DNA of 64,000 nucleotides, taken from NCBI RefSeq assembly GCF_027706745.1, contig NZ_JAQFWP010000001.1, positions 1 to 64,000 of the forward strand, written 5' to 3'. Shown in pieces: positions 1 to 64,000 of this stretch. Under the pieces are notes generated by a model, which searched no databases, was not told the origin of the DNA, and saw only the letters and a list, made by a program, of their open reading frames with translations. Each line of letters opens with the position of its first letter. The first letter of the stretch is position 1. A program made the position numbers and the translations under genes. The DNA is from Nocardiopsis suaedae (GTDB lineage Bacteria; Actinomycetota; Actinomycetes; Streptosporangiales; Streptosporangiaceae).

Positions 1-60
1 CATGTCTCTCATCCTTCCCAGGGGTGAGAGCCTCCATCACACCCGGAACGAAACAAACCA

Positions 61-150
61 CCCCGCTCTCGCCGTCGCCGCCCGTGACGGTGACCACGCA
101 CCCACCGTGCAGCCGACAGCACTACCGCAAGGGCCGCCCGCCTCGCCTCG
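61..150 (+). repeat. Partial copy of a dispersed intergenic repeat, in the rimO upstream region
   Basis: This block matches the 3' core of the repeats at 59431-59590 and, inverted, 63500-63659. Shared words include GCCGTCGCCGCC, GGTGACCACG and CGACAGC. The whole stretch 1-319 before rimO holds no gene I can support. It contains this repeat, a short inverted repeat ACCGAC-N8-GTCGGT at 243-262 and a possible -10 (TATGCT) near 220. Open frames across it are not protein-like. Confidence 0.55.
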
Positions 151-319
151 TGGCCCCCGACTGCCCCGGGTGACGGCGGGTCTCGGGGACCGGCGGGTTT
201 CAGGGACCGGTCAGGGTCTTATGCTGTATGTGACAGGAGTCAACCGACCCGCCCGTGTCGGTCACCTGTCGTGATCCCGCGACCCGGGGCTCTCCACAAT
301 CCCTCGAACCTTGGAAGCC

Positions 320-1744
320 ATGTCATCCCGACGTACCGTCTCGCTCGTCACCCTCGGTTGTGCGCGCAACGAGGTCGACTCCGAAGAAATCGCCGGCCGC
401 CTCGCCGACGGGGGCTGGGAGCTCGTCGACGGTGACGGGGCCGACGTCGTCGTGGTGAACACCTGCGGCTTCATCGAGGCCGCCAAGCAGGACTCCATCG
501 ACGCCCTCCTTGGCGCCGCCGAGGGCGGGGCCAAGGTGGTCGCCGCCGGCTGCATGGCCGAGCGCTACGGCAAGGACCTGGCCGAGGCCATGCCCGAGGC
601 CCAGGTGCTGAGCTTCGACGACTACGGCGAGATCTCCGGCCGCCTGGACGACGTCCTGGAGGGCCGCGCGCTGGTCCCGCACGATCCGCGCGACCGGCGG
701 ACGCTGCTGCCCATCAGCCCGGCGGAGCGGCAGGACTCGGACGTGCAGGTGCCGGGGCACGGCGGGTTCGACCCGCTGCCGGAAGGGGTGGCCCCCGCGT
801 CCGGCCCCCGGGTGCCGCGCAAGCGCCTGGCCGGAGGGCCCGTCGCGAACCTGAAGATCGCCTCCGGCTGCGACCGGCGCTGCACCTTCTGCGCCATCCC
901 CGCCTTCCGCGGGGCCTACATCTCCCGGCGCCCCGACGACGTCGTGCGCGAGGCCGAATGGCTCGCCGGGCAGGGCGTCCGCGAGCTCTTCCTGGTCAGC
1001 GAGAACTCCACCTCCTACGGCAAGGACCTGGGGGACCTGCGGGCCCTGGAGTCGCTGCTGCCGCGCCTGGCCGGCGTCGAGGGCATCGAGCGGGTCCGGG
1101 CCAGCTACCTGCAGCCCGCCGAGGTCCGCCCCGGCCTGGTCGACGTGCTGGCCGGAACGCCCGGAGTGGCCCCCTACTTCGACCTGTCCTTCCAGCACGC
1201 GAGCGGTCCGCTGCTGCGGCGGATGCGCCGCTTCGGCGACCGGGAGCGGTTCCTGGAGCTGCTGGAGACCGTCCGCGCCAAGGCCCCCGGGGCCGGAGCC
1301 CGCTCCAACTTCATCGTCGGCTTCCCCGGCGAGACCGAGGAGGACTTCGCCGAGCTCACCGCCTTCCTGCAGGAGGCGCGGCTGGACGCGATCGGCGTCT
1401 TCGGCTACTCCGACGAGGACGGCACCGAGGCCGCCGACCTGGACGGCAAGGTGCCCGAGGAGGTCGTCGCCGAGCGCGTCGACCGCCTGAACCGGCTGGC
1501 CGAGGAGCTCATGGCGCAGCGCTCCGAGGAGCGCGTCGGCGCCCGCGTGGACGTCCTCGTCGAGACCGACCTGGGCGACGGCACCTATGAGGGCCGCTCC
1601 GCCCACCAGGCGCCCGAGGTGGACGGGAGCACCCTGGTGCGCGGCACCGGGCTCGCCCCGGGCGACATCGTGCCCGCCACCGTCGTCGAGGCCATGGGCG
1701 TGGACCTGGTCGCCGACGCCGCCGACCGTTCGGACGCCCGATGA
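320..1744 (+). CDS. rimO: Ribosomal protein uS12 methylthiotransferase RimO
   Basis: A radical-SAM methylthiotransferase that adds a methylthio group to the conserved aspartate of ribosomal protein S12, in the cytosol. The N-terminal UPF0004 domain shows three conserved cysteines (LGCARN, NTCGF, AAGCMAE). The radical-SAM cluster motif CDRRCTFC (CxxxCxxC) lies near residue 190, and [14 protein letters not shown] follows. A TRAM-like domain ends the 474-residue protein, which is normal family length. I chose ATG 320 because the protein then starts [14 protein letters not shown]; an in-frame TTG lies at 311. Its stop overlaps the pgsA start (ATGA), so it heads a translationally coupled operon. 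A second methylthiotransferase, miaB, lies at 28531. Confidence 0.95.
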
Positions 1745-2328
1745 ACGCGCAGGAATCCGTGCCCGCCCCCGCACCGCCGGTCTGGAACATCGCCAACGTG
1801 CTCACCATGGTGCGGCTGGTGATGGTCCCGCTGTTCGTGGTGTTCATGTTCCTCCCGGAGACCGGGTGGCGCTACGCCGCGTTCGCGGTGTTCGTGGTGG
1901 CCGCCGTCACCGACCGCGTCGACGGCGAGCTGGCCCGGCGCCGCAACCTGGTCACCGACTTCGGCAAGATCGCCGACCCGATCGCCGACAAGGCCCTGAC
2001 GGGCTCGGCCCTGGTGGTGCTGTCCCTGCTCGGCGACCTGTGGTGGTGGGTGACCATCGCCATCCTGGTGCGCGAGTTCGGCATCACCCTGCTGCGCTTC
2101 GCCGTCATCCGGTACGGGGTCATCCCCGCCAGCCGGGGCGGCAAGCTCAAGACGGTGCTCCAGGTCGTCGCCATCGCCGTCTACCTGTTCCCGCTGCCGG
2201 ACCCGCTGCAGATCGTCGCGCACATCCTCATGGGCGCCGCCCTGGCGGTCACCCTGTGGACCGGCGGCGACTACGTCTTCCAGGCCTACCGGCTGCGCCG
2301 CAAGCCGCAGTCGGGGGAGCAGGGCTGA
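1741..2328 (+). CDS. pgsA: CDP-diacylglycerol--glycerol-3-phosphate 3-phosphatidyltransferase
   Basis: Membrane enzyme that makes phosphatidylglycerol phosphate, the committed step of acidic phospholipid synthesis. The CDP-alcohol phosphotransferase signature DGx2ARx8Gx3Dx3D is intact, beginning DGELARRR and ending DPIAD, around residues 60-82. Several hydrophobic segments give a multi-pass inner-membrane protein of 195 residues. It overlaps rimO by 4 nt and cinA by about 4 nt. The order rimO-pgsA-cinA-clgR is conserved in actinobacteria, where this copy is often called pgsA3-like. Confidence 0.93.
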
Positions 2329-2831
2329 CCCCGGGCGACGGGGAGCTGCGCGCGGCCGCCGAGGCCGCGCTCGCCGCCGTGGGCGCCGCCGGGGGGACGC
2401 TCGCCACCGCGGAGTCGCTGACGGGCGGCCTCATCGGCGCCTGCGTCACCGCGGTGCCCGGCGCCTCGGCCGTCTACCGGGGCGGGGTCGTCTCCTACGC
2501 CACCGGGGCCAAGTCCGGGCTCCTCGGCGTGCCCGCGGACCTGCTGGCGCGGGAGGGGGCCGTGCACCCCGACGTGGCGGCCGCGATGGCCGAGGGGGCG
2601 CGCTCCGCCCTGGCGGCCGGATTCGGCCTCGCCGTCACCGGGGTCGCCGGACCCGAGCCGCAGGACGGCAACCCGGTCGGCCGGGTGTACGCGGCGGTGG
2701 CCGTCCGCGGGGCCGCGACCAGGGTGGAGTGCTTCGATCTGGACGGCGGCCGGGACGCGGTCCGCAGGGCCACCGCGCTGCTGGCGCTGCGCGCCCTGAC
2801 CAGGGCCGCCGCGCCGGATCGGCCACAATAG
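2325..2831 (+). CDS. cinA: CinA C-terminal domain protein (nicotinamide-nucleotide amidohydrolase)
   Basis: A 168-residue stand-alone CinA C-terminal (PncC-like) domain, whose family deamidates NMN to nicotinate mononucleotide. Visible family motifs are TAESLTGG (about residues 27-34), [12 protein letters not shown] and GVAGPEP followed by [11 protein letters not shown]. There is no N-terminal MoaB-like domain, as is usual in actinobacteria. The start is uncertain: CTG 2325 overlaps the pgsA stop, giving [12 protein letters not shown]. The next in-frame option, GTG 2379, would remove the first helix of the domain. Translational coupling to pgsA is likely. Confidence 0.85.
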
Positions 2832-2989
2832 GCGGCCCGCGGCCGTTCAAGACGCTTCTGCCGGGGAACAAACCGACACCAAGATCGTGTTACCCCTCCA
2901 GCGAACAAGCTGGCCGCGAGGTGCGACGATCAGGCAGCGGACAGGTACGGTGTTTTCATGATGGTCGCTACCGCTGGGAGGGAGCGCGA

Positions 2990-3349
2990 ATGATGGTCCT
3001 GCTTCGTCACCTGCTCGGTGACGTGCTACGGCGGCTTCGGCAGCGACAGGGCCGCACCCTCCGCGAGGTGTCGGCAGAGGCCCGGGTCTCCCTCGGCTAT
3101 CTCTCCGAGGTCGAACGCGGGCAGAAGGAGGCCTCCTCGGAGCTGCTCTCCTCGATCTGCACGGCCCTCGGCGTCCCCCTGTCCCAAGTGCTGCGGGAGG
3201 TCGCCGACCAGCTCGCGCTCGCCGAACTGCAGGAGGCGGCGATGCTCGGCGGATCGGTCCCGGCCGAGCCCGTGCCCTCCGACGACCGCCTCGACATCGA
3301 CCAGGTTCCCGACCGGGTCCCCGACGTGGTGGACATGGTCGGCGTCTGA
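2990..3349 (+). CDS. clgR: ClgR-like XRE/HTH activator of Clp protease genes
   Basis: A 119-residue cytoplasmic regulator with one N-terminal HTH (residues about 10-65). It contains [26 protein letters not shown] and LGVPLSQVL, which is the ClgR signature. Family members activate clpP/clpC and other proteostasis genes and are themselves Clp substrates. The neighbourhood pgsA-cinA-clgR is the usual one. ATG 2990 is chosen because a GGGAGGGAG ribosome-binding site precedes it with good spacing (2976-2984); a second ATG follows directly. About 160 nt separate it from cinA, leaving room for its own promoter. An inverted repeat CCAGC-N6-GCTGG sits at 2898-2913 in that gap. The gene ends at a strong terminator. 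Confidence 0.9.
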
Positions 3350-3370
3350 TCCCGCGCGTCCCCGACGCGA

Positions 3371-3410
3371 CGACGGCGGCGCCCCCGACCCCTCGGGGGC
3401 GCCGCCGTCG
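3371..3410. terminator. Bidirectional hairpin terminator between clgR and the Rrf2 gene
   Basis: A perfect 18-bp inverted repeat (3371-3388 and 3393-3410) with a 4-nt CCCC loop lies between two convergent genes. It is very GC-rich and has no T-run, as is common for actinobacterial terminators. Confidence 0.85.
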
Positions 3411-3422
3411 TGCGCGCTCGGG

Positions 3423-3875
3423 TCAGCTCATCCAGGCGTCGGGGTCCTCGGCCAGGCGGCGGACGCCGTCGGGCAGCTTGCCGGTGGACAGGTGCTCCAG
3501 GTTCACGCTCTCCAGGATCGACCGCTCGCTGGCGCGCAGGGCGATCCACACCATCTGCAGGCTGCGGGCCGCGCCGTCGTAGTCGACGTCCTCAGGGCGC
3601 TCCCCGCGCACGTTGGCCAGAGGGCCGTCCACCGCGCGGATGATGTCGGCCAGGGAGATCTCGGCCGCCGGGCGGGCCAGCCAGTACCCGCCGACCGGGC
3701 CGCGCTGGCTGCGCACCAGGCCGGCGCGGCGCAACTGGGTGAGGATGTTCTCAAGGAATTTTCCGGGTATGGCCTGGGAACGCGCGAGCTGCTCGGCCGT
3801 CACCGGTCCGCCGCTGGCGGCGGAGAGTTCGGCTGCGGCGCGCAACGCGTAGTCGACCCGGGCAGAAAGGCGCAT
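3423..3875 (-). CDS. Rrf2-family transcriptional regulator without Fe-S cysteines
   Basis: A 150-residue regulator starting MRLSARVDYALRAAAEL, the classic Rrf2 winged-helix N terminus, with IPGKFLENILTQLRRAGLVRSQRG and GGYWLARPAAEISLADIIRAVDGP. IscR and NsrR bind a cluster through three cysteines near residues 90-110; this protein has no cysteine there or elsewhere. It must therefore sense something other than an Fe-S cluster. ATG 3875 is chosen from the family N terminus. It stands alone and faces clgR; the target is not evident from context. Confidence 0.88.
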   Translation of the reverse strand: MRLSARVDYALRAAAELSAASGGPVTAEQLARSQAIPGKFLENILTQLRRAGLVRSQRGPVGGYWLARPAAEISLADIIRAVDGPLANVRGERPEDVDYDGAARSLQMVWIALRASERSILESVNLEHLSTGKLPDGVRRLAEDPDAWMS

Positions 3876-4089
3876 GCTGCGATTATGCCGTGAATCGAAG
3901 GGAGTCCGGTTCAAAGGGGCGGCGGTGTGGCGCCGCCGCGGGCGTGGTCGGGGCCATGGGGCGCCTCCAGGGGTCGTCGTCGGGACCGCGCCGACCACGG
4001 GCGCGGCAGGGCGCCGGGGCGCGGAGCGGGACGGCCGGACGGGCCTCGCGGGCCGTGCACCGGAACCGGTCCGCATTCCAGCCTAACCG

Positions 4090-4142
4090 AGCATCGGAGC
4101 CGGGGAGGGCCCTCGGCCTGGGCCCTCCCCGGCTCCGATGCT
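4090..4142 (-). terminator. Hairpin terminator of the sugar-uptake operon
   Basis: A perfect 23-bp inverted repeat (4090-4112 and 4120-4142) with a 7-nt loop, starting 33 nt past the stop codon of the GH3 gene. It is the strongest hairpin in this part of the window and closes the minus-strand operon 9125 to 4175. Confidence 0.88.
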
Positions 4143-4174
4143 CCGCGGGCGGGCCAGGGGCTGGGGGAGAGGGC

Positions 4175-5644
4175 TCAGCGCACCGGGGCCGGGACCCCGC
4201 CCAGCAGCTCGGCCACGCTCTGGCCGTTGACCCGGGCGGCGCCGTGGCTGCGGACGTGGGTGCGGCACTCGGGGCGCCAGACCGGCAGCCCCATCTCCAC
4301 GACCACCGCGTCCGGCCGCACACGGCACAGCGCCGACACGAACTCCCGGGTCGCCGGAAAGCGATGGGCGTCGCGCACCACGGCCACCAAGGGGCGCCCT
4401 GAGGCCCGGGCCAGCACCCGGGACGGGGCGTCCTCCTCGGCCGTGATCCGCTCGGTGTCCGGGAACCACGGCGCCAGGCCCCAGGGCACCTCGCCCACGG
4501 CGATGCCGGCCGGGGCGTCCAGCTCGACCACGACCGGGTCGGCCAGGTCCGCGGGGGAGAGCGGTTCCCCCACCACCTGCACGGCGCGCCGCGCCCCGTC
4601 CAGCCCAAGGTCGGAGGGGATCTGCGGGGGCGCCCCCTGCGCCGCGGTCCACCGGCGCACGGCCGCCGTCCGCTCGGCGGCCTCCTCCAGCCGCGCGGCC
4701 GGCATCCGCCCCGACCGCACCGCCTCGACGATGGCCGCGCGCACCGCCGCCACCTCGTCGGCGTAGCTGTACCGCCCCAGGCACAGCAGGTCGCACCCGG
4801 CCTCAAGGGCGCGCACCGAGGCCTCGGGCATGCCGATCGGCCGGCGCACCCCGTCCATGTCCAGGGCGTCGCTGATCACCATGCCGGTGAAGCCGAGCTC
4901 GCCGCGCAGCACCTCCACCAGGGCCCGGCGGCTGAGCGTGGCCGGGCCGTCCACCCCTAGGGCGGGCAGGGTGATGTGGGCGGTGAGCACCGCCAGCACG
5001 CCCGCCTCCACGGCCGCGCGGAACGGCCGCAGCTCCCGCTCGCGCAGCAGCTCGGCGGAGGCGTCCACGGACGGCAGGTCCAGGTGCGAGTCCAGCTCGG
5101 TGGCGCCGTGGCCGGGGAAGTGCTTGGCCGCGGCGGCCACCCCGGCCGCCTGCAGGCCCCGCACCGCCGCGGCGCCGTGCCGGGCCACCAGGGCGGCGTC
5201 GGAGCCGAACGAGCGGGTGCCGATCACCGGGTTGTCGGCGGCGGTGTTGACGTCCACCGAGGGCGCCAGGTCCACGGTCAGGCCCAGGCCGCGCAGCTCG
5301 GCGCCGAGGGCGGTGTGCACGTCCTCGGTCAGCGCGGTGTCGTCCACGGCGCCCAGGGCGGCGTTGCCCGGGTAGCCGCTCCCGGCCGCCTGCCCGATGC
5401 GGGTGACGTCGCCGCCCTCCTCGTCCAGGGAGATCAGTGGGTCCCCGCCCACATCGGCCAGGGCGCGGGTGAGCCCCTTCAGCGCCTCCGGCCCGTCCGA
5501 CAGGTCGATGTTGTTGTGGAACAGGCACACCCCGGCGATCCCGTCGGCCAGGCCGTCGAGGAGCCAGCGGGGGGCGGCCGTCGACTCGAAGGGCACCAGC
5601 AGGGTGGCGTTGGCGAGGCGGTCCAGGGTCGGATCCGCAGGCAT
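4175..5644 (-). CDS. Glycoside hydrolase family 3 beta-N-acetylhexosaminidase (NagZ/DasD-like)
   Basis: A 489-residue GH3 enzyme that removes terminal N-acetylglucosamine from chitobiose or muropeptide fragments. The KHFPGHG motif followed by DSHLDLP holds the His/Asp general acid pair of NagZ-type GH3 enzymes. The nucleophile region is VISDALDMDGVR. No signal peptide is visible, so it is probably cytoplasmic and acts on imported sugar. It is the last gene of an SBP-permease-permease-hydrolase operon, the order of Streptomyces dasABCD, where DasD is a GH3 N-acetylglucosaminidase. Start ATG 5644 has GGAG at good spacing. The region after the catalytic domain (about 370-489) is an extra C-terminal domain. 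Confidence 0.9.
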   Translation of the reverse strand: MPADPTLDRLANATLLVPFESTAAPRWLLDGLADGIAGVCLFHNNIDLSDGPEALKGLTRALADVGGDPLISLDEEGGDVTRIGQAAGSGYPGNAALGAVDDTALTEDVHTALGAELRGLGLTVDLAPSVDVNTAADNPVIGTRSFGSDAALVARHGAAAVRGLQAAGVAAAAKHFPGHGATELDSHLDLPSVDASAELLRERELRPFRAAVEAGVLAVLTAHITLPALGVDGPATLSRRALVEVLRGELGFTGMVISDALDMDGVRRPIGMPEASVRALEAGCDLLCLGRYSYADEVAAVRAAIVEAVRSGRMPAARLEEAAERTAAVRRWTAAQGAPPQIPSDLGLDGARRAVQVVGEPLSPADLADPVVVELDAPAGIAVGEVPWGLAPWFPDTERITAEEDAPSRVLARASGRPLVAVVRDAHRFPATREFVSALCRVRPDAVVVEMGLPVWRPECRTHVRSHGAARVNGQSVAELLGGVPAPVR

Positions 5645-5762
5645 GAGGGCTCCGTTCGTTGCGGGTGCGCCGCACGCGGGCGCGCAGAGTGAGCGGGTGC
5701 GGACAGGGGAGGGCGCCCGCGCGGGAGGGGAGCCGCGCGGGCGCGGCCGGACGCGGCGGGGC

Positions 5763-6704
5763 TCAGCCCTTGACCGCGCCCATGGTCAGGCCGGAGACCA
5801 TGCGCCGCTGCACGAAGAGGAAGAAGACCATCACCGGGATGGTCAGCAGTGTGGAGGCGGCCATGATGGCGCCCCACTCGGTCCCGGTCCGGCCGAAGTA
5901 GTAGGACAGGGTGAGCGGGAGCGTGTAGTAGTCGGTGCTGCGCCCCAGGAAGGTCAGCGCGACGATGAACTCGTTCCAGGCGGTGATGAAGGCGAAGATG
6001 CTGGCCGCCACCAGGCCCGGGGCCACCAGCGGCATCAGGATGCGCCAGAAGATCACCGCATTGGAGGCGCCGTCGATGGCGGCGGCCTCCTCCAGCTCCT
6101 TGGGGACGGCCGCGACGAACCCGCGCAGCATCATGATGGTGATCGGCAGGGCGACGGCGGTGTAGACGACGAGGATGCCGGTGAGGTTGCCGAGCATGGT
6201 GATCCCGGTGCCGTCCTGGATACGCCGGAAGTTGATGAAGATGGAGATGATCATCGCCTCCATCGGCACCATCTGGATCACCATCAGCAGGATGATGAAG
6301 GCGGTGCGCAGCCGGAAGCGGAAGCGCGCCACGGCCACCGCGGCCAGCAGCGACAGCAGCGCGGCCACGGCCACCGACCCCAGGGTGACGGTCAGGCTGT
6401 TGACCAGGAACTGCCAGAAGCTCACCCCGGGCAGCAGCTCGCCGTTGACCACCCGGTCGAAGTGCTCGGTGGTCAGGGTCCGGGGGAACACCGACTGGTC
6501 GCGGGAGAAGATCTCGCCCTGGGAGCGCACCGCGGTGGCGACCATCCAGTACACGGGGAAGACCGAGAAGAGCAGCACGGCCGTTCCGGCCAGGTACAGC
6601 CCGGCGCTGCGCAGCCGGGCGGCGGGCGAGCGCCGGCGGCGGGGCGCCCGGTCGGCGCTGCGGGCGCGGGTCGCCCGGTGGGCGCGGGTCGCGGTGGCGG
6701 TCAT
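5763..6704 (-). CDS. Carbohydrate ABC transporter permease, MalG/DasC type
   Basis: A 313-residue inner-membrane permease with six predicted hydrophobic segments. The EAA loop is visible as KELEEAAAIDGASNAVIFWRI, the docking site for the ATPase. The basic N-terminal 30 residues are Arg/Ala rich and likely cytosolic. It starts at ATG 6704 and overlaps the upstream permease by 4 nt. No ATPase gene is present in the operon; actinobacterial CUT1 systems commonly borrow the shared ATPase MsiK encoded elsewhere. Confidence 0.93.
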   Translation of the reverse strand: MTATATRAHRATRARSADRAPRRRRSPAARLRSAGLYLAGTAVLLFSVFPVYWMVATAVRSQGEIFSRDQSVFPRTLTTEHFDRVVNGELLPGVSFWQFLVNSLTVTLGSVAVAALLSLLAAVAVARFRFRLRTAFIILLMVIQMVPMEAMIISIFINFRRIQDGTGITMLGNLTGILVVYTAVALPITIMMLRGFVAAVPKELEEAAAIDGASNAVIFWRILMPLVAPGLVAASIFAFITAWNEFIVALTFLGRSTDYYTLPLTLSYYFGRTGTEWGAIMAASTLLTIPVMVFFLFVQRRMVSGLTMGAVKG

Positions 6705-7699
6705 CGGGTCTCCCCCTGGCGGATCATGATGCGCAGGTAGTAGGCGGTGACGGCGAGGATCATCACGGTCATCACCACCGCGATGGCCGAGCCCATGCCG
6801 TAGTTCGGCGGGCTGGCGCTGAAGCCCTGCTGGTAGATGTAGTAGCTGAGCAGGTACACGGACTTGTTCTGGAAGCCGTTGGCGAGGATGTAGAGCTGGG
6901 TGAACACCCGCAGGTCCCAGATGATCTGCAGGACCATCAGCAGCGCGAACAGCGGCCGCAGCATCGGGAAGGTGACGCTCCAGAAGCTGCGCCAGGGCCC
7001 GGCGCCGTCCACCCGGGCGGCCTCGTACAGCTCCGAGGGGATGCTCTTCAGCCCGGCCAGCACCGAGACCGCGATGAACGGGAACGACTGCCAGACGATC
7101 ACCAGGATCAGCACGCTGAACAGCGGAACCGGTTCGAGGAACCAGTTGTACTCCCGCCAGCCCGAGCCCACCAGCCAGTCGGGCAGCGCGTCCAGGGCGA
7201 CGTTGACCAGGCCCCGGTCGGGCATGAACAGCCAGCGGAAGATCAGCGAGGCGCTGATGGCGGGGGTGGCCCAGGCGAGCATCATGCCGACCGCCACGAC
7301 GGCGGAGAACCACTTGGGCAGCTTGTTCAGCAGGATGCCCACCAGGGTGCCCAGCCCCATGGTGACGCCGACCATCAGGACGGTCACCACCACGGTGTTG
7401 CGCAGGATGGTCCAGAACTCCGGGTCCGACAGCAGCCGCCCGTAGTACTCCAGCCCCTTGAACTCGGGGGCGGGCGCGTTCGGCAGCAGGTGGCGGGTGG
7501 TGAACCCGTGCACCGAGTACCAGACCATCTGCACGATCGGCCAGAGCAGCACGACGGCGAGGATGACCAGGGTCGGGGCGATGAGCAGGTAGGGCGCGCC
7601 GATCCTGAGGCGCGGGCCGCGGCGGGGCCCGGCCCCGGGGCGGGGCTCGGGCTCAGGCGCCCGGTCGTCGGGCGGCGCCGTTTTCACGGTCTGGGCCAT
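6701..7699 (-). CDS. Carbohydrate ABC transporter permease, MalF/DasB type
   Basis: A 332-residue permease partner of the 5763-6704 product. A proline/arginine-rich cytosolic N terminus (residues 1-35) precedes six hydrophobic segments. The EAA loop is SELYEAARVDGAGPWRSFWSV. The paired permeases form the membrane channel of a CUT1 sugar importer. It lies 136 nt downstream of the binding-protein gene and is 4-nt coupled to the next permease. Confidence 0.93.
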   Translation of the reverse strand: MAQTVKTAPPDDRAPEPEPRPGAGPRRGPRLRIGAPYLLIAPTLVILAVVLLWPIVQMVWYSVHGFTTRHLLPNAPAPEFKGLEYYGRLLSDPEFWTILRNTVVVTVLMVGVTMGLGTLVGILLNKLPKWFSAVVAVGMMLAWATPAISASLIFRWLFMPDRGLVNVALDALPDWLVGSGWREYNWFLEPVPLFSVLILVIVWQSFPFIAVSVLAGLKSIPSELYEAARVDGAGPWRSFWSVTFPMLRPLFALLMVLQIIWDLRVFTQLYILANGFQNKSVYLLSYYIYQQGFSASPPNYGMGSAIAVVMTVMILAVTAYYLRIMIRQGETR

Positions 7700-7835
7700 G
7701 GCGGGACTTCTCGATTCGACGGTGGCGTGGGGGGCCGGTGCGGTGGGATCCGGGGCAGTGGGGCGCGGGGCGGCGGGGCGGCCGTGAGGGGCGGCGGCCG
7801 CCCCGCCTGTGGGTGGGCCCGTCGGGGCCGGGGTG

Positions 7836-9125
7836 CTACTCCACTTCCTCGTTGAGGGTCTCGGTCAGGTCCTTGTTGGCCTGTTCCATGACCTCGTCCA
7901 CGTCGCCGCCCTGGACGATCTCCAGCACCGCCGAGGGCAGGATCGCCTGGTCCTGGTCGGCGGCGTTCCAGCGCGGGGTGGCCGGGAAGAACTCGGTGTG
8001 CTCCATCTGCTGGGCGCCCGCGGCCTTGACAGGGTCCTCCTGGTAGGCCGGGTCGTTCAGCAGCTCGGGGTAGGCCGGGAAGTAGCCGGCGGCGTCGGCG
8101 TAGCCCTTGCCGCCCTCCTTGTCGCCCATCACCTTGAGCAGCTCGGTGGCGTGCTCGGGGTACTCGGTGGTGGAGAAGACGGTCAGGGCCGAGCCGCCCG
8201 CGAAGGCCGGGGCGATGCCCTCGGCGCCGGGCATGGGGGCGGCGGAGATCTCCTCCAGCAGGGCCGGGTCCTCGGCCTGCTCCTCCATCTGGCCCATGGC
8301 CCAGCTGCCGTCGATGTACATGCCGAGCTCGCCGTTGGCCATGTCGGCCAGCGGGACCAGCTCGTTCTCACCGACGTAGGACTGCGGCGAGATCTCCTCC
8401 TCGGAGGTGAGCCCGGCGTAGAACTCGACGGCCTCCTTGGCCTCGGCGCTGGTGAGCTGCCCCTGCCACTCGCCGCCCTCCTGGGTGGCGATCTCTCCGC
8501 CGTTGCTCCAGATGAAGCTGGCGATGCCGTTGGTGAAGTCGGTGGGCGCGGCGAAGCCGGGAACGCCCTGCTCCTCCTCGATGGCGGTGGAGACCTCGAC
8601 GAGCTCGTCCCAGGTCGCCGGGGGCTCCATGTCCATGTCGCTCAGCCAGTCCGAGCGGTAGTAGAGGGTGCGCACACCGGCGAACCACGGGATGCCGTAC
8701 TGGGCGCCGTCGTACTGGCCGTACTCCAGGGCGCCCTGGTCCAGGTCGCCGGTGGCCCCCCAGTCGGCGATGTGCTCGTCCAGCGCGAGCAGCGCGCCCT
8801 GCTGGGCCCAGTTGGAGGTCTGGTCGTTGCCGACCTCCAGGACGTCCGGGGCGTCGCCTCCGGCCATCGCGTTGGTGATGGACTCCTGGGCGTCCTCCCA
8901 GGGGACGAACTCCACCTCGACGGTGGTGTCGGGGTAGGTCTCCTGGTAGCGCTTCTCGATGCCGTCGAAGTACTCGACGAGGGGGTCCTGGGCGGTGCCC
9001 ATGACCCACACGGTCAGGCTGTCGGGCGCGCCGGCGGGGTCGGCGCCCCCGCCGCCGCCCCCTCCGCCGCAGGCGGCCGCGAGGAGAACAACCGCCGGAA
9101 CGGCTGCGATCTTCGGGAATCTCAC
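7836..9125 (-). CDS. Sugar-binding lipoprotein of an ABC importer (extracellular solute-binding protein family 1)
   Basis: A secreted lipoprotein that captures oligosaccharides for the two downstream permeases. The signal peptide ends in the lipobox LLAAAC, followed by a Gly-rich linker. The mature domain is SBP family 1 (TVWVMGTAQDP, GDAPDVLEVGND, DGSWAMGQM). I place the start at GTG 9125, because GGGAG lies 7 nt upstream and the signal peptide then begins MRFPKIAAV. A GTG at 9152 would add nine residues. By operon order it resembles DasA, the chitobiose-binding protein, but the ligand is inferred. Expression is probably controlled from the shared intergenic region with the ROK gene. Confidence 0.9.
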   Translation of the reverse strand: MRFPKIAAVPAVVLLAAACGGGGGGGGADPAGAPDSLTVWVMGTAQDPLVEYFDGIEKRYQETYPDTTVEVEFVPWEDAQESITNAMAGGDAPDVLEVGNDQTSNWAQQGALLALDEHIADWGATGDLDQGALEYGQYDGAQYGIPWFAGVRTLYYRSDWLSDMDMEPPATWDELVEVSTAIEEEQGVPGFAAPTDFTNGIASFIWSNGGEIATQEGGEWQGQLTSAEAKEAVEFYAGLTSEEEISPQSYVGENELVPLADMANGELGMYIDGSWAMGQMEEQAEDPALLEEISAAPMPGAEGIAPAFAGGSALTVFSTTEYPEHATELLKVMGDKEGGKGYADAAGYFPAYPELLNDPAYQEDPVKAAGAQQMEHTEFFPATPRWNAADQDQAILPSAVLEIVQGGDVDEVMEQANKDLTETLNEEVE

Positions 9126-9304
9126 TCGTACTCTCCCTTCACGCGTCGCCACGCGCGCGACGTGCGTCGAAGAAGACGCCCCCGGTCATCTTTGGGTCGG
9201 CTACGAACGCTGTGCGGGCTTCGTCCTGAGTGCAAGCTGGTATAGCTCTGGTACGCCGTTCGGTCGCGCCCCGCTCCCGGCCCTCGGCGGTCCCGGGGAC
9301 GGGG

Positions 9305-9326
9305 CGTGAACGAGACCTGGTTCACG
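9305..9326. promoter_or_regulatory. Inverted-repeat operator candidate between the sugar operon and the ROK gene
   Basis: CGTGAAC (9305-9311) and GTTCACG (9320-9326) form a perfect 7-bp inverted repeat with an 8-bp spacer, in the divergent promoter region. The symmetry fits a dimeric regulator. No protein can be assigned from sequence alone; the adjacent ROK regulator is one candidate. Confidence 0.5.
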
Positions 9327-9332
9327 TTGGCG

Positions 9333-9362
9333 ATAAACTAACAGGAAACTTTCTTAACTAAT
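9333..9362. promoter_or_regulatory. AT-rich ROK-type operator candidate
   Basis: An AT-rich island (AACTAACAGGAAACTTTCTT and AACTAA) directly upstream of the ROK start stands out against the GC-rich background. It has an imperfect GGAAAC/TTTCTT dyad. Actinobacterial ROK repressors often bind AT-rich dyads with A/T tracts at their own promoter, so autoregulation is plausible. Confidence 0.45.
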
Positions 9363-9383
9363 AGGGATGGGGGTGTCACGGTT

Positions 9384-10613
9384 ATGTCTCGACGCCCGGG
9401 GACCCCGCGGCTGCTGCGCCAGCTCAACGACCGTGCCGCGCTGGAGCTCCTCCTGACGTCGGGGCCGCTGACGCGCACCCAGCTCGGGCGGGAGACGGGG
9501 CTGTCCAAGGTGACCGCCTCGCAGCTGCTCTCCCGCCTGGAGGAGCGCGGCCTGGTGCGGGTCGCGGGGAGCAAGGCCGGCGGCCGCGGACCCAACGCCG
9601 CGCTGTACGAGGCGGTGCCCTCCGCCGCCTACGCGGTGGCGCTGGAGGTGGGGGCCGCCGAGGCCACCGCCGCCGTCGCCGACATCACCGGCACGGTGGT
9701 GGAACAGGGAAGCGTCGACCCCTCGACCGCCTCCGACCCCGTGGGGGCGGTGTGCGGCCTGGTGGCCAAGCTCGTGGAGAGCGCGGGCGTGCCGCCCGAG
9801 CGGCTCAACGCCTGCGTCATCGGCACCCCGGGCGTGGTCGACCCGCGCACCGGGGCCGTGCGCTTCTCCTTCGACCTGCACGCCTGGCTGGAAGGGGTGT
9901 TCGACGCGCTCGGCACCGAGCTGGGGCGGCCGGTGCTGATCGAGAACGACGTCAACCTGGCCGCGATGGCCGAGCACGCCGAGGGGGCGGCCCGCGACGA
10001 GCGGGACTTCGCGCTGATGTGGCTGTCCGGCGGCGTTGGCATGGCGATCATGCTGGACGGGCGGATCCGCAGCGGCCGCTCGGGCGGCGCGGGCGAGATC
10101 GGCTACCTCCCGGTGCCCGGCGCCCCGCTCCCGCGCGAGGTGGGGCGGCCCGGCGGGTTCGCGTCGCTGCGCCTGCAGGACGGCGGCATCGACCACGGGT
10201 TCCAGTCGCTGGTCGGCGGCCGCGAGATCGTGGCGCTGGCGGGTGAGCACGGCATCACCGGCGCGGACTCCGGTGCCGGCGCCGCCGAGGTGATAGCGGC
10301 GGCCCGCGCGTCGGCGGCCGAGGAGCCGGAGGGGACCGGCGCGGCCTTCCTGGACGAGCTGGCCGACCGCATCGCCCGGGGCGTGGCGTCGGTGTGCGTG
10401 GTGCTGGACCCGGGGCTGGTGGTCCTGGGCGGGGAGGTGGCCCGCGCGGGCGGCGAGGAGCTGGCCCGCCGCGTCGCCGAGTCGGTCCCCGCGATCGGCC
10501 CGAACGCGCCGGAGGTGGGCGTCGGCCGGGTGGAGGAGCCCGTGCTGCGCGGGGCGCTGCTGCTGGCCTTGGAGAACGCCCGAGAGGAGCTGTACGCCGC
10601 GGTCGCCGAATGA
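9384..10613 (+). CDS. ROK-family transcriptional regulator
   Basis: A 409-residue NagC/XylR-type regulator. The N-terminal winged HTH (residues about 15-70) contains LTRTQLGRETGLSKVTASQLLSRLEERGLV. It is followed by a sugar-kinase-like ROK domain with IENDVNLAAMAEHAEG and SGGVGMAIMLDG. The zinc motif CxCGxxGCxE of classic ROK proteins is absent: GAGEIGYLPV is present, but there are no cysteines where the zinc ligands should be. It is divergent from the sugar ABC/GH3 operon and is the likely local regulator. Streptomyces das loci instead have the GntR regulator DasR at this position. Start ATG 9384 follows the AT-rich operator candidate. Confidence 0.92.
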   Translation: MSRRPGTPRLLRQLNDRAALELLLTSGPLTRTQLGRETGLSKVTASQLLSRLEERGLVRVAGSKAGGRGPNAALYEAVPSAAYAVALEVGAAEATAAVADITGTVVEQGSVDPSTASDPVGAVCGLVAKLVESAGVPPERLNACVIGTPGVVDPRTGAVRFSFDLHAWLEGVFDALGTELGRPVLIENDVNLAAMAEHAEGAARDERDFALMWLSGGVGMAIMLDGRIRSGRSGGAGEIGYLPVPGAPLPREVGRPGGFASLRLQDGGIDHGFQSLVGGREIVALAGEHGITGADSGAGAAEVIAAARASAAEEPEGTGAAFLDELADRIARGVASVCVVLDPGLVVLGGEVARAGGEELARRVAESVPAIGPNAPEVGVGRVEEPVLRGALLLALENAREELYAAVAE

Positions 10614-10715
10614 ACCCCCGCCCGTCGGCCTCGGGCCGGGCCGATCGGGGGAGGGGGACCACGCGCCGGGGGCGGGGCGACCGGGCCGCCCGGGACGCGC
10701 CCTGGCCTCGCGTGT

Positions 10716-10825
10716 CCACCAGCACCCGGCGGCGCCCCGGTGTCACGGCCCCCGCAACACCATCACCGAGACGATGAAGGACTTCGGCCCACCAGCACCC
10801 GGCCGCGCCCCGGTGTCACGGCCCC
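10716..10825 (+). repeat. 37-bp direct repeat, two copies 73 bp apart, in a gene-free gap
   Basis: Units 10716-10752 and 10789-10825 are 37 bp each and differ at one base. They begin CCACCAGCACCCGGC and end CGGTGTCACGGCCCC. The gap 10614-11007 (about 390 nt, between the ROK gene and the convergent SDR gene) otherwise holds no gene I can support. Short open frames across the repeats have arginine/proline-rich low-complexity translations. Confidence 0.7.
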
Positions 10826-11007
10826 TGCCCCGGCCGCACTCCCCCATCAGCGATCAGCACGCCGCCGCGGTAACAGCGCCGATCCCCGAGACCGCCACGG
10901 GACGCGCGGGCTCGTGCGTGTGATGCTGGTCCGGGCGGTTGCCTGAGCCGTGAACCCCGTGCACGCCATGGAGGCGGGAATCCCTCCGCCTTCCGGCAGG
11001 GGAGCCT

Positions 11008-11952
11008 TCAAACCCAGGTGTAGGAGACGCCGGTCAGCTTCTCCGACCGGGACCACAGGTCGGCGGCCGCCCCGCTGTCGCGGGCGGCGGTGCTCCGGCC
11101 GCAGAAGCGCGGGCCGCCGCGAAGGCCGAAGAAGCCCCTCGGCCCGACGTAGGCCCCGCCCCGCACCCCCGGGTCGACGGCCGCCCGCACGCTGGCCAGG
11201 GCGCCGCCGAGGTCCGAGTGGCCGATGGTGCCCGCGCCCCGCGCGAGCAGGGCCCCGAGACCGGCCCGTCCCTCCAGCGACGGGCCGACGGCGGCCAGGT
11301 CGGTCGCGGCCATGCCCGGGTGGGCCGCCGCCGACAGCAGCGGGGCGCCGGCGTGCTCGGCCCGCCGGTGCAGCTCGGCGCTGAACAGCAGGTTGGCCAG
11401 CTTGGAGCGGGCGTAGGCGGACCACCGGCCGTAACGGTCCGGTCCGTCGCCGTCCGGCCGGTGGGCGCCGCCGAAGCGGGGGCGGCCGACCCGGTGCAGC
11501 TCGCTGCTGACGGTCACCACGCGCGGTGCGCCGGAGGCGAGCAGGCGCGGCAGCAGCAGGCCGGTGAGGGCGAAGTGGCCCAGGTGGTTGGTGCCGAACT
11601 GCATCTCGAAGCCGTCGGCGGTGGTGCGGTAGGGCAGCGCCATCACCCCGGCGTTGTTCACCAGCAGGTCGATCCGGTCGGCGGGCGGCTTGTCGGCGAA
11701 GGCGCGCACCGACGCCAGGTCGGCCAGGTCGAGCGGGGCGAGTCCGGCGTCGGCGCCGGGCACCTCGGCCAGGAGGCGTTCGAGGGCGCGTCCGCCCCGC
11801 TCGGGGCTGCGGCAGGCCAGGACGGTGCGCGCGCCGAGGTGGGCGAGCAGCCGCGCGGTCTGGAAGCCGATCCCGCTATTGGCGCCGGTGACCACGGCCA
11901 CCCGCCCGTCCAGCCGCGGCGCGTCCGTGGGGCGCCAGGGGGTGTCCCCCAT
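11008..11952 (-). CDS. Short-chain dehydrogenase/reductase
   Basis: A 314-residue NAD(P)-dependent oxidoreductase of the SDR superfamily (retinol dehydrogenase/WW-oxidoreductase-like subgroup). The nucleotide-binding motif TGANSGIG is at about residues 22-29, and LVNNAGVMA follows. The catalytic serine lies in VTVSSE, and the YxxxK pair is YARSK. GTNHLGHFALTGLLLP is typical of the subgroup. ATG 11952 has GGAGGA four nt upstream. It is monocistronic between the repeat-bearing gap and a GNAT gene; the substrate cannot be told from context. Confidence 0.9.
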   Translation of the reverse strand: MGDTPWRPTDAPRLDGRVAVVTGANSGIGFQTARLLAHLGARTVLACRSPERGGRALERLLAEVPGADAGLAPLDLADLASVRAFADKPPADRIDLLVNNAGVMALPYRTTADGFEMQFGTNHLGHFALTGLLLPRLLASGAPRVVTVSSELHRVGRPRFGGAHRPDGDGPDRYGRWSAYARSKLANLLFSAELHRRAEHAGAPLLSAAAHPGMAATDLAAVGPSLEGRAGLGALLARGAGTIGHSDLGGALASVRAAVDPGVRGGAYVGPRGFFGLRGGPRFCGRSTAARDSGAAADLWSRSEKLTGVSYTWV

Positions 11953-12104
11953 CGGGTCCTCCGCTCGTCGGTGGGGCGTGTGCGACAGAACGCTACAAGC
12001 GGCATCGAGCCAATGGAAGATGTCACATTCGGTCGCGCCCTCGGCGTGCCCGCCGCGGTCGAGTCCCTGGGCCCTGGCGAAGACCCTGGGGCGCGGCGAC
12101 GCGG

Positions 12105-12701
12105 CTAACGCCGGTCCAGGGGGCGCCGCATGGCGATGCGCGGGGCGACGAGGATCCCCGCCTCCTCCTCGGTCCGCCACTGGTCGGCCAGGGCGGGGCC
12201 CCACGCCTGGCGGGGCAGCTCGGAGAAGCCCCGGCGCGCGTACCAGGGGGCGTTCCACGCCAGGTCGCGGAACGTGGTCAGGGTAAGGGCGCCGAACCCT
12301 GCGTCCCGGGCGCGGGTGCAGGCGGCTTCCAAGAGGGCCCCGCCGATCCCGCGCCGCCCGAGGCCGGGGTGGACGGCGATCTGCTCCAGGTGGGCGGCCT
12401 CGTCCAGCTCGATCAGGGCGGCGAGCCCCGCGACCTCGCGTTCCCGTCCGTCCCGGCCCCCGGCGCCGGGGGTTTCGGCGACCAGTACCGCCCCGAACCG
12501 TTCGGCCGCCCGCCGAGTCCCGTCGGCCTGAAGCGGGCCCAGGACATGGTCGAGGAGTTCACGGGGGTCGTCCGGGGGCAGCACGATCCCGGCGTCGGCG
12601 AACATCCCGTCCGCCGCAAGGCTGACCTCGACGACCCGGGGGAGGTCGGTCTCACGCATATCGCGCACGACGGGGGAGGGCGGCGAGGGCGGGGTGGCCA
12701 C
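12105..12701 (-). CDS. GNAT family N-acetyltransferase
   Basis: A 198-residue acetyl-CoA-dependent acetyltransferase. The acetyl-CoA-binding motif A is visible as LEQIAVHPGLGRRGIGGALLEAA (QxxGxG/A type), followed by a beta-bulge region and APWYARRGF. I chose GTG 12701, giving MATPPSPPSPVVRDM, because AAGGAG lies 9 nt upstream; a start at 12740 is possible. The acceptor substrate is unknown. It stands alone, 151 nt from the SDR gene start. Confidence 0.87.
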   Translation of the reverse strand: MATPPSPPSPVVRDMRETDLPRVVEVSLAADGMFADAGIVLPPDDPRELLDHVLGPLQADGTRRAAERFGAVLVAETPGAGGRDGREREVAGLAALIELDEAAHLEQIAVHPGLGRRGIGGALLEAACTRARDAGFGALTLTTFRDLAWNAPWYARRGFSELPRQAWGPALADQWRTEEEAGILVAPRIAMRRPLDRR

Positions 12702-12900
12702 GGTGGTCGGCTCCTTGCGCGGTGGGCTGTATCGGACCACGCCATGATCCCGGGCGGGGGCGACAGGGGCACGCGGTTCTCCTCGGTTCCGCTTTTCTCG
12801 GTTCCGCCGCCAGTTCCAACCCCATCGGAGCAGGTACCCCGCTCACGGCCCTACCCGTCCGACAGGCCGCCGGGGTGCAGGGCGGATGGCGGCGGCGAGG

Positions 12901-12940
12901 GAGGCGGGCGGCCCCTGCGGCGGCGCTGTCGGCCCTCGCC
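12901..12940 (-). repeat. Short match to the dispersed intergenic repeat core
   Basis: Read on the minus strand this contains GGGCCGACAGCGCCGCCGCA and GGGGCCGCCCGCCTC, close to the block at 105-150. It lies in the 295-nt gap 12702-12996 between the GNAT start and the Lhr stop, where I see no gene. The match is short and GC-rich, so it could be convergent. Confidence 0.35.
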
Positions 12941-12996
12941 TGGCAGCGCTGCAGGTCAGGGTGTCACCCCTCTCCGGGAGGCCACGAGGCCGCCGT

Positions 12997-15900
12997 CTAC
13001 CTCAGCCGCAGCCCTTTCGGGGTCGGGTGGAAACCCGCGTTCTTCAGGGCCGGTTCCAACGGCGTCCCGAACACCTCGCCTCCGTCCGCGCGTTCCACGG
13101 TCAGGGACGCCAGGCCGCCCTTGCGGACCGCCTCGGCCAGGGCCGACGCCGCTCTCTCCAGGGCCGCCTCCCCGGAACCGAAGGTCACCGCCGACTTCCC
13201 GCCGCGCTCCAGGTACAGCGTCGGCGCCCCGTCGTCCAGGACCACCATCGCCCCCGCCTTCCTCGACGGGCGGCCGCCCTCGCTGTCCGGCCACGCAAGC
13301 GCGGCGCCGTACGGATTCGCCGGGTCGGCCGCCGCCAGGACGCGTGGGGATCCGTCCCCGGGAGGCGAGGCGGAGGCCCCGCGCGGCGTCCCGGAGTCCC
13401 CGCTCGAAGCTCCGGAGCCCTCGGAGCCCCCTGCGTCCCCGGTGAACGAACGCAGCCGGTCCACCGCCCCGGGCGGGGCGAACTGGGCCGCGCCCAACCC
13501 CTCCACGAAGTACCCGCGCCGCGCCTTGCCCGCCTCCTCGATGCCCCGCAGCACCGGGTACACCGCGCTGAACCCGCCGCCCGACCGCTCCCCCGTGCGC
13601 CGCCGCACCTGCTCGGCCACCACCGGGCCGCGCGTCACCACCCCGTACCGGTCCAGCAGCGCCGTCGCCGCCGCCAGCCCCCGCCTGGTCGCGTCCGCCT
13701 CCCGCTCCGGCAGTCGCCACCAGCGTCCCGCCACCGTCGGCGGCCCCATCCGGCTGGGCATCACCGGCCGCCGCGACCGCCTCCGGTGCGCCGGCGAACC
13801 CCCGGAGCCTGTGCGGCCTGAGCCTCCCGCGCCCAGAAGCGCGCGCAACGGCCCCAGGGTGTCGTTGCCCAAGCGCCCCGCCCACACCAGGTCCCACACC
13901 GCCGCCACCAGCGCGGCGTCGGAGACCGCCGCGGTCCCCAGCGCGCGCTGGGCCCGGTCGGCGATGTCCCGGAAGAACAGCGCGCCGCCGCCGTCCAGCG
14001 CCTCCGCCACGGTGTCGTGCAGCGGCGACCCTTCCACGTCCGCCGGGTCGGGCAGCAGATCCGGCGCGTCCTCGGCCGGGACCAGGCACACCCACCCGTC
14101 CTTGCCGCCGATCGGGCCCACGCCCGCCCACACCACCTCGCCCGCAAGGGTCAGCTCGTCCAGCATCGACGGCGTGTACCCGTGTACGCGCGCCGGGAGC
14201 ACCAGGGTCTCCAGCGCGGACGCCGGAACCGGGCACCCGCGCAGCGACTCCACCGCCTCGAACACCGCGTCCGGTCCCCTCAGCGGCGACGACACGTGCT
14301 GCCACGCCGGGAGGAACCGCCCCAGCGCGCGCTGCGGCACCGGCTCGGCCTCCTTGCGGAGCCGCAGCACCGACCCCTTGCGCAGGCGGCGCAGCACACC
14401 CGTGTCGCACCATTCGCTCCCGCCGCCGCCCGGCCGGAAGCCGCCCTCGACCACTCGGCCCTCGCCCGCCAGCCGCCGCAGCACCTCGCGCACCGCCGCC
14501 GGCCCCAGGCCGAAGCGGTGCGCCGCGTCCTCGGCGGTGAACGGCCCGTGCGTCCGCGCGAACCGGGACAGCAGATCGCCGAGCGGGTCCTCGACCGGCC
14601 GGGTGAACGCGGCGGCGGTGTCGGGGAAGGGAGAGTCGGCCCCCAGCTCCAACCAGTCGGGCAGCGCCGTTCCCAGGCCGTCGCGCAGGCGCGCCGCGTC
14701 CTCCACGGCCGCCCACCGCTCCTGACCGGCCACCCGGACCCGGATCGCCCTCCGCGCCTCCTCCAACCCCTCCAGCCACGTGGCCCGCGCCCCGCGCTCG
14801 GCCGCCTCCGCCCCGGTGAGCGGCCCCAGCTCGCGAAGCAGGTCGGCGGCGCCCTCGGGCCCGCGCCCGTCCACCCGCCGCTCGGGGGTGAGCCGCTGCA
14901 GCGCCGCCTCCACGTCGGAGATCACCCCGGCGTCCAGCAGCTCCCGCAGGTCGGCCCGGCCCAGCAGTTCGGCCAGCAGCGCCGAGTCCAGGGTGAGCGC
15001 CTGCGCGCGCAGCTCCGCCAGCGGCGCGTCGCCCTCGTACAGGAACGCCGCCGTGTACCCGATCAGCAGCGACTGCGCGAAGGGGGAGGCGCGCGGCGTC
15101 TCCACCTCCACCACGCGCACCCGCCGCTCCCGCATGTCGCCCATCAGCGCGGCCAGCCCCGGCACGTCGAACACGTCCCGCAGGCACTCGCGCACCGCCT
15201 CCAGCACGATGGGGAACGACCCGTACCGCCCGGCCACCGACAACAGCTGCGCCGAGCGCTGCCGCTGCTGCCACAGCGGCATCCGGTGCCCCGGCCTGCG
15301 GCGCGGCAGCAGCAGGGACCGCGCCGCGCACTCCCGGAACCGGGCCGCGAACAGCGCCGAGCCGCCCAGCTCGGCCGCCACCGCGTCCTCGGCCTCCTCC
15401 GGCGGCAGGTACAGCAGGTCGGCGATGCGCAGCCGCTCGGCGTCGTCCACGTCCGGCAGCCGCAGCACGATCCCGTCGTCGCCGTGCACCACCTGGGCGT
15501 CCAGCCCGTAGCGCTCGCGGATCCGGGCGCCCAGCGCCAGCGCCCACGCCCCGTGCACCCGGGCCCCCAGCGGCGAGTGCACCACCACCCGCCAGTCGCC
15601 CAGCTCGTCCCGGAAACGCTCGACCACCACCGTGCGGTCGTCGGGCACCGCCCCGGTCGCCTCCCGCTGCTCCTCCAGGTACGCGGCGAGGTTGTCGGCC
15701 GCCCACGCGTCGAGCCCCAGCCCGCGGGCGCGCTCGCGGGACCCCTCCGGCCCGGCCTCACCGAGCTCCCGGGCGAGCGCGCCGATGGCCCGCCCCAGCT
15801 CCGGCGGGCGCCCCGCCGCGTCGGCCTTCCAGAACGGCAGCCGGCCCGGGCGGCCCGGGGCGGGCGCCACCAGCACCCGGTCGGCGTCGATCGACTCGAT

Positions 15901-17658
15901 CCGCCAGGCCGTGGCGCCCAGCACGAACACGTCGCCGACCCGCGACTCGTACACCATCTCCTCGTCCAGCTCGCCCACCCGGGTGGGCCCCGACCCGGCC
16001 GCCCCCGCCAGGTGCACCGCGTAGGTGCCCCGGTCGGGGATGGTGCCGCCGCTGGTGACCGCCAGCCGTTGGGCCCCCGGCCGCCCGGACACCGTGCCCT
16101 CCTCCCGGTCCCACACCAGGCGCGGGCGCAGGTCGGCGAACTCGTCGGAGGGGTAGCGCCCGGAGAGCATGTCCAGCACGCCGGTGAGGGCCGAGTCGGG
16201 CAGCGCGGCGAACGGGGCGGCCCGCCGCACCACGGAGGCCAGGTCCTCCACCCGCCACGCGTCCATCGACGCCATCGCCACGATCTGCTGGGCGAGCACG
16301 TCCAGCGGGTTGGCGGGCACCGCCAGCTCCTCGATGGCCCCGGCGCGCATCCGCTCGGCCACCACCGCCGACGCCAGCAGGTCGCCCCGGTACTTCGGGA
16401 ACACCACCCCGCGCGACACCTCGCCGACGCGGTGCCCCGCGCGTCCGACCCGCTGCAGCCCCCCGGCCACCGACGGCGGCGACTCCACTTGCACCACCAG
16501 GTCCACCGCGCCCATGTCGATGCCCAGCTCCAGGCTGGAGGTGGCCACCACGCACGGCAGCCGCCCCTCCTTCAGGTCGGCCTCGATGGCGGCGCGCTCC
16601 TCCTTGGAGACCGACCCGTGGTGGGCGCGCGCCACGACCCGCTCCGCGCCCCGGCTCGGCCCGGACGGCCCCAGCACCTCGGAGGGGACCGCCTCCGGCG
16701 GCAGCTCCCCGTGGGCCCGCTCGGTCGCCAGCTCGTTCAGCCGGGCGCACAGCCGCTCGGCGACGCGGCGCGAGTTGGTGAAGACGATGGACGAGCGGTG
16801 CCCCTCCACCAGGTCGAGCACCCGCTCCTCGACGTGCGGCCAGAGGGAGGTGCGGGCCTTGGCGTCGGCCTCGGCGGTGCCTCCCGTGCGCCCCGGCGCC
16901 CCCGAGGCGGCCAGGTCGGCCATGTCCTCCACCGGAACGGTGATGCTCAGGTCCAGCCGGGGCGCCGACGGCGGCGCGACCACGGCGGCCGGACGCGCGC
17001 CGCCCAGGAAGGCGGCCACGGTCTCGTGCGGGCGCACGGTCGCCGACAGCCCGATGCGCTGTGCCCGCCGTCCCAGCAGCGCGTCCAGCCGCTCCAGGGT
17101 CAGGGCCAGGTGCGCGCCGCGCTTGGTCCCGGCCACGGCGTGCACCTCGTCCACGATGACCGTCTCCACGCCGGCCAGCCCCGCGCGCGCCTGCGAGGTC
17201 AGCACCAGGAACAGTGACTCGGGCGTGGTGATGAGGATGTCCGGGGGAGCGGCGGCCAGGCCGCGCCGCTCGCTCTGCGGGGTGTCCCCGGTGCGCATGC
17301 CGACCCGGATGTCCGGCACCTCGGCGCCGGACCGCTCGGCCTCGCGCCGGATGCCCGACAAGGGGGCGCGCAGGTTGCGCTCGATGTCGGCCGCGAGCGC
17401 CTTGAGCGGCGACACGTACAGCACCCGGCAGCGTCCGGCGGGCTCCTCGGGCGGGGGAGCGGTGGTGAGCCGGTCCAGCGACCAGAGGAACGCCGCGAGC
17501 GTCTTGCCCGACCCGGTCGGGGCGACCAGCAGGGTGTCGCCGCCCTTCTCGATCTGGGCCCAGGCGCCCTCCTGGGCCGGGGTCGCCCCGTCGGGGAAGG
17601 CGGACCGGAACCAGGCGCGGGTCGCGGGCGAGAACCTTTCGACCGGGTCGTATGCCAT
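12997..17658 (-). CDS. lhr: Lhr-type large ATP-dependent DNA/RNA helicase
   Basis: A 1553-residue superfamily-2 helicase, the full length expected for bacterial Lhr; family members are 3'-5' translocases acting in DNA repair. The N-terminal half has Walker A APTGSGKT (about residue 47), the DEVH box in VIVDEVHAVAGTKRGAH, motif III in LSATVRPHET, and motif VI QRVGRAGHR. The long C-terminal half contains the winged-helix and Lhr-CTD region. A low-complexity Ser/Gly/Pro stretch occurs near the C terminus, at plus-strand positions about 13360-13440. ATG 17658 is the natural start (MAYDPVERFSPATRAWF). It is transcribed alone, away from the hairpin at 17712. Confidence 0.93.
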   Translation of the reverse strand: MAYDPVERFSPATRAWFRSAFPDGATPAQEGAWAQIEKGGDTLLVAPTGSGKTLAAFLWSLDRLTTAPPPEEPAGRCRVLYVSPLKALAADIERNLRAPLSGIRREAERSGAEVPDIRVGMRTGDTPQSERRGLAAAPPDILITTPESLFLVLTSQARAGLAGVETVIVDEVHAVAGTKRGAHLALTLERLDALLGRRAQRIGLSATVRPHETVAAFLGGARPAAVVAPPSAPRLDLSITVPVEDMADLAASGAPGRTGGTAEADAKARTSLWPHVEERVLDLVEGHRSSIVFTNSRRVAERLCARLNELATERAHGELPPEAVPSEVLGPSGPSRGAERVVARAHHGSVSKEERAAIEADLKEGRLPCVVATSSLELGIDMGAVDLVVQVESPPSVAGGLQRVGRAGHRVGEVSRGVVFPKYRGDLLASAVVAERMRAGAIEELAVPANPLDVLAQQIVAMASMDAWRVEDLASVVRRAAPFAALPDSALTGVLDMLSGRYPSDEFADLRPRLVWDREEGTVSGRPGAQRLAVTSGGTIPDRGTYAVHLAGAAGSGPTRVGELDEEMVYESRVGDVFVLGATAWRIESIDADRVLVAPAPGRPGRLPFWKADAAGRPPELGRAIGALARELGEAGPEGSRERARGLGLDAWAADNLAAYLEEQREATGAVPDDRTVVVERFRDELGDWRVVVHSPLGARVHGAWALALGARIRERYGLDAQVVHGDDGIVLRLPDVDDAERLRIADLLYLPPEEAEDAVAAELGGSALFAARFRECAARSLLLPRRRPGHRMPLWQQRQRSAQLLSVAGRYGSFPIVLEAVRECLRDVFDVPGLAALMGDMRERRVRVVEVETPRASPFAQSLLIGYTAAFLYEGDAPLAELRAQALTLDSALLAELLGRADLRELLDAGVISDVEAALQRLTPERRVDGRGPEGAADLLRELGPLTGAEAAERGARATWLEGLEEARRAIRVRVAGQERWAAVEDAARLRDGLGTALPDWLELGADSPFPDTAAAFTRPVEDPLGDLLSRFARTHGPFTAEDAAHRFGLGPAAVREVLRRLAGEGRVVEGGFRPGGGGSEWCDTGVLRRLRKGSVLRLRKEAEPVPQRALGRFLPAWQHVSSPLRGPDAVFEAVESLRGCPVPASALETLVLPARVHGYTPSMLDELTLAGEVVWAGVGPIGGKDGWVCLVPAEDAPDLLPDPADVEGSPLHDTVAEALDGGGALFFRDIADRAQRALGTAAVSDAALVAAVWDLVWAGRLGNDTLGPLRALLGAGGSGRTGSGGSPAHRRRSRRPVMPSRMGPPTVAGRWWRLPEREADATRRGLAAATALLDRYGVVTRGPVVAEQVRRRTGERSGGGFSAVYPVLRGIEEAGKARRGYFVEGLGAAQFAPPGAVDRLRSFTGDAGGSEGSGASSGDSGTPRGASASPPGDGSPRVLAAADPANPYGAALAWPDSEGGRPSRKAGAMVVLDDGAPTLYLERGGKSAVTFGSGEAALERAASALAEAVRKGGLASLTVERADGGEVFGTPLEPALKNAGFHPTPKGLRLR

Positions 17659-17711
17659 GCCCCAAGTGTGCAACGCGGCCACGACGGTTCTCCGGAGGCG
17701 GGCGGAAGCCC

Positions 17712-17777
17712 GCGACGATCTCGACGGAAGTGCTGTCAAAATCGCCGGTCGGGCAGCACTTCCGTCGAGATCGTCGC
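17712..17777. repeat. Perfect 24-bp inverted repeat with 18-nt loop
   Basis: Arms 17712-17735 and 17754-17777 are perfectly complementary (left arm begins GCGACGATCTCGACGGAAGT). The element lies between the divergent lhr and 17905 genes, 54 nt upstream of the lhr start codon, where a terminator is not expected. It could be a leader structure in one or both transcripts, a miniature mobile element or a protein-binding site. Confidence 0.8.
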
Positions 17778-17904
17778 CGAGGTGTGCATCCGGGGATGTA
17801 CACGGGTTCGGTCCCGTAGGCCGACGCGTCGCCCGACGCCTGGTCCGTACGGTCATCCGCGAGACCGACACCGGAAGCGCGGATCGCGCGGAACAGAACG
17901 GACG

Positions 17905-18138
17905 ATGAGGATGAGAATCGTTGGGGCCGCACTGCTCGGCCTGTTCGGTGGATGGGTCGTCGGCTTCGCCGTGTCGGCGCTGGTGCACATCCCGATGGGG
18001 CTGCTCGGGGTGTCCGACGCGACGCCGTGGGTGGTCGCCGTGGGGCTTCTGCCCTACCTCTTGGCGGTGGTCGGCCTGGTGGCCGTCCCGATCATCGTGG
18101 TGCGCAGGGGGCGCGAGGACCCGGAAGGAGAGGGGTGA
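17905..18138 (+). CDS. Small two-helix membrane protein, unknown function
   Basis: A 77-residue protein that is almost entirely two hydrophobic segments (about residues 4-32 and 40-66), with a basic then acidic tail (VVRRGREDPEGEG). I do not recognise a family. ATG 17905 is followed by a second in-frame ATG two codons later. It lies 170 nt upstream of an MFS transporter gene in the same direction, but the gap makes co-transcription uncertain. Confidence 0.65.
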   Translation: MRMRIVGAALLGLFGGWVVGFAVSALVHIPMGLLGVSDATPWVVAVGLLPYLLAVVGLVAVPIIVVRRGREDPEGEG

Positions 18139-18308
18139 GACGGGCGGCGCGGCGCACGTCCGGGACACGGCCCGCGTCGCACGGCCCGAGGAACCGAAGG
18201 CGGCCGATGAACCGAAGCGGTCCGATGAGGCGACCGGATAACGCCTTGTCCGGCGCGGGGCCCCCGGCATAGGCTGCATCCATGACCTGGCGATGTTGAC
18301 CTTCACCC

Positions 18309-19517
18309 GTGGCCCGGATGGCGCGCAGCCTCTACCCGCACGCCTTCCTGGTCGACCTCATCCCCCTCTACCCGCTGTACGCGCTTCTCTTCGCCGACAG
18401 CGGCCTCTCCGCCACGCAGATCTCCAGCCTGCTGATCCTCTGGTCGTTCACGGCCTTCGTCCTGGAGATCCCCTCCGGCGTGCTCGCCGACCTCGTTCCG
18501 CGGCGGTTCCTGCTCACGGCGGCCCCGCTGCTCTCGGCCGCCGGTTTCGCGCTGTGGACGTTCTTCCCCGTCTACCCCGCCTTCGCCGCGGGGTTCATGC
18601 TCTGGGGAACCGGGGAGGCGATCACCTCGGGCACCCGTCAAGCGCTCGTCTACGACGAGCTCGACCGGGCCGGGGCCGCCTCCGCCTATGCCCGCCTCAT
18701 CGGACGCTCCCGCGCGCTGGGAACGATCGCCGTGGTCACGGCCACCGCCGCCGCGGCACCCCTGCTGGCGCACGGCGGATACACGGCCGTGGGGACGGTG
18801 AGCATCGCGGCCGCGCTCGCGGCGGCGCCCATCGGGTACTCGTTCCCCGAAGGACCCCGTCCCCGTAAGGGCGGCACGGGCACCGGTCGGCAGGTGAAGA
18901 CCGCCGGGGAGCGGAAGGGTGCGTTCCAGTGGCTCGGCCCCCACCTCCACGTGATGCGCACCGCCCTGTCCGAGGTCCGCCACGCCCCCGGAGCGCGCCC
19001 GGCGCTGTTCGCCGTCGCGATGCTCATGGGCCTGTACGCCCTTGAGGAGTACCTGCCGTTCCTGGTGCTCTCGTTCGCCGGTGACGCCGCACTCGTCCCG
19101 CTCCTCCTCGTCCCCTCGGCCGTCGCCGCCGCTGCGGGCGAAGGCCTGGCCGGGCGCGGCGGCCGCCGCGCCGCTCCTCTGGCGGCCGCCGGAGCCCTGC
19201 TGTTGGCCGTCGGCGCGCTCGTCGGCCACATGCCGGGGATTCTCCTGGTGTCGGCCGCCTTCGGCGTGTTCGCGTGGGCCTCGGTCATCGCGGAGACGCG
19301 CCTGCAGGACGCCGTGTCCGGTGATGCGCGGGCCACGGTGGTGTCGATGTCGGGCTTCGGAGCCGAGGGCGTCGCGATCGCGACCTTCGCGGCCTACGGC
19401 CTCGGTTCGGGGTTCGCCGGACCCGGGGCGCTGTTCGCCGCCGCGTCCCTCGGGTTCCTTGCCGTGGTCCCGGCTCTGCGCCGACGCGCGCGCGGTCCCC
19501 GTTCAGAGCGATACTGA
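18309..19517 (+). CDS. MFS transporter
   Basis: A 402-residue major facilitator with about 12 hydrophobic segments. The N-terminal half carries EIPSGVLADLVPRRFLL, the loop 2-3 signature of MFS permeases with a conserved basic stretch. A central cytosolic loop (about residues 180-215) is rich in Lys/Arg/Gly. Substrate unknown; the family includes drug and metabolite exporters. Start GTG 18309 (MARMARSLYP) or ATG 18318. Its stop overlaps the ATG at 19517 just before the DUF3046 start, so it may be co-transcribed with the recA-proximal genes. Confidence 0.88.
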   Translation: MARMARSLYPHAFLVDLIPLYPLYALLFADSGLSATQISSLLILWSFTAFVLEIPSGVLADLVPRRFLLTAAPLLSAAGFALWTFFPVYPAFAAGFMLWGTGEAITSGTRQALVYDELDRAGAASAYARLIGRSRALGTIAVVTATAAAAPLLAHGGYTAVGTVSIAAALAAAPIGYSFPEGPRPRKGGTGTGRQVKTAGERKGAFQWLGPHLHVMRTALSEVRHAPGARPALFAVAMLMGLYALEEYLPFLVLSFAGDAALVPLLLVPSAVAAAAGEGLAGRGGRRAAPLAAAGALLLAVGALVGHMPGILLVSAAFGVFAWASVIAETRLQDAVSGDARATVVSMSGFGAEGVAIATFAAYGLGSGFAGPGALFAAASLGFLAVVPALRRRARGPRSERY

Positions 19518-19522
19518 TGGGG

Positions 19523-19717
19523 ATGAGACTGACGCTTTTCTGGGACCGCATGCACGAGCAGTTCGGCGAGGCGTATGCGGCGAGCCTCGCCAAGGACTAC
19601 GTGATCGAAGGGCTGGGATCGCGGACCGTGAACCAGGCCCTCGCCGAGGGCGCTCCGGCCAAGGAGGTGTGGCGGCGCGTCTGTGATGCCTTCGACCTGC
19701 CCGAATCCGTGCGCTGA
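19523..19717 (+). CDS. DUF3046 family protein
   Basis: A 64-residue cytosolic protein starting MRLTLFWDRMHEQFGEAYA and containing DYVIEGLGSRTVNQALAEG and KEVWRRVCDAFDLPES. This family is found almost always just upstream of recA in actinobacteria; its function is unknown. I prefer ATG 19523 because family members begin MRLT; an ATG at 19517 overlaps the MFS stop. The recA promoter and LexA box follow its stop by about 80 nt. Confidence 0.88.
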   Translation: MRLTLFWDRMHEQFGEAYAASLAKDYVIEGLGSRTVNQALAEGAPAKEVWRRVCDAFDLPESVR

Positions 19718-19794
19718 CCCCGCCGCTGACCCTGTACTCCGCACCGGCGGCCGGACCCGCCCCGCGACACGCGTTCGGGGCGGCGGACCCCCGC

Positions 19795-19810
19795 TCGAAC
19801 AGAAGTTCGG
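19795..19810 (+). promoter_or_regulatory. LexA (SOS) box upstream of recA
   Basis: TCGAAC-AGAA-GTTCGG matches the actinobacterial/Gram-positive SOS consensus CGAAC-N4-GTTCG. It lies about 220 nt before the recA start, so the recA mRNA has a long leader. DNA-damage induction of recA-recX follows from this. Confidence 0.85.
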
Positions 19811-20026
19811 GTAAGGTGGTCGGTGAGTCCGGGGTGCGCGGATGTGGCGCGCGATACCCCGAGGGCCGGGAAGGCCCACCGGGACGCGGGAGCCGCTGGG
19901 CCCCGCGGTCAGGGGGACGGTGCGAGCCGTCCACAGTGCGGCGGGCGCCGTCGCGGAATGTCGCGGCGAGCGCATAGCGTCGCCTTCGAGATGAAGAAGA
20001 AGACACCGACCCAACAGGGGTTCCCC

Positions 20027-21188
<1,162 letters not shown>

Positions 21189-21196
<8 letters not shown>

Positions 21197-21806
21197 TCCT
21201 GGGGACCCTGGCACCGTCCAGGGTCCACCGGATCCGGGTCCGGACGCCGCCGCGGCGCCCGACCCCCGCTCCCCGGACCAGGAGGCCCACGGGGAGCACG
21301 CCGCCGACGAGGACCCCGAGTCCTACGCCCGCACCGTCTGCCTGCGCCTGCTCACCGTCGCCCCGCGCACCCGCGCCCAGCTCGCCGAGGCGCTGCGCAC
21401 GCGCGGCGTGGAGGAGCCGGTCGCCGAGACGGTGCTGGAGCGCTTCGGCGAGGTGGGCCTCATCGACGACGCCGCGTTCTCCGCCGCGTGGGTGGAGTCC
21501 CGGCACACCGGGCGCGGTCTGGGCCGCCGCGCCCTGGCGGGGGAGCTGCGGCGGCGCGGCGTGGACGAGGAGACCGTGCGCGACGCGGTCGACGACATCA
21601 GCGCCGACCAGGAGGAGGCCACCGCCCGCGACCTGGTCCGGCGCAAGCTCGCGGGCACCCGGGGCCGTGACGACGCGGTCCGCGTCCGCCGGGCCATGGG
21701 TATGCTCGCCCGCAAGGGCTACCCCGCCGGCCTCGCCTACCGCGTCATCCGCGAAGAGCTCGAGGCCGAGGGCTCCGACCTGGAGCTGCCCGACCCCGAT
21801 CTGTGA
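21189..21806 (+). CDS. recX: Regulatory protein RecX
   Basis: A 205-residue inhibitor of RecA filaments. The first roughly 45 residues are Pro/Asp/Ala-rich linker. The RecX helical repeats follow: [50 protein letters not shown] and [21 protein letters not shown] 21189 overlaps recA by 8 nt, the usual coupled arrangement, so the two are made together after SOS induction. Confidence 0.93.
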
Positions 21807-21920
21807 CCCCGTGCGTCACGGCGGCCCGGTACCGGCCCACCCCGTGTCGATCTCGGGAAAAACGACGCTACCGGCGCGGTTTTAGGGTCCCTTCTCCCGG
21901 GTTCAACGAGGAGGGGGCGC

Positions 21921-24149
21921 TCAGGGGTGCGGGCGGGACCGGTCCGCGTCCCCGGGGTCGTCGGCCGGCTCCGACCAGGGGATCAGGTCCGGTTCGGCGT
22001 CCTGCGGGGCGTCTGGGCCCTCCGAGGCGGCCGGCGGCTCGAACCGCGGTCCCGGCCCAGCCGGTGCGCTCTGCGCGGTGTCCCCGCCGGGGGTCTCACC
22101 GTCCGGGGCGTGCGCGGGCCGGGGGCCGGTGTCCTCCAGCTCCGGAAGCGGCTCGGCCTCCAGCTCCGGGTCGGGGTACTCCGTGACCAGCTCGATCCCG
22201 GGCACCCCGGGCGGGGTGAAGCCGAACACCTCCCCGTAGAAGGCCAGCTCCGCCTCCAGGCCCCGCTCGATGGTGTCGGCCGAGGTGAAACCGTGCCCCT
22301 CGCCCTCGAACTCCAGCATCGCGTGGCGCACCCCGTTGTCCGCCAGCGCCCTGGCGAACTCCCGCGCCTGCTCCTTGGGGACCACGCGGTCCTCGGTGCC
22401 CTGCAACAGCAGCACCGGCACCCGCACCCGGTCCGCCTTGCCCATCGGGGAGCGCTCGCGGTAGGTCGCCTTGTAGCCGGGCAGCGGCCCCACCAGGGTG
22501 TCCAGGTAGTGCGACTCGTAGTCGTGCGTGGTCGCGGCCATCTGCAGCAGGTCCGCCACCCCGAACAGCGAGACGGCGCAGGCGAAGGTGTCCCCGGCGG
22601 CCGCGAGCAGCGCGGTGTACCCGCCCGCGCTCGGGCCGCGCACCGCCAGCCGCTCGGGGTCGGCCTCGCCCGACTCCACCAGCGCGCGCGCCACGGCCTC
22701 GACGTCCTCCACGTCGACCACGCCCCACATGCCCGCGATCCGCTCGCGGTAGGTGCGGCCGAAGCCCAGCGACCCGCTGTAGTTGACGTCCACGATGCCG
22801 ATACCGCGGCTGGTGAAGTAGGCCTTCAGCAGGTCCAGCCCGCTGGTGGCCCGCCCCACTGGGCCCCCGTGCACCCACACCGCATAAGGGGCCGGACCCT
22901 CCGGCGCCCCCTGCGGGCCGGTCGGCGGGTACACGTTGGCGTGGACGGCGGCACCGTACTTGCCCGAGAACTCCACCTGCCGGGGCACCGGGAGCAGCGC
23001 GGCGTCGGGGACCTCCACCCGGCTGGAGCGGACCGCCTGCGTCCTGCCGGTGGCCGGGTCCAGCCGCACCAGGCTCTGCGGGGCCTTCGGCCCCGACGCG
23101 ATCCCCACCACCTGGTCGCCGTCGCCGCCGAGCGTCTCCCAGGTGGTGAACGCACCGGTGTCCAGGGGGGCGAGCTCCAGGGTCTCCGGGTCGTACACGG
23201 CGGGCGCCAGGTCGGCGCCGCCCTGGAGTACCACCAGGCGCCCGTCGGCCAGCGGCACGCAGGAGCACACGCCCAGCCGCGAGGGGCCCGGGGTGAACTC
23301 GCGCTCGTCGGGGTAGAGCGCGACCGCCTGCCCCGTCAGGCCGATCTCGTACAGGTTCCACCAGCCCGACCAGTCCGACACGAAGCGCAGCCGCGAGGGG
23401 CCGCTCCACACCGGCTGCAGCACCGACTCGTCGACCCCGCCCTTGAGGGTGTAGGGGCGCTCCACGCCGCGGGCGTCCAGCGCGCCCACGCGCAGCTCGG
23501 TGCCGTCCCAGGGCATGCGCGGGTGGCTCCACGACACCCAGGCCAGGTGCTCCCCGTCGGGGGAGGGCGTGGGGGAGGCGAAGAAGTCGGCCCCGGTGAC
23601 CAGTTCCGTCACGGCCGACGGGTCCTCGGCGGCCCGTCCGGAAAGCGGGACCGACACGATCGCCCGGTCCACCGCGCCGTCGTCGGCGTGGCGCTCGCGC
23701 ACGCACACCACCCGGCGGCCGTCGGGGGACAGCGCCGGGTCGGCGTAGCGCAGCGCTCCGGGGAACGGCGGGGCGGGGGTGAGCGGCCGGGGCTCGTGCG
23801 ACCCGCGTTCGAGCAGGTAGAGCCGCTGGTCACTGGCTTCGGCGAAGACGATGCCGTAGCGGGTGAGCGCCTTGTCGTCGCGCCGGGGCACCGGCAGGAA
23901 GGAGCGGCCGCCGTACTCGTGCACCCGGGTGCCGGCGCTCCACGGGGCCTCCAGCAGCTCGGTGGGGGCGCCGTCCGGGCCGCACCGCATCACCGTGGTG
24001 CGCCCGCCCTCCTCGGGGCGCGCCTCCTCCCACCAGACCTCGCCGTCGGCGGTCGCGGGGAACCCCAGGCGGCGGGTGCCTCGGGCGACGTCGCTCGCTG
24101 AGATCGGCGATGGCCAGGCGCCGTGGGGGGCCGTCACGCGGTCGGTCAT
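21921..24149 (-). CDS. S9 family prolyl-oligopeptidase-like serine peptidase with acidic C-terminal tail
   Basis: A 742-residue peptidase with an N-terminal beta-propeller (residues about 20-400) and a C-terminal alpha/beta hydrolase domain. The nucleophile elbow is GPSAGG rather than the common GGSAGG or GGSYGG. The aspartate is in QGTEDRVVP and the histidine in GEGHGF. No signal peptide is evident, so it is likely cytosolic. After the hydrolase domain there is a tail of about 90 residues rich in Pro, Glu, Asp and Ala that is not part of the family fold. It is convergent with recX and divergent from the TAXI-TRAP operon. Confidence 0.9.
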   Translation of the reverse strand: MTDRVTAPHGAWPSPISASDVARGTRRLGFPATADGEVWWEEARPEEGGRTTVMRCGPDGAPTELLEAPWSAGTRVHEYGGRSFLPVPRRDDKALTRYGIVFAEASDQRLYLLERGSHEPRPLTPAPPFPGALRYADPALSPDGRRVVCVRERHADDGAVDRAIVSVPLSGRAAEDPSAVTELVTGADFFASPTPSPDGEHLAWVSWSHPRMPWDGTELRVGALDARGVERPYTLKGGVDESVLQPVWSGPSRLRFVSDWSGWWNLYEIGLTGQAVALYPDEREFTPGPSRLGVCSCVPLADGRLVVLQGGADLAPAVYDPETLELAPLDTGAFTTWETLGGDGDQVVGIASGPKAPQSLVRLDPATGRTQAVRSSRVEVPDAALLPVPRQVEFSGKYGAAVHANVYPPTGPQGAPEGPAPYAVWVHGGPVGRATSGLDLLKAYFTSRGIGIVDVNYSGSLGFGRTYRERIAGMWGVVDVEDVEAVARALVESGEADPERLAVRGPSAGGYTALLAAAGDTFACAVSLFGVADLLQMAATTHDYESHYLDTLVGPLPGYKATYRERSPMGKADRVRVPVLLLQGTEDRVVPKEQAREFARALADNGVRHAMLEFEGEGHGFTSADTIERGLEAELAFYGEVFGFTPPGVPGIELVTEYPDPELEAEPLPELEDTGPRPAHAPDGETPGGDTAQSAPAGPGPRFEPPAASEGPDAPQDAEPDLIPWSEPADDPGDADRSRPHP

Positions 24150-24618
24150 AAGAGGATCTCTGCGTTCGCGGGGATTTTGTGTGGCATGTCGACCTTAGTC
24201 CCCCGGAGGCGCGCCGGACGAGCCGACCGGGCGATCCCCTGCGGTTTCGGCCTTCCGGTGATCTGCCGACGGCCCGGCCCCCGGGTTCCGGAGGGGGCGG
24301 AGGCGGCCCGGGACCGCGCCTCCGGTGCCCGCCCCGGCGGGCGCCCCGGGTGACGGGGCGGTTCCTCCGTGTGCGCCCGCGTGCCCGCCCGCCTGCGCGC
24401 ACGCGCGCGACGACCGGATGCGGCGCCCCCGGACCGGGTTGTCCGGGGTCCACAGGGGGAATGCCGTCGGCCAGACGGGGCGGGAGGGGGCATTTGTTCC
24501 CCACTTGTGACCGCGCAGGAGCGGCGGTGTATTCGCCCGCGTGTCTATAGTCCCTGTCCACGCTCAGTGAGGCACTCAGTGAGCAAGCGACTTTCATCGC
24601 GCGAGGAGGACGCTCGGA
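24150..24618. other. Divergent intergenic region between the S9 peptidase and the TAXI gene
   Basis: About 470 nt without a supportable gene. A possible -10 element TATAGT lies at 24546-24551, about 70 nt upstream of the TAXI start, with no good -35. On the minus strand TAAGGT near 24193 could be a -10 for the peptidase gene. Confidence 0.4.
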
Positions 24619-25635
24619 ATGACGACGAGATTCACGGCCAGGCGCTTCGCAGCCGTTACCGCTGTGGCGGCTGCGGGCGTGATAGCGGCCGCGGGGTGCG
24701 GCGGCGGGAGCGTCCCCGGCGCGGGCGGCGGTGACGAGGAGGTCACCGGCGGCGACCTGACCCTGGGAACCGGCAGCACCGGCGGCACCTACTACCCGCT
24801 CGGCGGCGAGATCGCGCAGATCTGGTCGGACAACATCGACGACGTGAACGTCTCCACCCAGTCCACCGGGGCCTCGGTGGAGAACATGCGCCTGCTCGAC
24901 CAGGGCGAGATCGACATCGGCATGGCGATCAACGGCGTCGCCGCCGACGCGGTCAACACCGAGGGCGACTTCGCCGACGACCCGATCGAGAACGCCGACG
25001 ACGTGTTCATGCTGGGCAACGTCTACCCGGAGGTCCTGCAGATCGTCGCCACCGAGGACTCGGGCATCGAGACGGTGGAGGACCTGGAGGGCAAGCGCGT
25101 GGACGTGGGGCCGCCCGGCAGCGGCACCGCGCTGGCCGCCGAGGCGGTGCTCGCCGCCTACGGCATCAGCATGGACGACATCGAGCCCTTCAACAGCACC
25201 TTCGAGGAGGCGGCCACCAAGCTGGGCGACGGCCAGACCGACGCGGCCTTCGCGGTCCTGGCGGTCCCCGCCGGCAGCATCGAGCAGGTGGCCACCACCA
25301 GCGACGTGCGGCTCGTGCAGTTCGGCGGCGACGGCCTGGAGAAGCTCCAGGAGGACAACCCGTCCTACAGCACCCTGGACATCCCGGCCGACACGTACAA
25401 CGGCCAGGACGAGGACGTCACCACGGTGACCAACTGGGCGACCATGTACGTGCGCGGCAGCATGAGCGAGGACCTCGCCTACAACCTCACCAAGGAGATG
25501 TACGAGCGTGCCGGCGAGATCGGCCACGACGTCGGCGAGCAGGTCCAGCTCGACACCGCCGTCGAAGGCCAGGGCGCGGTGGACCTGCACCCCGGCGCCG
25601 AGCGCTTCTATGAGGAGGAAGGCGCCCTGGGCTGA
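24619..25635 (+). CDS. TAXI family TRAP transporter solute-binding lipoprotein
   Basis: A 338-residue secreted binding protein. The signal peptide ends AAAGC, a lipobox, followed by a Gly-rich linker. The TAXI signature LGTGSTGGTYYPLGGEIAQIWSDN follows at about residue 52. Family members bind glutamate-like carboxylates or unknown acids. It begins a three-gene operon with a DUF1850 gene and a fused TRAP permease. The next gene starts inside its last 26 nt. Start ATG 24619 has GAGGACG upstream. Confidence 0.93.
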   Translation: MTTRFTARRFAAVTAVAAAGVIAAAGCGGGSVPGAGGGDEEVTGGDLTLGTGSTGGTYYPLGGEIAQIWSDNIDDVNVSTQSTGASVENMRLLDQGEIDIGMAINGVAADAVNTEGDFADDPIENADDVFMLGNVYPEVLQIVATEDSGIETVEDLEGKRVDVGPPGSGTALAAEAVLAAYGISMDDIEPFNSTFEEAATKLGDGQTDAAFAVLAVPAGSIEQVATTSDVRLVQFGGDGLEKLQEDNPSYSTLDIPADTYNGQDEDVTTVTNWATMYVRGSMSEDLAYNLTKEMYERAGEIGHDVGEQVQLDTAVEGQGAVDLHPGAERFYEEEGALG

Positions 25636-26233
25636 CGCCCCGGGCGTCGCGGAGGCACCGGCGGCGCACCGGGGCGGTCCCGGGCGCCGCCGCTTCCTGC
25701 GGGACGGAGCGACGGTCGCCGCCGGGGCGCTCCTGGCCATGGCCACGTACGGCGGCGCGGAGGCGGCCGGGGCGCGCTTCGAGGTGGCCGACCTGTCGGC
25801 CGGGCGGCTGCTGCTGTCCCGGCCGGTCGGCGAAGGCGACCGGATCCTGATGGTGCACGTCCACTCCATCGCCAAGCGCCCGGTGGAGGAGGAGTTCTCC
25901 GTACGGAACGGGGTGCTGTCCATGGAGGAGATGCGCTTCGACACCTTCGGGGCCAACCTGCCGGCGGGCCCCGAGCACTTCGGCGGGACCACCACCGGGT
26001 TCCTGCGCGAGGAGGACGGCTACCGGGTGCTGCACCACGGGCGCCCGCTGGGCGCGGTCCAGGTGATGGTGGGCGGCCCCGAAGTGGACCATACCCTCAC
26101 CCTTCCGGGGGGAGGGCGCGTGCGCCTGCTCGACCTGACGCGGCGGGGGGCACGCGTGGAGTTGCGCGTCCGAGGCGGGGGGCGACCCCACCCCGCCGGG
26201 ACGCCTGAGACGAGGATGGGGATGGGGCGATGA
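25610..26233 (+). CDS. DUF1850 protein with a twin-arginine-like signal
   Basis: A 207-residue protein. After 20-25 residues there is RRRFLRDG followed by a hydrophobic stretch (ATVAAGALLAMA), a Tat-type signal. The rest is the DUF1850 domain (VHSIAKRPVEEEF, EMRFDTFGANLPAG). DUF1850 genes are recurrently linked to TAXI-TRAP systems, so it probably works at the outer face of the membrane in uptake, but no mechanism is known. ATG 25610 overlaps the TAXI gene by 26 nt and lacks a clear ribosome-binding site; coupling is likely. The C-terminal 25 residues are Arg/Gly rich. Confidence 0.8.
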   Translation: MRRKAPWADAPGVAEAPAAHRGGPGRRRFLRDGATVAAGALLAMATYGGAEAAGARFEVADLSAGRLLLSRPVGEGDRILMVHVHSIAKRPVEEEFSVRNGVLSMEEMRFDTFGANLPAGPEHFGGTTTGFLREEDGYRVLHHGRPLGAVQVMVGGPEVDHTLTLPGGGRVRLLDLTRRGARVELRVRGGGRPHPAGTPETRMGMGR

Positions 26234-28449
26234 CGAGCGACCCGAAGCCCGCCTCTCCGGCGGCCGAGGACCCCGAGGTCCTGCGGGAGCTGGAGAAGGA
26301 CGTCGCCGAGCTGGAGCAGCACGACGCGGCGGAGGAGACCGCGGGCACGCGGAAGGACATGCGGGGCCTGTGGCGGGGCGCGGTCTTCGCGGTCGGCCTC
26401 GCGCTGAGCCTCTTCCACCTCTACACCGGGTACTTCGGCACCCTGCCGGGGCTCCAGCAGCGCGGCGTGCACCTGGCCCTGGGCCTGGGCCTGGTGTTCC
26501 TGCTGTACCCGGCCAAGGAGCAGGACACCCGCAACCAGCGGATCTACGGCTGGGCGCTGACCGCGGCGGGCGTGGGCATCCTCGCCTACCTGGCGGCCTT
26601 CCAGATCGCCGACGCCTATGTGCTGGGCCCGGCGGTGGGGGTGCTGCTGCTCGTGCAGGCGGCCCGCTACGCGCCCTGGCGCCCGCTGGGGATGCCCGCG
26701 GCCGACGTGGTGCTCGCCCTGCTGGGCATCGGGTCGGGGATGTTCCTGGTCGTCAACTACAACGACATCATCCTCTCGGCCGGGCGGATCACCCCCGAGT
26801 ACGTGGCCGTGGGCACGGTGGGCATCCTGCTGGTGCTGGTGGCCGCCCAGCGCACGCTGGGCACCGCGCTGGTGCTGCTCGGCTCGCTGATGCTGGCCTA
26901 CGCGCTGTTCGGGCCGCTCATGCCCGGGTTCCTGCACCACGGCGGCTACACGGTCGACCGCATCGTCTCCTCGATGTTCCTGGGCACCGAGGGCGTGTTC
27001 GGCACGCCGCTGGCGATCTCCTCCACCTTCATCTTCCTGTTCCTGGTCTTCGCCTCCATGCTCACCCGGACCGGGATGGAGCGCTTCTTCACCGACCTGG
27101 CCCTGGGCAGCACCGGGTGGGCGACCGGCGGCACCGCCAAGGTCGGCATCGTCACCAGCGCCTTCTCCGGCACCATCACCGGCAGCTCGGTGGCCAACAC
27201 GGTCTCCAACGGCGCCTTCACCATCCCGATGATGAAGAAGTCGGGCTACAAGCCCGAGTACGCCGGAGCGGTGGAGGCGGCCTCCTCCACGGGCGGGCAG
27301 ATCGCCCCGCCGATCATGGGCGCCGCGGCGTTCATCATGATCGAGTTCACCGGCGTGCCCTACCTGGAGATCATCAAGGCGGCGATCGTCCCGGCGATCC
27401 TGTTCTTCGTCGCCCAGTTCGTCGTCGTCCACTACGACGCCAAGAAGCTGGGCATCCGCGGCATCCCCAAGCGGCTGCTGCCGAGCGTCCGCCGCCTGAT
27501 GGTCACCCGCGGCTACATGCTCATCCCGATCGTCGGGCTGTTCGCGCTGCTGTCCATGGGGTACTCGCCGATCTTCTCGGCGATGGGCGCCATCGGCATC
27601 ACCATCGGCATGAACATCGTGGTGCAGATCGTCTTCTTCCTCCTGGGCCGCTGGTCGGAGATGCCCGACCGGCTCGGCCCGTGGGGGCTGCTGGACGGCC
27701 TGGTGAACGCGGCCCGCGTCGCGGTGCCGATCATCATCGCCTGCGCCACCGCCGGCATCATCGCCGGTGTGATCACCCTGACCGGCCTGGGCCTCAAGCT
27801 CAGCGACGGGCTGCTCGCCCTGGCCGGCGGCCAGCTCCTGCCGACCATGGTGCTGTCCATGCTCGCCTGCCTGATCCTGGGCATCGGCGTGCCGACCACG
27901 GCCAACTACGTCATCACCGCCACCCTGGCGGCCCCGGCGATCATCACCATCCTCCAGGGCGGCCTGGAGGCGCCCACGGTGGCGATGCTGCTGACCGCGC
28001 ACATGTTCGTCTACTACTTCGGCGTGATGGCCGACATCACCCCGCCGGTCTGCCTGGCGGCCTACGCCGCCTCGGGCATCTCCGGCGGCAACCCGATCAT
28101 GACGGGCGTGCAGTCGGTGCGCATCGCGGTGTCGGGCTTCGTGGTGCCGTTCATGTTCGTGCTCTCGCCCGAGCTGCTGCTGCAGGAGACCACGCTGGCG
28201 ACCGGGCTCTTGGCGGCGGTCACCGGGATCCTGGGCGCGTCCGTGGTGGGCGTCGCGGTGGTCGGGTTCATCAACGCCCGCATCGGGTGGTACCTGCGCC
28301 TGCCGATGGCGGCGGCCGGGATCGCGCTGCTGCACTACGGCTGGGAGACCGACCTGGCCGGGCTGGTGGTCGCCGGGGCGGTCTTCGGCTACCAGTGGTT
28401 CCGGCACCGCCCCGCGGCCGCCCCGGCGCAGGCCGCGGCGACCGCCTGA
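26230..28449 (+). CDS. Fused TRAP transporter permease (DctQ-DctM)
   Basis: A 739-residue membrane protein in which the small DctQ-like and large DctM-like subunits are joined. A charged cytosolic N terminus (about residues 1-48) precedes roughly 15-18 hydrophobic segments. Family motifs include SGTITGSSVANTVSNGAFTIPMMKK and GGQIAPPIMGAAAFIM in the first half, and ILGIGVPTTANYVI plus DITPPVCLAAYAASGI in the second. It uses ion gradients rather than ATP, with the TAXI lipoprotein as substrate donor. It overlaps the DUF1850 stop by 4 nt (ATGA). Confidence 0.94.
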   Translation: MTSDPKPASPAAEDPEVLRELEKDVAELEQHDAAEETAGTRKDMRGLWRGAVFAVGLALSLFHLYTGYFGTLPGLQQRGVHLALGLGLVFLLYPAKEQDTRNQRIYGWALTAAGVGILAYLAAFQIADAYVLGPAVGVLLLVQAARYAPWRPLGMPAADVVLALLGIGSGMFLVVNYNDIILSAGRITPEYVAVGTVGILLVLVAAQRTLGTALVLLGSLMLAYALFGPLMPGFLHHGGYTVDRIVSSMFLGTEGVFGTPLAISSTFIFLFLVFASMLTRTGMERFFTDLALGSTGWATGGTAKVGIVTSAFSGTITGSSVANTVSNGAFTIPMMKKSGYKPEYAGAVEAASSTGGQIAPPIMGAAAFIMIEFTGVPYLEIIKAAIVPAILFFVAQFVVVHYDAKKLGIRGIPKRLLPSVRRLMVTRGYMLIPIVGLFALLSMGYSPIFSAMGAIGITIGMNIVVQIVFFLLGRWSEMPDRLGPWGLLDGLVNAARVAVPIIIACATAGIIAGVITLTGLGLKLSDGLLALAGGQLLPTMVLSMLACLILGIGVPTTANYVITATLAAPAIITILQGGLEAPTVAMLLTAHMFVYYFGVMADITPPVCLAAYAASGISGGNPIMTGVQSVRIAVSGFVVPFMFVLSPELLLQETTLATGLLAAVTGILGASVVGVAVVGFINARIGWYLRLPMAAAGIALLHYGWETDLAGLVVAGAVFGYQWFRHRPAAAPAQAAATA

Positions 28450-28517
28450 CCCCCCCGAGCCCCCGGCGCGGGGCCGGCCGCCTCCGATCGGCGGTCGGCC
28501 CCGCCCCGTATGGCCAC

Positions 28518-28523
28518 TAGCCT
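28518..28523 (+). promoter_or_regulatory. -10 element of a probable leaderless miaB transcript
   Basis: TAGCCT ends 7 nt before GTG 28531, the spacing expected if transcription begins at the start codon. No ribosome-binding site is present, in line with a leaderless mRNA. Confidence 0.55.
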
Positions 28524-28530
28524 GGGACAT

Positions 28531-30033
28531 GTGAGCCAGAGTCGTACTTACCAGGTGCGGACCTACGGCTGCCAGATGAACGTGCACGACTCCGAGCGCC
28601 TGTCCGGCCTGCTGGAGGACGCGGGGTACGAGCGCGCAGCCGAAGGCAGCACCGCAGACATCATCGTTTTCAACACGTGCGCGGTCCGGGAGAACGCCGA
28701 CAACCGCCTCTACGGCAACCTCGGGCACCTGCGCCCGGTCAAGGACGCCCACCCGGGGATGCAGATCGCCGTGGGCGGGTGCCTGGCGCAGAAGGACCGC
28801 GGGGAGATCGTGCGCCGGGCCCCGTGGGTCGACGTGGTGTTCGGGACCCACAACATCGGATCGCTTCCGGTCCTGCTGGAGCGCGCGCGGGTGCAGCGCG
28901 AGGCCCAGGTGGAGATCGAGGAGTCGCTGCAGACCTTCCCCTCCACCCTGCCCACGCGCCGCGAGTCGCCCTATGCCGCCTGGGTCTCGGTCTCGGTCGG
29001 CTGCAACAACACCTGCACCTTCTGCATCGTGCCGCAGCTGCGCGGCAAGGAGAAGGACCGCCGCCCGGGCGACGTCCTGTCCGAGGTGCGCGCCCTGGTC
29101 GACCAGGGCGTGGTCGAGGTGACCCTGCTGGGGCAGAACGTCAACGCCTATGGGGCGGAGTTCGGCGACCGCCAGGCCTTCTCCAAGCTGCTGCGCGCCT
29201 GCGGCGACATCGAGGGCCTGGAGCGCGTGCGCTTCACCTCGCCGCACCCGCGCGACTTCACCGACGACGTGATCGAGGCGATGGCCGAGACGCCCAACGT
29301 CATGCCGCAGCTCCACATGCCGCTGCAGTCGGGCTCCAGCCGGGTCCTCAAGGCGATGCGCCGCTCCTACCGCCAGGAGCGCTTCCTGGGCATCGTGGAG
29401 AAGGTGCGCGCCGCCATGCCCGAGGCCGCCATCACCACCGACATCATCGTGGGCTTCCCGGGCGAGACCGAGGAGGACTTCGAGGAGACGCTGCACGTGG
29501 TGCGCGAGTCCCGGTTCTCGTCGGCGTTCACCTTCCAGTACTCCAAGCGCCCCGGCACGCCCGCCGCCGAGATGGAGGGGCAGCTCCCCAAGGAGGTCGT
29601 CCAGGAGCGCTACGAGCGCCTCGTGGCCCTGCAGGAGAGCATCTCCGAGGAGGAGAACGCCAAGCTCGTCGGGCGCGAGGTGGAGCTGCTGGTCGCCGAG
29701 GGGGAGGGCCGCAAGGACGGCGAGCGGCGCCGCCTGTCGGGCCGGGCGCCCGACAACCGCCTCGTCCACTTCGCCGTGGAGGAGGGCGCCGAGGAGCCCC
29801 GGCCCGGCGACATGGTCACCGTCGGGATCACCTACGCCGCCCCGCACCACCTGGTGGCCGACTCGGGCGTGCGCGCGCTGCGCCGCACCCGCGCGGGCGA
29901 CGCCTGGGCGGCGCGCAACGGCAAGGCCGACGAGGGCGCCGACGGCGGGCAGGCGGGCGTCATGCTCGGCATGCCGTCGGTCGGGGCGCCCACCCCGCAG
30001 CCCGCGGCCACCGGAGGGTGCTGCGACGCCTGA
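28531..30033 (+). CDS. miaB: tRNA-2-methylthio-N6-dimethylallyladenosine synthase MiaB
   Basis: Radical-SAM enzyme that methylthiolates i6A37 of tRNAs, acting after MiaA (34151-35182). The UPF0004 domain has [27 protein letters not shown] and VGGCLAQKD. The radical-SAM motif is CNNTCTFC, and [12 protein letters not shown] is present. A TRAM domain with a 40-residue variable tail ends the 500-residue protein. I chose GTG 28531 ([13 protein letters not shown]) because a -10 element sits 7 nt upstream; ATG 28510 would add seven residues. A strong hairpin closes the gene. Confidence 0.95.
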
Positions 30034-30062
30034 CCCCCGGCCCCGCGCGCGCTGAACGTGAA

Positions 30063-30100
30063 CGCGGCCCCGGCCCCGTCGAGACGGGGCCGGGGCCGCG
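30063..30100. terminator. Bidirectional terminator between miaB and the P450 gene
   Basis: An 18-bp perfect inverted repeat (30063-30080, 30083-30100), closed by an effective 4-nt loop, lies between convergent genes. Confidence 0.85.
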
Positions 30101-30142
30101 CGTGCGTCCCGGGCCTGCGGGCGCGTGCGCCCGCGCGCGGAA

Positions 30143-31429
30143 TCAGCCCAGGCGCACCGGGAGCGCCTTGAGGCGCCAGAACAGGGGGAGGGCTTCGCGC
30201 TCCAGCTCCTCGTGGCCGACCGCCAGGGACAGGTCCGGGTAGCGCTCGAAGAGCCGGGTGAACGCGATCTCGCCCTCCTGGCGTGCCAGCGCCGCCCCGA
30301 GGCAGTAGTGGATGCCGTGTCCGAAGCCCACGTGCGACTCACGGCGCCCGGCGGGCTCGCGGGTCAGGTCCAGGCGGTCGGGCTCGGAGAAGACGTCCGG
30401 GTCGGTGTTGGCGCCGCCGAGCACGGCGAAGACCACGTCGCCGCGCTCGAAGCGCATTCCGTCGGCCTCCATGTCCTCGGAGGCGTACCGCATCCTGGTC
30501 CCCTGGATGGGGCCGTGGCGGCGCATCAGCTCGTGCGTCGCGCGCGGGCCCAGCTTCGGGTCCTCCTTGAGCAGCCGCAGCTGGTCGGGGTGGTCGAGCA
30601 GGGCGAGCGTGCCGTTGGTGATCAGGTGCGCGGTGGTCTCGTGCCCGGCCAGGATCAGGGTGAGCACGATCGACACCAGCTCGATGTCGGAGAGCCGGTC
30701 CCCGTCCTCGTCGTGGGTGCGGATCAGCGCGGTGATCAGGTCCTCGGCGGGGGTCGCGCGCCGCTCGGCGATCAGCGCGCGGGTCTGCTCGACGAGCCCT
30801 TCGAGGGCGTCCATCTGCTGCCCGGTGACCGCCGCCTCGATCAGCCGGCGGCCCCAGACCCCCCACTGCATCCGCTGCTCCTCGGGCACCCCCACCAGCT
30901 CGCAGATCACGATGATCGGAAGCGGGTAGGCGAAGTGCGCGGTCAGGTCCACCACGCCGTCCTCGGCGTGCCCGGGCAGCTCGTCCAGCAGCCGGTCGGT
31001 GATCTCCTCCACCCGCGGGCGCAGCGCGTTGACCCGCTTGACCGTGAAGGCGCGGGAGACGTGCTTGCGCATGCGCGTGTGGTCGTCGCCGTCCATGTCC
31101 AGGATGCTGGCGTCCACCAGGTAGCGCGCCTGCTCCCGGGTCAGGCCCAGGCCCATCAGCCGCTGGACGCGCACGTTCTGCACGTCGCCCCCGGCGATGG
31201 AGTCCGAGTTGTTGACGAACCGCCGGTCCGAGAGCACGGTGCGCACGTCCTCGTACCGGTGGACCAGCTTCACCGGCGCCTCCACGCCGGGGAAGCGGGC
31301 CGGCACGACCCGGCCGTGCCGGTGCAGGTCGGCGAAGAAGCCGTGCGGGTCGGACTGCAGGCGCGGGTCGGTCAGGTCGACTTCGGCAGCGGCGGCGCCG
31401 CCGGCGCCGGTGTCGGCGGTGGCTGTCAT
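30143..31429 (-). CDS. Cytochrome P450
   Basis: A 428-residue soluble class I bacterial P450. The I-helix oxygen-activating motif is AGHETT, the K-helix ExxR is ELMR, and the heme-binding loop is FGHGIHYCLG with the cysteine ligand. It needs a ferredoxin and reductase that are not encoded here. ATG 31429 has GAGGA at good spacing. It lies 64 nt downstream of a TetR gene on the same strand, and a palindromic operator precedes that gene. The pair is probably co-regulated, with the P450 detoxifying or modifying the TetR ligand. No other biosynthetic genes are adjacent, so it is not part of an evident product cluster. Confidence 0.95.
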   Translation of the reverse strand: MTATADTGAGGAAAAEVDLTDPRLQSDPHGFFADLHRHGRVVPARFPGVEAPVKLVHRYEDVRTVLSDRRFVNNSDSIAGGDVQNVRVQRLMGLGLTREQARYLVDASILDMDGDDHTRMRKHVSRAFTVKRVNALRPRVEEITDRLLDELPGHAEDGVVDLTAHFAYPLPIIVICELVGVPEEQRMQWGVWGRRLIEAAVTGQQMDALEGLVEQTRALIAERRATPAEDLITALIRTHDEDGDRLSDIELVSIVLTLILAGHETTAHLITNGTLALLDHPDQLRLLKEDPKLGPRATHELMRRHGPIQGTRMRYASEDMEADGMRFERGDVVFAVLGGANTDPDVFSEPDRLDLTREPAGRRESHVGFGHGIHYCLGAALARQEGEIAFTRLFERYPDLSLAVGHEELEREALPLFWRLKALPVRLG

Positions 31430-31493
31430 GTCGCGTCCTCTCATGTCGGGCCCGGCGGCTCGCCACCGCTGCCGGGCCCGGCCCCGCAGGGGG

Positions 31494-32228
31494 TCAGGTG
31501 AGCTTGAGCCGTGCGATCTCCTCCCGCATCCGCCCCAGCACGCCGGTGAAGGCCTCGGCGACGTGCGGCGCGACGGCGCGGACCGCCGCGGGGTCGGGGT
31601 CGGGCGCGGGCTCGAAGGCGTTGCGCACGGTGGTGGCGAGCATCCCGGCCAGCGTCTCCGCGTCGGAGCCCTCAGCGCTCAGCAGCGGCCCGGAGGTCAG
31701 GAAGCCGGTCACCACGATGGCGTAGGAGCGGCGCTGTTCATCGAGCGGGCTGTCGGTGCGCAGCAGCCCGTTGTCGCGCAGCAGGGCGAAGTGGCCGCGC
31801 TGCGCCTCGCGGCGGCGTTCGATGAGGTCGCCGAGGACGCGCCGGGCCTCGCGGGTGAGGATGCCGAGCGTCTCGCTGTTGCCGATCAGGACCGCGTGCA
31901 GGACCGGGTCGGCGTCGGCGCCGAGGTAGGTGGAGCGTGCGGAGCGGTGGGGCAGGACCGCCGTGGGGTCGTCGTGGATCTCCGTGATCAGCCGTTCGGC
32001 CAGGGCCGCCTGCGCCCGCAGCATCACGGTCAGGAACAGCGCCTCCTTGGTGGGGAAGTGCAGGTAGACCGTGCCCTTGCCGACGTGGGCGCGGTGCGCC
32101 ACCTCGCTGATGGACACGCGGCGGTAGCCCTGCGCCGCCAGGAGGTCCGCAGCGGCGTCGAGGATGCGCTCGGCGCGCAGGTCCTTCTCGGCGTCGCTGG
32201 TGTCGGCCTCGCGTGTGCGCCCTGCCAT
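31494..32228 (-). CDS. TetR/AcrR family transcriptional regulator
   Basis: A 244-residue repressor. The N-terminal HTH spans about residues 15-60: RILDAAADLLAAQGYRRVSISEVAHRAHVGKGTVYLHFPTKEALF. The ligand-binding half is variable. I chose ATG 32228 (MAGRTREAD); frames extend to 32318 but would run over the operator. It heads the tetR-P450 unit and probably represses itself through the palindrome at 32294-32317. Confidence 0.93.
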   Translation of the reverse strand: MAGRTREADTSDAEKDLRAERILDAAADLLAAQGYRRVSISEVAHRAHVGKGTVYLHFPTKEALFLTVMLRAQAALAERLITEIHDDPTAVLPHRSARSTYLGADADPVLHAVLIGNSETLGILTREARRVLGDLIERRREAQRGHFALLRDNGLLRTDSPLDEQRRSYAIVVTGFLTSGPLLSAEGSDAETLAGMLATTVRNAFEPAPDPDPAAVRAVAPHVAEAFTGVLGRMREEIARLKLT

Positions 32229-32293
32229 CCCCGACCGTTCCTTCCCCGCCCGGCCGCCGCTGCGGCGCCCGGAAGCCCGTCCCTGCCGTGTTT

Positions 32294-32317
32294 TGACCAG
32301 ATATTCGAATCTGGTCA
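32294..32317. promoter_or_regulatory. TetR operator: 24-bp palindrome upstream of the tetR-P450 unit
   Basis: TGACCAGAT (32294-32302) and ATCTGGTCA (32309-32317) are perfect 9-bp arms around ATTCGA. An extra half-site TCTGGTCAC begins immediately after. It sits 66 nt upstream of the tetR start codon, in the expected promoter zone. Confidence 0.85.
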
Positions 32318-32460
32318 TCTGGTCACACCGTCACCGTAGCCCGCCCGGGGGCCGGAGGCAATGGACCGCGGGTGTCCGGCCCCGGCCGACGGGGCGCGCG
32401 GGTCGCCGGCGCGCCGGTAGTGTCGGCCGGGGTTTCCGGGCGACGGGGAGTTCATGTGCG

Positions 32461-32820
32461 ATGACGGGAAGATTCGATCAACGGGCAGAGGTGTCGTTCG
32501 GGAAAGGCGCCGATGCGGACATCGGCCGGTTGGCGTCGCGGCTCAGGAGCGAGGGCTGGCGGGTCGTCCAGAGGGGCGATGAGCGCATCGACGCGGTCTG
32601 CGGTTCCCGCTTCATGCTCCGCATGTTCGGCTGTTACATGCGGATCGGCCGGCGCAATCTCCCTTCGCATCTGGAGATCAGGAAGGACGGGGCCGCGCCC
32701 GCGGTACTCGACGTCCGCCTGTACAGCGACGAAGGGTGGTACCTCCTTTACGTCCCGGAGTTCGCGAGGGCGTACGCAGGACTCTTTCGCAGAACGATCG
32801 AGACCATCCGCACCCCCTGA
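32461..32820 (+). CDS. Hypothetical protein in the miaB-miaA interval
   Basis: A 119-residue, soluble, Arg-rich protein with no family I recognise (FDQRAEVSFGKGADADI, LRMFGCYMRIGRRNLP, YSDEGWYLLYVPEF). The alternating basic/hydrophobic composition suggests a small alpha/beta fold. ATG 32461 is the only reasonable start; GGGGAG lies 11 nt upstream. It is followed 111 nt later by the extradiol dioxygenase-like gene. Confidence 0.7.
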   Translation: MTGRFDQRAEVSFGKGADADIGRLASRLRSEGWRVVQRGDERIDAVCGSRFMLRMFGCYMRIGRRNLPSHLEIRKDGAAPAVLDVRLYSDEGWYLLYVPEFARAYAGLFRRTIETIRTP

Positions 32821-32931
32821 CCATCCGGCCTCCGGCCCCTCCGGCGCCGACTCCGCGATCCGCTCGGCCGAGAGTCGTCGACGGCGGAGGTTCCTCAGGA
32901 GGGCCGGAGGAACGGTCTAGGCTGGGGAGCC

Positions 32932-33621
32932 ATGCTGACCGCCGCCGCCGTGTGCCCGTTTCCGCCCCTGCTCGTCCCCGAGGTGGCCGCCGGCGCCGCG
33001 GCCGAGCTCGACGACCTCAGGCGCGAATGCGACGCCGTGGTGGGGGCACTGAAGGCGAGCGGCGCGGACCGCCTCGTCGTCGTCGGGCCAGGAGAGCGGA
33101 CGCGACGCCATGGGGCCGACAGCGGGGGAGACCTGGCACCCTACGGCGTGCCCTTCCCCATCGGCCCACAGCCGCCGGTGCTGCCGCTGTCACTGGCCAT
33201 CGGCCGCTGGCTGGCCGAGCGCGAAGGGACGGTGCCGGATGCCTACGTCGAGGTCGCTTCCGACGCCGAGCCAGGGGAATGCCTCGCGCTCGGGGCGGAG
33301 CTGGCGGGCGAGGCATCGGCCGTGGCGCTGCTGGTGATGGGCGACGGCAGCGCGCGCCGCCCGCCGTCCTCGCCCGGCAGGCCGGACGACCGGGCGCCCG
33401 CCTTCGACGAGGAGGCGGCGTCGGCGCTGGCGCGGGCCGACACCGACGCGCTCGCCCGGATCGATCCGGCGCTGGCCCGGGAGCTGATGGCGGCCGGGCG
33501 TCCGGCCTGGCAGGTCCTCGCCGGGGCGGCGGGCGGGGACACGGTGAAGGGCGAGCTCCTGTCCCACCAAGCGCCGTACGGCGTCGGCTACTTCGTGGCC
33601 CGCTGGACGCCCGACCGTTGA
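32932..33621 (+). CDS. Class III extradiol dioxygenase subunit B-like protein
   Basis: A 229-residue member of the LigB-like family (LTAAAVCPFPPLLVPEVAAG, LLSHQAPYGVGYFVARW). Actinobacteria usually carry this gene between miaB and miaA. The histidine and glutamate ligands that LigB enzymes use for non-heme iron are not obviously conserved, so dioxygenase activity is doubtful. ATG 32932 is used. Just after its stop the sequence enters an IS30 remnant, which separates it from miaA. Confidence 0.8.
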   Translation: MLTAAAVCPFPPLLVPEVAAGAAAELDDLRRECDAVVGALKASGADRLVVVGPGERTRRHGADSGGDLAPYGVPFPIGPQPPVLPLSLAIGRWLAEREGTVPDAYVEVASDAEPGECLALGAELAGEASAVALLVMGDGSARRPPSSPGRPDDRAPAFDEEAASALARADTDALARIDPALARELMAAGRPAWQVLAGAAGGDTVKGELLSHQAPYGVGYFVARWTPDR

Positions 33622-33659
33622 TCTCGGGAAAAGCGCCCCTATGAAGGCGGCCGGGTCAC

Positions 33660-34137
33660 GTGGTGGGTGCAACCACGCGCCGGGCGTCGGGGCCGGGGAC
33701 CACCGTTTGCGCAGCCCGTTGAGCACGATGGTGCGCAGCAGGCCCGGCCTGGCCAGCCACGGCTGCTTCGGTCGGCGCCTGCGGCTATCGGCCCGTGCCT
33801 GGGCCCAGGCCGCGTTGTAACCCACCCGGTAGCCCTTGCGCAGCCGGTACCCGGGCGGGTGGTCGTGCATGCGGGGGTTGCGCACCCCGCGGTGGTGGGC
33901 GCCGTTGAGGTCCAGCTCCCGGCCCACGGTAGCCGGGGACACCCTCATGGCCCCGGCGTTGGCGGCCAGAGACGCGCCCTGGGCCCACATGTCCTCCAGC
34001 ACCTGGCCGTGCCCCGGTGTGAGAACCCCTGGTCGGGCCACGGCGTGCTCCTGGTGGTCAGCGCACCGGCAAAAGTTGCACTGAACGGGAGATACCTCCG
34101 GCGATTGCACCGTCGTTCCTTCCGAGACCAGTGACAA
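33660..34137 (-). pseudogene. Truncated IS30-family transposase remnant
   Basis: The minus-strand frame reads VLEDMWAQGASLAANAGAM, RVSPATVGREL, NPRMHDHPPGYRLRKGYR, AWAQARADSRRRRPK and GLRKRWSP. That is the N-terminal HTH and linker of IS30-like transposases. The frame continues into the dioxygenase gene without the DDE catalytic core, and the first part (about 30 residues) is degraded. No terminal inverted repeats are evident. It is a decayed insertion between the dioxygenase-like gene and miaA. Confidence 0.8.
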
Positions 34138-34150
34138 GCAGCGTGGGCCG

Positions 34151-35182
34151 TCAGCGGTTCTGCGCAGGGTCGGCGGTGACGCCTTCCGTGATGCCCTCCT
34201 CGACCAGTGCCAGCGCGCGCTCGGTCAGGTCGGGGGCGTCGTAGGGGAGCCACCGTACGCGCGGATCGCGGCGGAACCACGACTCCTGGCGGCGGGCGAA
34301 GCGGCGGGTTGCGCGCACGGTCTCCTCGCGGGCCTCCTCCTCGGTGCACTCCCCGCGCAGGAAGCGCAGCACCTGGGCGTAGCCCAGCGCGCGCGGAGCC
34401 GTCCGCCCCTCGGACAGCCCGTGCTCCTCCAGCGCGCGGACCTCCTCCACCAGCCCCGCCTGCCACATCCGGTCCACACGCACCCCGATGCGCTCGTCCA
34501 GCTCGGGGCGCGGCACTTCGAGGCCCACCTGGACCGAAGGGTAGGGCGAGACGTGGTCGGGCAGGGTGGCCGTGAACGGGCGGCCGGTCAGCTCGATGAC
34601 CTCCAGCGCGCGCACGATGCGGCGCCCGTTGCTGGGCAGGATCGCCTTGGCGGCGGCCGGGTCGCGCTCGGCCAGGCGGGCGTGCAGTGGGCCCGGCCCG
34701 GACTCGGCCAGCTCGGCCTCCAGGCGCGTGCGCACCTGCGGGTCGGTTCCGGGGAACTCCAGTTTGTCCAGCACGGCGCGCACGTACAGGCCCGAGCCCC
34801 CGACGAGGATCGGCACGGCCCCCTGAGAGCGCAGGCGGTCGACGATCCCGCGCGCGAGGTGCTGGAAGCGGGCGACGTCCGCGGGTTCGGTCACGTCCCA
34901 GATGTCGAGCAGGTGGTGCTCGACCCCGCGCCGCTCCTCCTCGGCCATCTTGGCCGTACCGATGTCCATGCCGCGGTAGAGCTGCATGGAGTCGGCGTTG
35001 ATGACCTCCGCATGGCGGCCTGAAGCGCGCAGGCGCAGCGCGACGCCGACGGCGAGGTCGGACTTCCCTGCGGCGGTGGGGCCGACGACGGATACCACCG
35101 GTACCCCGGTCCGCCCCTCCGGAGTGCCCTCACCCGCAGCGCCGTCGAACCTGGTCCCGCCGTTGTCCGTGCTCGTGCCCAT
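34151..35182 (-). CDS. miaA: tRNA dimethylallyltransferase MiaA
   Basis: Transfers the dimethylallyl group to A37 of tRNAs, the substrate for MiaB. P-loop GPTAAGKS (about residue 33-40), NADSMQLYRGMDIGTAK, GGSGLYVRAVLD and RRFARRQESWFRRD are all present. The protein is 343 residues from ATG 35182. That start has GGAGGA immediately before it, too close for normal use. A GTG at 35227 would add 15 residues that repeat the MGTS motif. The gene is transcribed opposite to dapF, with which it shares a short promoter region. Confidence 0.94.
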   Translation of the reverse strand: MGTSTDNGGTRFDGAAGEGTPEGRTGVPVVSVVGPTAAGKSDLAVGVALRLRASGRHAEVINADSMQLYRGMDIGTAKMAEEERRGVEHHLLDIWDVTEPADVARFQHLARGIVDRLRSQGAVPILVGGSGLYVRAVLDKLEFPGTDPQVRTRLEAELAESGPGPLHARLAERDPAAAKAILPSNGRRIVRALEVIELTGRPFTATLPDHVSPYPSVQVGLEVPRPELDERIGVRVDRMWQAGLVEEVRALEEHGLSEGRTAPRALGYAQVLRFLRGECTEEEAREETVRATRRFARRQESWFRRDPRVRWLPYDAPDLTERALALVEEGITEGVTADPAQNR

Positions 35183-35324
35183 TCCTCCAGTCTGGCAGCG
35201 GGCGGCGACCCGATCGGACGTCCCCACCTCCTCGAACTCGGGGAAGGCGGCCCCAGGAGCGCGCGCTCGGGGCCCAGTTCCCCGAGATCGACGGCGACGG
35301 CTTCGAGGCCGTTCCTCGAGTCAT

Positions 35325-35330
35325 AAGATG
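35325..35330 (+). promoter_or_regulatory. -10 element of a probable leaderless dapF transcript
   Basis: TAAGAT ends 6 nt before ATG 35337, so transcription likely begins at the A of the start codon. No ribosome-binding site precedes this ATG. Confidence 0.55.
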
Positions 35331-35336
35331 ATCTCC

Positions 35337-36170
35337 ATGCGTTTCGCCAAAGGCCACGGCACCGAGAACGACTTCGTCATCCTCCCGGACCCGGAGGGTG
35401 CCCTGGACCTCGGCGCCGACCTCGTGGCGCGGCTGTGCGACCGCCGCGCCGGAATCGGCGGGGACGGCGTCCTGCGGGTCGTCCGCACGCGCGCGCTCGG
35501 CGAACCGCTCACCGGCGCCGCCGCCTCCTCCGAGGCCGCCGAGTGGTTCATGGACTACCGCAACGCCGACGGCAGCATCGCCGAGATGTGCGGCAACGGC
35601 GTGCGGGTCTTCGCCCGCTACCTCCTGCACGCGGGCCTGGCCGAGGGCCGGAGCATCGACGTCGGCACGCGCGCGGGCCTGCGCAGCGTCACGATCGAGG
35701 ACAACGGCGACATCACCATAGACATGGGCCGCCCGGAGGTCTTCGGCGACGGCGGCGCACGGCTGGCCGACGGCAGTGAGGTGCGCGGGTTGCGCGTCTC
35801 CGTCGGCAACCCCCACCTGGCCTGCATGGTCGACGGCCCGGTCGGCGGCCTCGACCTGACCTCCGCCCCGGCGCTCGACCCGGCGGCCTTCCCCGAGGGC
35901 GGCAACGTCGAGGTCGTCGCGCCCCTCGGCGACGGCGTGCTGGACATGCGCGTGTACGAGCGCGGGTCGGGCGAGACGCGCTCCTGCGGCACCGGCATCG
36001 TCGCGGCCGCCGTCGCGGCCACCCGCGCCGCGGGGGGCGCCCCCGACCAGGGAGCCACCTGGCGGGTCCGGGTCCCCGGCGGCGAGTGCATCGTCCTGCT
36101 CGACGCCCGGGGCGCGCGGCTGCGCGGCCCCGCCGTCATCGTCGCGGAAGGCCAGGTCCGTCTGGGGTGA
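35337..36170 (+). CDS. dapF: Diaminopimelate epimerase
   Basis: Converts LL- to meso-diaminopimelate for lysine and peptidoglycan synthesis; PLP-independent. Both active-site cysteines are present, in AEMCGNGVRVFARY and ETRSCGTGIVAAAV. The start is MRFAKGHGTENDFVILPD, the family N terminus, at ATG 35337; an ATG at 35328 is less likely. The protein is 277 residues. It overlaps the following permease gene (GTGA). Confidence 0.96.
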   Translation: MRFAKGHGTENDFVILPDPEGALDLGADLVARLCDRRAGIGGDGVLRVVRTRALGEPLTGAAASSEAAEWFMDYRNADGSIAEMCGNGVRVFARYLLHAGLAEGRSIDVGTRAGLRSVTIEDNGDITIDMGRPEVFGDGGARLADGSEVRGLRVSVGNPHLACMVDGPVGGLDLTSAPALDPAAFPEGGNVEVVAPLGDGVLDMRVYERGSGETRSCGTGIVAAAVAATRAAGGAPDQGATWRVRVPGGECIVLLDARGARLRGPAVIVAEGQVRLG

Positions 36171-37138
36171 GCCGGGCGGCGCTGTTCCTGCTGCGCCGGC
36201 TGGCAGGGTACGCCCTCCTGCTGGCGGCGGCCTCCAGCTGTGCCTACCTGCTCAGCGCCGCGGTGCTCGACCCGACCGGCAACTACGCGGCACAGCAGCC
36301 GCCCCCGTCCCCGCAGACGGTGGAGCGCCAGCTCGCCGAGCGCAACCTCGACCCGGACGTGCCGCTGGGCCGGCGCTACCTGGTGTGGGCCTCCGGCGCC
36401 GTGACGGGCGACCTCGGGCAGACCTGGGACGGCCGCCCCGTCAGCGCCGAACTGGCCGACCGCGCGGCGGCCAGCACCCGCCTGCTCGTCCTCGGCGCCG
36501 CCGTGGGAGCGGTCGCCGGGGTGGCCTGGGGGGCCTGGGCGGGGGCCCGCAAGGACGGCGCCGGGGACACGGCGGCCACCCTCGGCGCCGTGCTGCTGAT
36601 CTCGGTGCCGCCGCTGGTGGTGGCGGTCGTCCTGCAGACCCTGGCGATCGGGCTCAACACGGCCTCGGGGGAGGCGCTGCTGCGCACCGCGGGGGAGGCG
36701 CCGCCCGGGTCCGGCCTGGCCGACCAGGTCCGCTACATGGTGCTGCCGACGGTGGCGCTGGCCCTGCCGCTGGCCGCGGTGGTCAGCCGGTACCAGCGGG
36801 GCCTGATGGCCGACGAGGCCGGGGCCGACTACGTGCGCACCGCCCGCGCCAAGGGGCTCACCCGGGGGCGCGCGCTGCGCGGGCACGCCCTGCGCACCAG
36901 CCTCGTCCCGGCCTCCACCTACGTGGCCTACACGGCCGCGGCCATGTTCACCGGCGCCGTCTTCGTCGAGCGGGTGTTCGGTCGGCACGGCGTGGGCGGG
37001 ATGCTGGTCGAGGCGGTGGAGGCCGGGGACGTGAACGCGGCGGCCGCGGCGTGCGCCTTCGGAGCGGTGTGCGTGGTGGCCGCGGGTGCCGTGGCCGACA
37101 CGCTGCGCGTCGCGCTCGATCCGCGGGTCCGAAGCTGA
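36167..37138 (+). CDS. Dipeptide/oligopeptide ABC transporter permease (DppB-like)
   Basis: A 323-residue membrane protein with six hydrophobic segments and the DppB-type EAA loop region (EAGADYVRTARAKGLTRGRALRGHALRTSLVP). GTG 36167 overlaps the dapF stop, so it is co-translated with dapF. Only this one permease is present; no DppC partner or DppD/F ATPases follow. The gene after it is the binding protein. Whether a single permease can homodimerise here is unknown. Confidence 0.87.
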   Translation: MSRAALFLLRRLAGYALLLAAASSCAYLLSAAVLDPTGNYAAQQPPPSPQTVERQLAERNLDPDVPLGRRYLVWASGAVTGDLGQTWDGRPVSAELADRAAASTRLLVLGAAVGAVAGVAWGAWAGARKDGAGDTAATLGAVLLISVPPLVVAVVLQTLAIGLNTASGEALLRTAGEAPPGSGLADQVRYMVLPTVALALPLAAVVSRYQRGLMADEAGADYVRTARAKGLTRGRALRGHALRTSLVPASTYVAYTAAAMFTGAVFVERVFGRHGVGGMLVEAVEAGDVNAAAAACAFGAVCVVAAGAVADTLRVALDPRVRS

Positions 37139-37252
37139 GGCGCTCAAGGCGGAATCGCAGTAGTATTTCCGGATTGTTCCAATCGTGGCTTTCGTCCGCG
37201 ACGGGGCCCCGGCCGCCCCTCGGCCGACGGGGACCGTCCGAAAGGGGTGCAC

Positions 37253-38956
37253 GTGGGAGAGGGACGTGCCCGGCGCGGCGCCGCGCTGCTGTGCGCGGTC
37301 GCCGTCGGCGCGGCGGCCTGCTCGCCCGCGGAGGAGGGGGCCGGTCCCCGGCCCGCCGCCGCGGGGGGCGTGGACGTGGGCGCCGCCGACCGCGCCGACC
37401 TCGAACCCGGCGGCACCCTCGACTGGGGCATCAACGAGTTCCCCGCCCAGTGGAACCCCCACCACGCCGACGGGAACCTGGCCACGGTGCGCACCGTCAC
37501 CGACGCCGTGCTGCCCACCCCCTTCGAGGTGGACCCGGAGGAGGGGCCCCGGCCCGACCCCGACTACCTGCTCGGCGCCGAGGTGCGCGAGGCGGGGCCG
37601 GACCGCCCGCAGACGGTGACCCTGCGCCTCAACCCGGAGGCGCACTGGTCCGACGGCACCCCCATCACCTGGCGGGACTACCGGGCCACGGCCGACGCGC
37701 TGGACGGGCAGGGCGACGGCTACCGGGTGCGCGGCGAGGTCGGCTACGACCGCATCGCCCGCGTGCGGCAGGGCGCCGACGAGTACGAGGCGGTCGTGGA
37801 GTTCTCCGAGCCGTTCTCGGAGTACCCGTCGCTGTTCGCCCCGCTGCTGCCCGAGTCGGTGGCCGGCGACCCCGAGGCGTTCAACGGGGACTACAAGGGG
37901 GACATCCCGCTGACCGCCGGGCCGTTCGAGGTGGCCGGGGTCGACGACGGGGCCCGCCGCGTGGAGCTGCGGCGCTCGGAGGACTGGTGGGGCGACCCCG
38001 CGGTGCTCGACGGCATCGTGTTCACCGCCATGGACCAGGAGGGGCTGGACAGCGCGTTCCTGGACGGGGGCATCGACGCCTACGCGCTCCCCGTGGACGC
38101 CGGGTCGTTCTCGCGGGCGAACTCCGCCGGGGACGGGGAGGTGCGCGTCGCGCTCGGGCCGGACTACCGGCACATCACCCTGAACGGCGAGAGCCCGCTG
38201 CTGCGGGACCGCAAGGTGCGGCACGCGGTGTTCCTCGGGGTGAACCGGCAGGCCCTGACGGACGCGGCGCTGAGCGGCCTGGGGATGGAGGCCGAGCCGC
38301 TGGGCAACCACTTCCTGCTGGAGGGGCAGCCCGGTTTCACCGACAACAGCGGGCAGTGGGGGCGGCACGACCCGGAGCGCGCGGGCGAACTCCTCGACGA
38401 GGCGGGCTGGAAGCCGGGCGAGGACGGGATCCGCCAGAAGGACGGCGAGCGGCTCGAACTGCGCTTCCTCGTCCCCCGAGGCTTCCGTCCGGCCCAGGAC
38501 GAGGCGGAGATGGTGCAGGCCATGCTCAGTGAGGCGGGCATCGGCGTCACCATCGAGCCGGTTGGCGGGGACGAGCTGTTCTCCCGCTACGTGCTGCCGG
38601 GCGACTACGACATGGTGGCGTTCGTGAACACCGGCGGGCGGTTCCCGATCTCCAATTCGCTCCCGCAGTGGGCGTCCCCGGTGGAGGGGCCCGACGGCGA
38701 GGAGTGGCGCTCCAACGTCGGCCGCATCGGGTCCAAGGAGATCGACGCGGCGATGGACGAGGCCTTGGAGAGCCTCGACGAGGAGGCGTCCCTGCGAGCG
38801 GTGAACCGCGCGGACGAGCTGCTGTGGCAGGAGGGCCACACGCTGCCGCTGTACCAGCGCCCCCAACTGATGGGCGTCCGCTCCGACCTCGCCAACATAG
38901 GCGCCCCGGGCTTCGGCACCCACCAATACGAGGACATCGGCTACCTGAAGGAGTGA
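37253..38956 (+). CDS. Peptide-binding lipoprotein of an ABC transporter (SBP family 5)
   Basis: A 567-residue secreted binding protein. The lipobox is GAAAC after a short signal peptide. SBP_bac_5 motifs are GTLDWGINEFPAQWNPHHADGN, LRLNPEAHWSDGTPITWRDY, KVRHAVFLGVNRQAL and YNLPLYQ-like TLPLYQRPQL. GTG 37253 has AAGGGG at good spacing; another GTG lies at 37247. It follows the single permease by 114 nt. Likely substrates are peptides or cell-wall fragments, which fits linkage to dapF but is inference. Confidence 0.92.
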   Translation: MGEGRARRGAALLCAVAVGAAACSPAEEGAGPRPAAAGGVDVGAADRADLEPGGTLDWGINEFPAQWNPHHADGNLATVRTVTDAVLPTPFEVDPEEGPRPDPDYLLGAEVREAGPDRPQTVTLRLNPEAHWSDGTPITWRDYRATADALDGQGDGYRVRGEVGYDRIARVRQGADEYEAVVEFSEPFSEYPSLFAPLLPESVAGDPEAFNGDYKGDIPLTAGPFEVAGVDDGARRVELRRSEDWWGDPAVLDGIVFTAMDQEGLDSAFLDGGIDAYALPVDAGSFSRANSAGDGEVRVALGPDYRHITLNGESPLLRDRKVRHAVFLGVNRQALTDAALSGLGMEAEPLGNHFLLEGQPGFTDNSGQWGRHDPERAGELLDEAGWKPGEDGIRQKDGERLELRFLVPRGFRPAQDEAEMVQAMLSEAGIGVTIEPVGGDELFSRYVLPGDYDMVAFVNTGGRFPISNSLPQWASPVEGPDGEEWRSNVGRIGSKEIDAAMDEALESLDEEASLRAVNRADELLWQEGHTLPLYQRPQLMGVRSDLANIGAPGFGTHQYEDIGYLKE

Positions 38957-39004
38957 GGTGGGACGCGGTGCCCGCCCCGCGCCACTCCCGTGGGGCCGCC
39001 CTCC

Positions 39005-39454
39005 TCACATGCTCAGAGGAAGGGGAGTCCGGTCCGGAGCGAGCAGAGTGAGGGAGAGGCATCCGCAGTCGGCCTTCTCGGTGTGGAGCCAGTGGGCGGT
39101 GAGAGAGTCGATGAGGAACATCCCCCTTCCGGTCTCGGCGTCGAGGTCTGCACCCGCGGTCCCTGATCGCACGCGGGGCCGGTCAGCGGGGTTCAGCGCC
39201 GGCGTCGGTGATGTCGATGTAGAGCGGTCCTCCGGCTGTGGCGTAGAGGGCCGGATGGAAGGTTCCCCGTCGAGCCCGCTGCGAGTGGGGCACCAGGCAT
39301 TGCAGAAGGCTTCATCGACGCACAGCTCGGCGTCGTCGACAAGGGAGTCGGCCCAGAGAGGGCGCAGGTGCACGCGGGTGAGCGCGCGGGCGATGCGGAG
39401 GCCGTCATGGTCACAGGGGAGTTCTTCCCGCACGTTGAGGATGAGGCGGCTCAT
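39005..39454 (-). CDS. HATPase_c anti-sigma regulatory factor, ORF with two compensating frameshifts
   Basis: The 149-residue ORF begins like an RsbW/SpoIIAB-type ATP-binding protein (N-box EAFCN, DDAELCVDEAF) and ends DAETGRGMFLIDSL, also family-typical. The middle does not fit. Between about 39192 and 39264 another frame encodes GGPLYIDITDAGAEP, the expected D-x-G segment. The shift enters at a C4 run (39265-39268) and is undone at a G4 run (39188-39191). Either the gene carries a decayed middle or there are two sequencing errors. Family members bind ATP and sequester sigma or anti-anti-sigma partners. It lies downstream of the 39458 gene. Confidence 0.7.
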   Translation of the reverse strand: MSRLILNVREELPCDHDGLRIARALTRVHLRPLWADSLVDDAELCVDEAFCNAWCPTRSGLDGEPSIRPSTPQPEDRSTSTSPTPALNPADRPRVRSGTAGADLDAETGRGMFLIDSLTAHWLHTEKADCGCLSLTLLAPDRTPLPLSM

Positions 39455-39457
39455 GGT

Positions 39458-39811
39458 TCATGCCACCGCCTTCATGCGCGAACGGCGCCGGAGGACATCG
39501 CGGAGGGCCGGAGGCGGCGGCTCCCTGAGCAGGAGCTCCGCTGCAGCGGCCGGGTCCGTGGCGTTGCACTCCAGCCCGGGGCCGACGAAGCGCCACCCGT
39601 CGACGGTCTCCGCGACGACCACGCAGTCGGTTCCCCTGCGGAGGGTCACGTACAGGCCGTGTGCTCCCTCCAGCGGGAGCGTGCTCAGGCAGCGAACACC
39701 CCGACTGGCGAGCTCTTCGGAGAGGGCTCGGAGGTGGCATCGCTTGGCTCCGTGCCTCTCCTCTGACGAGGAAGTCGAGCGTTGGTGCATCTTCTGGCTA
39801 GCATCAGACAT
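39458..39811 (-). CDS. Hypothetical protein upstream of the HATPase gene
   Basis: A 117-residue soluble protein (RHGAKRCHLRALSEELASRG, GLYVTLRRGTDCVVVAETVDGWRFVGPGLE). I do not recognise a family. ATG 39811 has GAGG 7-8 nt upstream. The small-protein/HATPase pair is a common actinobacterial arrangement near DUF397/XRE regulators, but none is here. Confidence 0.7.
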   Translation of the reverse strand: MSDASQKMHQRSTSSSEERHGAKRCHLRALSEELASRGVRCLSTLPLEGAHGLYVTLRRGTDCVVVAETVDGWRFVGPGLECNATDPAAAAELLLREPPPPALRDVLRRRSRMKAVA

Positions 39812-39967
39812 GTCTTCGCCTCTTGGGCAGGTGGGGACCGTGCCCCGGGGCCGTGCCAGCGGTCGCCGGGATTTCTGCATTTCAGCCCGTCCGAAAGTTC
39901 TCGCTGACGTGGTCGTGTGTCCGCGATGGCGGCAGAACTTGCAGGTGAGGCCTGGTCGCCTTCAAAG

Positions 39968-39998
39968 CAAAAAAGTGGCCGTGGAGGCTCGGCCTCCG
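39968..39998 (-). terminator. Intrinsic terminator of the NLR-like operon
   Basis: On the minus strand, GGAGGC-CGA-GCCTCC is followed within 9 nt by a T6 run (plus-strand A-run 39969-39974). It is one of the few classical T-tailed terminators in the window, 39 nt past the 40037 stop. Confidence 0.85.
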
Positions 39999-40036
39999 GT
40001 GGACCGCGGAAGGAGGGACAGGGCCGTGCGGCCGGG

Positions 40037-43000
40037 TCACCCGGCGGGGAAGACCACGTCGGCGTTCTCCTCCATGGCCTCCTCTCCGTTGTTGAGGAAC
40101 ACGATGCGGCCGTCTCCGTAGCGGGCGGTCCAGCCTTCGCCGAGGTCGAATTCGCGGAGTCCACCGCCGTCCACGGGGGACCAGCCCTCGGCTCCGGGAG
40201 CCATGGTGTAGCCGTTCGGTTCGGCGGAGGAGTCGTAGACGCAGTTCCCGTCGAATTCCGCTTCGGAGGCGTAGTCCGAGTCGGGCCCATAGGGCATGAG
40301 GACGGCTCGGGCGGCGCCCTCGTCATCGAACCAGGCGGCGCTCAGGCTTCTCCCGTTCTCCGGCAGGAGCACGGCCTGCGCCGATCCGTCGGCGAGGTCC
40401 ACCACGTGGGCCTCGGACACGGGGGCGCACGGTGAGGTGGACACGCCATAGGTGTGCGTGACGGCGACACCGAGGGTCTGGTCCGGGCTCACCGCGATGA
40501 CCGTCTCCTCGCTGTACTGGACGCTTCCGGTGTCCACGACGTGCCGGGCCTCCTCGGGGGAGAGGATCTCGTACAAGGCGGTCGTGAAGAAGTCGTTCGG
40601 ATCATCCCTGACGTGGGCGTAGGTGCGCAGCTCGCCGCCGGTCCACATCGGTGTGAGCTCGATGTTGGGCGCGATGTCCCCGGCCGGTCCCTCCGGGATC
40701 TCCGGGATGTCGTGCCCGGAGGGCTCACCACCGTCGTCGGGGTAGGTGAGCAGGTCGGCCTCGAAGCCCGTGGAGACGAGCGTGTCACCGAGGAAGCCGA
40801 TCGTGCAGGCGTCGCAGGTCCACGTGTGCTCCTGGTCGGCGGCCAGGTCGCGCAGGTGGATCGTCCACTCCTCGGTGGCGTCCGAGCCCGCCTCCTCCAG
40901 TTCCGACCACGCGACCTTGGTCCCGTCGGCCGACCAGGCCACCGACCCGGGGACCACGTCCTCTTCGAGGACTTCCACCTCCCCGCCGGGCTCGGTCACC
41001 CCCTTGAGCTCCCCTCCGCTGTTCCAGGCAACCGGGCGGAAGGCCGCCGCCGTCCCCGTCGCCTCGGCGCAGGCGCGGCGGTTGGCCGCGTCCTCAGGGG
41101 CGGTGGTGCTGATGCAGACGGTCAGGGCCGCGTCGGCCTGGACCGTGCAGGACTCGGCCCCTGGGCCCTCCTCGCACCCCCAGTACAGGAACGCGACGCC
41201 CTCCGGCAGAGGCGCGTCGGGGTCGACCTCGATGGGGCCGGTCTCGCCCTTCGCCGAGTCGACCACGGTGGTGCAGTCGGTTGTGCCGCCGCCGATGGCG
41301 CAGTCCTCGCCCGGCTCGCCCGGCATGGCGACCTCGGCCGCCGCCGTCGCCACCATGACGCTGACCGGAACGGTGTCGGACGTGAGCACCTGCTGCCCGA
41401 GCACCACCCCGCCGGCGGTGACCGCGGCCAGCCCTCCGCCGACCGCGAGCTTGGCGGTGAGCCCGGCACCGGCCTTGCCCGCGGTCGCGGTCGTCGAGGT
41501 GACCGTGGAGGAGACCGCGCCTCCCGGGTCGGCCGCCGCCGCGACCTCGGTCGCCAGGCCGCCGGACTGGTGGGCGGCCTCGGTGGCGACCTCGCCTCCC
41601 GGGGGCGGGGAACCGCCGGACAGGGCGTCGGCGGCCGACGACGCCTCATCCGTCCCGGACACCCCCGGGTCGGCGCCCACGTCGGAACCGCCTGTGTCGG
41701 CACCGGACGCGTCGGAACCGGTCTGGGCGTGTTCCGGCCCGCACAGCTCGGCCCCCTCCTCGGCGCCGCGTGCGGCGGCCTCGTCGCCCATCTCCCGCCA
41801 CAGGGCGGCGGCAGCGGCGAACCCGGCGGCTGCGGCGGCGCGCCGACCGGTGACCAGGCTCCGTACCCCCTCCTCGTGCAGGAAGTAGGCCAGAGCGCCC
41901 TTGTCGCGGGCGCGTTCGGCCGCCGCCCGCCCGCGCTCCACCAGCCGCCCCCAGGCGCCGGTCTTCAGCGAACAGGCGAGCGTCGGGGCGGCGGCGCGCG
42001 CCAGGCGGACGGCGGTCTCGGCGGCACCGGCGCGGTCCAGGGCGTCGACGGTGCGCGAGACCAGGCTTTCGGCGCCCGCCGCGTCGGAGGCGGAGCGGCC
42101 GGGGGCCGTCACCCAGTGGACGAGGCGGTCGGCGATGGCGGACAGTTCCGCGCCGCCCGAAGGCGTAACGGTCTCGGCCGCGCCGCCGTCGAGGCCGGGC
42201 GCCAGGCGGTGGCCCCGCTCGGTGGGGACCGCGATCCCCAGGCGTTCCAGGCGTTCACCGGCCGAGGCGGTGTCGGTGCCCGGTGCGGTCGCCGCTGCGA
42301 GCAGTCCGGTGTCGGCACCGCCGGGCCCGGCGAGCGCGAGTACGGACAGCACGGCGCGCTCGCCGGGTCCCAGTGTCCCCAAGAGACGCGGGAGCAGGTC
42401 GGGAAGCTCGGCAGGCCGCGCCAGCCTCCCCTGGGCTGAGGCGAGCAGGAGCCGGTGGGGGTTGCCCGAGGTGGCCAGGACCAGCTCGTCGGCCAGCGCC
42501 TGCTCGGACTCGTCCAGCGGGTGCCCCAGCGCGCGGGAGAGCAGGGCGAGTGCGTCCGCGTGCCCGAGGCCCTCCAGCGCCATCGCGTCCCCGTTCCCCC
42601 ACAGGGTGCGGCGGGTCGAGGAGACCAGCACGGCCGCATCGGGGAGCGTGTCCAGCAGAGATTCGAGGTCCTGCCGGGGGCATTCCAGGTCGTCCAGGAT
42701 GAGCGCGGCCCCGACACCGGTCATCAGGCGGCGCAGCTCCGCACCGGTCGGGCGGTAGCCGGGGGCGTCGAAGCAGGCGGTGAACACGTCCTGCAGGACG
42801 TCGCCGCGGTCCTGGCCCGCCGCGTCCACGAAGGCGACCCCGCCCGGGTCGGCCCGGGCTTCGTGGGCGCACATCCGCAGCAGGGTGCTCTTTCCGGTGC
42901 CGGAGGGGCCATAGACCTGCACGGCGCCGCTTTCGGCGAGGGCGCGGGTGACGGCGTCCAGCTCCCGCCCGCGCCCCAGGGGGGCGTGTACGCGGCGCGG

Positions 43001-43180
43001 AAGCAGGCGGACGTCCTCCCGGGGCCGGACCTCGGGCCGCCGCCCCTGCTGGACGACGGTGACGTGGGAGCGCTCGGCGGTGACCACGACATTGTGGTCG
43101 CCGACGACCATGGTCCCGGTGACGTCTCCGGCCACCTCGACCCAGTTGTCGGCTCCGCTTCCGCCGTCGGGCGGCGTCAC
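40037..43180 (-). CDS. Membrane-anchored STAND/NLR-like ATPase with amyloid-like N-terminal motif and exported cysteine-rich sensor
   Basis: A 1047-residue multidomain protein, unassigned to a named family. Residues 18-33 read GDVTGTMVVGDHNVVV, closely matching residues 15-30 of the adjacent gene product. An AAA/STAND ATPase follows: Walker A GPSGTGKST (91-99), Walker B LILDDLE (160-166) and GNPHRL (239-244). Residues about 345-480 are helical and repeat-like. Residues 480-570 form a Ser/Thr/Gly/Asp linker, and one transmembrane helix lies at about 577-597. The last 450 residues look like a beta-propeller or similar fold with at least ten cysteines, which suggests an oxidising exterior. Start GTG 43180 overlaps the small gene (GTGA). 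The signal and output are unknown. Inference: a sensor whose activation templates the neighbouring effector. Confidence 0.8.
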   Translation of the reverse strand: MTPPDGGSGADNWVEVAGDVTGTMVVGDHNVVVTAERSHVTVVQQGRRPEVRPREDVRLLPRRVHAPLGRGRELDAVTRALAESGAVQVYGPSGTGKSTLLRMCAHEARADPGGVAFVDAAGQDRGDVLQDVFTACFDAPGYRPTGAELRRLMTGVGAALILDDLECPRQDLESLLDTLPDAAVLVSSTRRTLWGNGDAMALEGLGHADALALLSRALGHPLDESEQALADELVLATSGNPHRLLLASAQGRLARPAELPDLLPRLLGTLGPGERAVLSVLALAGPGGADTGLLAAATAPGTDTASAGERLERLGIAVPTERGHRLAPGLDGGAAETVTPSGGAELSAIADRLVHWVTAPGRSASDAAGAESLVSRTVDALDRAGAAETAVRLARAAAPTLACSLKTGAWGRLVERGRAAAERARDKGALAYFLHEEGVRSLVTGRRAAAAAGFAAAAALWREMGDEAAARGAEEGAELCGPEHAQTGSDASGADTGGSDVGADPGVSGTDEASSAADALSGGSPPPGGEVATEAAHQSGGLATEVAAAADPGGAVSSTVTSTTATAGKAGAGLTAKLAVGGGLAAVTAGGVVLGQQVLTSDTVPVSVMVATAAAEVAMPGEPGEDCAIGGGTTDCTTVVDSAKGETGPIEVDPDAPLPEGVAFLYWGCEEGPGAESCTVQADAALTVCISTTAPEDAANRRACAEATGTAAAFRPVAWNSGGELKGVTEPGGEVEVLEEDVVPGSVAWSADGTKVAWSELEEAGSDATEEWTIHLRDLAADQEHTWTCDACTIGFLGDTLVSTGFEADLLTYPDDGGEPSGHDIPEIPEGPAGDIAPNIELTPMWTGGELRTYAHVRDDPNDFFTTALYEILSPEEARHVVDTGSVQYSEETVIAVSPDQTLGVAVTHTYGVSTSPCAPVSEAHVVDLADGSAQAVLLPENGRSLSAAWFDDEGAARAVLMPYGPDSDYASEAEFDGNCVYDSSAEPNGYTMAPGAEGWSPVDGGGLREFDLGEGWTARYGDGRIVFLNNGEEAMEENADVVFPAG

Positions 43181-43620
43181 TCCCCGTCCCCGCCTTCGCC
43201 GCCGAAGTGGCGGGAGAACTCGGCGGCCACGGCGTCGCCCGCGTGCTCGACGAGCCGCCCGACGAAGGGGTGCACGATGAGCGCGGTGACGGCTCCGGCG
43301 AGCGCGGGCAGGCGCTTGGCGAACCAGTCGCGCACGTAGACCATGGTCGAGACCTCGGGTTCCTCGGCGGTGACCGCCTCTTCGAGTTCGTCGATCCGCT
43401 CGCGGGCGGAGTCCGCCCCCTTCCCGGCCTCCCGGTCGATCCGCTCGCGCAACGCGGCGAAGCCGGAGCGCAGCGACTCCAGGTCGGCGCCTTCGGCCAC
43501 AGGGACGTCCTGGGGCCCTCCATGGATCGCGACGACGTTGTTGTCCTCGCCCACGACCACCTGTCCGGAGACGTCGCCCGTCTCCACCCGGTACCGCTTG
43601 CCCGTCCCGCCCTCACCCAT
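43177..43620 (-). CDS. Small putative effector with RHIM/amyloid-like motif and membrane segment
   Basis: A 147-residue protein unlike any family I can name. Residues 15-30, GDVSGQVVVGEDNNVV, share about 10 of 16 positions with the neighbouring ATPase. The pattern V-x-V-G-x-x-N-x-V resembles the RHIM core of RIPK1/RIPK3 and bacterial NLR-associated amyloid motifs. Residues 46-83 are predicted coiled coil (ESLRSGFAALRERIDREAG). Residues 104-120 form a hydrophobic segment, then an amphipathic tail. ATG 43620 has AAGGGG upstream. It is translationally coupled to the ATPase. The architecture parallels fungal HET-S/NWD2 pairs and suggests a membrane-acting effector; this is inference. Confidence 0.72.
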   Translation of the reverse strand: MGEGGTGKRYRVETGDVSGQVVVGEDNNVVAIHGGPQDVPVAEGADLESLRSGFAALRERIDREAGKGADSARERIDELEEAVTAEEPEVSTMVYVRDWFAKRLPALAGAVTALIVHPFVGRLVEHAGDAVAAEFSRHFGGEGGDGE

Positions 43621-44045
43621 GGCCACCCCTTTTGTCGGAATCCAGCCCGCCGGTTCTGGGATGATAACGAGGCGCCGCGCGAGGGCGACGCCCTTTTTCG
43701 ATAAAGGAATGAGTACGTTTATCCGTTCCTGTGGCCGATATTTCCCCACCGGCCCCAGGAGGTGCGATGCGCACCACGGCGCTCATGGTGCATTCGGTCC
43801 CGCCATCCCATGAGAGGAGATGCAGGGCTTCGTCTTCGCCGGTGTGCGCGGGGGGTCGCTCCAGTGGGGTTCGTCCCCGCCGTCCTTTGGTGGCGGAGAA
43901 TCGGCATTTTCTGGCCTGTGCTGCTTTTTTGTCCCGAGTGCTGCGAGAAGCGAGCGGAATCGGTGGTGGTCGGATCCGTATGACCGCTGCGGAGGAATCG
44001 GGGCCGATCGGGTGGGGCAAGCCTCTGCTGGGGAAAGAGGAGCGT
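43621..44045. other. Divergent intergenic region between the NLR-like operon and the DUF429 gene
   Basis: About 425 nt, noticeably less GC-rich than its surroundings. It has a short dyad CCTTT-N6-AAAGG at 43692-43707, which may be an operator, and a TATCAT that could be a -10 for the minus-strand operon near 43660. Open frames continue from the DUF429 gene upstream but have no protein character. Confidence 0.45.
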
Positions 44046-44762
44046 ATGGCGGACTCGCGTGGCGCCCGGCCTGAACGCGTCCCCGACGTCCACGTCGTCG
44101 GTGTCGACGGGTGCGCGGGCGGCTGGGTCGCCGTGCACCTCCGTGAAGGGGTGTTCAGCGGGGCGCGTTTCCACGCCCGGCTGTGCGCGTTGGTCGACGG
44201 GGCGGAAGGCGGCGTGATCGCGATCGACGTCCCGCTGGGGCTTCCCCCGGACGGGCGGCTCTGGCGCGAGTGCGACCTCCGGGCCCGCTCGGCCCTGGGT
44301 CCCCGCAGGGGAAGCGTGTTCCCGGTGCCCTCCCGCCGGGTCCTGGAGTGTACGAGCCGGGAGCAGGCGGACCGGGTCCAGCGGGAGCTCGCGGGAAAGG
44401 GGGTCGCCGCCCAGGCCTTCGCGCTGTTCCCGAAGATCCGTGAGGCCGAGGAGCAGCGCCGCAGGGGCGTCCGGCTGCACGGGGTCCACCCGGAGGTCTC
44501 CTTCGCCGCGATGGCCGGCGGCCCGCTCGCCTGGAGCAAGCGGACATGGAACGGGCAGGCGCAGCGGCTCCGGCTCCTCGGTGCCCAGGGCATCTCCCTT
44601 CCCGACGACCTGGGGCAGGCGGGTCCGGTTCCTGTGGACGACGTTCTCGACGCCGCGGCCGCGGCATGGTCCGCGAAGCGGATCGCCGACGGGGTGGCGG
44701 GCAGTCTGCCCGACCCCGCCGACCGCGACGAGGGCGGTGGGCCGGTCGCCATCCGGTTCTGA
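44046..44762 (+). CDS. DUF429 family protein (predicted RNase H-like nuclease)
   Basis: A 238-residue DUF429 protein. Family motifs are VVGVDGCAGGWV, VIAIDVPLGLP, FPVPSRRVL, HGVHPEVSFAAMAGGPL and VDDVLDAAAAAW, with Asp/Glu residues placed as in RNase H-fold nucleases. The biological substrate is unknown. ATG 44046 is preceded by GAGGAG. It is divergent from the NLR-like operon and followed by the DUF1330 gene 144 nt later. Confidence 0.88.
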   Translation: MADSRGARPERVPDVHVVGVDGCAGGWVAVHLREGVFSGARFHARLCALVDGAEGGVIAIDVPLGLPPDGRLWRECDLRARSALGPRRGSVFPVPSRRVLECTSREQADRVQRELAGKGVAAQAFALFPKIREAEEQRRRGVRLHGVHPEVSFAAMAGGPLAWSKRTWNGQAQRLRLLGAQGISLPDDLGQAGPVPVDDVLDAAAAAWSAKRIADGVAGSLPDPADRDEGGGPVAIRF

Positions 44763-44906
44763 TGTGCCGGACGGGCCGGGCTCCGGGCCACCCCGCCTCG
44801 ATACCGACCATGCGGTATGTCACGATGGGGGTGCGCCGCTCCGGCCGCCGTTGAGCACCGGGCGGTCCCTGTCCGCGGCGTGTTCCTTCGTGATGAGGAG
44901 GCCACG

Positions 44907-45290
44907 ATGGCGGTCGACCCCTCCGGGCAGGACCTCGCACGGCTGGTGGAGAAGGACCCCGGCGGTCCCGTGGTGATGCTCAACCTGCTGCGCTTCGCCC
45001 CCGACGGGCGGCCCTCCTATGAGGAGTACTCGCGGCGGGCAGGGCGTTTCCTGGCCCGGTACGGGGCAGAGCTCCTCTACGCCGGCGACGGCGAGGCGCC
45101 CCTCGTGGCCGAGGAGGGCCAGGACTGGGACGCGGTGCTCCTGGTGCGCTATCCCAGCCGCGAGGCCTTCAGCCGGATGGTCGCCGACCCCGAGTACCAG
45201 GAGATCACCGGCCTGCGCTCCGGTGCTCTGACCGAGGCCGTGCTCCAGCCGACCACTCCCTGGTTCACGCGCGGCGACGGGGACGGCTGA
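44907..45290 (+). CDS. DUF1330 domain protein
   Basis: A 127-residue cytosolic protein with the ferredoxin-like DUF1330 fold (VVMLNLLRFAPDGRPSYEEYSRRAG, YGAELLYAGDGEAPLV, LLVRYPSREAFSRMVADPEYQEI). Function unknown; related folds are mono-oxygenases and stress proteins. ATG 44907 has GAGGAG 7 nt upstream. Confidence 0.88.
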   Translation: MAVDPSGQDLARLVEKDPGGPVVMLNLLRFAPDGRPSYEEYSRRAGRFLARYGAELLYAGDGEAPLVAEEGQDWDAVLLVRYPSREAFSRMVADPEYQEITGLRSGALTEAVLQPTTPWFTRGDGDG

Positions 45291-45325
45291 ACGGCCGCGC
45301 ATCCGCCCCCTGCACGTTCGAGCGG

Positions 45326-45359
45326 CCCGCGCGCCGGTCCCGGTCGATCAGCGCGCGGG
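45326..45359. terminator. Hairpin terminator flanking the DUF1963 cassette
   Basis: CCCGCGCGC and GCGCGCGGG form a 9-bp stem around CGGTCCCGGTCGATCA. It lies between the convergent DUF1330 and DUF1963 genes. The loop words CCGGTCCCGGTCGA recur in the hairpin at 47636-47693, so this flank was duplicated with the cassette. Confidence 0.7.
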
Positions 45360-45373
45360 GCTGCCTCCGCGGG

Positions 45374-45943
45374 TCAGGCGCACTGCCAGAGGAACCGGCC
45401 CTCGCCCGTCTCACTGTTCAGGAACGCGTAGCCGATTCCCGCGTCGCCGAAATTCACGTCGAACGGCGCTTTGCAGCTGTCCAGTTGGAGCACGTGCTCC
45501 CACGTTCCCGGGGCCTTCGGTTCCTCGTTGCGCTGGAGCCAGGCGGGGGCGCCTCCCAGGAAGGTGAAGGACTCGTCGTCCGTGTCGGGGGCGGAGGTCA
45601 CCGCGACGTGGTCCGGGCCGTGCGTTGGGCCCGTCTCCAATGGAGCGACCTCATAGAAGCTCGCGGGGCGTCCCGGCTGGGCGAAGAACGCGTTCTCCCC
45701 GCCGTCGGGCTCCCACGTGCCTTCGACGAACTCCCCGTCCTCCTCCTCGGTCATGAAGAGGTAGCCGAGGCGCACCCCGGCGCCGGGCAGGCGGACCTGC
45801 CCGATGAACCGCATGGGGTTGCCGGTCTCCGCCGACAGCGGCCACGCGGGCTCTTCCAGCCAGACCGGCTGTCCGCCGAACTTGGTGACCGGTTCCCGGA
45901 CCGGGACGTCGGACTTCTCGAATTGCAGGACCTGCTTGTCCAA
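45374..45943 (-). CDS. DUF1963/YwqG-like protein, paralogue A
   Basis: A 189-residue soluble protein. Motifs are VTKFGGQPVWLEEPAWPLS, NPMRFIGQVRLPGAGVRLGYLFMT, GPTHGPDHVAV and GYAFLNSETGEGRFLWQCA. Four paralogues in this window share these and a cysteine at or one residue from the C terminus. The start is TTG 45943 after AGGA, matching the 189-residue length of paralogue C. It has its own ECF-type promoter (46007-46032), and the CBS gene lies just upstream on the same strand. Function unknown; DUF1963 proteins are widespread and uncharacterised. Confidence 0.82.
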   Translation of the reverse strand: MDKQVLQFEKSDVPVREPVTKFGGQPVWLEEPAWPLSAETGNPMRFIGQVRLPGAGVRLGYLFMTEEEDGEFVEGTWEPDGGENAFFAQPGRPASFYEVAPLETGPTHGPDHVAVTSAPDTDDESFTFLGGAPAWLQRNEEPKAPGTWEHVLQLDSCKAPFDVNFGDAGIGYAFLNSETGEGRFLWQCA

Positions 45944-46006
45944 GGGGGGTTCCTGTCTGTCTGTGGGGTGGTGCAGGGCCCAGATCCCCGCCGTGTCGGT
46001 GGTACC

Positions 46007-46032
46007 GACGGATGGGGCGGAGGAGCGGTTCC
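46007..46032 (-). promoter_or_regulatory. ECF-type promoter of DUF1963 paralogue A
   Basis: Minus-strand -35 GGAACC (46032-46027), 16-bp spacer, -10 CGTC (46010-46007). The same arrangement precedes paralogues B, C and D. The start codon lies about 60 nt downstream. Confidence 0.75.
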
Positions 46033-46138
46033 TCTGGAGACGGGCGGGGCGCTGAACGGCGCCAGGACCGTTCCGGCGCACAACGGGACCGAGGGGCGCC
46101 TCACGGCGGCCCCTCGGTCGGAATCCGGTCGGGGAGCG

Positions 46139-46567
46139 TCAGGAGGAGTACACGCGCTCCACGAAATGCGCCAACTGGTCGTCGGACAGGAACTGGGCCA
46201 GGTCGGCTTCGCTGATCATGCCGACGAACCTGCGGTTCTCGTCGATGACCGGCAGGCGGCGGATCTGGTTGCCCTCCATCTCCCGCAGGACGTCCTGTAC
46301 GCTCGCGCGGCTCGCGATCCAGTGGGGCGTGCCCCGGCACAGTTCCCCGGCGGTGACGTGGGACGGCTCGTGGCCCGAGGCCACGCACATCACCACGATG
46401 TCGCGGTCGGTGATGAGCCCGACCATGCGCTCGTCGGGATCCATCGGGTCGCTCACCGGTAGGGCGCCCACCCCGTGCTCCCGCATGAGCTGCGCCGCAC
46501 GGTCCAGGGTCTCGTCGGCGGGGATCCAATGGGCTCCAGGGTGCATGATGTCGGCGGCGGTGGTCAT
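46139..46567 (-). CDS. Tandem CBS-domain protein
   Basis: A 142-residue protein made of two CBS domains: TAADIMHPGAHWIPADETL, MREHGVGALPVSD, GLITDRDIVVMCVASG, then MEGNQIRRLPVIDENRRFVGMISEADLAQF. Such Bateman modules bind adenine nucleotides and are often stress-linked. ATG 46567 is the family start. It sits between DUF1963 paralogues A and B; the corresponding place in the second cassette lacks it. Confidence 0.9.
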   Translation of the reverse strand: MTTAADIMHPGAHWIPADETLDRAAQLMREHGVGALPVSDPMDPDERMVGLITDRDIVVMCVASGHEPSHVTAGELCRGTPHWIASRASVQDVLREMEGNQIRRLPVIDENRRFVGMISEADLAQFLSDDQLAHFVERVYSS

Positions 46568-46735
46568 GTCCCGGCCTCCTCGGCTCGGATTCCTGATGGA
46601 CGGGGCCGTCCACAGGCCTCTCCCGGTCAACGCTAGGAGCGTCCCGGCAAAAGGCACGACACATGGCGGGTCCGGACTCGCCAAAGGCCGCAGGGGCGGG
46701 TGGCGGACGGCGCCGGAGAACGCGGTGCGTTTCGG

Positions 46736-46763
46736 GGAACCGGATCGCTCCCGGACCCGTCTT
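46736..46763 (+). promoter_or_regulatory. ECF-type promoter of DUF1963 paralogue B
   Basis: -35 GGAACC (46736-46741), 16-bp spacer, -10 CGTCTT (46758-46763). The downstream word TTGTCCGTTG is nearly the same as at paralogue D. Confidence 0.78.
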
Positions 46764-46816
46764 GTCCGTTGCCGGGGGGCGCACAGGGCGCCGCCGGATC
46801 GGGACGAGGAGATCGC

Positions 46817-47563
46817 ATGACCGTTGAGGACCTGCGGACCCTGCAGATCGGCAGGCTGGTGCCCCTGGCCGAGGGGGAGTCCGTGCGGGCGGACGACGGC
46901 GGACCGGCGACCAGGCTCGGCGGCCAGCCGGACTGGCTCTCCGAGCCGGAGTGGCCCCTGGCGTCCGGGAAGGCCCAGCGCTTCATCGCGCAGGTGCGGC
47001 TCCCCGGCTCCGAGCCGAGGATGGCCTACATCTTCATGGAGGACGACGGGTTCGGCGACCAGGACCCGGACTTGGGCGACCTCAGTGAGTACGACTGGAA
47101 CACCGACGTCCCGTCCACCTACCGCGTGACCGACTCCCACGCCCCCAACACCGTCATCGTCCAACCAAACGGCACACCCCGCGTCCCCACCGCGCCGGTC
47201 GCGGAGGGCCCGACCCTGCACAACATCGTCCCTGGCCAGGCCATGCCCGTGGCGTACCGGGTGGAGCTCGCGCCGTACGTCCCGGAGACGGTGGAGGCGG
47301 AGGTCGAGGGGGAGGAGGACGTCCCGGTCGCCTGGTGGTCGGGTGACGCGAAGTTCGACGAGGAGGAGGACCGCCCCGACGTCCAGGTCGGAGGGAAGGC
47401 CTTCTGGCTCCAGATGCAAGAGGTGCCTGACGACTGGCACCACGTGGCCACCATCGACTCGGCCACCGACAAGTACTCCATCAACTGCGGCGACAGCGGC
47501 CTCGCCTACGCCTTCCTGAACCCCGAGCAGACCAACGGCGTCCTGATCACCCAGTCCTGCTGA
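46817..47563 (+). CDS. DUF1963/YwqG-like protein, paralogue B
   Basis: A 248-residue member of the four-copy set (RLGGQPDWLSEPEWPLASG, RFIAQVRLPGSEPRMAYIFM, KYSINCGDSGLAYAFLNPEQ, ending TQSC). It is longer than A and C because of an acidic central insert. ATG 46817 has GAGGAG 5 nt upstream and an ECF-type promoter about 55 nt before that. It is divergent from the CBS gene and from A, and its closest relative is D. Confidence 0.83.
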   Translation: MTVEDLRTLQIGRLVPLAEGESVRADDGGPATRLGGQPDWLSEPEWPLASGKAQRFIAQVRLPGSEPRMAYIFMEDDGFGDQDPDLGDLSEYDWNTDVPSTYRVTDSHAPNTVIVQPNGTPRVPTAPVAEGPTLHNIVPGQAMPVAYRVELAPYVPETVEAEVEGEEDVPVAWWSGDAKFDEEEDRPDVQVGGKAFWLQMQEVPDDWHHVATIDSATDKYSINCGDSGLAYAFLNPEQTNGVLITQSC

Positions 47564-47635
47564 ATGCTCGGGACCCGCAGGCCGAAGGTGCGGCGCTGCA
47601 CCAGCGCCGACCGGGGCGGCTGAAGCCTGCACATC

Positions 47636-47693
47636 CGGACGGTTCGCCCGCGGATCGGCGCCGGTCCCGGTCGACCGGCGGGCGAGCCGTCCG
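47636..47693. terminator. Hairpin terminator between cassette copies
   Basis: Arms 47636-47651 and 47678-47693 pair over 16 bp with one mismatch. It lies between convergent paralogues B and C. Part of its loop repeats the hairpin at 45326-45359. Confidence 0.75.
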
Positions 47694-47700
47694 CCACAGG

Positions 47701-48270
47701 TCAGCAGCAGTGCCAGAAGAAGCGGCCCTCGCCGGTCTCCGTGTCCAGGAAGGCGTAGCCGGTGCCCGTGTCGCCGAAGTTGACGTAGAACGGCACGTCA
47801 ATGCTGTCCAGCTGGAGTATGTGCTCCCACGTTCCGGGGGCATCAAGAAGCACATCGGGGGCGCCTCCCAGGAAGGTGATGCCGCCTCCGACGAACGGGA
47901 TGGAGTCGGGGTCGTACGTCACCGCGACGTGGTCGGGGCCGTGCGTCGGGCCGGTCTCCAGCGGGGCGGCCTCGTAGAAGGAGGCGGGGCGTCCCGGCTG
48001 GGCGAAGAAGGCGTTCTCCCCGGCCTCGGGATCCATGGTCTCGTAGCCGTGCCCGTCCTCCTCCTCGGTCATGAAGAGGTAGCCGAGGCGCACCCCGGCG
48101 CCGGGCAGGCGGACCTGCCCGATGAACCGCATGGGGTTGCCGGTCTCGGCTGACAGCGGCCATTCCGGCTCCTCCAGCCAGACCGGCTGCCCGCCGAGCT
48201 TGGTGACCGGCTCCCGGACCGGTTCGTCGCACTTCTCGAATCGCAGGAATCGCGGGGTCTGCTCGTCCAC
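47701..48270 (-). CDS. DUF1963/YwqG-like protein, paralogue C
   Basis: A 189-residue paralogue of A, with long identical blocks (GGQPVWLEEP, NPMRFIGQVRLPGAG, TEEEDG, GENAFFAQPGRPASFYE). It ends FFWHCC. GTG 48270 is preceded by AGGAGG at 7 nt, and its promoter matches the ECF type. It is the C member of the second cassette copy. Confidence 0.83.
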   Translation of the reverse strand: MDEQTPRFLRFEKCDEPVREPVTKLGGQPVWLEEPEWPLSAETGNPMRFIGQVRLPGAGVRLGYLFMTEEEDGHGYETMDPEAGENAFFAQPGRPASFYEAAPLETGPTHGPDHVAVTYDPDSIPFVGGGITFLGGAPDVLLDAPGTWEHILQLDSIDVPFYVNFGDTGTGYAFLDTETGEGRFFWHCC

Positions 48271-48335
48271 AGGGGGCCTCCTGGCCGTGTGCCGAATGTG
48301 GCAGGGGACCGGAGTCCCTACCGTGTCGGGGAATC

Positions 48336-48361
48336 GACGGGCGCGACGGGGGGCCGGTTCC
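48336..48361 (-). promoter_or_regulatory. ECF-type promoter of DUF1963 paralogue C
   Basis: Minus-strand -35 GGAACC (48361-48356), 16-bp spacer, -10 CGTC (48339-48336). The start codon is about 65 nt downstream, as for A. Confidence 0.75.
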
Positions 48362-48365
48362 GACG

Positions 48366-48424
48366 CCGTCCACCAGGGGGCTTCCCGACCCACGTTAGGA
48401 ACGGCCGGGCAGAGCGCACGCCAC
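48366..48424 (-). other. Leader block homologous to the CBS gene's upstream region
   Basis: CCGTCCAC, CCCG, ACG-TAGGA-CG and GGCA align in order with 46606-46663, the upstream region of the CBS gene in cassette 1. Here the CBS ORF is missing and the block abuts the paralogue C promoter. It marks a deletion of the CBS gene in the second copy, or its insertion in the first. Confidence 0.55.
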
Positions 48425-48539
48425 CTCCGGTGTTCTCGGACTCACCAGAGTCCTACGCGGACAGGCGCGGCGTGCGGAGCGGGAGCAGTCGGGAAGGGAC
48501 GGGGAGCGTCGCGGCGGGAGAGATGATGGGTGCTCTCCG

Positions 48540-48567
48540 GGAACCGGGGTCCCCCGGCCCCCGTCTT
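48540..48567 (+). promoter_or_regulatory. ECF-type promoter of DUF1963 paralogue D
   Basis: -35 GGAACC (48540-48545), 16-bp spacer, -10 CGTCTT (48562-48567), then TTGTTCGTTGG. Compare the promoter of paralogue B at 46736-46763. Confidence 0.78.
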
Positions 48568-48619
48568 GTTCGTTGGCCGGCGGATGCGCAGGCCACCGCC
48601 GACGGGGAGGGGGAGGGCC

Positions 48620-49306
48620 ATGAGCGTTGACGACCTGCGGACCATGCACTTCGGCAGGCTGGTGTCCGCAGAGGACGGGGAGGCCGGAGCGGCGGCCGAC
48701 GGCGGGCCGGTGACCAGGTTCGGTGGCCGGCCGGACTGGCTCTCCGAGCCGGAGTGGCCCCTTCCGGGCGGGAGGCCCCTGAGATTCGTCGCGCAGGTGC
48801 GGCTCCCCGGTGCCGAGCCGAGGATGGCCTACATCTTCATGGACGACGGGTACGAGAGGGACTTCAGCGAGTACGGCTGGAACACCGACGCTCCGCAGGC
48901 CTACCGAGTGAACGACCCCTACATCCCCAACACGGTGATCGTGCAGCCGGGAGGCACGCCCTATGTGCGCACCGCGCCGGCCGCCGAGGGGCCGACGCTG
49001 TACTACAGCGCCACTGGCTCCGACCGCACGCCCGTGGAGTACCGCGTAGAGCTCACCCCCTACGAAGGGGACCCCGGCGAGGACGCGGAACCCGAGGACG
49101 TGGTCCCGTGGTGGTCCGACGTCCAGGTCGGCGGAAAGGTCTTCTGGCTCCAGGGCGACGAGTCCCCCGGCGACGAATGGCACCACCTGGCCACCATCGA
49201 CTCCGACGACGGCAAGTACTCCATCAACTGCGGCGACGCCGGGACCGCCTACGCCTTCCTGAACCCGGAGCAGACCGGCGGCATCCTCATCGTCCAGTCC
49301 TGCTGA
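48620..49306 (+). CDS. DUF1963/YwqG-like protein, paralogue D
   Basis: A 228-residue paralogue of B (RFGGRPDWLSEPEWPLPGG, RFVAQVRLPGAEPRMAYIFM, KYSINCGDAGTAYAFLNPEQ, ending VQSC). Its acidic insert is shorter than in B. ATG 48620 has a GGGAGGG ribosome-binding site. It lies 31 nt from the convergent glcF stop. Confidence 0.83.
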   Translation: MSVDDLRTMHFGRLVSAEDGEAGAAADGGPVTRFGGRPDWLSEPEWPLPGGRPLRFVAQVRLPGAEPRMAYIFMDDGYERDFSEYGWNTDAPQAYRVNDPYIPNTVIVQPGGTPYVRTAPAAEGPTLYYSATGSDRTPVEYRVELTPYEGDPGEDAEPEDVVPWWSDVQVGGKVFWLQGDESPGDEWHHLATIDSDDGKYSINCGDAGTAYAFLNPEQTGGILIVQSC

Positions 49307-49337
49307 ACCCCGGCGCCCGCGGTGTGCTGGAGCCGCG

Positions 49338-50693
49338 TCACACCAGCGCCGACGGCGGCAGCCCCCGGATCGAGGCGTCGAGCACCTGGGCCGTGTGGGC
49401 GACGGCGATCTCCTCGCCGCGCTCGCGCATGGTCGCGGCGATCTGCAGGGAGCACCCGGGGTTCCCCGCGACCAGCAGGGACGCCTTCGTGGAGGCGACG
49501 TCGTCGGCCTTGCGGGTCCCCAGCTCGGCCGCGGGTTCGGGGTTGAGCAGGTTGTACACCCCCGCCGACCCGCAGCAGATCTCCGGGTTGGGCAGGTCGG
49601 CCACCTCCAGGTCCGGGATCGAGCGCAGAAGGTCCCGGGGCTCGGCGGTCACCCCCTGGCCGTGGGAGAGGTGGCAGGCGTCGTGGTAGGCCGCCTTCAC
49701 CGGCAGCGGGTGGCGCTCGGCGCGCGGGCCGAGCTCCGCCAGGTACTCGGAGAAGTCCACGACCTTGGCGGACAGTGCCTCGGCGCGGCGGACCAGGTCG
49801 TCAGGGCGGCCCGCCTCGCGCAGCACCCGGCCGTAGTGCTTCATCGTGCCGCCGCATCCCGCGGAGTTCACGACGACGGACTCGACCCCTGCCTTCTCGA
49901 ACGTGCGGACGGTCTCCTCGGCGAAGCGCGCGGCCTCCTCGGCGCGGCCCGAGTGCGAAGAGAGCGCGCCGCAGCACCCCTGGCCCTTCGGGATGACGAC
50001 CTCGCAGCCCTCACTGGCCAGCACCCGTGCCGTCGCCGTGTTCACCTGGGGGAAGAACGCCCCCTGCACGCACCCGGTGAGCATGCCGACGACGGCCCGC
50101 CGCCGACCGGCGGCCGGGACGCGCTCAGGAAGCGCGGGCACCTTCCCCTTGATGGGCGGCGCCATGCGCTCCATCGCCGCCACGGACGGGGACACGCGTT
50201 CGAGTACTCCGGACGAGCGCAAGGGCTTCGCCAGGCCGCTGGCCTGGTAGGCGCGCAGGGGGCCGCGCATCAGCCCGAGGCGGCGCCGGTAGGGGAAGAG
50301 GGAGAAGATCGCCGAGCGGATGAGGCGCTCCGCCCGGGGGCGCTCGTGCTCCTCCTCCACGCGCGCGCGGGTGGTCTCGATCAGCGCGTCATAGGCGACG
50401 CCGGACGGGCACGCCGTCACGCATGCGAGGCACCCGAGGCAGTTGTCGAAGTGCCCGACGGAGGCGTCCGTGAACACCCCCTCGTCCTCCGCCTGCCCCA
50501 TGAGGTGGATGCGCCCCCTGGGGGAGTCCATCTCCTCGCCCCACAGGACGTAGGTGGGGCAGGTCGGCAGGCAGAAGCCGCAGTGCACGCAGTCGGACAG
50601 CAGGTCGGGGAACGGCCGCTCGGCCGTCCCGGCGCCGTTCTCCGCGCCTTCGGCGCCTTCGGTGCCGTCTGCGCTCTTCGCGCTCTCGGTCAT
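49338..50693 (-). CDS. glcF: Glycolate oxidase iron-sulfur subunit GlcF
   Basis: A 451-residue Fe-S protein. Two [4Fe-4S] motifs lie at CVHCGFCLPTCP and CLGCLACVTACP (about residues 35-105). Two CCG domains follow, the second with CCGSAGVYN and the first with CCGALSS. It passes electrons from the FAD subunits to the quinone pool. ATG 50693 has GGGAGG at 8 nt. It is the last gene of aceB-glcD-glcE-glcF on the minus strand. The first 25 residues are Ala/Glu/Gly rich. Confidence 0.92.
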   Translation of the reverse strand: MTESAKSADGTEGAEGAENGAGTAERPFPDLLSDCVHCGFCLPTCPTYVLWGEEMDSPRGRIHLMGQAEDEGVFTDASVGHFDNCLGCLACVTACPSGVAYDALIETTRARVEEEHERPRAERLIRSAIFSLFPYRRRLGLMRGPLRAYQASGLAKPLRSSGVLERVSPSVAAMERMAPPIKGKVPALPERVPAAGRRRAVVGMLTGCVQGAFFPQVNTATARVLASEGCEVVIPKGQGCCGALSSHSGRAEEAARFAEETVRTFEKAGVESVVVNSAGCGGTMKHYGRVLREAGRPDDLVRRAEALSAKVVDFSEYLAELGPRAERHPLPVKAAYHDACHLSHGQGVTAEPRDLLRSIPDLEVADLPNPEICCGSAGVYNLLNPEPAAELGTRKADDVASTKASLLVAGNPGCSLQIAATMRERGEEIAVAHTAQVLDASIRGLPPSALV

Positions 50694-50746
50694 CGGGTGT
50701 CCTCCCTGCGGGTCGGGGCGCGGAATGCGAGGGAAGGGGGCGGGCG

Positions 50747-52024
50747 TCAGATGCCTCCGGCGAACCGGCCGGGGGACAGGACACCGTCCGGGTCCAGGTT
50801 CTTCTTGATCGACCGCATGAGCGGCAGCCCGGGCACCGTCCCCCACGGGTCGAGGCCCGCATCGTGCACGGGGCGCGGCGCGTCCAGGACGGTCAGGGAG
50901 CCGTGGCCCCCGGTCGCCTCCTCCACGCGGGCGCGCAGGGACGCGACGGCCCGGACGGCGTTCACCGGGTCGGTCGCCGACGGCAGCGCGCTGAACAGCA
51001 CGCCGGACCCTGCCGAACCTCGGACCGGCAGGGGCCCCGCGTCGGGGGCGGCCTCGGCCAGGGCGTCCAGAACGGCGGGCAGCCGGGCCGGAGGGGAGGT
51101 CAGCTTGAGGAGCGTGTCCCCGGGGCCGCCCGGGAGCTCTCCCCAGCCCTCGGGCAGGTCCTCCGACACGGAGGAGCCGGGCAGCAGCGAGGAGACCTCG
51201 TCAGCGCGCGCTCTGATGCCGTCCTTAGGCCCTTCGAGCAGCACATGGACCGTGACCGCCCCTGCGGCCGGACGGTCGACCTCGATCGCGGTCGGGGCGG
51301 TGTGCGACCGTTGCACCGACGCCACCAGCTCCCGAGCGCGCGCGGGGTCGTCGGCCCGGGCGGACACGGTGTGCGCCGCCGGGGGGACCGGGCGCAGCCG
51401 GAATGTCACCGACGTGATGATCCCGAGCGTCCCCAGCGCCCCGGCGTGCAGCTTGCCCAGGTCGTATCCGGCGACGTTCTTGACGACCCGCCCGCCCGAG
51501 CTCGCTGCGACCCCGTCGGCGCGCACCACGGTCATGCCCAGGATCAGGTCGCGCACCGGGCCGTAGAGCATCCGCCCCGGGCCGGACAGCCCGGTGGCCA
51601 CCACACCGCCGACGGTCGACCCCGGCACCACCGGGTCGACCGGGAGCCGCTGGCCGGACGCGCCCAGCACGTCGGCCAGGTCCTCCACCGGCGTTCCGGC
51701 GCCGGCTTCGACCACCAGGTCCCCGGCGGCGTGGTCGACCCGGTTCAGCGCCGACACGTCGAGGACGACGTCGCACCGGCGTAGGGGAGCGCCCCAACCG
51801 ATCTTGGTGCCCGCCCCGCGCGGCACGAGGGCCAGTCCGTCGCGGGCCGCGGCGGCCGCCACCGCCGCGCATCCGTCGGCGTCGGCGGGCTCGGCGACCC
51901 ACCGGGGGACGACGCCCCCCACCGCGTCCCGGTCGGCCCCGGGGCGGACGGGGACGCCGGACGCCGCCAGGGCGCCCACCGCACCGTCCGCTTCGACCCG
52001 CGCCTGCTGGTCTTCGCCGCTCAT
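50747..52024 (-). CDS. glcE: Glycolate oxidase FAD-binding subunit GlcE
   Basis: A 425-residue FAD-linked subunit. The PCMH-type FAD motif is LVPRGAGTKIGWG, followed by VVEAGAGTPVEDLADVL, PGSTVGGVVATGLSGP and KNVAGYDLGKL. It partners GlcD and GlcF in oxidising glycolate to glyoxylate. ATG 52024 follows a GGGAAGGGCGGGCG leader. It is separated from glcD by a hairpin (52071-52099). Confidence 0.9.
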   Translation of the reverse strand: MSGEDQQARVEADGAVGALAASGVPVRPGADRDAVGGVVPRWVAEPADADGCAAVAAAAARDGLALVPRGAGTKIGWGAPLRRCDVVLDVSALNRVDHAAGDLVVEAGAGTPVEDLADVLGASGQRLPVDPVVPGSTVGGVVATGLSGPGRMLYGPVRDLILGMTVVRADGVAASSGGRVVKNVAGYDLGKLHAGALGTLGIITSVTFRLRPVPPAAHTVSARADDPARARELVASVQRSHTAPTAIEVDRPAAGAVTVHVLLEGPKDGIRARADEVSSLLPGSSVSEDLPEGWGELPGGPGDTLLKLTSPPARLPAVLDALAEAAPDAGPLPVRGSAGSGVLFSALPSATDPVNAVRAVASLRARVEEATGGHGSLTVLDAPRPVHDAGLDPWGTVPGLPLMRSIKKNLDPDGVLSPGRFAGGI

Positions 52025-52070
52025 CGCCCGCCCTTCCCGAACGGTTCCTGGACGCCTCGTTCCCCCGCCT

Positions 52071-52099
52071 CCCCGTTGATATCGGGGAGATCAACGGGG
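52071..52099 (-). terminator. Hairpin between glcD and glcE
   Basis: CCCCGTTGAT and ATCAACGGGG (10 bp each, 9-nt loop) lie in the 81-nt gap. It may attenuate or stabilise the transcript rather than end it, since glcE and glcF follow in the same unit. Confidence 0.6.
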
Positions 52100-52105
52100 A
52101 GGGGG

Positions 52106-53662
52106 CTAGAACTGCTCCGCCCGCCCCTCGGCCACCAGCGGGTGCACGTCCTTGCGCACCCCCGGCACCTCCCCGCACAGCCGGGGCGTGGGCAGAAGCT
52201 TCTCCGGATTGGCCACCCCGGCCGGGTCGAACGCCCGCCGGAAGAGGTCCATCGTCTCCAAGTCCTGCGGGGTGAACATGCGCGGCATCGAGCAGGCCTT
52301 GTCCACCCCCACGCCGTGCTCGCCGGTGATCGACCCGCCGTGCCGGATGCACAGGTCCAGGATGGCGCCGGAGACCTCGGCGGCGCGCTCGCCCGCGCCC
52401 GGCTCGGCGTCGTCGAACAGCACCAGCGGGTGCAGATTGCCGTCCCCGGCGTGGAACACGTTGGCCACCCGGATGCCGCTCTCGGCCGACAGCCGGGCGA
52501 TGTCGCCGAGCACCTCGCCCAGCGCGGTGCGCGGCACCACCCCGTCCTGGACGATGTAGGCGGGGCTGATCCGCCCCACCGCGGCGAACGCCGACTTGCG
52601 CCCCTTCCAGATGCGCGCCCGCTCGGCGGCGCCGCTGGCCTCCCGGATCTCGAAGGCGCCCGCGCGCTCGCACAGCCGCCGCACCATGGCGGCGTCGGCG
52701 TCCACGTCGGCGGCGGGCCCGTCCAGTTCGACGATGAGCACCGCGCCCGCGCCCTCGGGGTAGTCGCAGGCCACCGCGGCCTCGGCGGCCTCGATGGACA
52801 GCGCGTCCATCATCTCTACGGCGGCGGGCAGCACCCCTTCGGCGACGACCGAGGAGACCGCCTCCCCGCCGGCGTCCATCCCGGTGAAGGCGGCGAGCAG
52901 GGTGGTGACCTTCTGCGGGGTGCGCACCAGGCGCACGGTGGCCTCGGTGGCGATGCCCAGGGTGCCCTCGGAGCCGATGAACGCGCCGATCAGGTCGTAG
53001 CCGGGGGCCTCGGGCGCCTTGCCGCCCAGCCGCACCAGCCCGCCCTGGGGCGTGGCGATCTGCAGGCCCAGCACGTGGTTGACGGTGAAACCGTACTTCA
53101 GGCAGTGGGCGCCGCCGGAGTTCTCGGCGATGTTCCCGCCGACCGAGCAGACCTGCTGGCTGGAGGGGTCGGGGGCGTAGTAGTAGCCGTAGGGGGCGGC
53201 GGCGCGGGTGATGTCGAGGTTGGCCACGCCGGGCTGGACGACGGCGCACTCGTTGTCGGGGTCGACCTCGATGACGCGGCGCATGCGCGAGGTGGTGACC
53301 AGCACCCCGTCGGTGCGGGGGAGCGCTCCCGCCGACAGGCCGGTCCCGGCGCCGCGCGGCACGAAGGGCACGCCCTCGGCGGCGCACAGCCCGAGGACCT
53401 CGGCGACCTGTTCGGCGGTGGTCGGCAGGACCACCACCCCGGGCACCTCGGCGTGGTAGGTGAGCCCGTCGCTCTCGTAGGTGCGGCGGCGGGAGGCGTC
53501 GGTGATGACGCCGTCGCCGCCGCAGATGCGCTTGAGGCGGGGGACGAGGGCGCTCAGCCGGTCGGCGCGGTCCGCGCGGCCGTGAGCCGCGCCCGCCGGG
53601 TCCGTGGTCGACCGGTCATGGGGTGACTCGTCCGACCGATCCCGAATGGCCCGCTCCCGCAT
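52106..53662 (-). CDS. glcD: Glycolate oxidase FAD-linked subunit GlcD
   Basis: A 518-residue flavoprotein of the FAD-linked oxidase family. The FAD-binding motif is FVPRGAGTGLSAGALP, followed by VVQPGVANLDI and VGGNIAENSGGAHCLKYG. The C-terminal NAFHAGDGNLHPL-like motif (VANVFHAGDGNLHPLVLF) and GEHGVGVDK are intact. It oxidises glycolate (or lactate-like acids) to glyoxylate. The N-terminal 40 residues are disordered and the start (ATG 53662) is likely but not certain. It lies behind aceB, from which a hairpin separates it. Confidence 0.93.
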   Translation of the reverse strand: MRERAIRDRSDESPHDRSTTDPAGAAHGRADRADRLSALVPRLKRICGGDGVITDASRRRTYESDGLTYHAEVPGVVVLPTTAEQVAEVLGLCAAEGVPFVPRGAGTGLSAGALPRTDGVLVTTSRMRRVIEVDPDNECAVVQPGVANLDITRAAAPYGYYYAPDPSSQQVCSVGGNIAENSGGAHCLKYGFTVNHVLGLQIATPQGGLVRLGGKAPEAPGYDLIGAFIGSEGTLGIATEATVRLVRTPQKVTTLLAAFTGMDAGGEAVSSVVAEGVLPAAVEMMDALSIEAAEAAVACDYPEGAGAVLIVELDGPAADVDADAAMVRRLCERAGAFEIREASGAAERARIWKGRKSAFAAVGRISPAYIVQDGVVPRTALGEVLGDIARLSAESGIRVANVFHAGDGNLHPLVLFDDAEPGAGERAAEVSGAILDLCIRHGGSITGEHGVGVDKACSMPRMFTPQDLETMDLFRRAFDPAGVANPEKLLPTPRLCGEVPGVRKDVHPLVAEGRAEQF

Positions 53663-53700
53663 GGCACTCGCCCTTCCGCCCGTCGTCGGCGACAGCCGCG

Positions 53701-53747
53701 CGGAGCGCGCGGGAGCGGGCCCCTGGCGGGACGTCCCGCGCGCTCCG
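53701..53747 (-). terminator. Hairpin between aceB and glcD
   Basis: Perfect 14-bp arms (53701-53714, 53734-53747) with a 19-nt loop, just after the aceB stop codon. It may reduce read-through into the glc genes. Confidence 0.7.
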
Positions 53748-53765
53748 TGATCTCGGCCTCAGACG

Positions 53766-55370
<1,605 letters not shown>

Positions 55371-55378
55371 GCGATACC

Positions 55379-55413
55379 TTCCACAAAGTGAAACTTGGTT
55401 CTGGGATGTGGAA
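55379..55413 (-). promoter_or_regulatory. Two tandem IclR-type operators before aceB
   Basis: TTCCACAAAGTGAAA (55379-55393) and TTCTGGGATGTGGAA (55399-55413) are imperfect palindromes of the TTCCAC/GTGGAA type, 20 bp apart centre to centre. IclR-family repressors of malate synthase genes bind such 15-mers. The regulator gene is not in the window. Confidence 0.75.
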
Positions 55414-55704
55414 TATGACGCTACTCTCCGGTCGGACCGCTGGTCAACGTTGTGAGCCTCTCACACGCCCGGAAACCTTGCTCTCAGCGTAAACTTCGCG
55501 AAGTTTTCCTGTGAAGGGTCCCCATGTATTCGGATACCGGCAGAAAAGGTGTGTTCTGCCTGGCGTCGGCGCGCACCTCCGGGCGCGCCCGGGAGCGCGC
55601 CCACGGGCCGATCGGCGTGAAAATCCCGTGCCAACGCCCCGGTGCCGTGCGACCATCCAGGGAACAACCGGCGCCACCGGGACGTTGCCCCTGCTGGAGG
55701 GATA
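55414..55704 (+). other. aceB-hflX divergent intergenic region
   Basis: About 290 nt without a gene. It contains the leader of hflX and a less GC-rich stretch around 55500-55560. No clear promoter can be assigned. Confidence 0.4.
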
Positions 55705-57213
55705 TTGAGTACTGCTGACGAACACGGCACCGACACCGCGGCCGAGGGCATGGGCCGCGCTCCGTCGGACGGCCGTGCAAGCGGCGCCGCGGACCCCTAC
55801 GGCGCCGAGGACCCGCTCACGGCGGGGGGCGGCCCCCAGGGGTCCGACCCCGAGCCCGGCCAGCTCGACCTGGAGGAGCGCAACGCGCTGCGCCGCGTCG
55901 CCGGGCTGTCCACCGAACTCGAGGACGTCACCGAGGTCGAGTACCGGTCGCTGCGCCTGGAGCGCGTCGTCCTCATCGGCGTGTGGACCGGGGGCACCCA
56001 GGCCGACGCCGACAACTCGCTGATCGAGCTCAAGCAGCTCGCCGAGACCGCCGGCGCCCGCGTCCTGGAGGGCCTCACCCAGCGCCGCTCCCGGCCCGAC
56101 CCGGCCACCTACATCGGCCGCGGCAAGGCCGAGGAGCTCGCCGGGGTGGTGGCCGCCACCGGCGCCGACACCGTCATCTGCGACGGGGAGCTCGCCCCCG
56201 GCCAGCTCCGCCAGCTCGAAGAGGCGGTCCGGGTCAAGGTCATCGACCGCACCGCGCTGATCCTGGACATCTTCGCCCAGCACGCCCGCAGCAGCGAGGG
56301 CAAGGCCCAGGTGGAGCTGGCCCAGCTCAACTACCTGCTGCCGCGGCTGCGCGGCTGGGGCCACTCGCTGTCCCGGCAGGCGGGCGGCAGCTCCGGCGGC
56401 GTGGGCCTGCGCGGCCCCGGTGAGACCAAGATCGAGACCGACCGGCGGCGGATCAACACCAAGATGGCCAAGCTGCGCCGCAAGCTGGCGCAGATGTCCA
56501 CCGCGCGCGAGATCAAGCGGGACCGGCGGCGCACCCGGCAGGTCCCGGCGGTCTCCATCGCCGGGTACACCAACGCGGGCAAGTCCAGCCTGCTCAACCG
56601 GCTCACCGGGGCCGGTGTGCTGGTCGAGGACGCCCTGTTCGCCACCCTGGACCCGACCGTGCGCCGGGCCCAGACGCCCGACGGGCGCGCGTTCACCCTC
56701 AGCGACACCGTCGGGTTCGTCCGGCACCTGCCGCACCAGCTGGTCGAGGCGTTCCGCTCCACCCTGGAGGACGTCGCCGACGCCGACCTGATCGTGCACG
56801 TCGTGGACGCCTCCCACCCCGACCCCGAGCAGCAGCTCGCGTCGGTGCGCGAGGTCTTCGCCGACATCGGCGCCCAGGACGTGCCCGAGCTCGTGGTGCT
56901 GAACAAGACCGACGCCGCCGACCCGGTCGACGTCAAGCGGCTGCGCACCCGCGAGCCGGACGCGGTCGAGGTCTCGGCCCGCACCGGCGAGGGCGTCGAC
57001 GCCGTCATCGCGGCGGTCGCCGCCGCCCTGCCCGAGCTGCAGAACGAGGTCCGCGTCCTGGTCCCCTACGACCGCGGGGACCTGGTGTCCCGGGTCCACC
57101 AGGAGGGGCGCATCGTCTCCGAGGAGCACACCGGGGAGGGCACCGCACTGCACGCGTGGGTGCCCGCGCTGCTCGCCGGGAAGCTGCGCGAGTACGAGGC
57201 GGCCCTGAGCTGA
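55705..57213 (+). CDS. hflX: GTPase HflX
   Basis: A 502-residue ribosome-associated GTPase that splits 70S or 100S ribosomes under stress. The N-terminal HflX domain has YIGRGKAEEL, VICDGELAPGQLRQLEE and GGVGLRGPGETKIETDRR. The G domain has GYTNAGKSSLLN, DTVGFVRHLPH and VLNKTDAAD. An acidic, disordered N-terminal stretch of about 60 residues precedes it. The start is TTG 55705, close behind GGAGGG (55696-55701). It is usually downstream of dapF in actinobacteria; here the permease, NLR-like and glc genes intervene. Confidence 0.94.
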   Translation: MSTADEHGTDTAAEGMGRAPSDGRASGAADPYGAEDPLTAGGGPQGSDPEPGQLDLEERNALRRVAGLSTELEDVTEVEYRSLRLERVVLIGVWTGGTQADADNSLIELKQLAETAGARVLEGLTQRRSRPDPATYIGRGKAEELAGVVAATGADTVICDGELAPGQLRQLEEAVRVKVIDRTALILDIFAQHARSSEGKAQVELAQLNYLLPRLRGWGHSLSRQAGGSSGGVGLRGPGETKIETDRRRINTKMAKLRRKLAQMSTAREIKRDRRRTRQVPAVSIAGYTNAGKSSLLNRLTGAGVLVEDALFATLDPTVRRAQTPDGRAFTLSDTVGFVRHLPHQLVEAFRSTLEDVADADLIVHVVDASHPDPEQQLASVREVFADIGAQDVPELVVLNKTDAADPVDVKRLRTREPDAVEVSARTGEGVDAVIAAVAAALPELQNEVRVLVPYDRGDLVSRVHQEGRIVSEEHTGEGTALHAWVPALLAGKLREYEAALS

Positions 57214-57260
57214 CCCGGCGGCCCGCCCGCCACGGGCGGGCGGCCGGGGCCGAACGGCGC

Positions 57261-57298
57261 GCGAACGGCGGAACCCTGCGCAGGGTTCCGCCGTTCGC
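57261..57298 (+). terminator. Perfect-palindrome terminator of hflX
   Basis: 19-bp arms (57261-57279, 57280-57298), effective loop TGCGCA, followed by CTCTATCG. A second GC-rich hairpin lies just before it at about 57217-57245. The gap 57214-57551 otherwise shows no gene. Confidence 0.9.
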
Positions 57299-57551
57299 TC
57301 TATCGTGGAGGTGCCCCGGGTACGGGGAGGCCCACGCGCCGCGGCGGATTCGCGGTGCGGAGGTGTACACGCCGTCCACGCATGAACTACCGTTCTGGGA
57401 CACTGGCGGCGGGCCTCCCGAACACCCGGCGCCCACGCCTCCCCGGCCGAGTCGAGATCGAGGTCCGTCCATGTCCTCCCCGAAACCGTGCAGCGCCGCC
57501 CCCTCCGCCGCGGCGCGGCCGTGAGCGCCTCGGGCGGGAGCCGCTGAGACG

Positions 57552-58760
57552 ATGACCGTGCGACTGCTCACCAACATCGGGCGCCTGTGGACCGGCACCG
57601 ACCTGCTCAGCAACGCCGCCATGCTGCTGCACGGCGACCGCGTCGCCTGGGTCGGGGCGGCGGCCGACCTGCCGCAGAGCCTGCCCGGGGTCATCGACGA
57701 CATCGTCGACGTCGACGAGGTCGACAACCTGGGCGGGGGACTGGTCACCCCCGGCCTGATCGACGCCCACTGCCACCCCGTCTACGCCGGGAACCGCTAC
57801 GCCGAGGTGGCGATGCGCGCCGGGGGCGCCACCAAGTCCGAGATCGCCGGGGTCGGCGGCGGGGTGGCCTCCACGGTCACGGTGACCCGCGGGACCGACC
57901 CGTGGACGCTGTGCAACGCGGTGCGCGAGCGGCTGCGCTACTGGGTGCTGTCCGGGTGCACCACCGTCGAGGCCAAGACCGGCTACCACCTGACCCGGGA
58001 CGGCGAGCTCGCCGACGTGCGGCTGCTGCGCACCCTGGAGGAGGAGCCGGGCATGCCGCGGCTGCACGTCACCTTCTTCGCGGCGCACGCGGTGCCGCCG
58101 GAGTACTTCGGCCGCCCGCAGGACTACGTGGACGCGGTCGCCTCCTGGCTCGGCGACGCCTCCCAGGCCGGGGCCGAGGGCATGGACGTCTACTGCGACA
58201 ACCACCAGTTCACCGCCGAGGACGCGCAGCGGCTGCTGTCGGCGGGCCGGGCGTCGGGGCTCCGCACCCACCTGCACGCCTGCGCCAAGCCCCGGCACGG
58301 CGCCGTGCGGATGGCCGCCGACCTGCAGTGCTCCTCGGTCGACCTGCTGCACGAGATCGACGAGGACGACGTGCTGGCGCTGGCCAAGACGGCCACGCCG
58401 GTGGTGGTGTGCCCGACGACGTCGCTGATGGAGGGCTCCCGCCCGCCGGTGCGCACGCTGCTCGACCACGGGGTCCCCATGGCGCTGGGCACCGACCACA
58501 ACCCGGGGCAGGCGGGGGCGACGTCGCTGCCGCTGGCCGTGTCGATGGCGGTGGCGATGTTCGGCATGAGCGTGCTGGAGGCGCTGCGCGCGGCCACCGC
58601 GGGCGGCGCGCACGCCCTGGGGTGCGGCGACCGCGGGGTGCTGGCCCCGGGCAAGTACGCCGACATCGTCCAATGGGACGCCGACCACGAGGGGGCGTTC
58701 GCGTGGTCGTACGGGTTGAAGTCGCTGCGCGTATGGCGCGGCGGCGAGACGATCCGCTGA
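57552..58760 (+). CDS. Imidazolonepropionase-like amidohydrolase
   Basis: A 402-residue zinc amidohydrolase close to HutI. The metal-binding DAHCHPVYAGNR, GCTTVEAKTGY, FFAAHAVPPEY, RTHLHACAKPRHGAVRMA and MALGTDHNPG are intact. HutI turns imidazolone propionate to formiminoglutamate in histidine breakdown. No other hut genes are near and Streptomyces-type genomes carry similar hutI-like proteins beside hflX, so the real substrate may differ. ATG 57552 is used. Confidence 0.85.
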   Translation: MTVRLLTNIGRLWTGTDLLSNAAMLLHGDRVAWVGAAADLPQSLPGVIDDIVDVDEVDNLGGGLVTPGLIDAHCHPVYAGNRYAEVAMRAGGATKSEIAGVGGGVASTVTVTRGTDPWTLCNAVRERLRYWVLSGCTTVEAKTGYHLTRDGELADVRLLRTLEEEPGMPRLHVTFFAAHAVPPEYFGRPQDYVDAVASWLGDASQAGAEGMDVYCDNHQFTAEDAQRLLSAGRASGLRTHLHACAKPRHGAVRMAADLQCSSVDLLHEIDEDDVLALAKTATPVVVCPTTSLMEGSRPPVRTLLDHGVPMALGTDHNPGQAGATSLPLAVSMAVAMFGMSVLEALRAATAGGAHALGCGDRGVLAPGKYADIVQWDADHEGAFAWSYGLKSLRVWRGGETIR

Positions 58761-58922
58761 CGCATCGCGCCCTCGACCTCTCGACCCCCTGATGCGCCGG
58801 CTCGACCCGCCCTGAGTCCGGCAGGGTCGTGACCTGGGCGAACACTCCGCGTTAAGGGGTGGTCGGACCGCGAAGCGCGCTCAGCGACACCCGTGTGGGC
58901 CCCGGGCGTGCGAAGTCGACGA

Positions 58923-58942
58923 TTCCAGAACAGGTTCTGGAA
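58923..58942. promoter_or_regulatory. 20-bp palindrome, operator candidate
   Basis: TTCCAGAAC-AG-GTTCTGGAA is a perfect 9-bp inverted repeat with a 2-bp centre. No gene starts nearby: the closest is the upstream hutI-like stop, about 160 nt away. GTGTTCTGGAACC at 59126-59138 may be another half-site. Confidence 0.55.
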
Positions 58943-59430
58943 ACGGAATGCCCGGTTCGTGCCTGCATGGAGCGTTCGCCTCGGGTGTCGGGGCGGGTCC
59001 AGGGGTGCCTGGGCGCCCCCGCCGGGCGTCCGGGGTCCACTCGGGGTCGATATCGGCTACACACAGTGACAGTGGGGGGCGGTAAACGGGCCTGCTGTGT
59101 TGTTTGGGCCCTTTCGGAGGCAGGACGTGTTCTGGAACCGCGATGACCGTGCACCTCCGCCGCCCGCGCCGCCCTGGGGCGTCGAACAGGGCGCAGGAGG
59201 AGCATCGACACCCCGAGGGCCAGGCGAACCGGACACCGGACAGGTGGCGGCTCGTCCGGAACTCGCCTTCCGGACGCCACGGGCGGCCCGGGTCCATCCT
59301 GCTTGGCAGATCCGCCACCCGATCACGCGAAAAGCGTCCATTTCACGACGCAGGATCGCCGCCCCCTTCGCGTCGCACCCGATACGCCCGAAATGTTCGA
59401 CCCCGGTGGCCCGCCGCCCGGCCAGGGCCC

Positions 59431-59760
59431 GTCAGCGGGGAACCAGCCGAGCCGCCGCCCCCCCCGCACCGCGAGGAACCCGCCGGACGGCAGGCAGGGC
59501 CGGGGAACCGTCCCGCTCGGGCCGTCGCCGCCCACTGCGGTGACCACGGACACGCCCGGCAGTCGACAGCGCTGCAGGTAGGGCCGCCGATCCTTCGTCG
59601 TCGCTGCCTTCCGCCTGGCACCTCGGTGGCCTGGCGGACGGCCGGGGGCGTGAGCGGGGTACGTGCCGAGCCGTCCACCTGGACCGCGAGGGGCCGGCCG
59701 CCCGGCAGGGCCGGGGAACCGCTGGGCTGTTGCCGTCGCCGCCTACTGCCGTGCACCCCT
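59431..59760 (+). repeat. Two tandem copies of the dispersed intergenic repeat
   Basis: Copy 59431-59590 and shorter copy 59650-59760 share GCAGGGCCGGGGAACCG, an AGCCG...CCGCGAG block and CCGTCGCCGCC. The inverted copy at 63500-63659 matches over the whole unit (about 160 bp). Confidence 0.7.
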
Positions 59761-59800
59761 GGGGCCGGTACTCGGCCGAGTGCTGGGCCCCGGCGATCCC

Positions 59801-60775
59801 TCAGCCCCTGCCCGCGTTGCGGGCGGTGGCGATTTCGATGACCGCGCGTTCCAGGGCGTAGGCCGGGTCGCGGCCCGCGCCCTTGATCAGGGCGTCGGTC
59901 TCGGCCACCACGCGCATGGCCCGTGCCACGCCCTGCGGGGTCCAGCCGCGGGCCTGCTGGCGCAGCGTCTTCAGCTTCCACGGCGGCACCTTGGCCCGCT
60001 TGGCGATCTCGGCCTCGGGGATCCCGCGCGGCGGCTGGGCGGCCATGGCGATGCCCCGGACCGCGCCCGCCAGGGCGCTGTTGATCAGCACCGGAGCCGT
60101 GCCCACCGACAGCGACCAGCGCAGCTGTTCCAGCGCCTCGGGCAGCCGCCCCTCCACGGTCCGGTCGGCGACGGTGAAGCCCGTGGCCTCCGCCTTGCCG
60201 GTGTGGTACCGGGCGACGGCGGCCGCGTCCACCCGCCCCTCGGTGTCGGCGATGAGCTGGGTGCAGGCGGCGGCGATCTCCCGCAGGTCGTTGCCGACCG
60301 CGTCGAGCAGGGACTGGGCCGCGTCGGCGGTGATCTGGCGGCCGCCCCGGGAGAACTCCTCCTTGATGAACGTGAGGCGCTCGGCGGGCTTGGTGGGCTT
60401 GGCGCACTCCACGCGGGCGGCGCCGGCCTTCTTCGCGGCGTCCAGCAGCGCCTTGCCCTTGGCCCCGCCCGCGTGGACGAGCACGAGGACCACGTCGTCG
60501 GCCGGGTCCTTGAGGTAGGCGGTGACCTCCGCGGCCAGGTCCTTGGTGAGGTCCTGGGAGGAGCGCAGCACCACCACGCGGCGCTCGCCGAACAGCGACG
60601 GCGAGGCGGCCTCGGCCAGCTTACCCGCGGTGACCTGCGCCGGCACCAGGTCGTGCACGTCCACCTCGGGGTCGCCGTCCCGGGCGGCGGCGACGAGCGC
60701 GGCGACGGCGCGGTCGACCAGCAGCTCCTCGTCGCCGACGACGAGGGTCACGGGGGAGACGGAGGTGGAAGCCAT
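59801..60775 (-). CDS. holA: DNA polymerase III subunit delta
   Basis: A 324-residue clamp-loader subunit that opens the sliding clamp. The sequence fits actinobacterial HolA (VTLVVGDEELLVDRAVAALV, SLFGERRVVVLR, LLDAVGNDLREIAAACTQL, VPPWKLKTLRQQARGW). There is no Walker A motif, as expected for delta. ATG 60775 overlaps the comEC 3' end by 28 nt. It is the usual comEC-holA pair. Confidence 0.92.
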   Translation of the reverse strand: MASTSVSPVTLVVGDEELLVDRAVAALVAAARDGDPEVDVHDLVPAQVTAGKLAEAASPSLFGERRVVVLRSSQDLTKDLAAEVTAYLKDPADDVVLVLVHAGGAKGKALLDAAKKAGAARVECAKPTKPAERLTFIKEEFSRGGRQITADAAQSLLDAVGNDLREIAAACTQLIADTEGRVDAAAVARYHTGKAEATGFTVADRTVEGRLPEALEQLRWSLSVGTAPVLINSALAGAVRGIAMAAQPPRGIPEAEIAKRAKVPPWKLKTLRQQARGWTPQGVARAMRVVAETDALIKGAGRDPAYALERAVIEIATARNAGRG

Positions 60776-63339
60776 ACGAGCAGCATGCCACGCGCGGGTG
60801 ACCGAACGGGGCGGATCCGGGTGCCGCCCCGCTCACGCCGCCCCGCTGACGCCGCCCCGCTCACGCCGCCCCGCCCTCCCGCGCCCGGCCTCGTCCCCGC
60901 GCCCTGCTCCCCGTCCGCCTCCTTCCTTCCCCGGGGCACGGCCTCTGGGCCGCCTGGTCCGGGGACGACGGCGACGTCGCCGTGGAGGTCGGTGCGGTAG
61001 TGCTCCGCGGTGATCCCTTCGATGACGGCCAGGGTCTCCGGAGCCGGATGTCCGTACGCGTTGTCCCGTCCGACTGAGGTGAGGACCAGGCGGGCGCGCG
61101 TGGCGGCCAGAAACGCCTCCTCCTGTGTCTTCGCCCCGTGGTGGGGCGTCTTGAGGACGTCGACCCCCTGGGTGATGCTCTCCTCGCCCATCAGCGCGCG
61201 CTGCGGCGACACTTCGATGTCCCCGGTGAGGAGGACCGTCACCGGTGAGGCGTCGGCGCCGGGCGGCGGCGCCCACCGGGCGTGCAGCACCACACTGCTG
61301 TCGTTGCTATCGGCGTCCTCAGCGGTGGAGGTGCCGCCGGGCCACAACACGGTCAGCGTCCACGGACCCGCCGTCCAGACCTGTCCGGCCTCGGCGGCGT
61401 GGAGCGGGACGCCCTCGGTGCGCAGATGTTCGGCGGCGGGGGAGTCCTCGAACCCCGCAGGGGCCAGGGCGACGTGCGCGCGGCGTCCGCGGAGCGCGCC
61501 GAGGACATCGCCCGCGTGGTCGGAGTGGCCGTGGGTGAGGACGAGCAGCGACAGCCGGTCGACGTCCAGGTCGCGCAGGCAGCGGTCGACGCCGGCATCC
61601 TGTTCACCGGTGTCCACCAGCACGGCCTGCCCGTCCCCGCCGGCCAGGGCCAGCGCGTCGCCCTGGCCGACGTCGCAGGCGGCCACGGCCCACCCGTCCG
61701 GGGGCCAGTCCTTCAGGGCGCAGGTGGTCGCCGCGACCGAGACGGCCGCCGCCGTCAGGCCCGCCAGGAAGGCCTTCCGGGCGCGGCCGTGCAGCACCAG
61801 GACGGCGGCCACGAGGACGGCCAGGGCCAGCGCCCCGACGGCGTCGCCGCGCCAGGGCGGCGCCGTCAGCGGAGGTGCCGCCTGGTGCAGGTCGGCGGCG
61901 GCCTGGGCGATCGCGGCGATGCCGAGCACCGCGGTCCCGGGGACCCAGGCGAGCACCGGGGCGGCCGCGGGCAGGACCAGCGCGGCGACCGCGGTGGCGA
62001 ACCCGCCCGCCATGGCGACGGGGACCAGCGGTGTGGCGGCGGTGTTCGCGGGAACCGCCACCCACCCCAGCTCGGGGGTGAGCAGCACCAGCACGGGGAG
62101 GCAGGCGAGCTGGGAGGCGAGGGCGACGGAGGCCGCGTCGGCGGCCCAGCGCGGCACGAGGGGGACGCGGGCGCGCAGGGCGCGGCTCCATCCGGGGGCG
62201 AGCACCATGATGCCGCCGGTGGCCAGGACCGACAGGGCGAAGCCGTAGGCGCGGGACAGGTCGGGGTCGAACAGGACCAGCGCCAGGACCGCCGCGGACA
62301 GGGCGGCCAGCCCGCTGCGGGTGCGCCCGGTGGCCAGGGCGGCCAGCGCGATCAGCGCCATCAGGGCGGCGCGCAGCACGCTGGGGCGGGGACCGGCGAC
62401 CAGGACCATGGCGGCGATCAGGCACGCGGCGGCGGCCGCGGCGGCCCACGGGGGCAGGCGCGCCCACCGGGCAGCGGCGAGGGCGGCACCGGTCAGAACG
62501 GCCAGGTGGGTCCCGGAGACCACCATCAGGTGGGTCATGCCGGAGGCGCGGAACTCCTCGCGGACGGCGGCGGGGACGTGCGCGGCGTCCCCGGCCACGA
62601 AGGCGGGCAGGAGGGCGTCGGCAGGGGAGGGCAGGTCGGCGCAGGCGGCGTGCAGCCGGGCGCGGACCCGCCCGGCCCAGGCGTGGGCCCCCGGCGGCGG
62701 CCGGACCCCGTCGGGCGGACCCCGGACCAGGACGAGCGCCCGGGCGCGGCCGCCGCCGTCGGCGGGGACGACCGTGCCGGACAGGCGGAGGCGCTGCCCG
62801 GGGAGGAGGTCCCCCCAGCCGGGGCCGCTGGTGATGAGCACGACCGGGACGCGGGTGGGGAGGCGCCGGGCGCCGGGAGGCGTCACGGAGACCGTCATGG
62901 CGGCCGTGATGCGGCGGTCTCCGGCCGGGCGCGACTCGTTCCCGGCGCGGGCTCCGGCCCTGGGGCGCGGGGGTTCGGACAGCCCGACCTCCAGCTCGGC
63001 GACGGCCTCGCGCGCCGCGAGTCCGGCCACGGGCGAGCCCTCAAGGGAGGCGAGCCGTCCCGCGCAGGCGACGGCCGCCGCGGCGCAGCAGGCGAGCAGG
63101 GCGGCGAGCGCGGGCTTCCAGGGGGCGGGCCGACGGAAGGCCTGAAGGACGGCGCCGCCGGTGAGCAGGAGGAGGACCGCGGCGACCCAGGCGGCGGGGA
63201 CGGCGCCCACGCCGATGAGGCACGCGGCCGTCACCCAGGCCCCGACGGCGGGCCCGACGAGCCGCAGGTCGTGGGACCCGGCACCGCCATCGTCGACGGA
63301 ATCGGGAACGTCCGTCCCGAAGAGCACAGACGAGCGCAA
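60748..63339 (-). CDS. comEC: ComEC/Rec2-family DNA uptake channel protein
   Basis: An 863-residue polytopic membrane protein. The N-terminal hydrophobic region and a DUF4131-like segment precede the competence domain with SGMTHLMVVSGTHLAVL and AGPRPSVLRAALMALI. A metallo-beta-lactamase-like C domain follows, with THGHSDHAGD (THxHxDH zinc motif) and TPHHGAK. The tail (about the last 70 residues) is Arg/Gly-rich and includes the 14-bp tandem repeat. TTG 63339 is chosen because GGAGG lies 6-7 nt upstream; TTG 63384 is also possible. No comEA gene is seen upstream within the window. Confidence 0.88.
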   Translation of the reverse strand: MRSSVLFGTDVPDSVDDGGAGSHDLRLVGPAVGAWVTAACLIGVGAVPAAWVAAVLLLLTGGAVLQAFRRPAPWKPALAALLACCAAAAVACAGRLASLEGSPVAGLAAREAVAELEVGLSEPPRPRAGARAGNESRPAGDRRITAAMTVSVTPPGARRLPTRVPVVLITSGPGWGDLLPGQRLRLSGTVVPADGGGRARALVLVRGPPDGVRPPPGAHAWAGRVRARLHAACADLPSPADALLPAFVAGDAAHVPAAVREEFRASGMTHLMVVSGTHLAVLTGAALAAARWARLPPWAAAAAAACLIAAMVLVAGPRPSVLRAALMALIALAALATGRTRSGLAALSAAVLALVLFDPDLSRAYGFALSVLATGGIMVLAPGWSRALRARVPLVPRWAADAASVALASQLACLPVLVLLTPELGWVAVPANTAATPLVPVAMAGGFATAVAALVLPAAAPVLAWVPGTAVLGIAAIAQAAADLHQAAPPLTAPPWRGDAVGALALAVLVAAVLVLHGRARKAFLAGLTAAAVSVAATTCALKDWPPDGWAVAACDVGQGDALALAGGDGQAVLVDTGEQDAGVDRCLRDLDVDRLSLLVLTHGHSDHAGDVLGALRGRRAHVALAPAGFEDSPAAEHLRTEGVPLHAAEAGQVWTAGPWTLTVLWPGGTSTAEDADSNDSSVVLHARWAPPPGADASPVTVLLTGDIEVSPQRALMGEESITQGVDVLKTPHHGAKTQEEAFLAATRARLVLTSVGRDNAYGHPAPETLAVIEGITAEHYRTDLHGDVAVVPGPGGPEAVPRGRKEADGEQGAGTRPGAGGRGGVSGAASAGRRERGGTRIRPVRSPARGMLLVWLPPPSPP
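60823..60878 (-). repeat. 14-bp tandem repeat inside the comEC 3' end
   Basis: Three near-perfect units (GCCGCCCCGCTCAC, one variant GCCGCCCCGCTGAC) and a fourth partial unit. A period of 14 is not a multiple of three, so copy-number change would shift the C-terminal frame. It does not affect the zinc domain. Confidence 0.75.
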
Positions 63340-63499
63340 GGGCCACCTCCGGACCGGAGAACCCGTCCGAGGCCGACCGGCCAAGGACGGAGGAGTGGGG
63401 GCATGGGCGGGCGGGAAGGCGGCGGGGTGCTCCGCCCCCGGAGCGCGGTCGAGTGCTGGGCCTCCGGAACGCCGGGGAGAGGGCGGCGACGACAGGAGG

Positions 63500-63659
63500 C
63501 TGCGGCCCTTTGGGGAGCGCTGTCGGCTGGCAGGCGTGTGCGTGGCCGCCGTGGACGGCGGCGACGGCCGAAGCGGGGCGGTTCCCCGGGTCTGCCTGCC
63601 GTCCGTTGGGCCTCTCGCGGTCCAGGCGGGCGGGCGGCTGGGCTGGTGCCCCGCTCACG
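63500..63659 (-). repeat. Dispersed intergenic repeat, inverted copy upstream of comEC
   Basis: Minus-strand match to 59431-59590 across the full unit (AGCGGGGCACCAGCC, GACCGCGAG, GACGGCAGGCAG, CGGGGAACCG, GCCGTCGCCGCC, CCGACAGCGCT). It begins about 160 nt upstream of the comEC start. Confidence 0.7.
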
Positions 63660-64000
63660 GGTCCCGGCCGGGCGGTGGGTCGCCGGAGTACGGGGGAGAG
63701 GACAGGAGCAACGCGGATGGGGCCGGGGCCGGGCGCCCTGACCGGAGGCGCCCGGGGGAGGCACGTCATCCGGACAGCTCGTCCCATCATGCGAGAAACC
63801 CCGCCCCTGAAACCGGGCATATCAGACCACTTCACGCTCGTTGGCCGATCCAGCGCGGCGAACGAACCACCTGAAGGGCGATTGCGTGGCATGAGCACCG
63901 CCCTCGTCGCCCCCGCACCGCCCGACGGCGTTTCCGGGTGGGGCGCCGCCCCTTGTCGTCGCCGCCTTTTCCCCTACGGCGGCCCGCCGCTCGGCCGCGG
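63660..64000. other. Window-end region, possible gene start at 63892
   Basis: About 340 nt with no confirmed gene. An ATG at 63892 (MSTALVAPAPPDGVSGWG) opens a plus-strand frame to the window end, but I cannot assign it and a good ribosome-binding site is absent. Confidence 0.3.

What the first reader, a model, noticed from the sequence alone, without database searches (positions are those of the whole stretch)
40037..43620. Two-gene system: membrane NLR-like ATPase plus small effector sharing a RHIM/amyloid-like motif
Seen: residues 15-30 of the small protein (GDVSGQVVVGEDNNVV) and 18-33 of the large one (GDVTGTMVVGDHNVVV) match closely, while the rest of the two proteins is unrelated. The genes overlap by 4 nt. 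The large protein has Walker A, Walker B and GNPHRL motifs. The small one has a coiled coil and one hydrophobic segment. Known: in fungal NLR systems (NWD2 with HET-S) and bacterial NLR-associated amyloid signalling, a receptor and an adjacent membrane-active effector share a short amyloid motif. RHIM cores read V/I-Q-V/I-G-x-x-N. Inference: the ATPase oligomerises on a signal and templates the small protein to act on the membrane, causing defence or regulated cell death.
Basis: partly seen in the sequence, partly recalled or inferred. Interest (0 to 1): 0.88.

Follow-up and report, generated by a model that had tools for sequence, protein, structure and literature searches.

The report
Membrane receptor–effector pair sharing a motif
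In soil bacteria of the genus Nocardiopsis, an immune-type (NLR-like) receptor probably anchored in the membrane and a small neighbouring protein carry the same short motif; related receptors carry it with many different partner proteins, and the two copies in a pair change together, which points to a plug-and-socket switch that may trigger defence or cell death.

Summary
A motif profile hits only these two genes in the genome. Relatives form one receptor family: N-terminal motif, STAND ATPase (Foldseek: Avs3, CED-4, resistosomes), hydrophobic segment, variable Cys-containing tail probably outside the cell. I collected 20 receptor–effector pairs. Partners are otherwise unrelated: small helical types, cyclase-like, TIR, Ser/Thr kinase, and small helical proteins with the motif at the C-terminus. 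Gene order varies freely. Within a locus the two motif copies match beyond chance (permutation p=5e-6), above all at one position (15/18 identical, 3.8 expected). Where a cyclase-like domain is fused to the receptor, the motif is degenerate. Most likely, receptor activation clusters its motif, which recruits and templates the effector's copy. Homotypic coupling is well supported; amyloid is inferred; membrane damage and defence are plausible but untested. It works like NWD2/HET-S and bacterial BASS systems, but is not a strict RHIM (no core Gln) and differs in spacing from the BASS3 peptide (G-x4-G, not G-x3-G). Receptor architecture and N-terminal effector motif differ from the published Bell scheme. 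New variant of a known kind.

The parts
43177..43620 (-). small effector gene (147 aa): N-terminal motif plus C-terminal six-helix bundle
   Evidence: homologues at 34-84% identity; AlphaFold2 model
43531..43578 (-). shared motif in the effector, residues 15-30 GDVSGQVVVGEDNNVV; predicted disordered in the monomer (pLDDT about 40)
43204..43506 (-). helical domain of the effector, residues 39-139; no convincing Pfam, NCBIfam, PADLOC or PDB fold match
43249..43305 (-). most hydrophobic stretch of the effector, residues 106-124 ALAGAVTALIVHPFVGRLV (mean Kyte-Doolittle 1.68)
40037..43180 (-). receptor gene (1047 aa), GTG start overlapping the effector stop by 4 nt
43082..43129 (-). shared motif in the receptor, residues 18-33 GDVTGTMVVGDHNVVV; predicted strand-turn-strand (pLDDT about 66)
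42431..42988 (-). STAND/NLR-type NTPase core, residues about 65-250
   Evidence: AAA_16 E=3.8e-7 and nSTAND models below their cut-offs; Foldseek STAND, Avs3, CED-4 and plant resistosomes
42884..42910 (-). Walker A, residues 91-99 GPSGTGKST
   Evidence: sequence; G94 and G96 invariant
42458..42466 (-). GxP motif typical of STAND NTPases, residues 239-241 GNP (G and P invariant)
41399..41455 (-). candidate transmembrane segment, residues 576-594 (Kyte-Doolittle 1.61, borderline here; 1.8-2.5 in most homologues)
40040..41398 (-). variable C-terminal domain with 10 cysteines, inferred to be extracytoplasmic, presumed sensor
   Evidence: weak choice-of-anchor D domain match in the homologue L022

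Best explanation
A two-protein signalling switch. The large protein is a STAND (NLR-like) receptor, probably membrane-anchored, with its ATPase and N-terminal motif in the cytoplasm and its variable C-terminal domain outside. A signal makes the ATPase oligomerise (inferred from the fold), which brings several copies of the motif together. The clustered motif adopts a beta-arch assembly and recruits and templates the same kind of motif at the N-terminus of the small protein (homotypic coupling: strongly supported by comparison; amyloid nature: inferred). The small protein's helical bundle with its hydrophobic helix then oligomerises on and damages the cell membrane, giving regulated cell death or another defence outcome (inferred). 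In sister loci the same receptor family uses the same motif with other outputs: TIR, cyclase-like, kinase and other helical proteins.
For: Shared motif confined to these two genes in the genome. The pair is kept across genera in every orientation: tandem with the effector first (Nocardiopsis, L021, L024, L062), tandem with the receptor first (L023, L060, L053, L061, L135), divergent (L022, L059) and convergent (L108). One receptor family pairs with unrelated partners that share only the motif: helical type A, helical type B, cyclase-like, TIR (E=4.9e-14), Ser/Thr kinase (E=2.9e-33), and small helical proteins with a C-terminal motif. Profile comparison of type A against the C-terminal-motif group aligns the motif alone (E=1.9e-6). 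Motif sequences match within loci: 20 pairs p=5e-6, 18 deduplicated p=5e-6, type A alone p=0.008; one position is identical in 15/18 against 3.8 expected. In L133 both partners replaced the otherwise near-invariant Asn by Ala. Cyclase-receptor fusions (L128-L130) have a degenerate motif. Receptor fold is STAND/NLR. Hydrophobic segment followed by a Cys-containing tail in all 14 receptors checked.
Against: No experiment; amyloid formation not tested. AlphaFold2 gives the motif low confidence. The effector's helical domain matches no known pore-former, and its hydrophobic stretch is only moderately hydrophobic. Some receptors with a motif have no partner nearby (L051, L121, L122, L136), and one cyclase-like protein with the motif has no receptor nearby (L054). 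The receptor's transmembrane segment is borderline in the window. No defence-island or phage link was found; the locus has conserved flanks in congeners. Gene conversion or shared descent within loci could add to motif similarity, although simple shared descent does not predict the same residue in two otherwise unrelated proteins.
Confidence: 0.6

Rival explanations
1. Homotypic coupling without amyloid: the motif is a beta-arch that stacks into a finite beta-solenoid or augments a small sheet, linking receptor and effector stoichiometrically without prion-like templating.
For: In the PDB the motif profile resembles hexapeptide-repeat beta-helices (dynactin 6, LpxA), though only weakly (E 0.13 and worse); the receptor copy is modelled as strand-turn-strand; covariation needs contact, not fibres.
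Against: The layout (short disordered motif at a terminus, NLR plus effector, swappable outputs) is that of systems whose motifs do form amyloid (PMC7889193, PMC8086366).
Confidence: 0.25
2. Regulatory rather than lethal: the outside domain senses a cell-envelope cue and the effector adjusts membrane or envelope physiology; not defence.
For: Probable extracytoplasmic tail, conserved flanks in Nocardiopsis, absence from phage and viral collections, kinase and cyclase-like partners fit signalling.
Against: Patchy presence (4 of 6 genomes of the genus), a plasmid copy next to Tn3 genes, TIR partner, rapid change of tail and effector; all typical of conflict systems.
Confidence: 0.3
3. Chance or convergent low-complexity similarity of two G/V/D-rich stretches.
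For: In the window alone the score is only about 2.3 SD above shuffles.
Against: Pairs in 20 loci with matched motif variants; unique in its genome.
Confidence: 0.02
4. The small protein is an inhibitor or cap of the receptor: its motif binds the receptor motif and keeps it off.
For: Some partners are little more than the motif (L055, 100 aa), which could act as caps.
Against: Most partners carry effector-type domains, and a cyclase-like domain is fused to the receptor in L128-L130.
Confidence: 0.1

Closest known systems
Bacterial amyloid signalling (BASS1-10) with Bell effectors, Dyrka et al. 2020 (as described in PMC7889193, PMC8086366, PMC9815663)
   Same: Adjacent or overlapping NLR and effector genes in multicellular actinobacteria; short motif at the NLR N-terminus repeated in a small helical effector; other effectors such as TIR also reported; the Frankia BASS3 peptide has a V-G-D-x-N core like this one.
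   Different: Motif at the N-terminus of the effector here (Bell: C-terminus); G-x4-G spacing and no core Gln; the receptor has a hydrophobic segment followed by a tail inferred to lie outside; kinase and cyclase-like partners. The original paper was not held, so its supplementary motifs could not be checked.
Fungal NWD2/HET-S and PNT1/HELLP
   Same: NLR and membrane-active effector genes side by side sharing an amyloid motif; helical effector with a hydrophobic segment.
   Different: No sequence relation shown; HET-S and HELLP carry the motif at the C-terminus.
Metazoan RHIM proteins (RIPK1/RIPK3)
   Same: Hydrophobic-x-hydrophobic-G-x-x-N core pattern; one relative (L135) joins the motif to a Ser/Thr kinase.
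   Different: Core Gln absent, no RHIM profile match; RHIM is C-terminal to the kinase in RIPK3 (own knowledge), here the motif is N-terminal.
Avs and other antiphage STAND NTPases
   Same: STAND fold of the ATPase (Foldseek Avs3 E=8.4e-9).
   Different: Avs proteins carry fused effectors and cytosolic sensors (own knowledge); here the effector is usually separate and the tail is probably outside. PADLOC gave only a weak mad8 hit (5.5e-6) over residues 65-169, the ATPase region.
EACC1 and EAD systems (eLife 52696, eLife 70394)
   Same: Short adaptor modules shared between receptor and varied effectors in multicellular bacteria.
   Different: Those adaptors are helical domains, or a one-TM protein paired with caspases; RHIM is not mentioned in either main text, and amyloid once in one of them.

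Membership tests
NLR-effector amyloid signalosome (general kind) | NLR/STAND NTPase and effector encoded by adjacent genes | tested here: met
   4-nt overlap in the window; adjacency in 20 loci in all orientations; STAND fold
NLR-effector amyloid signalosome (general kind) | same short motif in both proteins, otherwise unrelated | tested here: met
NLR-effector amyloid signalosome (general kind) | motif pairs matched within a locus | tested here: met
   permutation p=5e-6
NLR-effector amyloid signalosome (general kind) | motif forms amyloid and seeds the partner | not testable with these tools
   needs peptide or in vivo prion assay
RHIM | core (V/I)-Q-(V/I)-G-x-x-N | tested here: not met
   core reads V-V-V-G-E-D-N and M-V-V-G-D-H-N: no Gln; no RHIM returned in Pfam or PDB sequence searches
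BASS3 | matches the BASS3 motif | tested here: inconclusive
   only one BASS3 peptide available (Frankia VDLRDAKGVQVGDGNVQINRF, PMC8086366); it scores 7.6 bits in the motif profile, reached by 11 of 2000 shuffles; spacing differs by one residue
Bell effector family | small helical domain with hydrophobic helix and C-terminal motif | tested here: not met
   the window effector has the motif at the N-terminus; its helical domain does not align with the C-terminal-motif relatives; no Bell profile was available
Known pore-forming effector (HeLo, MLKL, gasdermin) | fold similarity | tested here: not met
   no PDB fold match at E<=0.001; limited by the quality of a 9-sequence model
STAND/NLR ATPase | Walker A/B, GxP motif and STAND fold | tested here: met
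   Pfam hits lie below their curated cut-offs

The most novel reading that the evidence does not exclude
A new class of signalling motif (G-x4-G-[DN]-x-N) runs a plug-in system in which transmembrane NLR-like receptors with outside sensors drive interchangeable effectors (helical membrane proteins, TIR, cyclase-like, Ser/Thr kinase), and pairing specificity rests largely on one or a few matched residues of an amyloid-type beta-arch, giving bacteria a code of insulated death or defence circuits.
Probability: 0.45. Interest if true: 0.87.

Novelty: new variant of a known kind. Interest (0 to 1): 0.74.

Why it matters
How amyloid-type motifs keep signalling pathways apart is an open question. Here nature supplies matched and mismatched receptor-effector pairs, a candidate specificity position, and fusions with a degenerate motif as internal controls, so pairing specificity can be tested directly. 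It also suggests that NLR-type switches in bacteria can be wired through the membrane to outside signals, and that one motif can drive many outputs, including a kinase as in necroptosis.

Tried and rejected
Small protein searched in plasmids, phages and viral contigs: no match; receptor in phages and viral contigs: none. Strict RHIM membership rejected (missing Gln, no profile hit). Fold search of the effector gave nothing usable. Weak hits of the first family search (L013-L020, E 2.6e-4 to 0.01) were left aside as lying outside the motif or unconvincing. A first coupling test misaligned L061, and one L133 receptor string used was wrong; both were corrected and only one search is used. An alignment with wrong coordinates (A6) was discarded. 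Streptomyces receptors L109-L120 lack the first half of the motif and show no motif-bearing partner; treated as a motif-less branch. A phylum-wide motif search found only the window genome at E<=0.001 among 218, but it missed G441, which has the system, so its sensitivity is limited.

Full report
What is in the window. Two genes on the minus strand overlap by 4 nt: a 147-aa protein (43177-43620) and a 1047-aa protein (40037-43180). BLASTP aligns them only there (E=9e-4). Taken alone this is modest, since a shuffle test of the ungapped score gives 49 against 37.7 +/- 4.8, so I looked for independent evidence.

Is the motif a common stretch? No. A profile of 23 motifs that excludes all Nocardiopsis sequences ranks the receptor (E=3.9e-7) and the effector (0.036) first and second among all six-frame translations of the 7-Mb genome; the next is 0.64. 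Among 218 genomes spread over the phylum only the window genome passed 0.001, though sensitivity is limited: G441, which has the system, was missed.

Conservation. The small protein has close relatives in three congeners (N. halophila, N. chromatogenes, N. endophytica) and distant ones in other genera and one other family. All of these lie beside a receptor of the same type. The order changes: effector then receptor (Nocardiopsis, L021, L024), receptor then effector (L023, L060), divergent (L022). In the Nocardiopsis relatives the flanks are partly conserved; two of six genomes of the genus had no hit.

One receptor family, many partners. Motif-only hits and receptor searches led to 20 receptor-partner pairs in which both proteins carry the motif. 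Partners are: type A helical proteins as in the window (6 loci); type B small helical proteins (L052, L059) and a further small helical one on a Streptomyces plasmid (L061, beside Tn3 transposase genes); cyclase-like proteins (L053, L127, L133, L138, and L058 with the motif at the C-terminus; only weak similarity to class III cyclases, E 0.03-0.05); a TIR protein with the motif at the C-terminus (L108, PF13676 E=4.9e-14); a Ser/Thr kinase with the motif at the N-terminus (L135, PF00069 E=2.9e-33); an almost bare motif protein (L055); and small helical proteins with the motif at the C-terminus, the order described for Bell (L062, L125, L132). hhalign of type A against the last group aligns the motif and nothing else. 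The kinase and TIR cases rest on one locus each.

The two copies in a pair change together. Over 18 aligned positions, receptor-effector similarity within loci exceeds that across loci (mean BLOSUM 52.0 against 40.8; permutation p=5e-6 for 20 pairs and for 18 after removing close relatives; p=5.5e-5 after also dropping the four most striking loci; p=0.008 for the six type A loci). The residue two before the first central Gly is identical in 15 of 18 pairs, 3.8 expected. Examples: L023 VGRDMRGPLITGDYN / VGRNMTGHIVTGDGN; L061 VGGDAIGQFSTGDHN / VGGNAVGQLNTGDNN; L133, where both partners have Ala in place of the near-invariant Asn. This is what a homotypic contact predicts.

Natural controls. In L128-L130 a cyclase-like domain is fused to the N-terminus of the receptor and the motif is degenerate. 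In twelve Streptomyces-group receptors (L109-L120) the first half of the motif is missing and no motif-bearing neighbour was found. Against the simple picture, L051, L121, L122 and L136 have the motif but no partner nearby, and L054 is a partner without receptor.

Structure. The receptor N-terminal 450 residues fold with mean pLDDT 85; best PDB fold matches are a STAND-TPR protein, Avs3, CED-4 and plant resistosomes; the motif is modelled as strand-turn-strand at low confidence. All 14 receptors compared have a hydrophobic stretch after the ATPase and helical region, then a variable tail with 2-12 cysteines, often preceded by a Pro/Thr/Ser-rich linker; this suggests an outside sensor, but the window's segment is borderline (1.61). 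The effector is modelled as six helices with a disordered motif; no fold match.

Mechanism. Shown by sequence: pairing, motif sharing, coupling, interchangeability. Inferred from the families: ATP-dependent oligomerisation of the STAND core. Inferred by analogy with NWD2/HET-S, PNT1/HELLP and BASS/Bell systems (PMC7889193, PMC8086366, PMC7885112): amyloid-type templating. Least certain: that this helical bundle damages the membrane and that the outcome is defence.

Comparison with the known. The general kind is known: bacterial NLR-effector pairs with shared amyloid motifs in actinobacteria and cyanobacteria, including BASS3, which is RHIM-related and whose Frankia peptide aggregates (PMC8086366). 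The present motif shares V-G-D-x-N with it but has one residue more between the glycines and lacks the core Gln; the single available BASS3 peptide scores only weakly. I could not read Dyrka et al. 2020 or its supplement, so overlap with an unlisted BASS family cannot be excluded. The receptor architecture, the N-terminal motif on the effectors, and the cyclase-like and kinase partners were not found in the papers searched.

Verdict. Observation confirmed; interpretation partly supported. New variant of a known kind, with an unusually clean data set for testing specificity of motif pairing.

Noticed in passing
window 45374-46081(-), 46700-47563(+), 47701-48393(-): Three DUF1963 (PF09234) genes close together; the first and third both align to the same gene in relatives at DNA level. 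A local gene family next to the pair.
   Followed up: partly
window 44046-44762(+): DUF429 gene (E=6.7e-49) upstream of and divergent from the effector; kept beside the pair in N. halophila and N. chromatogenes.
   Followed up: partly
L135:6910-7836(+): Ser/Thr kinase, closest to AfsK in its kinase domain, with the motif at its N-terminus beside a receptor: a kinase-plus-motif layout reminiscent of RIPK proteins. Single case.
   Followed up: partly
L061:9665-10561(+): Neighbour of the plasmid-borne pair carries two further glycine-rich stretches (AVGGNNSGGISTGE, AIGGDNTGPLSTGD), perhaps another adaptor motif.
   Followed up: no
L109-L120: Streptomyces-group branch of the receptor family with a conserved N-terminal GDxLLTVNPVDGSEIE in place of the motif and no partner; what it does instead is unknown.
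   Followed up: no
L054:8154-8885(+): Cyclase-like protein with the motif but no receptor gene nearby; its receptor may be encoded elsewhere.
   Followed up: no

Follow-up and report, generated by a model that had tools for sequence, protein, structure and literature searches.

Related systems

Promoters of mycobacterial SigM carry the consensus elements GGAAC and CGTC. Among the esx-4 genes that this factor activates are esxT and esxU (PMC10117145). In Streptomyces coelicolor, the envelope-stress promoters of sigma-E (SCO3356) include sites of the form GGAAC(C)-N16/17-CGTC(TT), and the targets named in the available text of that study are lipoproteins, L,D-transpeptidases, a Ser/Thr kinase and other envelope genes (PMC6767563). 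SigE promoters of Corynebacterium and Mycobacterium have the form GGAAC-N18/19-GTT.

DUF1963/YwqG proteins occur widely among bacteria and are related to eukaryotic ribosome-assembly factors. To our knowledge, the role of the bacterial proteins is unknown. Within the TYPP superfamily (YwqG/DUF1963, TSR4, PDCD2), clustered YwqG paralogs have been described, and a protein-binding, chaperone-like role has been proposed for the YwqG/TSR4 fold in general (available text of PMC4275035). Stress-sigma control of bacterial members is not mentioned in that text, whereas the two divergent DUF1963 gene pairs described here share a putative ECF promoter. We consider it likely that their four sites are ECF promoters (-35 GGAACC, 16-bp spacer, -10 CGTC) which place both pairs in an envelope-stress regulon of some 30 promoters.

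The DUF1963 cluster and its putative promoter sites

The stretch analyzed, referred to as the window, comprises 64,000 nt and contains four DUF1963 genes, A to D (Table 1). Exact GGAACC-N16-CGTC was found upstream of each, with a spacer of 16 in four of four, at all the places where the sequence-only reading had put a shared motif. Its coordinates were correct for A and C, while the ends of B and D were 2 nt too long (true ends 46761 and 48565). From the last base of CGTC to the start codon, as predicted by a simple codon-usage gene finder, we measured 54-65 nt for all four genes; the first estimate was about 50-65 nt. In total, the window holds five matches to the motif. Dinucleotide shuffling predicts 0.43 matches per window, with none of the shuffles yielding as many as five. 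The fifth match (37473-37498, + strand) is intragenic.

Table 1. Genes and putative promoters of the DUF1963 cluster (window coordinates).
Feature	Position	Strand	Remarks
Promoter of gene A	46007-46032	-	GGAACC-N16-CGTC, then GGTACC; kept in loci L134 and L135
Gene A, 189-aa DUF1963 (TYPP/YwqG superfamily) protein	45374-45943	-	TTG start at 45943
Gene between A and B, two-CBS-domain protein	46139-46567	-	Position shared with N. endophytica and N. chromatogenes
Promoter of gene B	46736-46761	+	GGAACC-N16-CGTC, then TTGTCCGTTG; kept in loci L134, L135 and L136
Gene B, 248-aa DUF1963 protein	46817-47563	+	ATG start at 46817
Promoter of gene C	48336-48361	-	GGAACC-N16-CGTC, then GATTCC
Gene C, 189-aa DUF1963 protein, paralog of A (78% identity)	47701-48270	-	GTG start at 48270
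Promoter of gene D	48540-48565	+	GGAACC-N16-CGTC, then TTGTTCGTTG
Gene D, 228-aa DUF1963 protein, paralog of B (68% identity)	48620-49306	+	ATG start at 48620

All four products scored above the Pfam DUF1963 gathering cut-off and retain the GGxP motif and the conserved Q (invariant G27, G28, P30 and Q53), features that, like the clustering of paralogs, they share with the TYPP superfamily as presented in the available text of PMC4275035. A weak profile match (E = 0.05) was obtained to 1pv5, which has a two-repeat, strand-swapped fold. The proteins fall into two types, A with C and B with D, and the A-type and B-type are 35-39% identical over the alignment. The C/D pair looks like a diverged tandem copy of the divergent A/B pair that lacks the CBS gene, because N. 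endophytica and N. chromatogenes each have a single A-CBS-B unit at the same place.

The two-CBS-domain gene is kept between A and B in three Nocardiopsis. In N. halophila, the B-type gene is flanked by two CBS genes (locus L136, 4067-4492 and 5606-6031). In a second Nocardiopsis lineage (genome G002, locus L137), two A-type DUF1963 genes lie close together on one strand (5590-6234 and 7684-8328), with neither a B-type gene nor the ECF motif.

A probable genome-wide promoter class

The sequence-only reading had proposed a genome-wide search for the motif. This search was productive, yielding 71 copies in the 7-Mb genome, compared with 23 for the reversed control. The motif was not equally frequent inside genes: 48 of the 71 copies were intergenic, although intergenic DNA makes up 16% of the sampled sequence. 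Within the 440 kb sampled, 28 N16 sites lay 20-140 nt before a start on the same strand, against 5 sites for 17 other spacings together. Because N16 sites had guided the sampling, these counts can be taken at face value only for the other spacings, which, scaled to the genome, average about 5 per spacing versus 28 for N16.

A further preference emerged outside the search pattern. The third base after CGTC was A (CGTC-NN-A) in 23 of 31 promoter-positioned sites, compared with 4 of 23 in-gene sites, and a search for GGAAC-N17-CGTC-NNA returned 50 matches versus 1 in its reversed control. The N. endophytica genome contained 66 copies by the same search. Before the orthologous genes of this species, 33 of 37 near-start sites recurred, often with only 8-13 of the 16 spacer positions identical (minimum 8/16), while recurrence of in-gene sites was limited to 7 of 23 (5/14 sense, 2/9 antisense). 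What computation shows directly is the motif with its position and enrichment, its conservation across the genus and, as described below, regulon content of the envelope type.

Taken together, the enrichment of one spacing 20-140 nt before starts, the intergenic bias, the conservation at orthologs with drifted spacers and the unselected A make it very likely that GGAACC-N16-CGTC represents an ECF-type promoter class in Nocardiopsis, and so bear out the promoter type first assigned to the four sites. Short GC-rich words are common, and, with C/D a copy of A/B, the window would offer only two independent sites. Chance GC-rich matches spread by duplication from one ancestral site could in principle produce such a picture. 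Spacing specificity, intergenic bias, the unselected consensus base and orthologous conservation despite spacer drift already contradict this reading, which we regard as next to negligible.

Some distant intergenic matches were rejected as promoters, being copies of an interspersed repeat in its N13 form (GGAACCGCCCCGCTT..GCCGTC). This intergenic repeat occurs in the window at 59482-59542, 59693-59753 and 63554-63585, with copies on many contigs. Its core is GGAACCG...GCCGTCGCCGCC (N13 form), and a few false N16 matches arise from it.

Predicted regulon content

Genes following near-start sites encode Spo0M, two SPFH/Band_7 proteins (one flotillin-like) and scramblase/LURP-like proteins. Also downstream of the motif are genes for an Ig-YkuD L,D-transpeptidase, for septum-formation, LppX-like, OmpA and DUF4333 lipoproteins, and for WXG100, SUFU, HEAT and TPR proteins, a mycoredoxin-like glutaredoxin and an mIHF-like protein. 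Judged by these families, the predicted gene content is of the envelope-stress type, and the analysis supplies a predicted ECF regulon, ready for further study, with some 30 promoters for Nocardiopsis and a candidate sigma factor. The likeness to S. coelicolor sigma-E lies in promoter type and in the classes of envelope genes named above. DUF1963, Spo0M and SPFH targets, in contrast, are not mentioned in the available text of that study, where the word Spo0M does not occur (PMC6767563).

Two individual loci deserve description. At L087 (G000:C68, 7237 and 10738), tandem genes for TPR proteins have identical 26-base promoter sites and form a further duplicated pair in the predicted regulon. The SUFU-domain gene at L074 (G000:C46:1210) carries the motif with CGTCGGTGCC behind it, a sequence similar to the A-type DUF1963 extension CGTCGGTACC.

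Candidate sigma factors

The sequence-only reading had proposed the motif search as a way to find the sigma factor's own promoter. No N16-CGTC site preceded the start of any of 28 sigma loci and, even under relaxed matching, the only upstream site at an ECF sigma gene was of the SigE type, N18-CGTT. Among the same 28 loci, the motif occurred only at sigM, inside the 3' end of the gene, where it occupies the last codons and lies 29 nt before the start of an anti-sigma-like gene. This site reads GGAACC-N16-CGTC-ACA. All six Nocardiopsis keep its GGAACC and CGTC elements unaltered, and in the two most distant of these 63-64 of the 185 preceding sigM codons differ. The sigM product scored 280 bits, above the NCBIfam SigM equivalog cut-off of 190 bits.

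Our data suggest an ECF factor of the SigM type, whose anti-sigma partner would be controlled by this motif as well, as the best candidate for the main factor, though not an established one; the proposed link consists of a single conserved site within coding sequence. The arrangement resembles SigM-RsmA of Mycobacterium in that a SigM equivalog is followed by an anti-sigma-like gene and a WXG100 gene is a predicted target. It differs in that the predicted Nocardiopsis regulon is broader and envelope-centred.

A Streptomyces-type sigma-E as the main factor, instead of SigM, is possible but unlikely. The genome encodes two Streptomyces-type SigE-family factors (L027 and L033), the S. coelicolor consensus is nearly identical, and the regulon there also has L,D-transpeptidases, lipoproteins and a Ser/Thr kinase (available text of PMC6767563). 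However, neither SigE-family gene has the motif upstream, and the conserved site is found in the sigM operon only. The sites themselves also differ from those of S. coelicolor, with the third base after CGTC mostly A and TT rare; S. coelicolor sites often have a T directly after CGTC, which here was present in 3 of 31. A conserved two-component neighbourhood was not found for the SigE-like L033, beside which the neighbourhood checked contained no two-component genes.

That the mycobacterial-type SigE factor L013 reads the sites is very improbable. This protein passes the SigE equivalog cut-off, and the -35 element GGAAC is the same, but its own upstream region carries GGAAC-N18-CGTT, which departs from N16-CGTC in both spacing and -10 element and in both respects follows the SigE promoters of Corynebacterium and Mycobacterium.

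Putative DUF1963 promoters within the class

The four DUF1963 promoters deviate from the CGTC-NN-A pattern. The extra A is present in none of the four, compared with 23 of the 27 other promoter-positioned sites (Fisher p = 0.002). Instead, CGTC is followed by TTGT in the B-type and by G[AG]T in the A-type, and both N. endophytica and N. chromatogenes keep these deviations (CGTCTTGT in the B-type, CGTCG[AG]TA in the A-type). The B and D sites match the Streptomyces sigma-E form of the -10 element, CGTCTT, while A, C and most other sites do not.

As all four promoters lack the extra A, A-D may be served by a different or additional ECF factor. A distinct factor, such as the Streptomyces-SigE-family L027 or L033, would read the same -35 element and CGTC with different following bases. 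Such a reading draws on the absence of A, on its conservation in both relatives and on the CGTCTT of B and D, which is seen in many S. coelicolor sigma-E promoters (available text of PMC6767563). We nevertheless consider it unlikely: the A is likewise missing from four other near-start sites, those of a conserved L,D-transpeptidase gene and an mIHF-like gene among them; the A-type and B-type extensions are unlike each other; and the sample is small, with two of its four sites being duplicates. From the sites themselves, membership of A-D in exactly the same regulon as the CGTC-NN-A sites is likely but unproven.

With a shared envelope-stress regulon as the preferred reading, we infer that the promoters are used, by which factor and on what signal, and what the proteins may do. 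Most likely, envelope damage would release the ECF factor from a membrane-bound anti-sigma protein. Once free, the factor would open the two divergent promoters of each DUF1963 pair, and A-type and B-type TYPP proteins would be made together on damage. By analogy with the general proposal for the TYPP fold, the two types might act as protein-binding, chaperone-like partners, a role that fits the GGxP and Q signatures of A-D. Placing a conserved DUF1963 pair in an envelope-stress regulon provides a testable condition for expression and phenotype. A more specific version seems rather doubtful: here the A-type and B-type proteins would be obligate partners, made together under the control of an ECF factor other than that of the main envelope regulon, and would work as a heteromeric chaperone in envelope stress. 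If true, such a heteromeric chaperone pair would be the first stress role for bacterial TYPP proteins, as far as the literature covered here extends.

Reach of the motif among DUF1963 genes

N. endophytica and N. chromatogenes retain the sites before both A-type and B-type genes, and N. halophila retains the B-type site. These sites are kept before both arms while their spacers have diverged. The motif was absent before the A-type genes of N. halophila, N. potens and one more species.

Pfam identified three more DUF1963 genes in the genome besides A-D, none with the motif upstream. Among 51 DUF1963 homolog loci outside Nocardiopsis, including those of Saccharopolyspora and Streptomyces, no convincing site was seen beyond the clade. 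Motif control is a feature of this gene pair in this Nocardiopsis clade and not of the DUF1963 family, since neither the homologs outside the clade nor the other three genomic DUF1963 genes have the motif. The initial statement that all four DUF1963 genes share the promoter is accurate for the cluster but not for the genome. Likewise, of the proposal of one extracytoplasmic stress regulon for the family, the genome-wide regulon with envelope-stress-like predicted content stood; its extension to the family did not, given the three further genes and nearly all relatives elsewhere without the motif, and A-D themselves lack the extra A.

Another DUF1963 gene (L100; G000:C4 near 70.2 kb) has a CRISPR-like array with the repeat GAAAGCCCCGCAGGCGCGGGGATGGACC directly upstream, within 300 bp upstream of position 6353.
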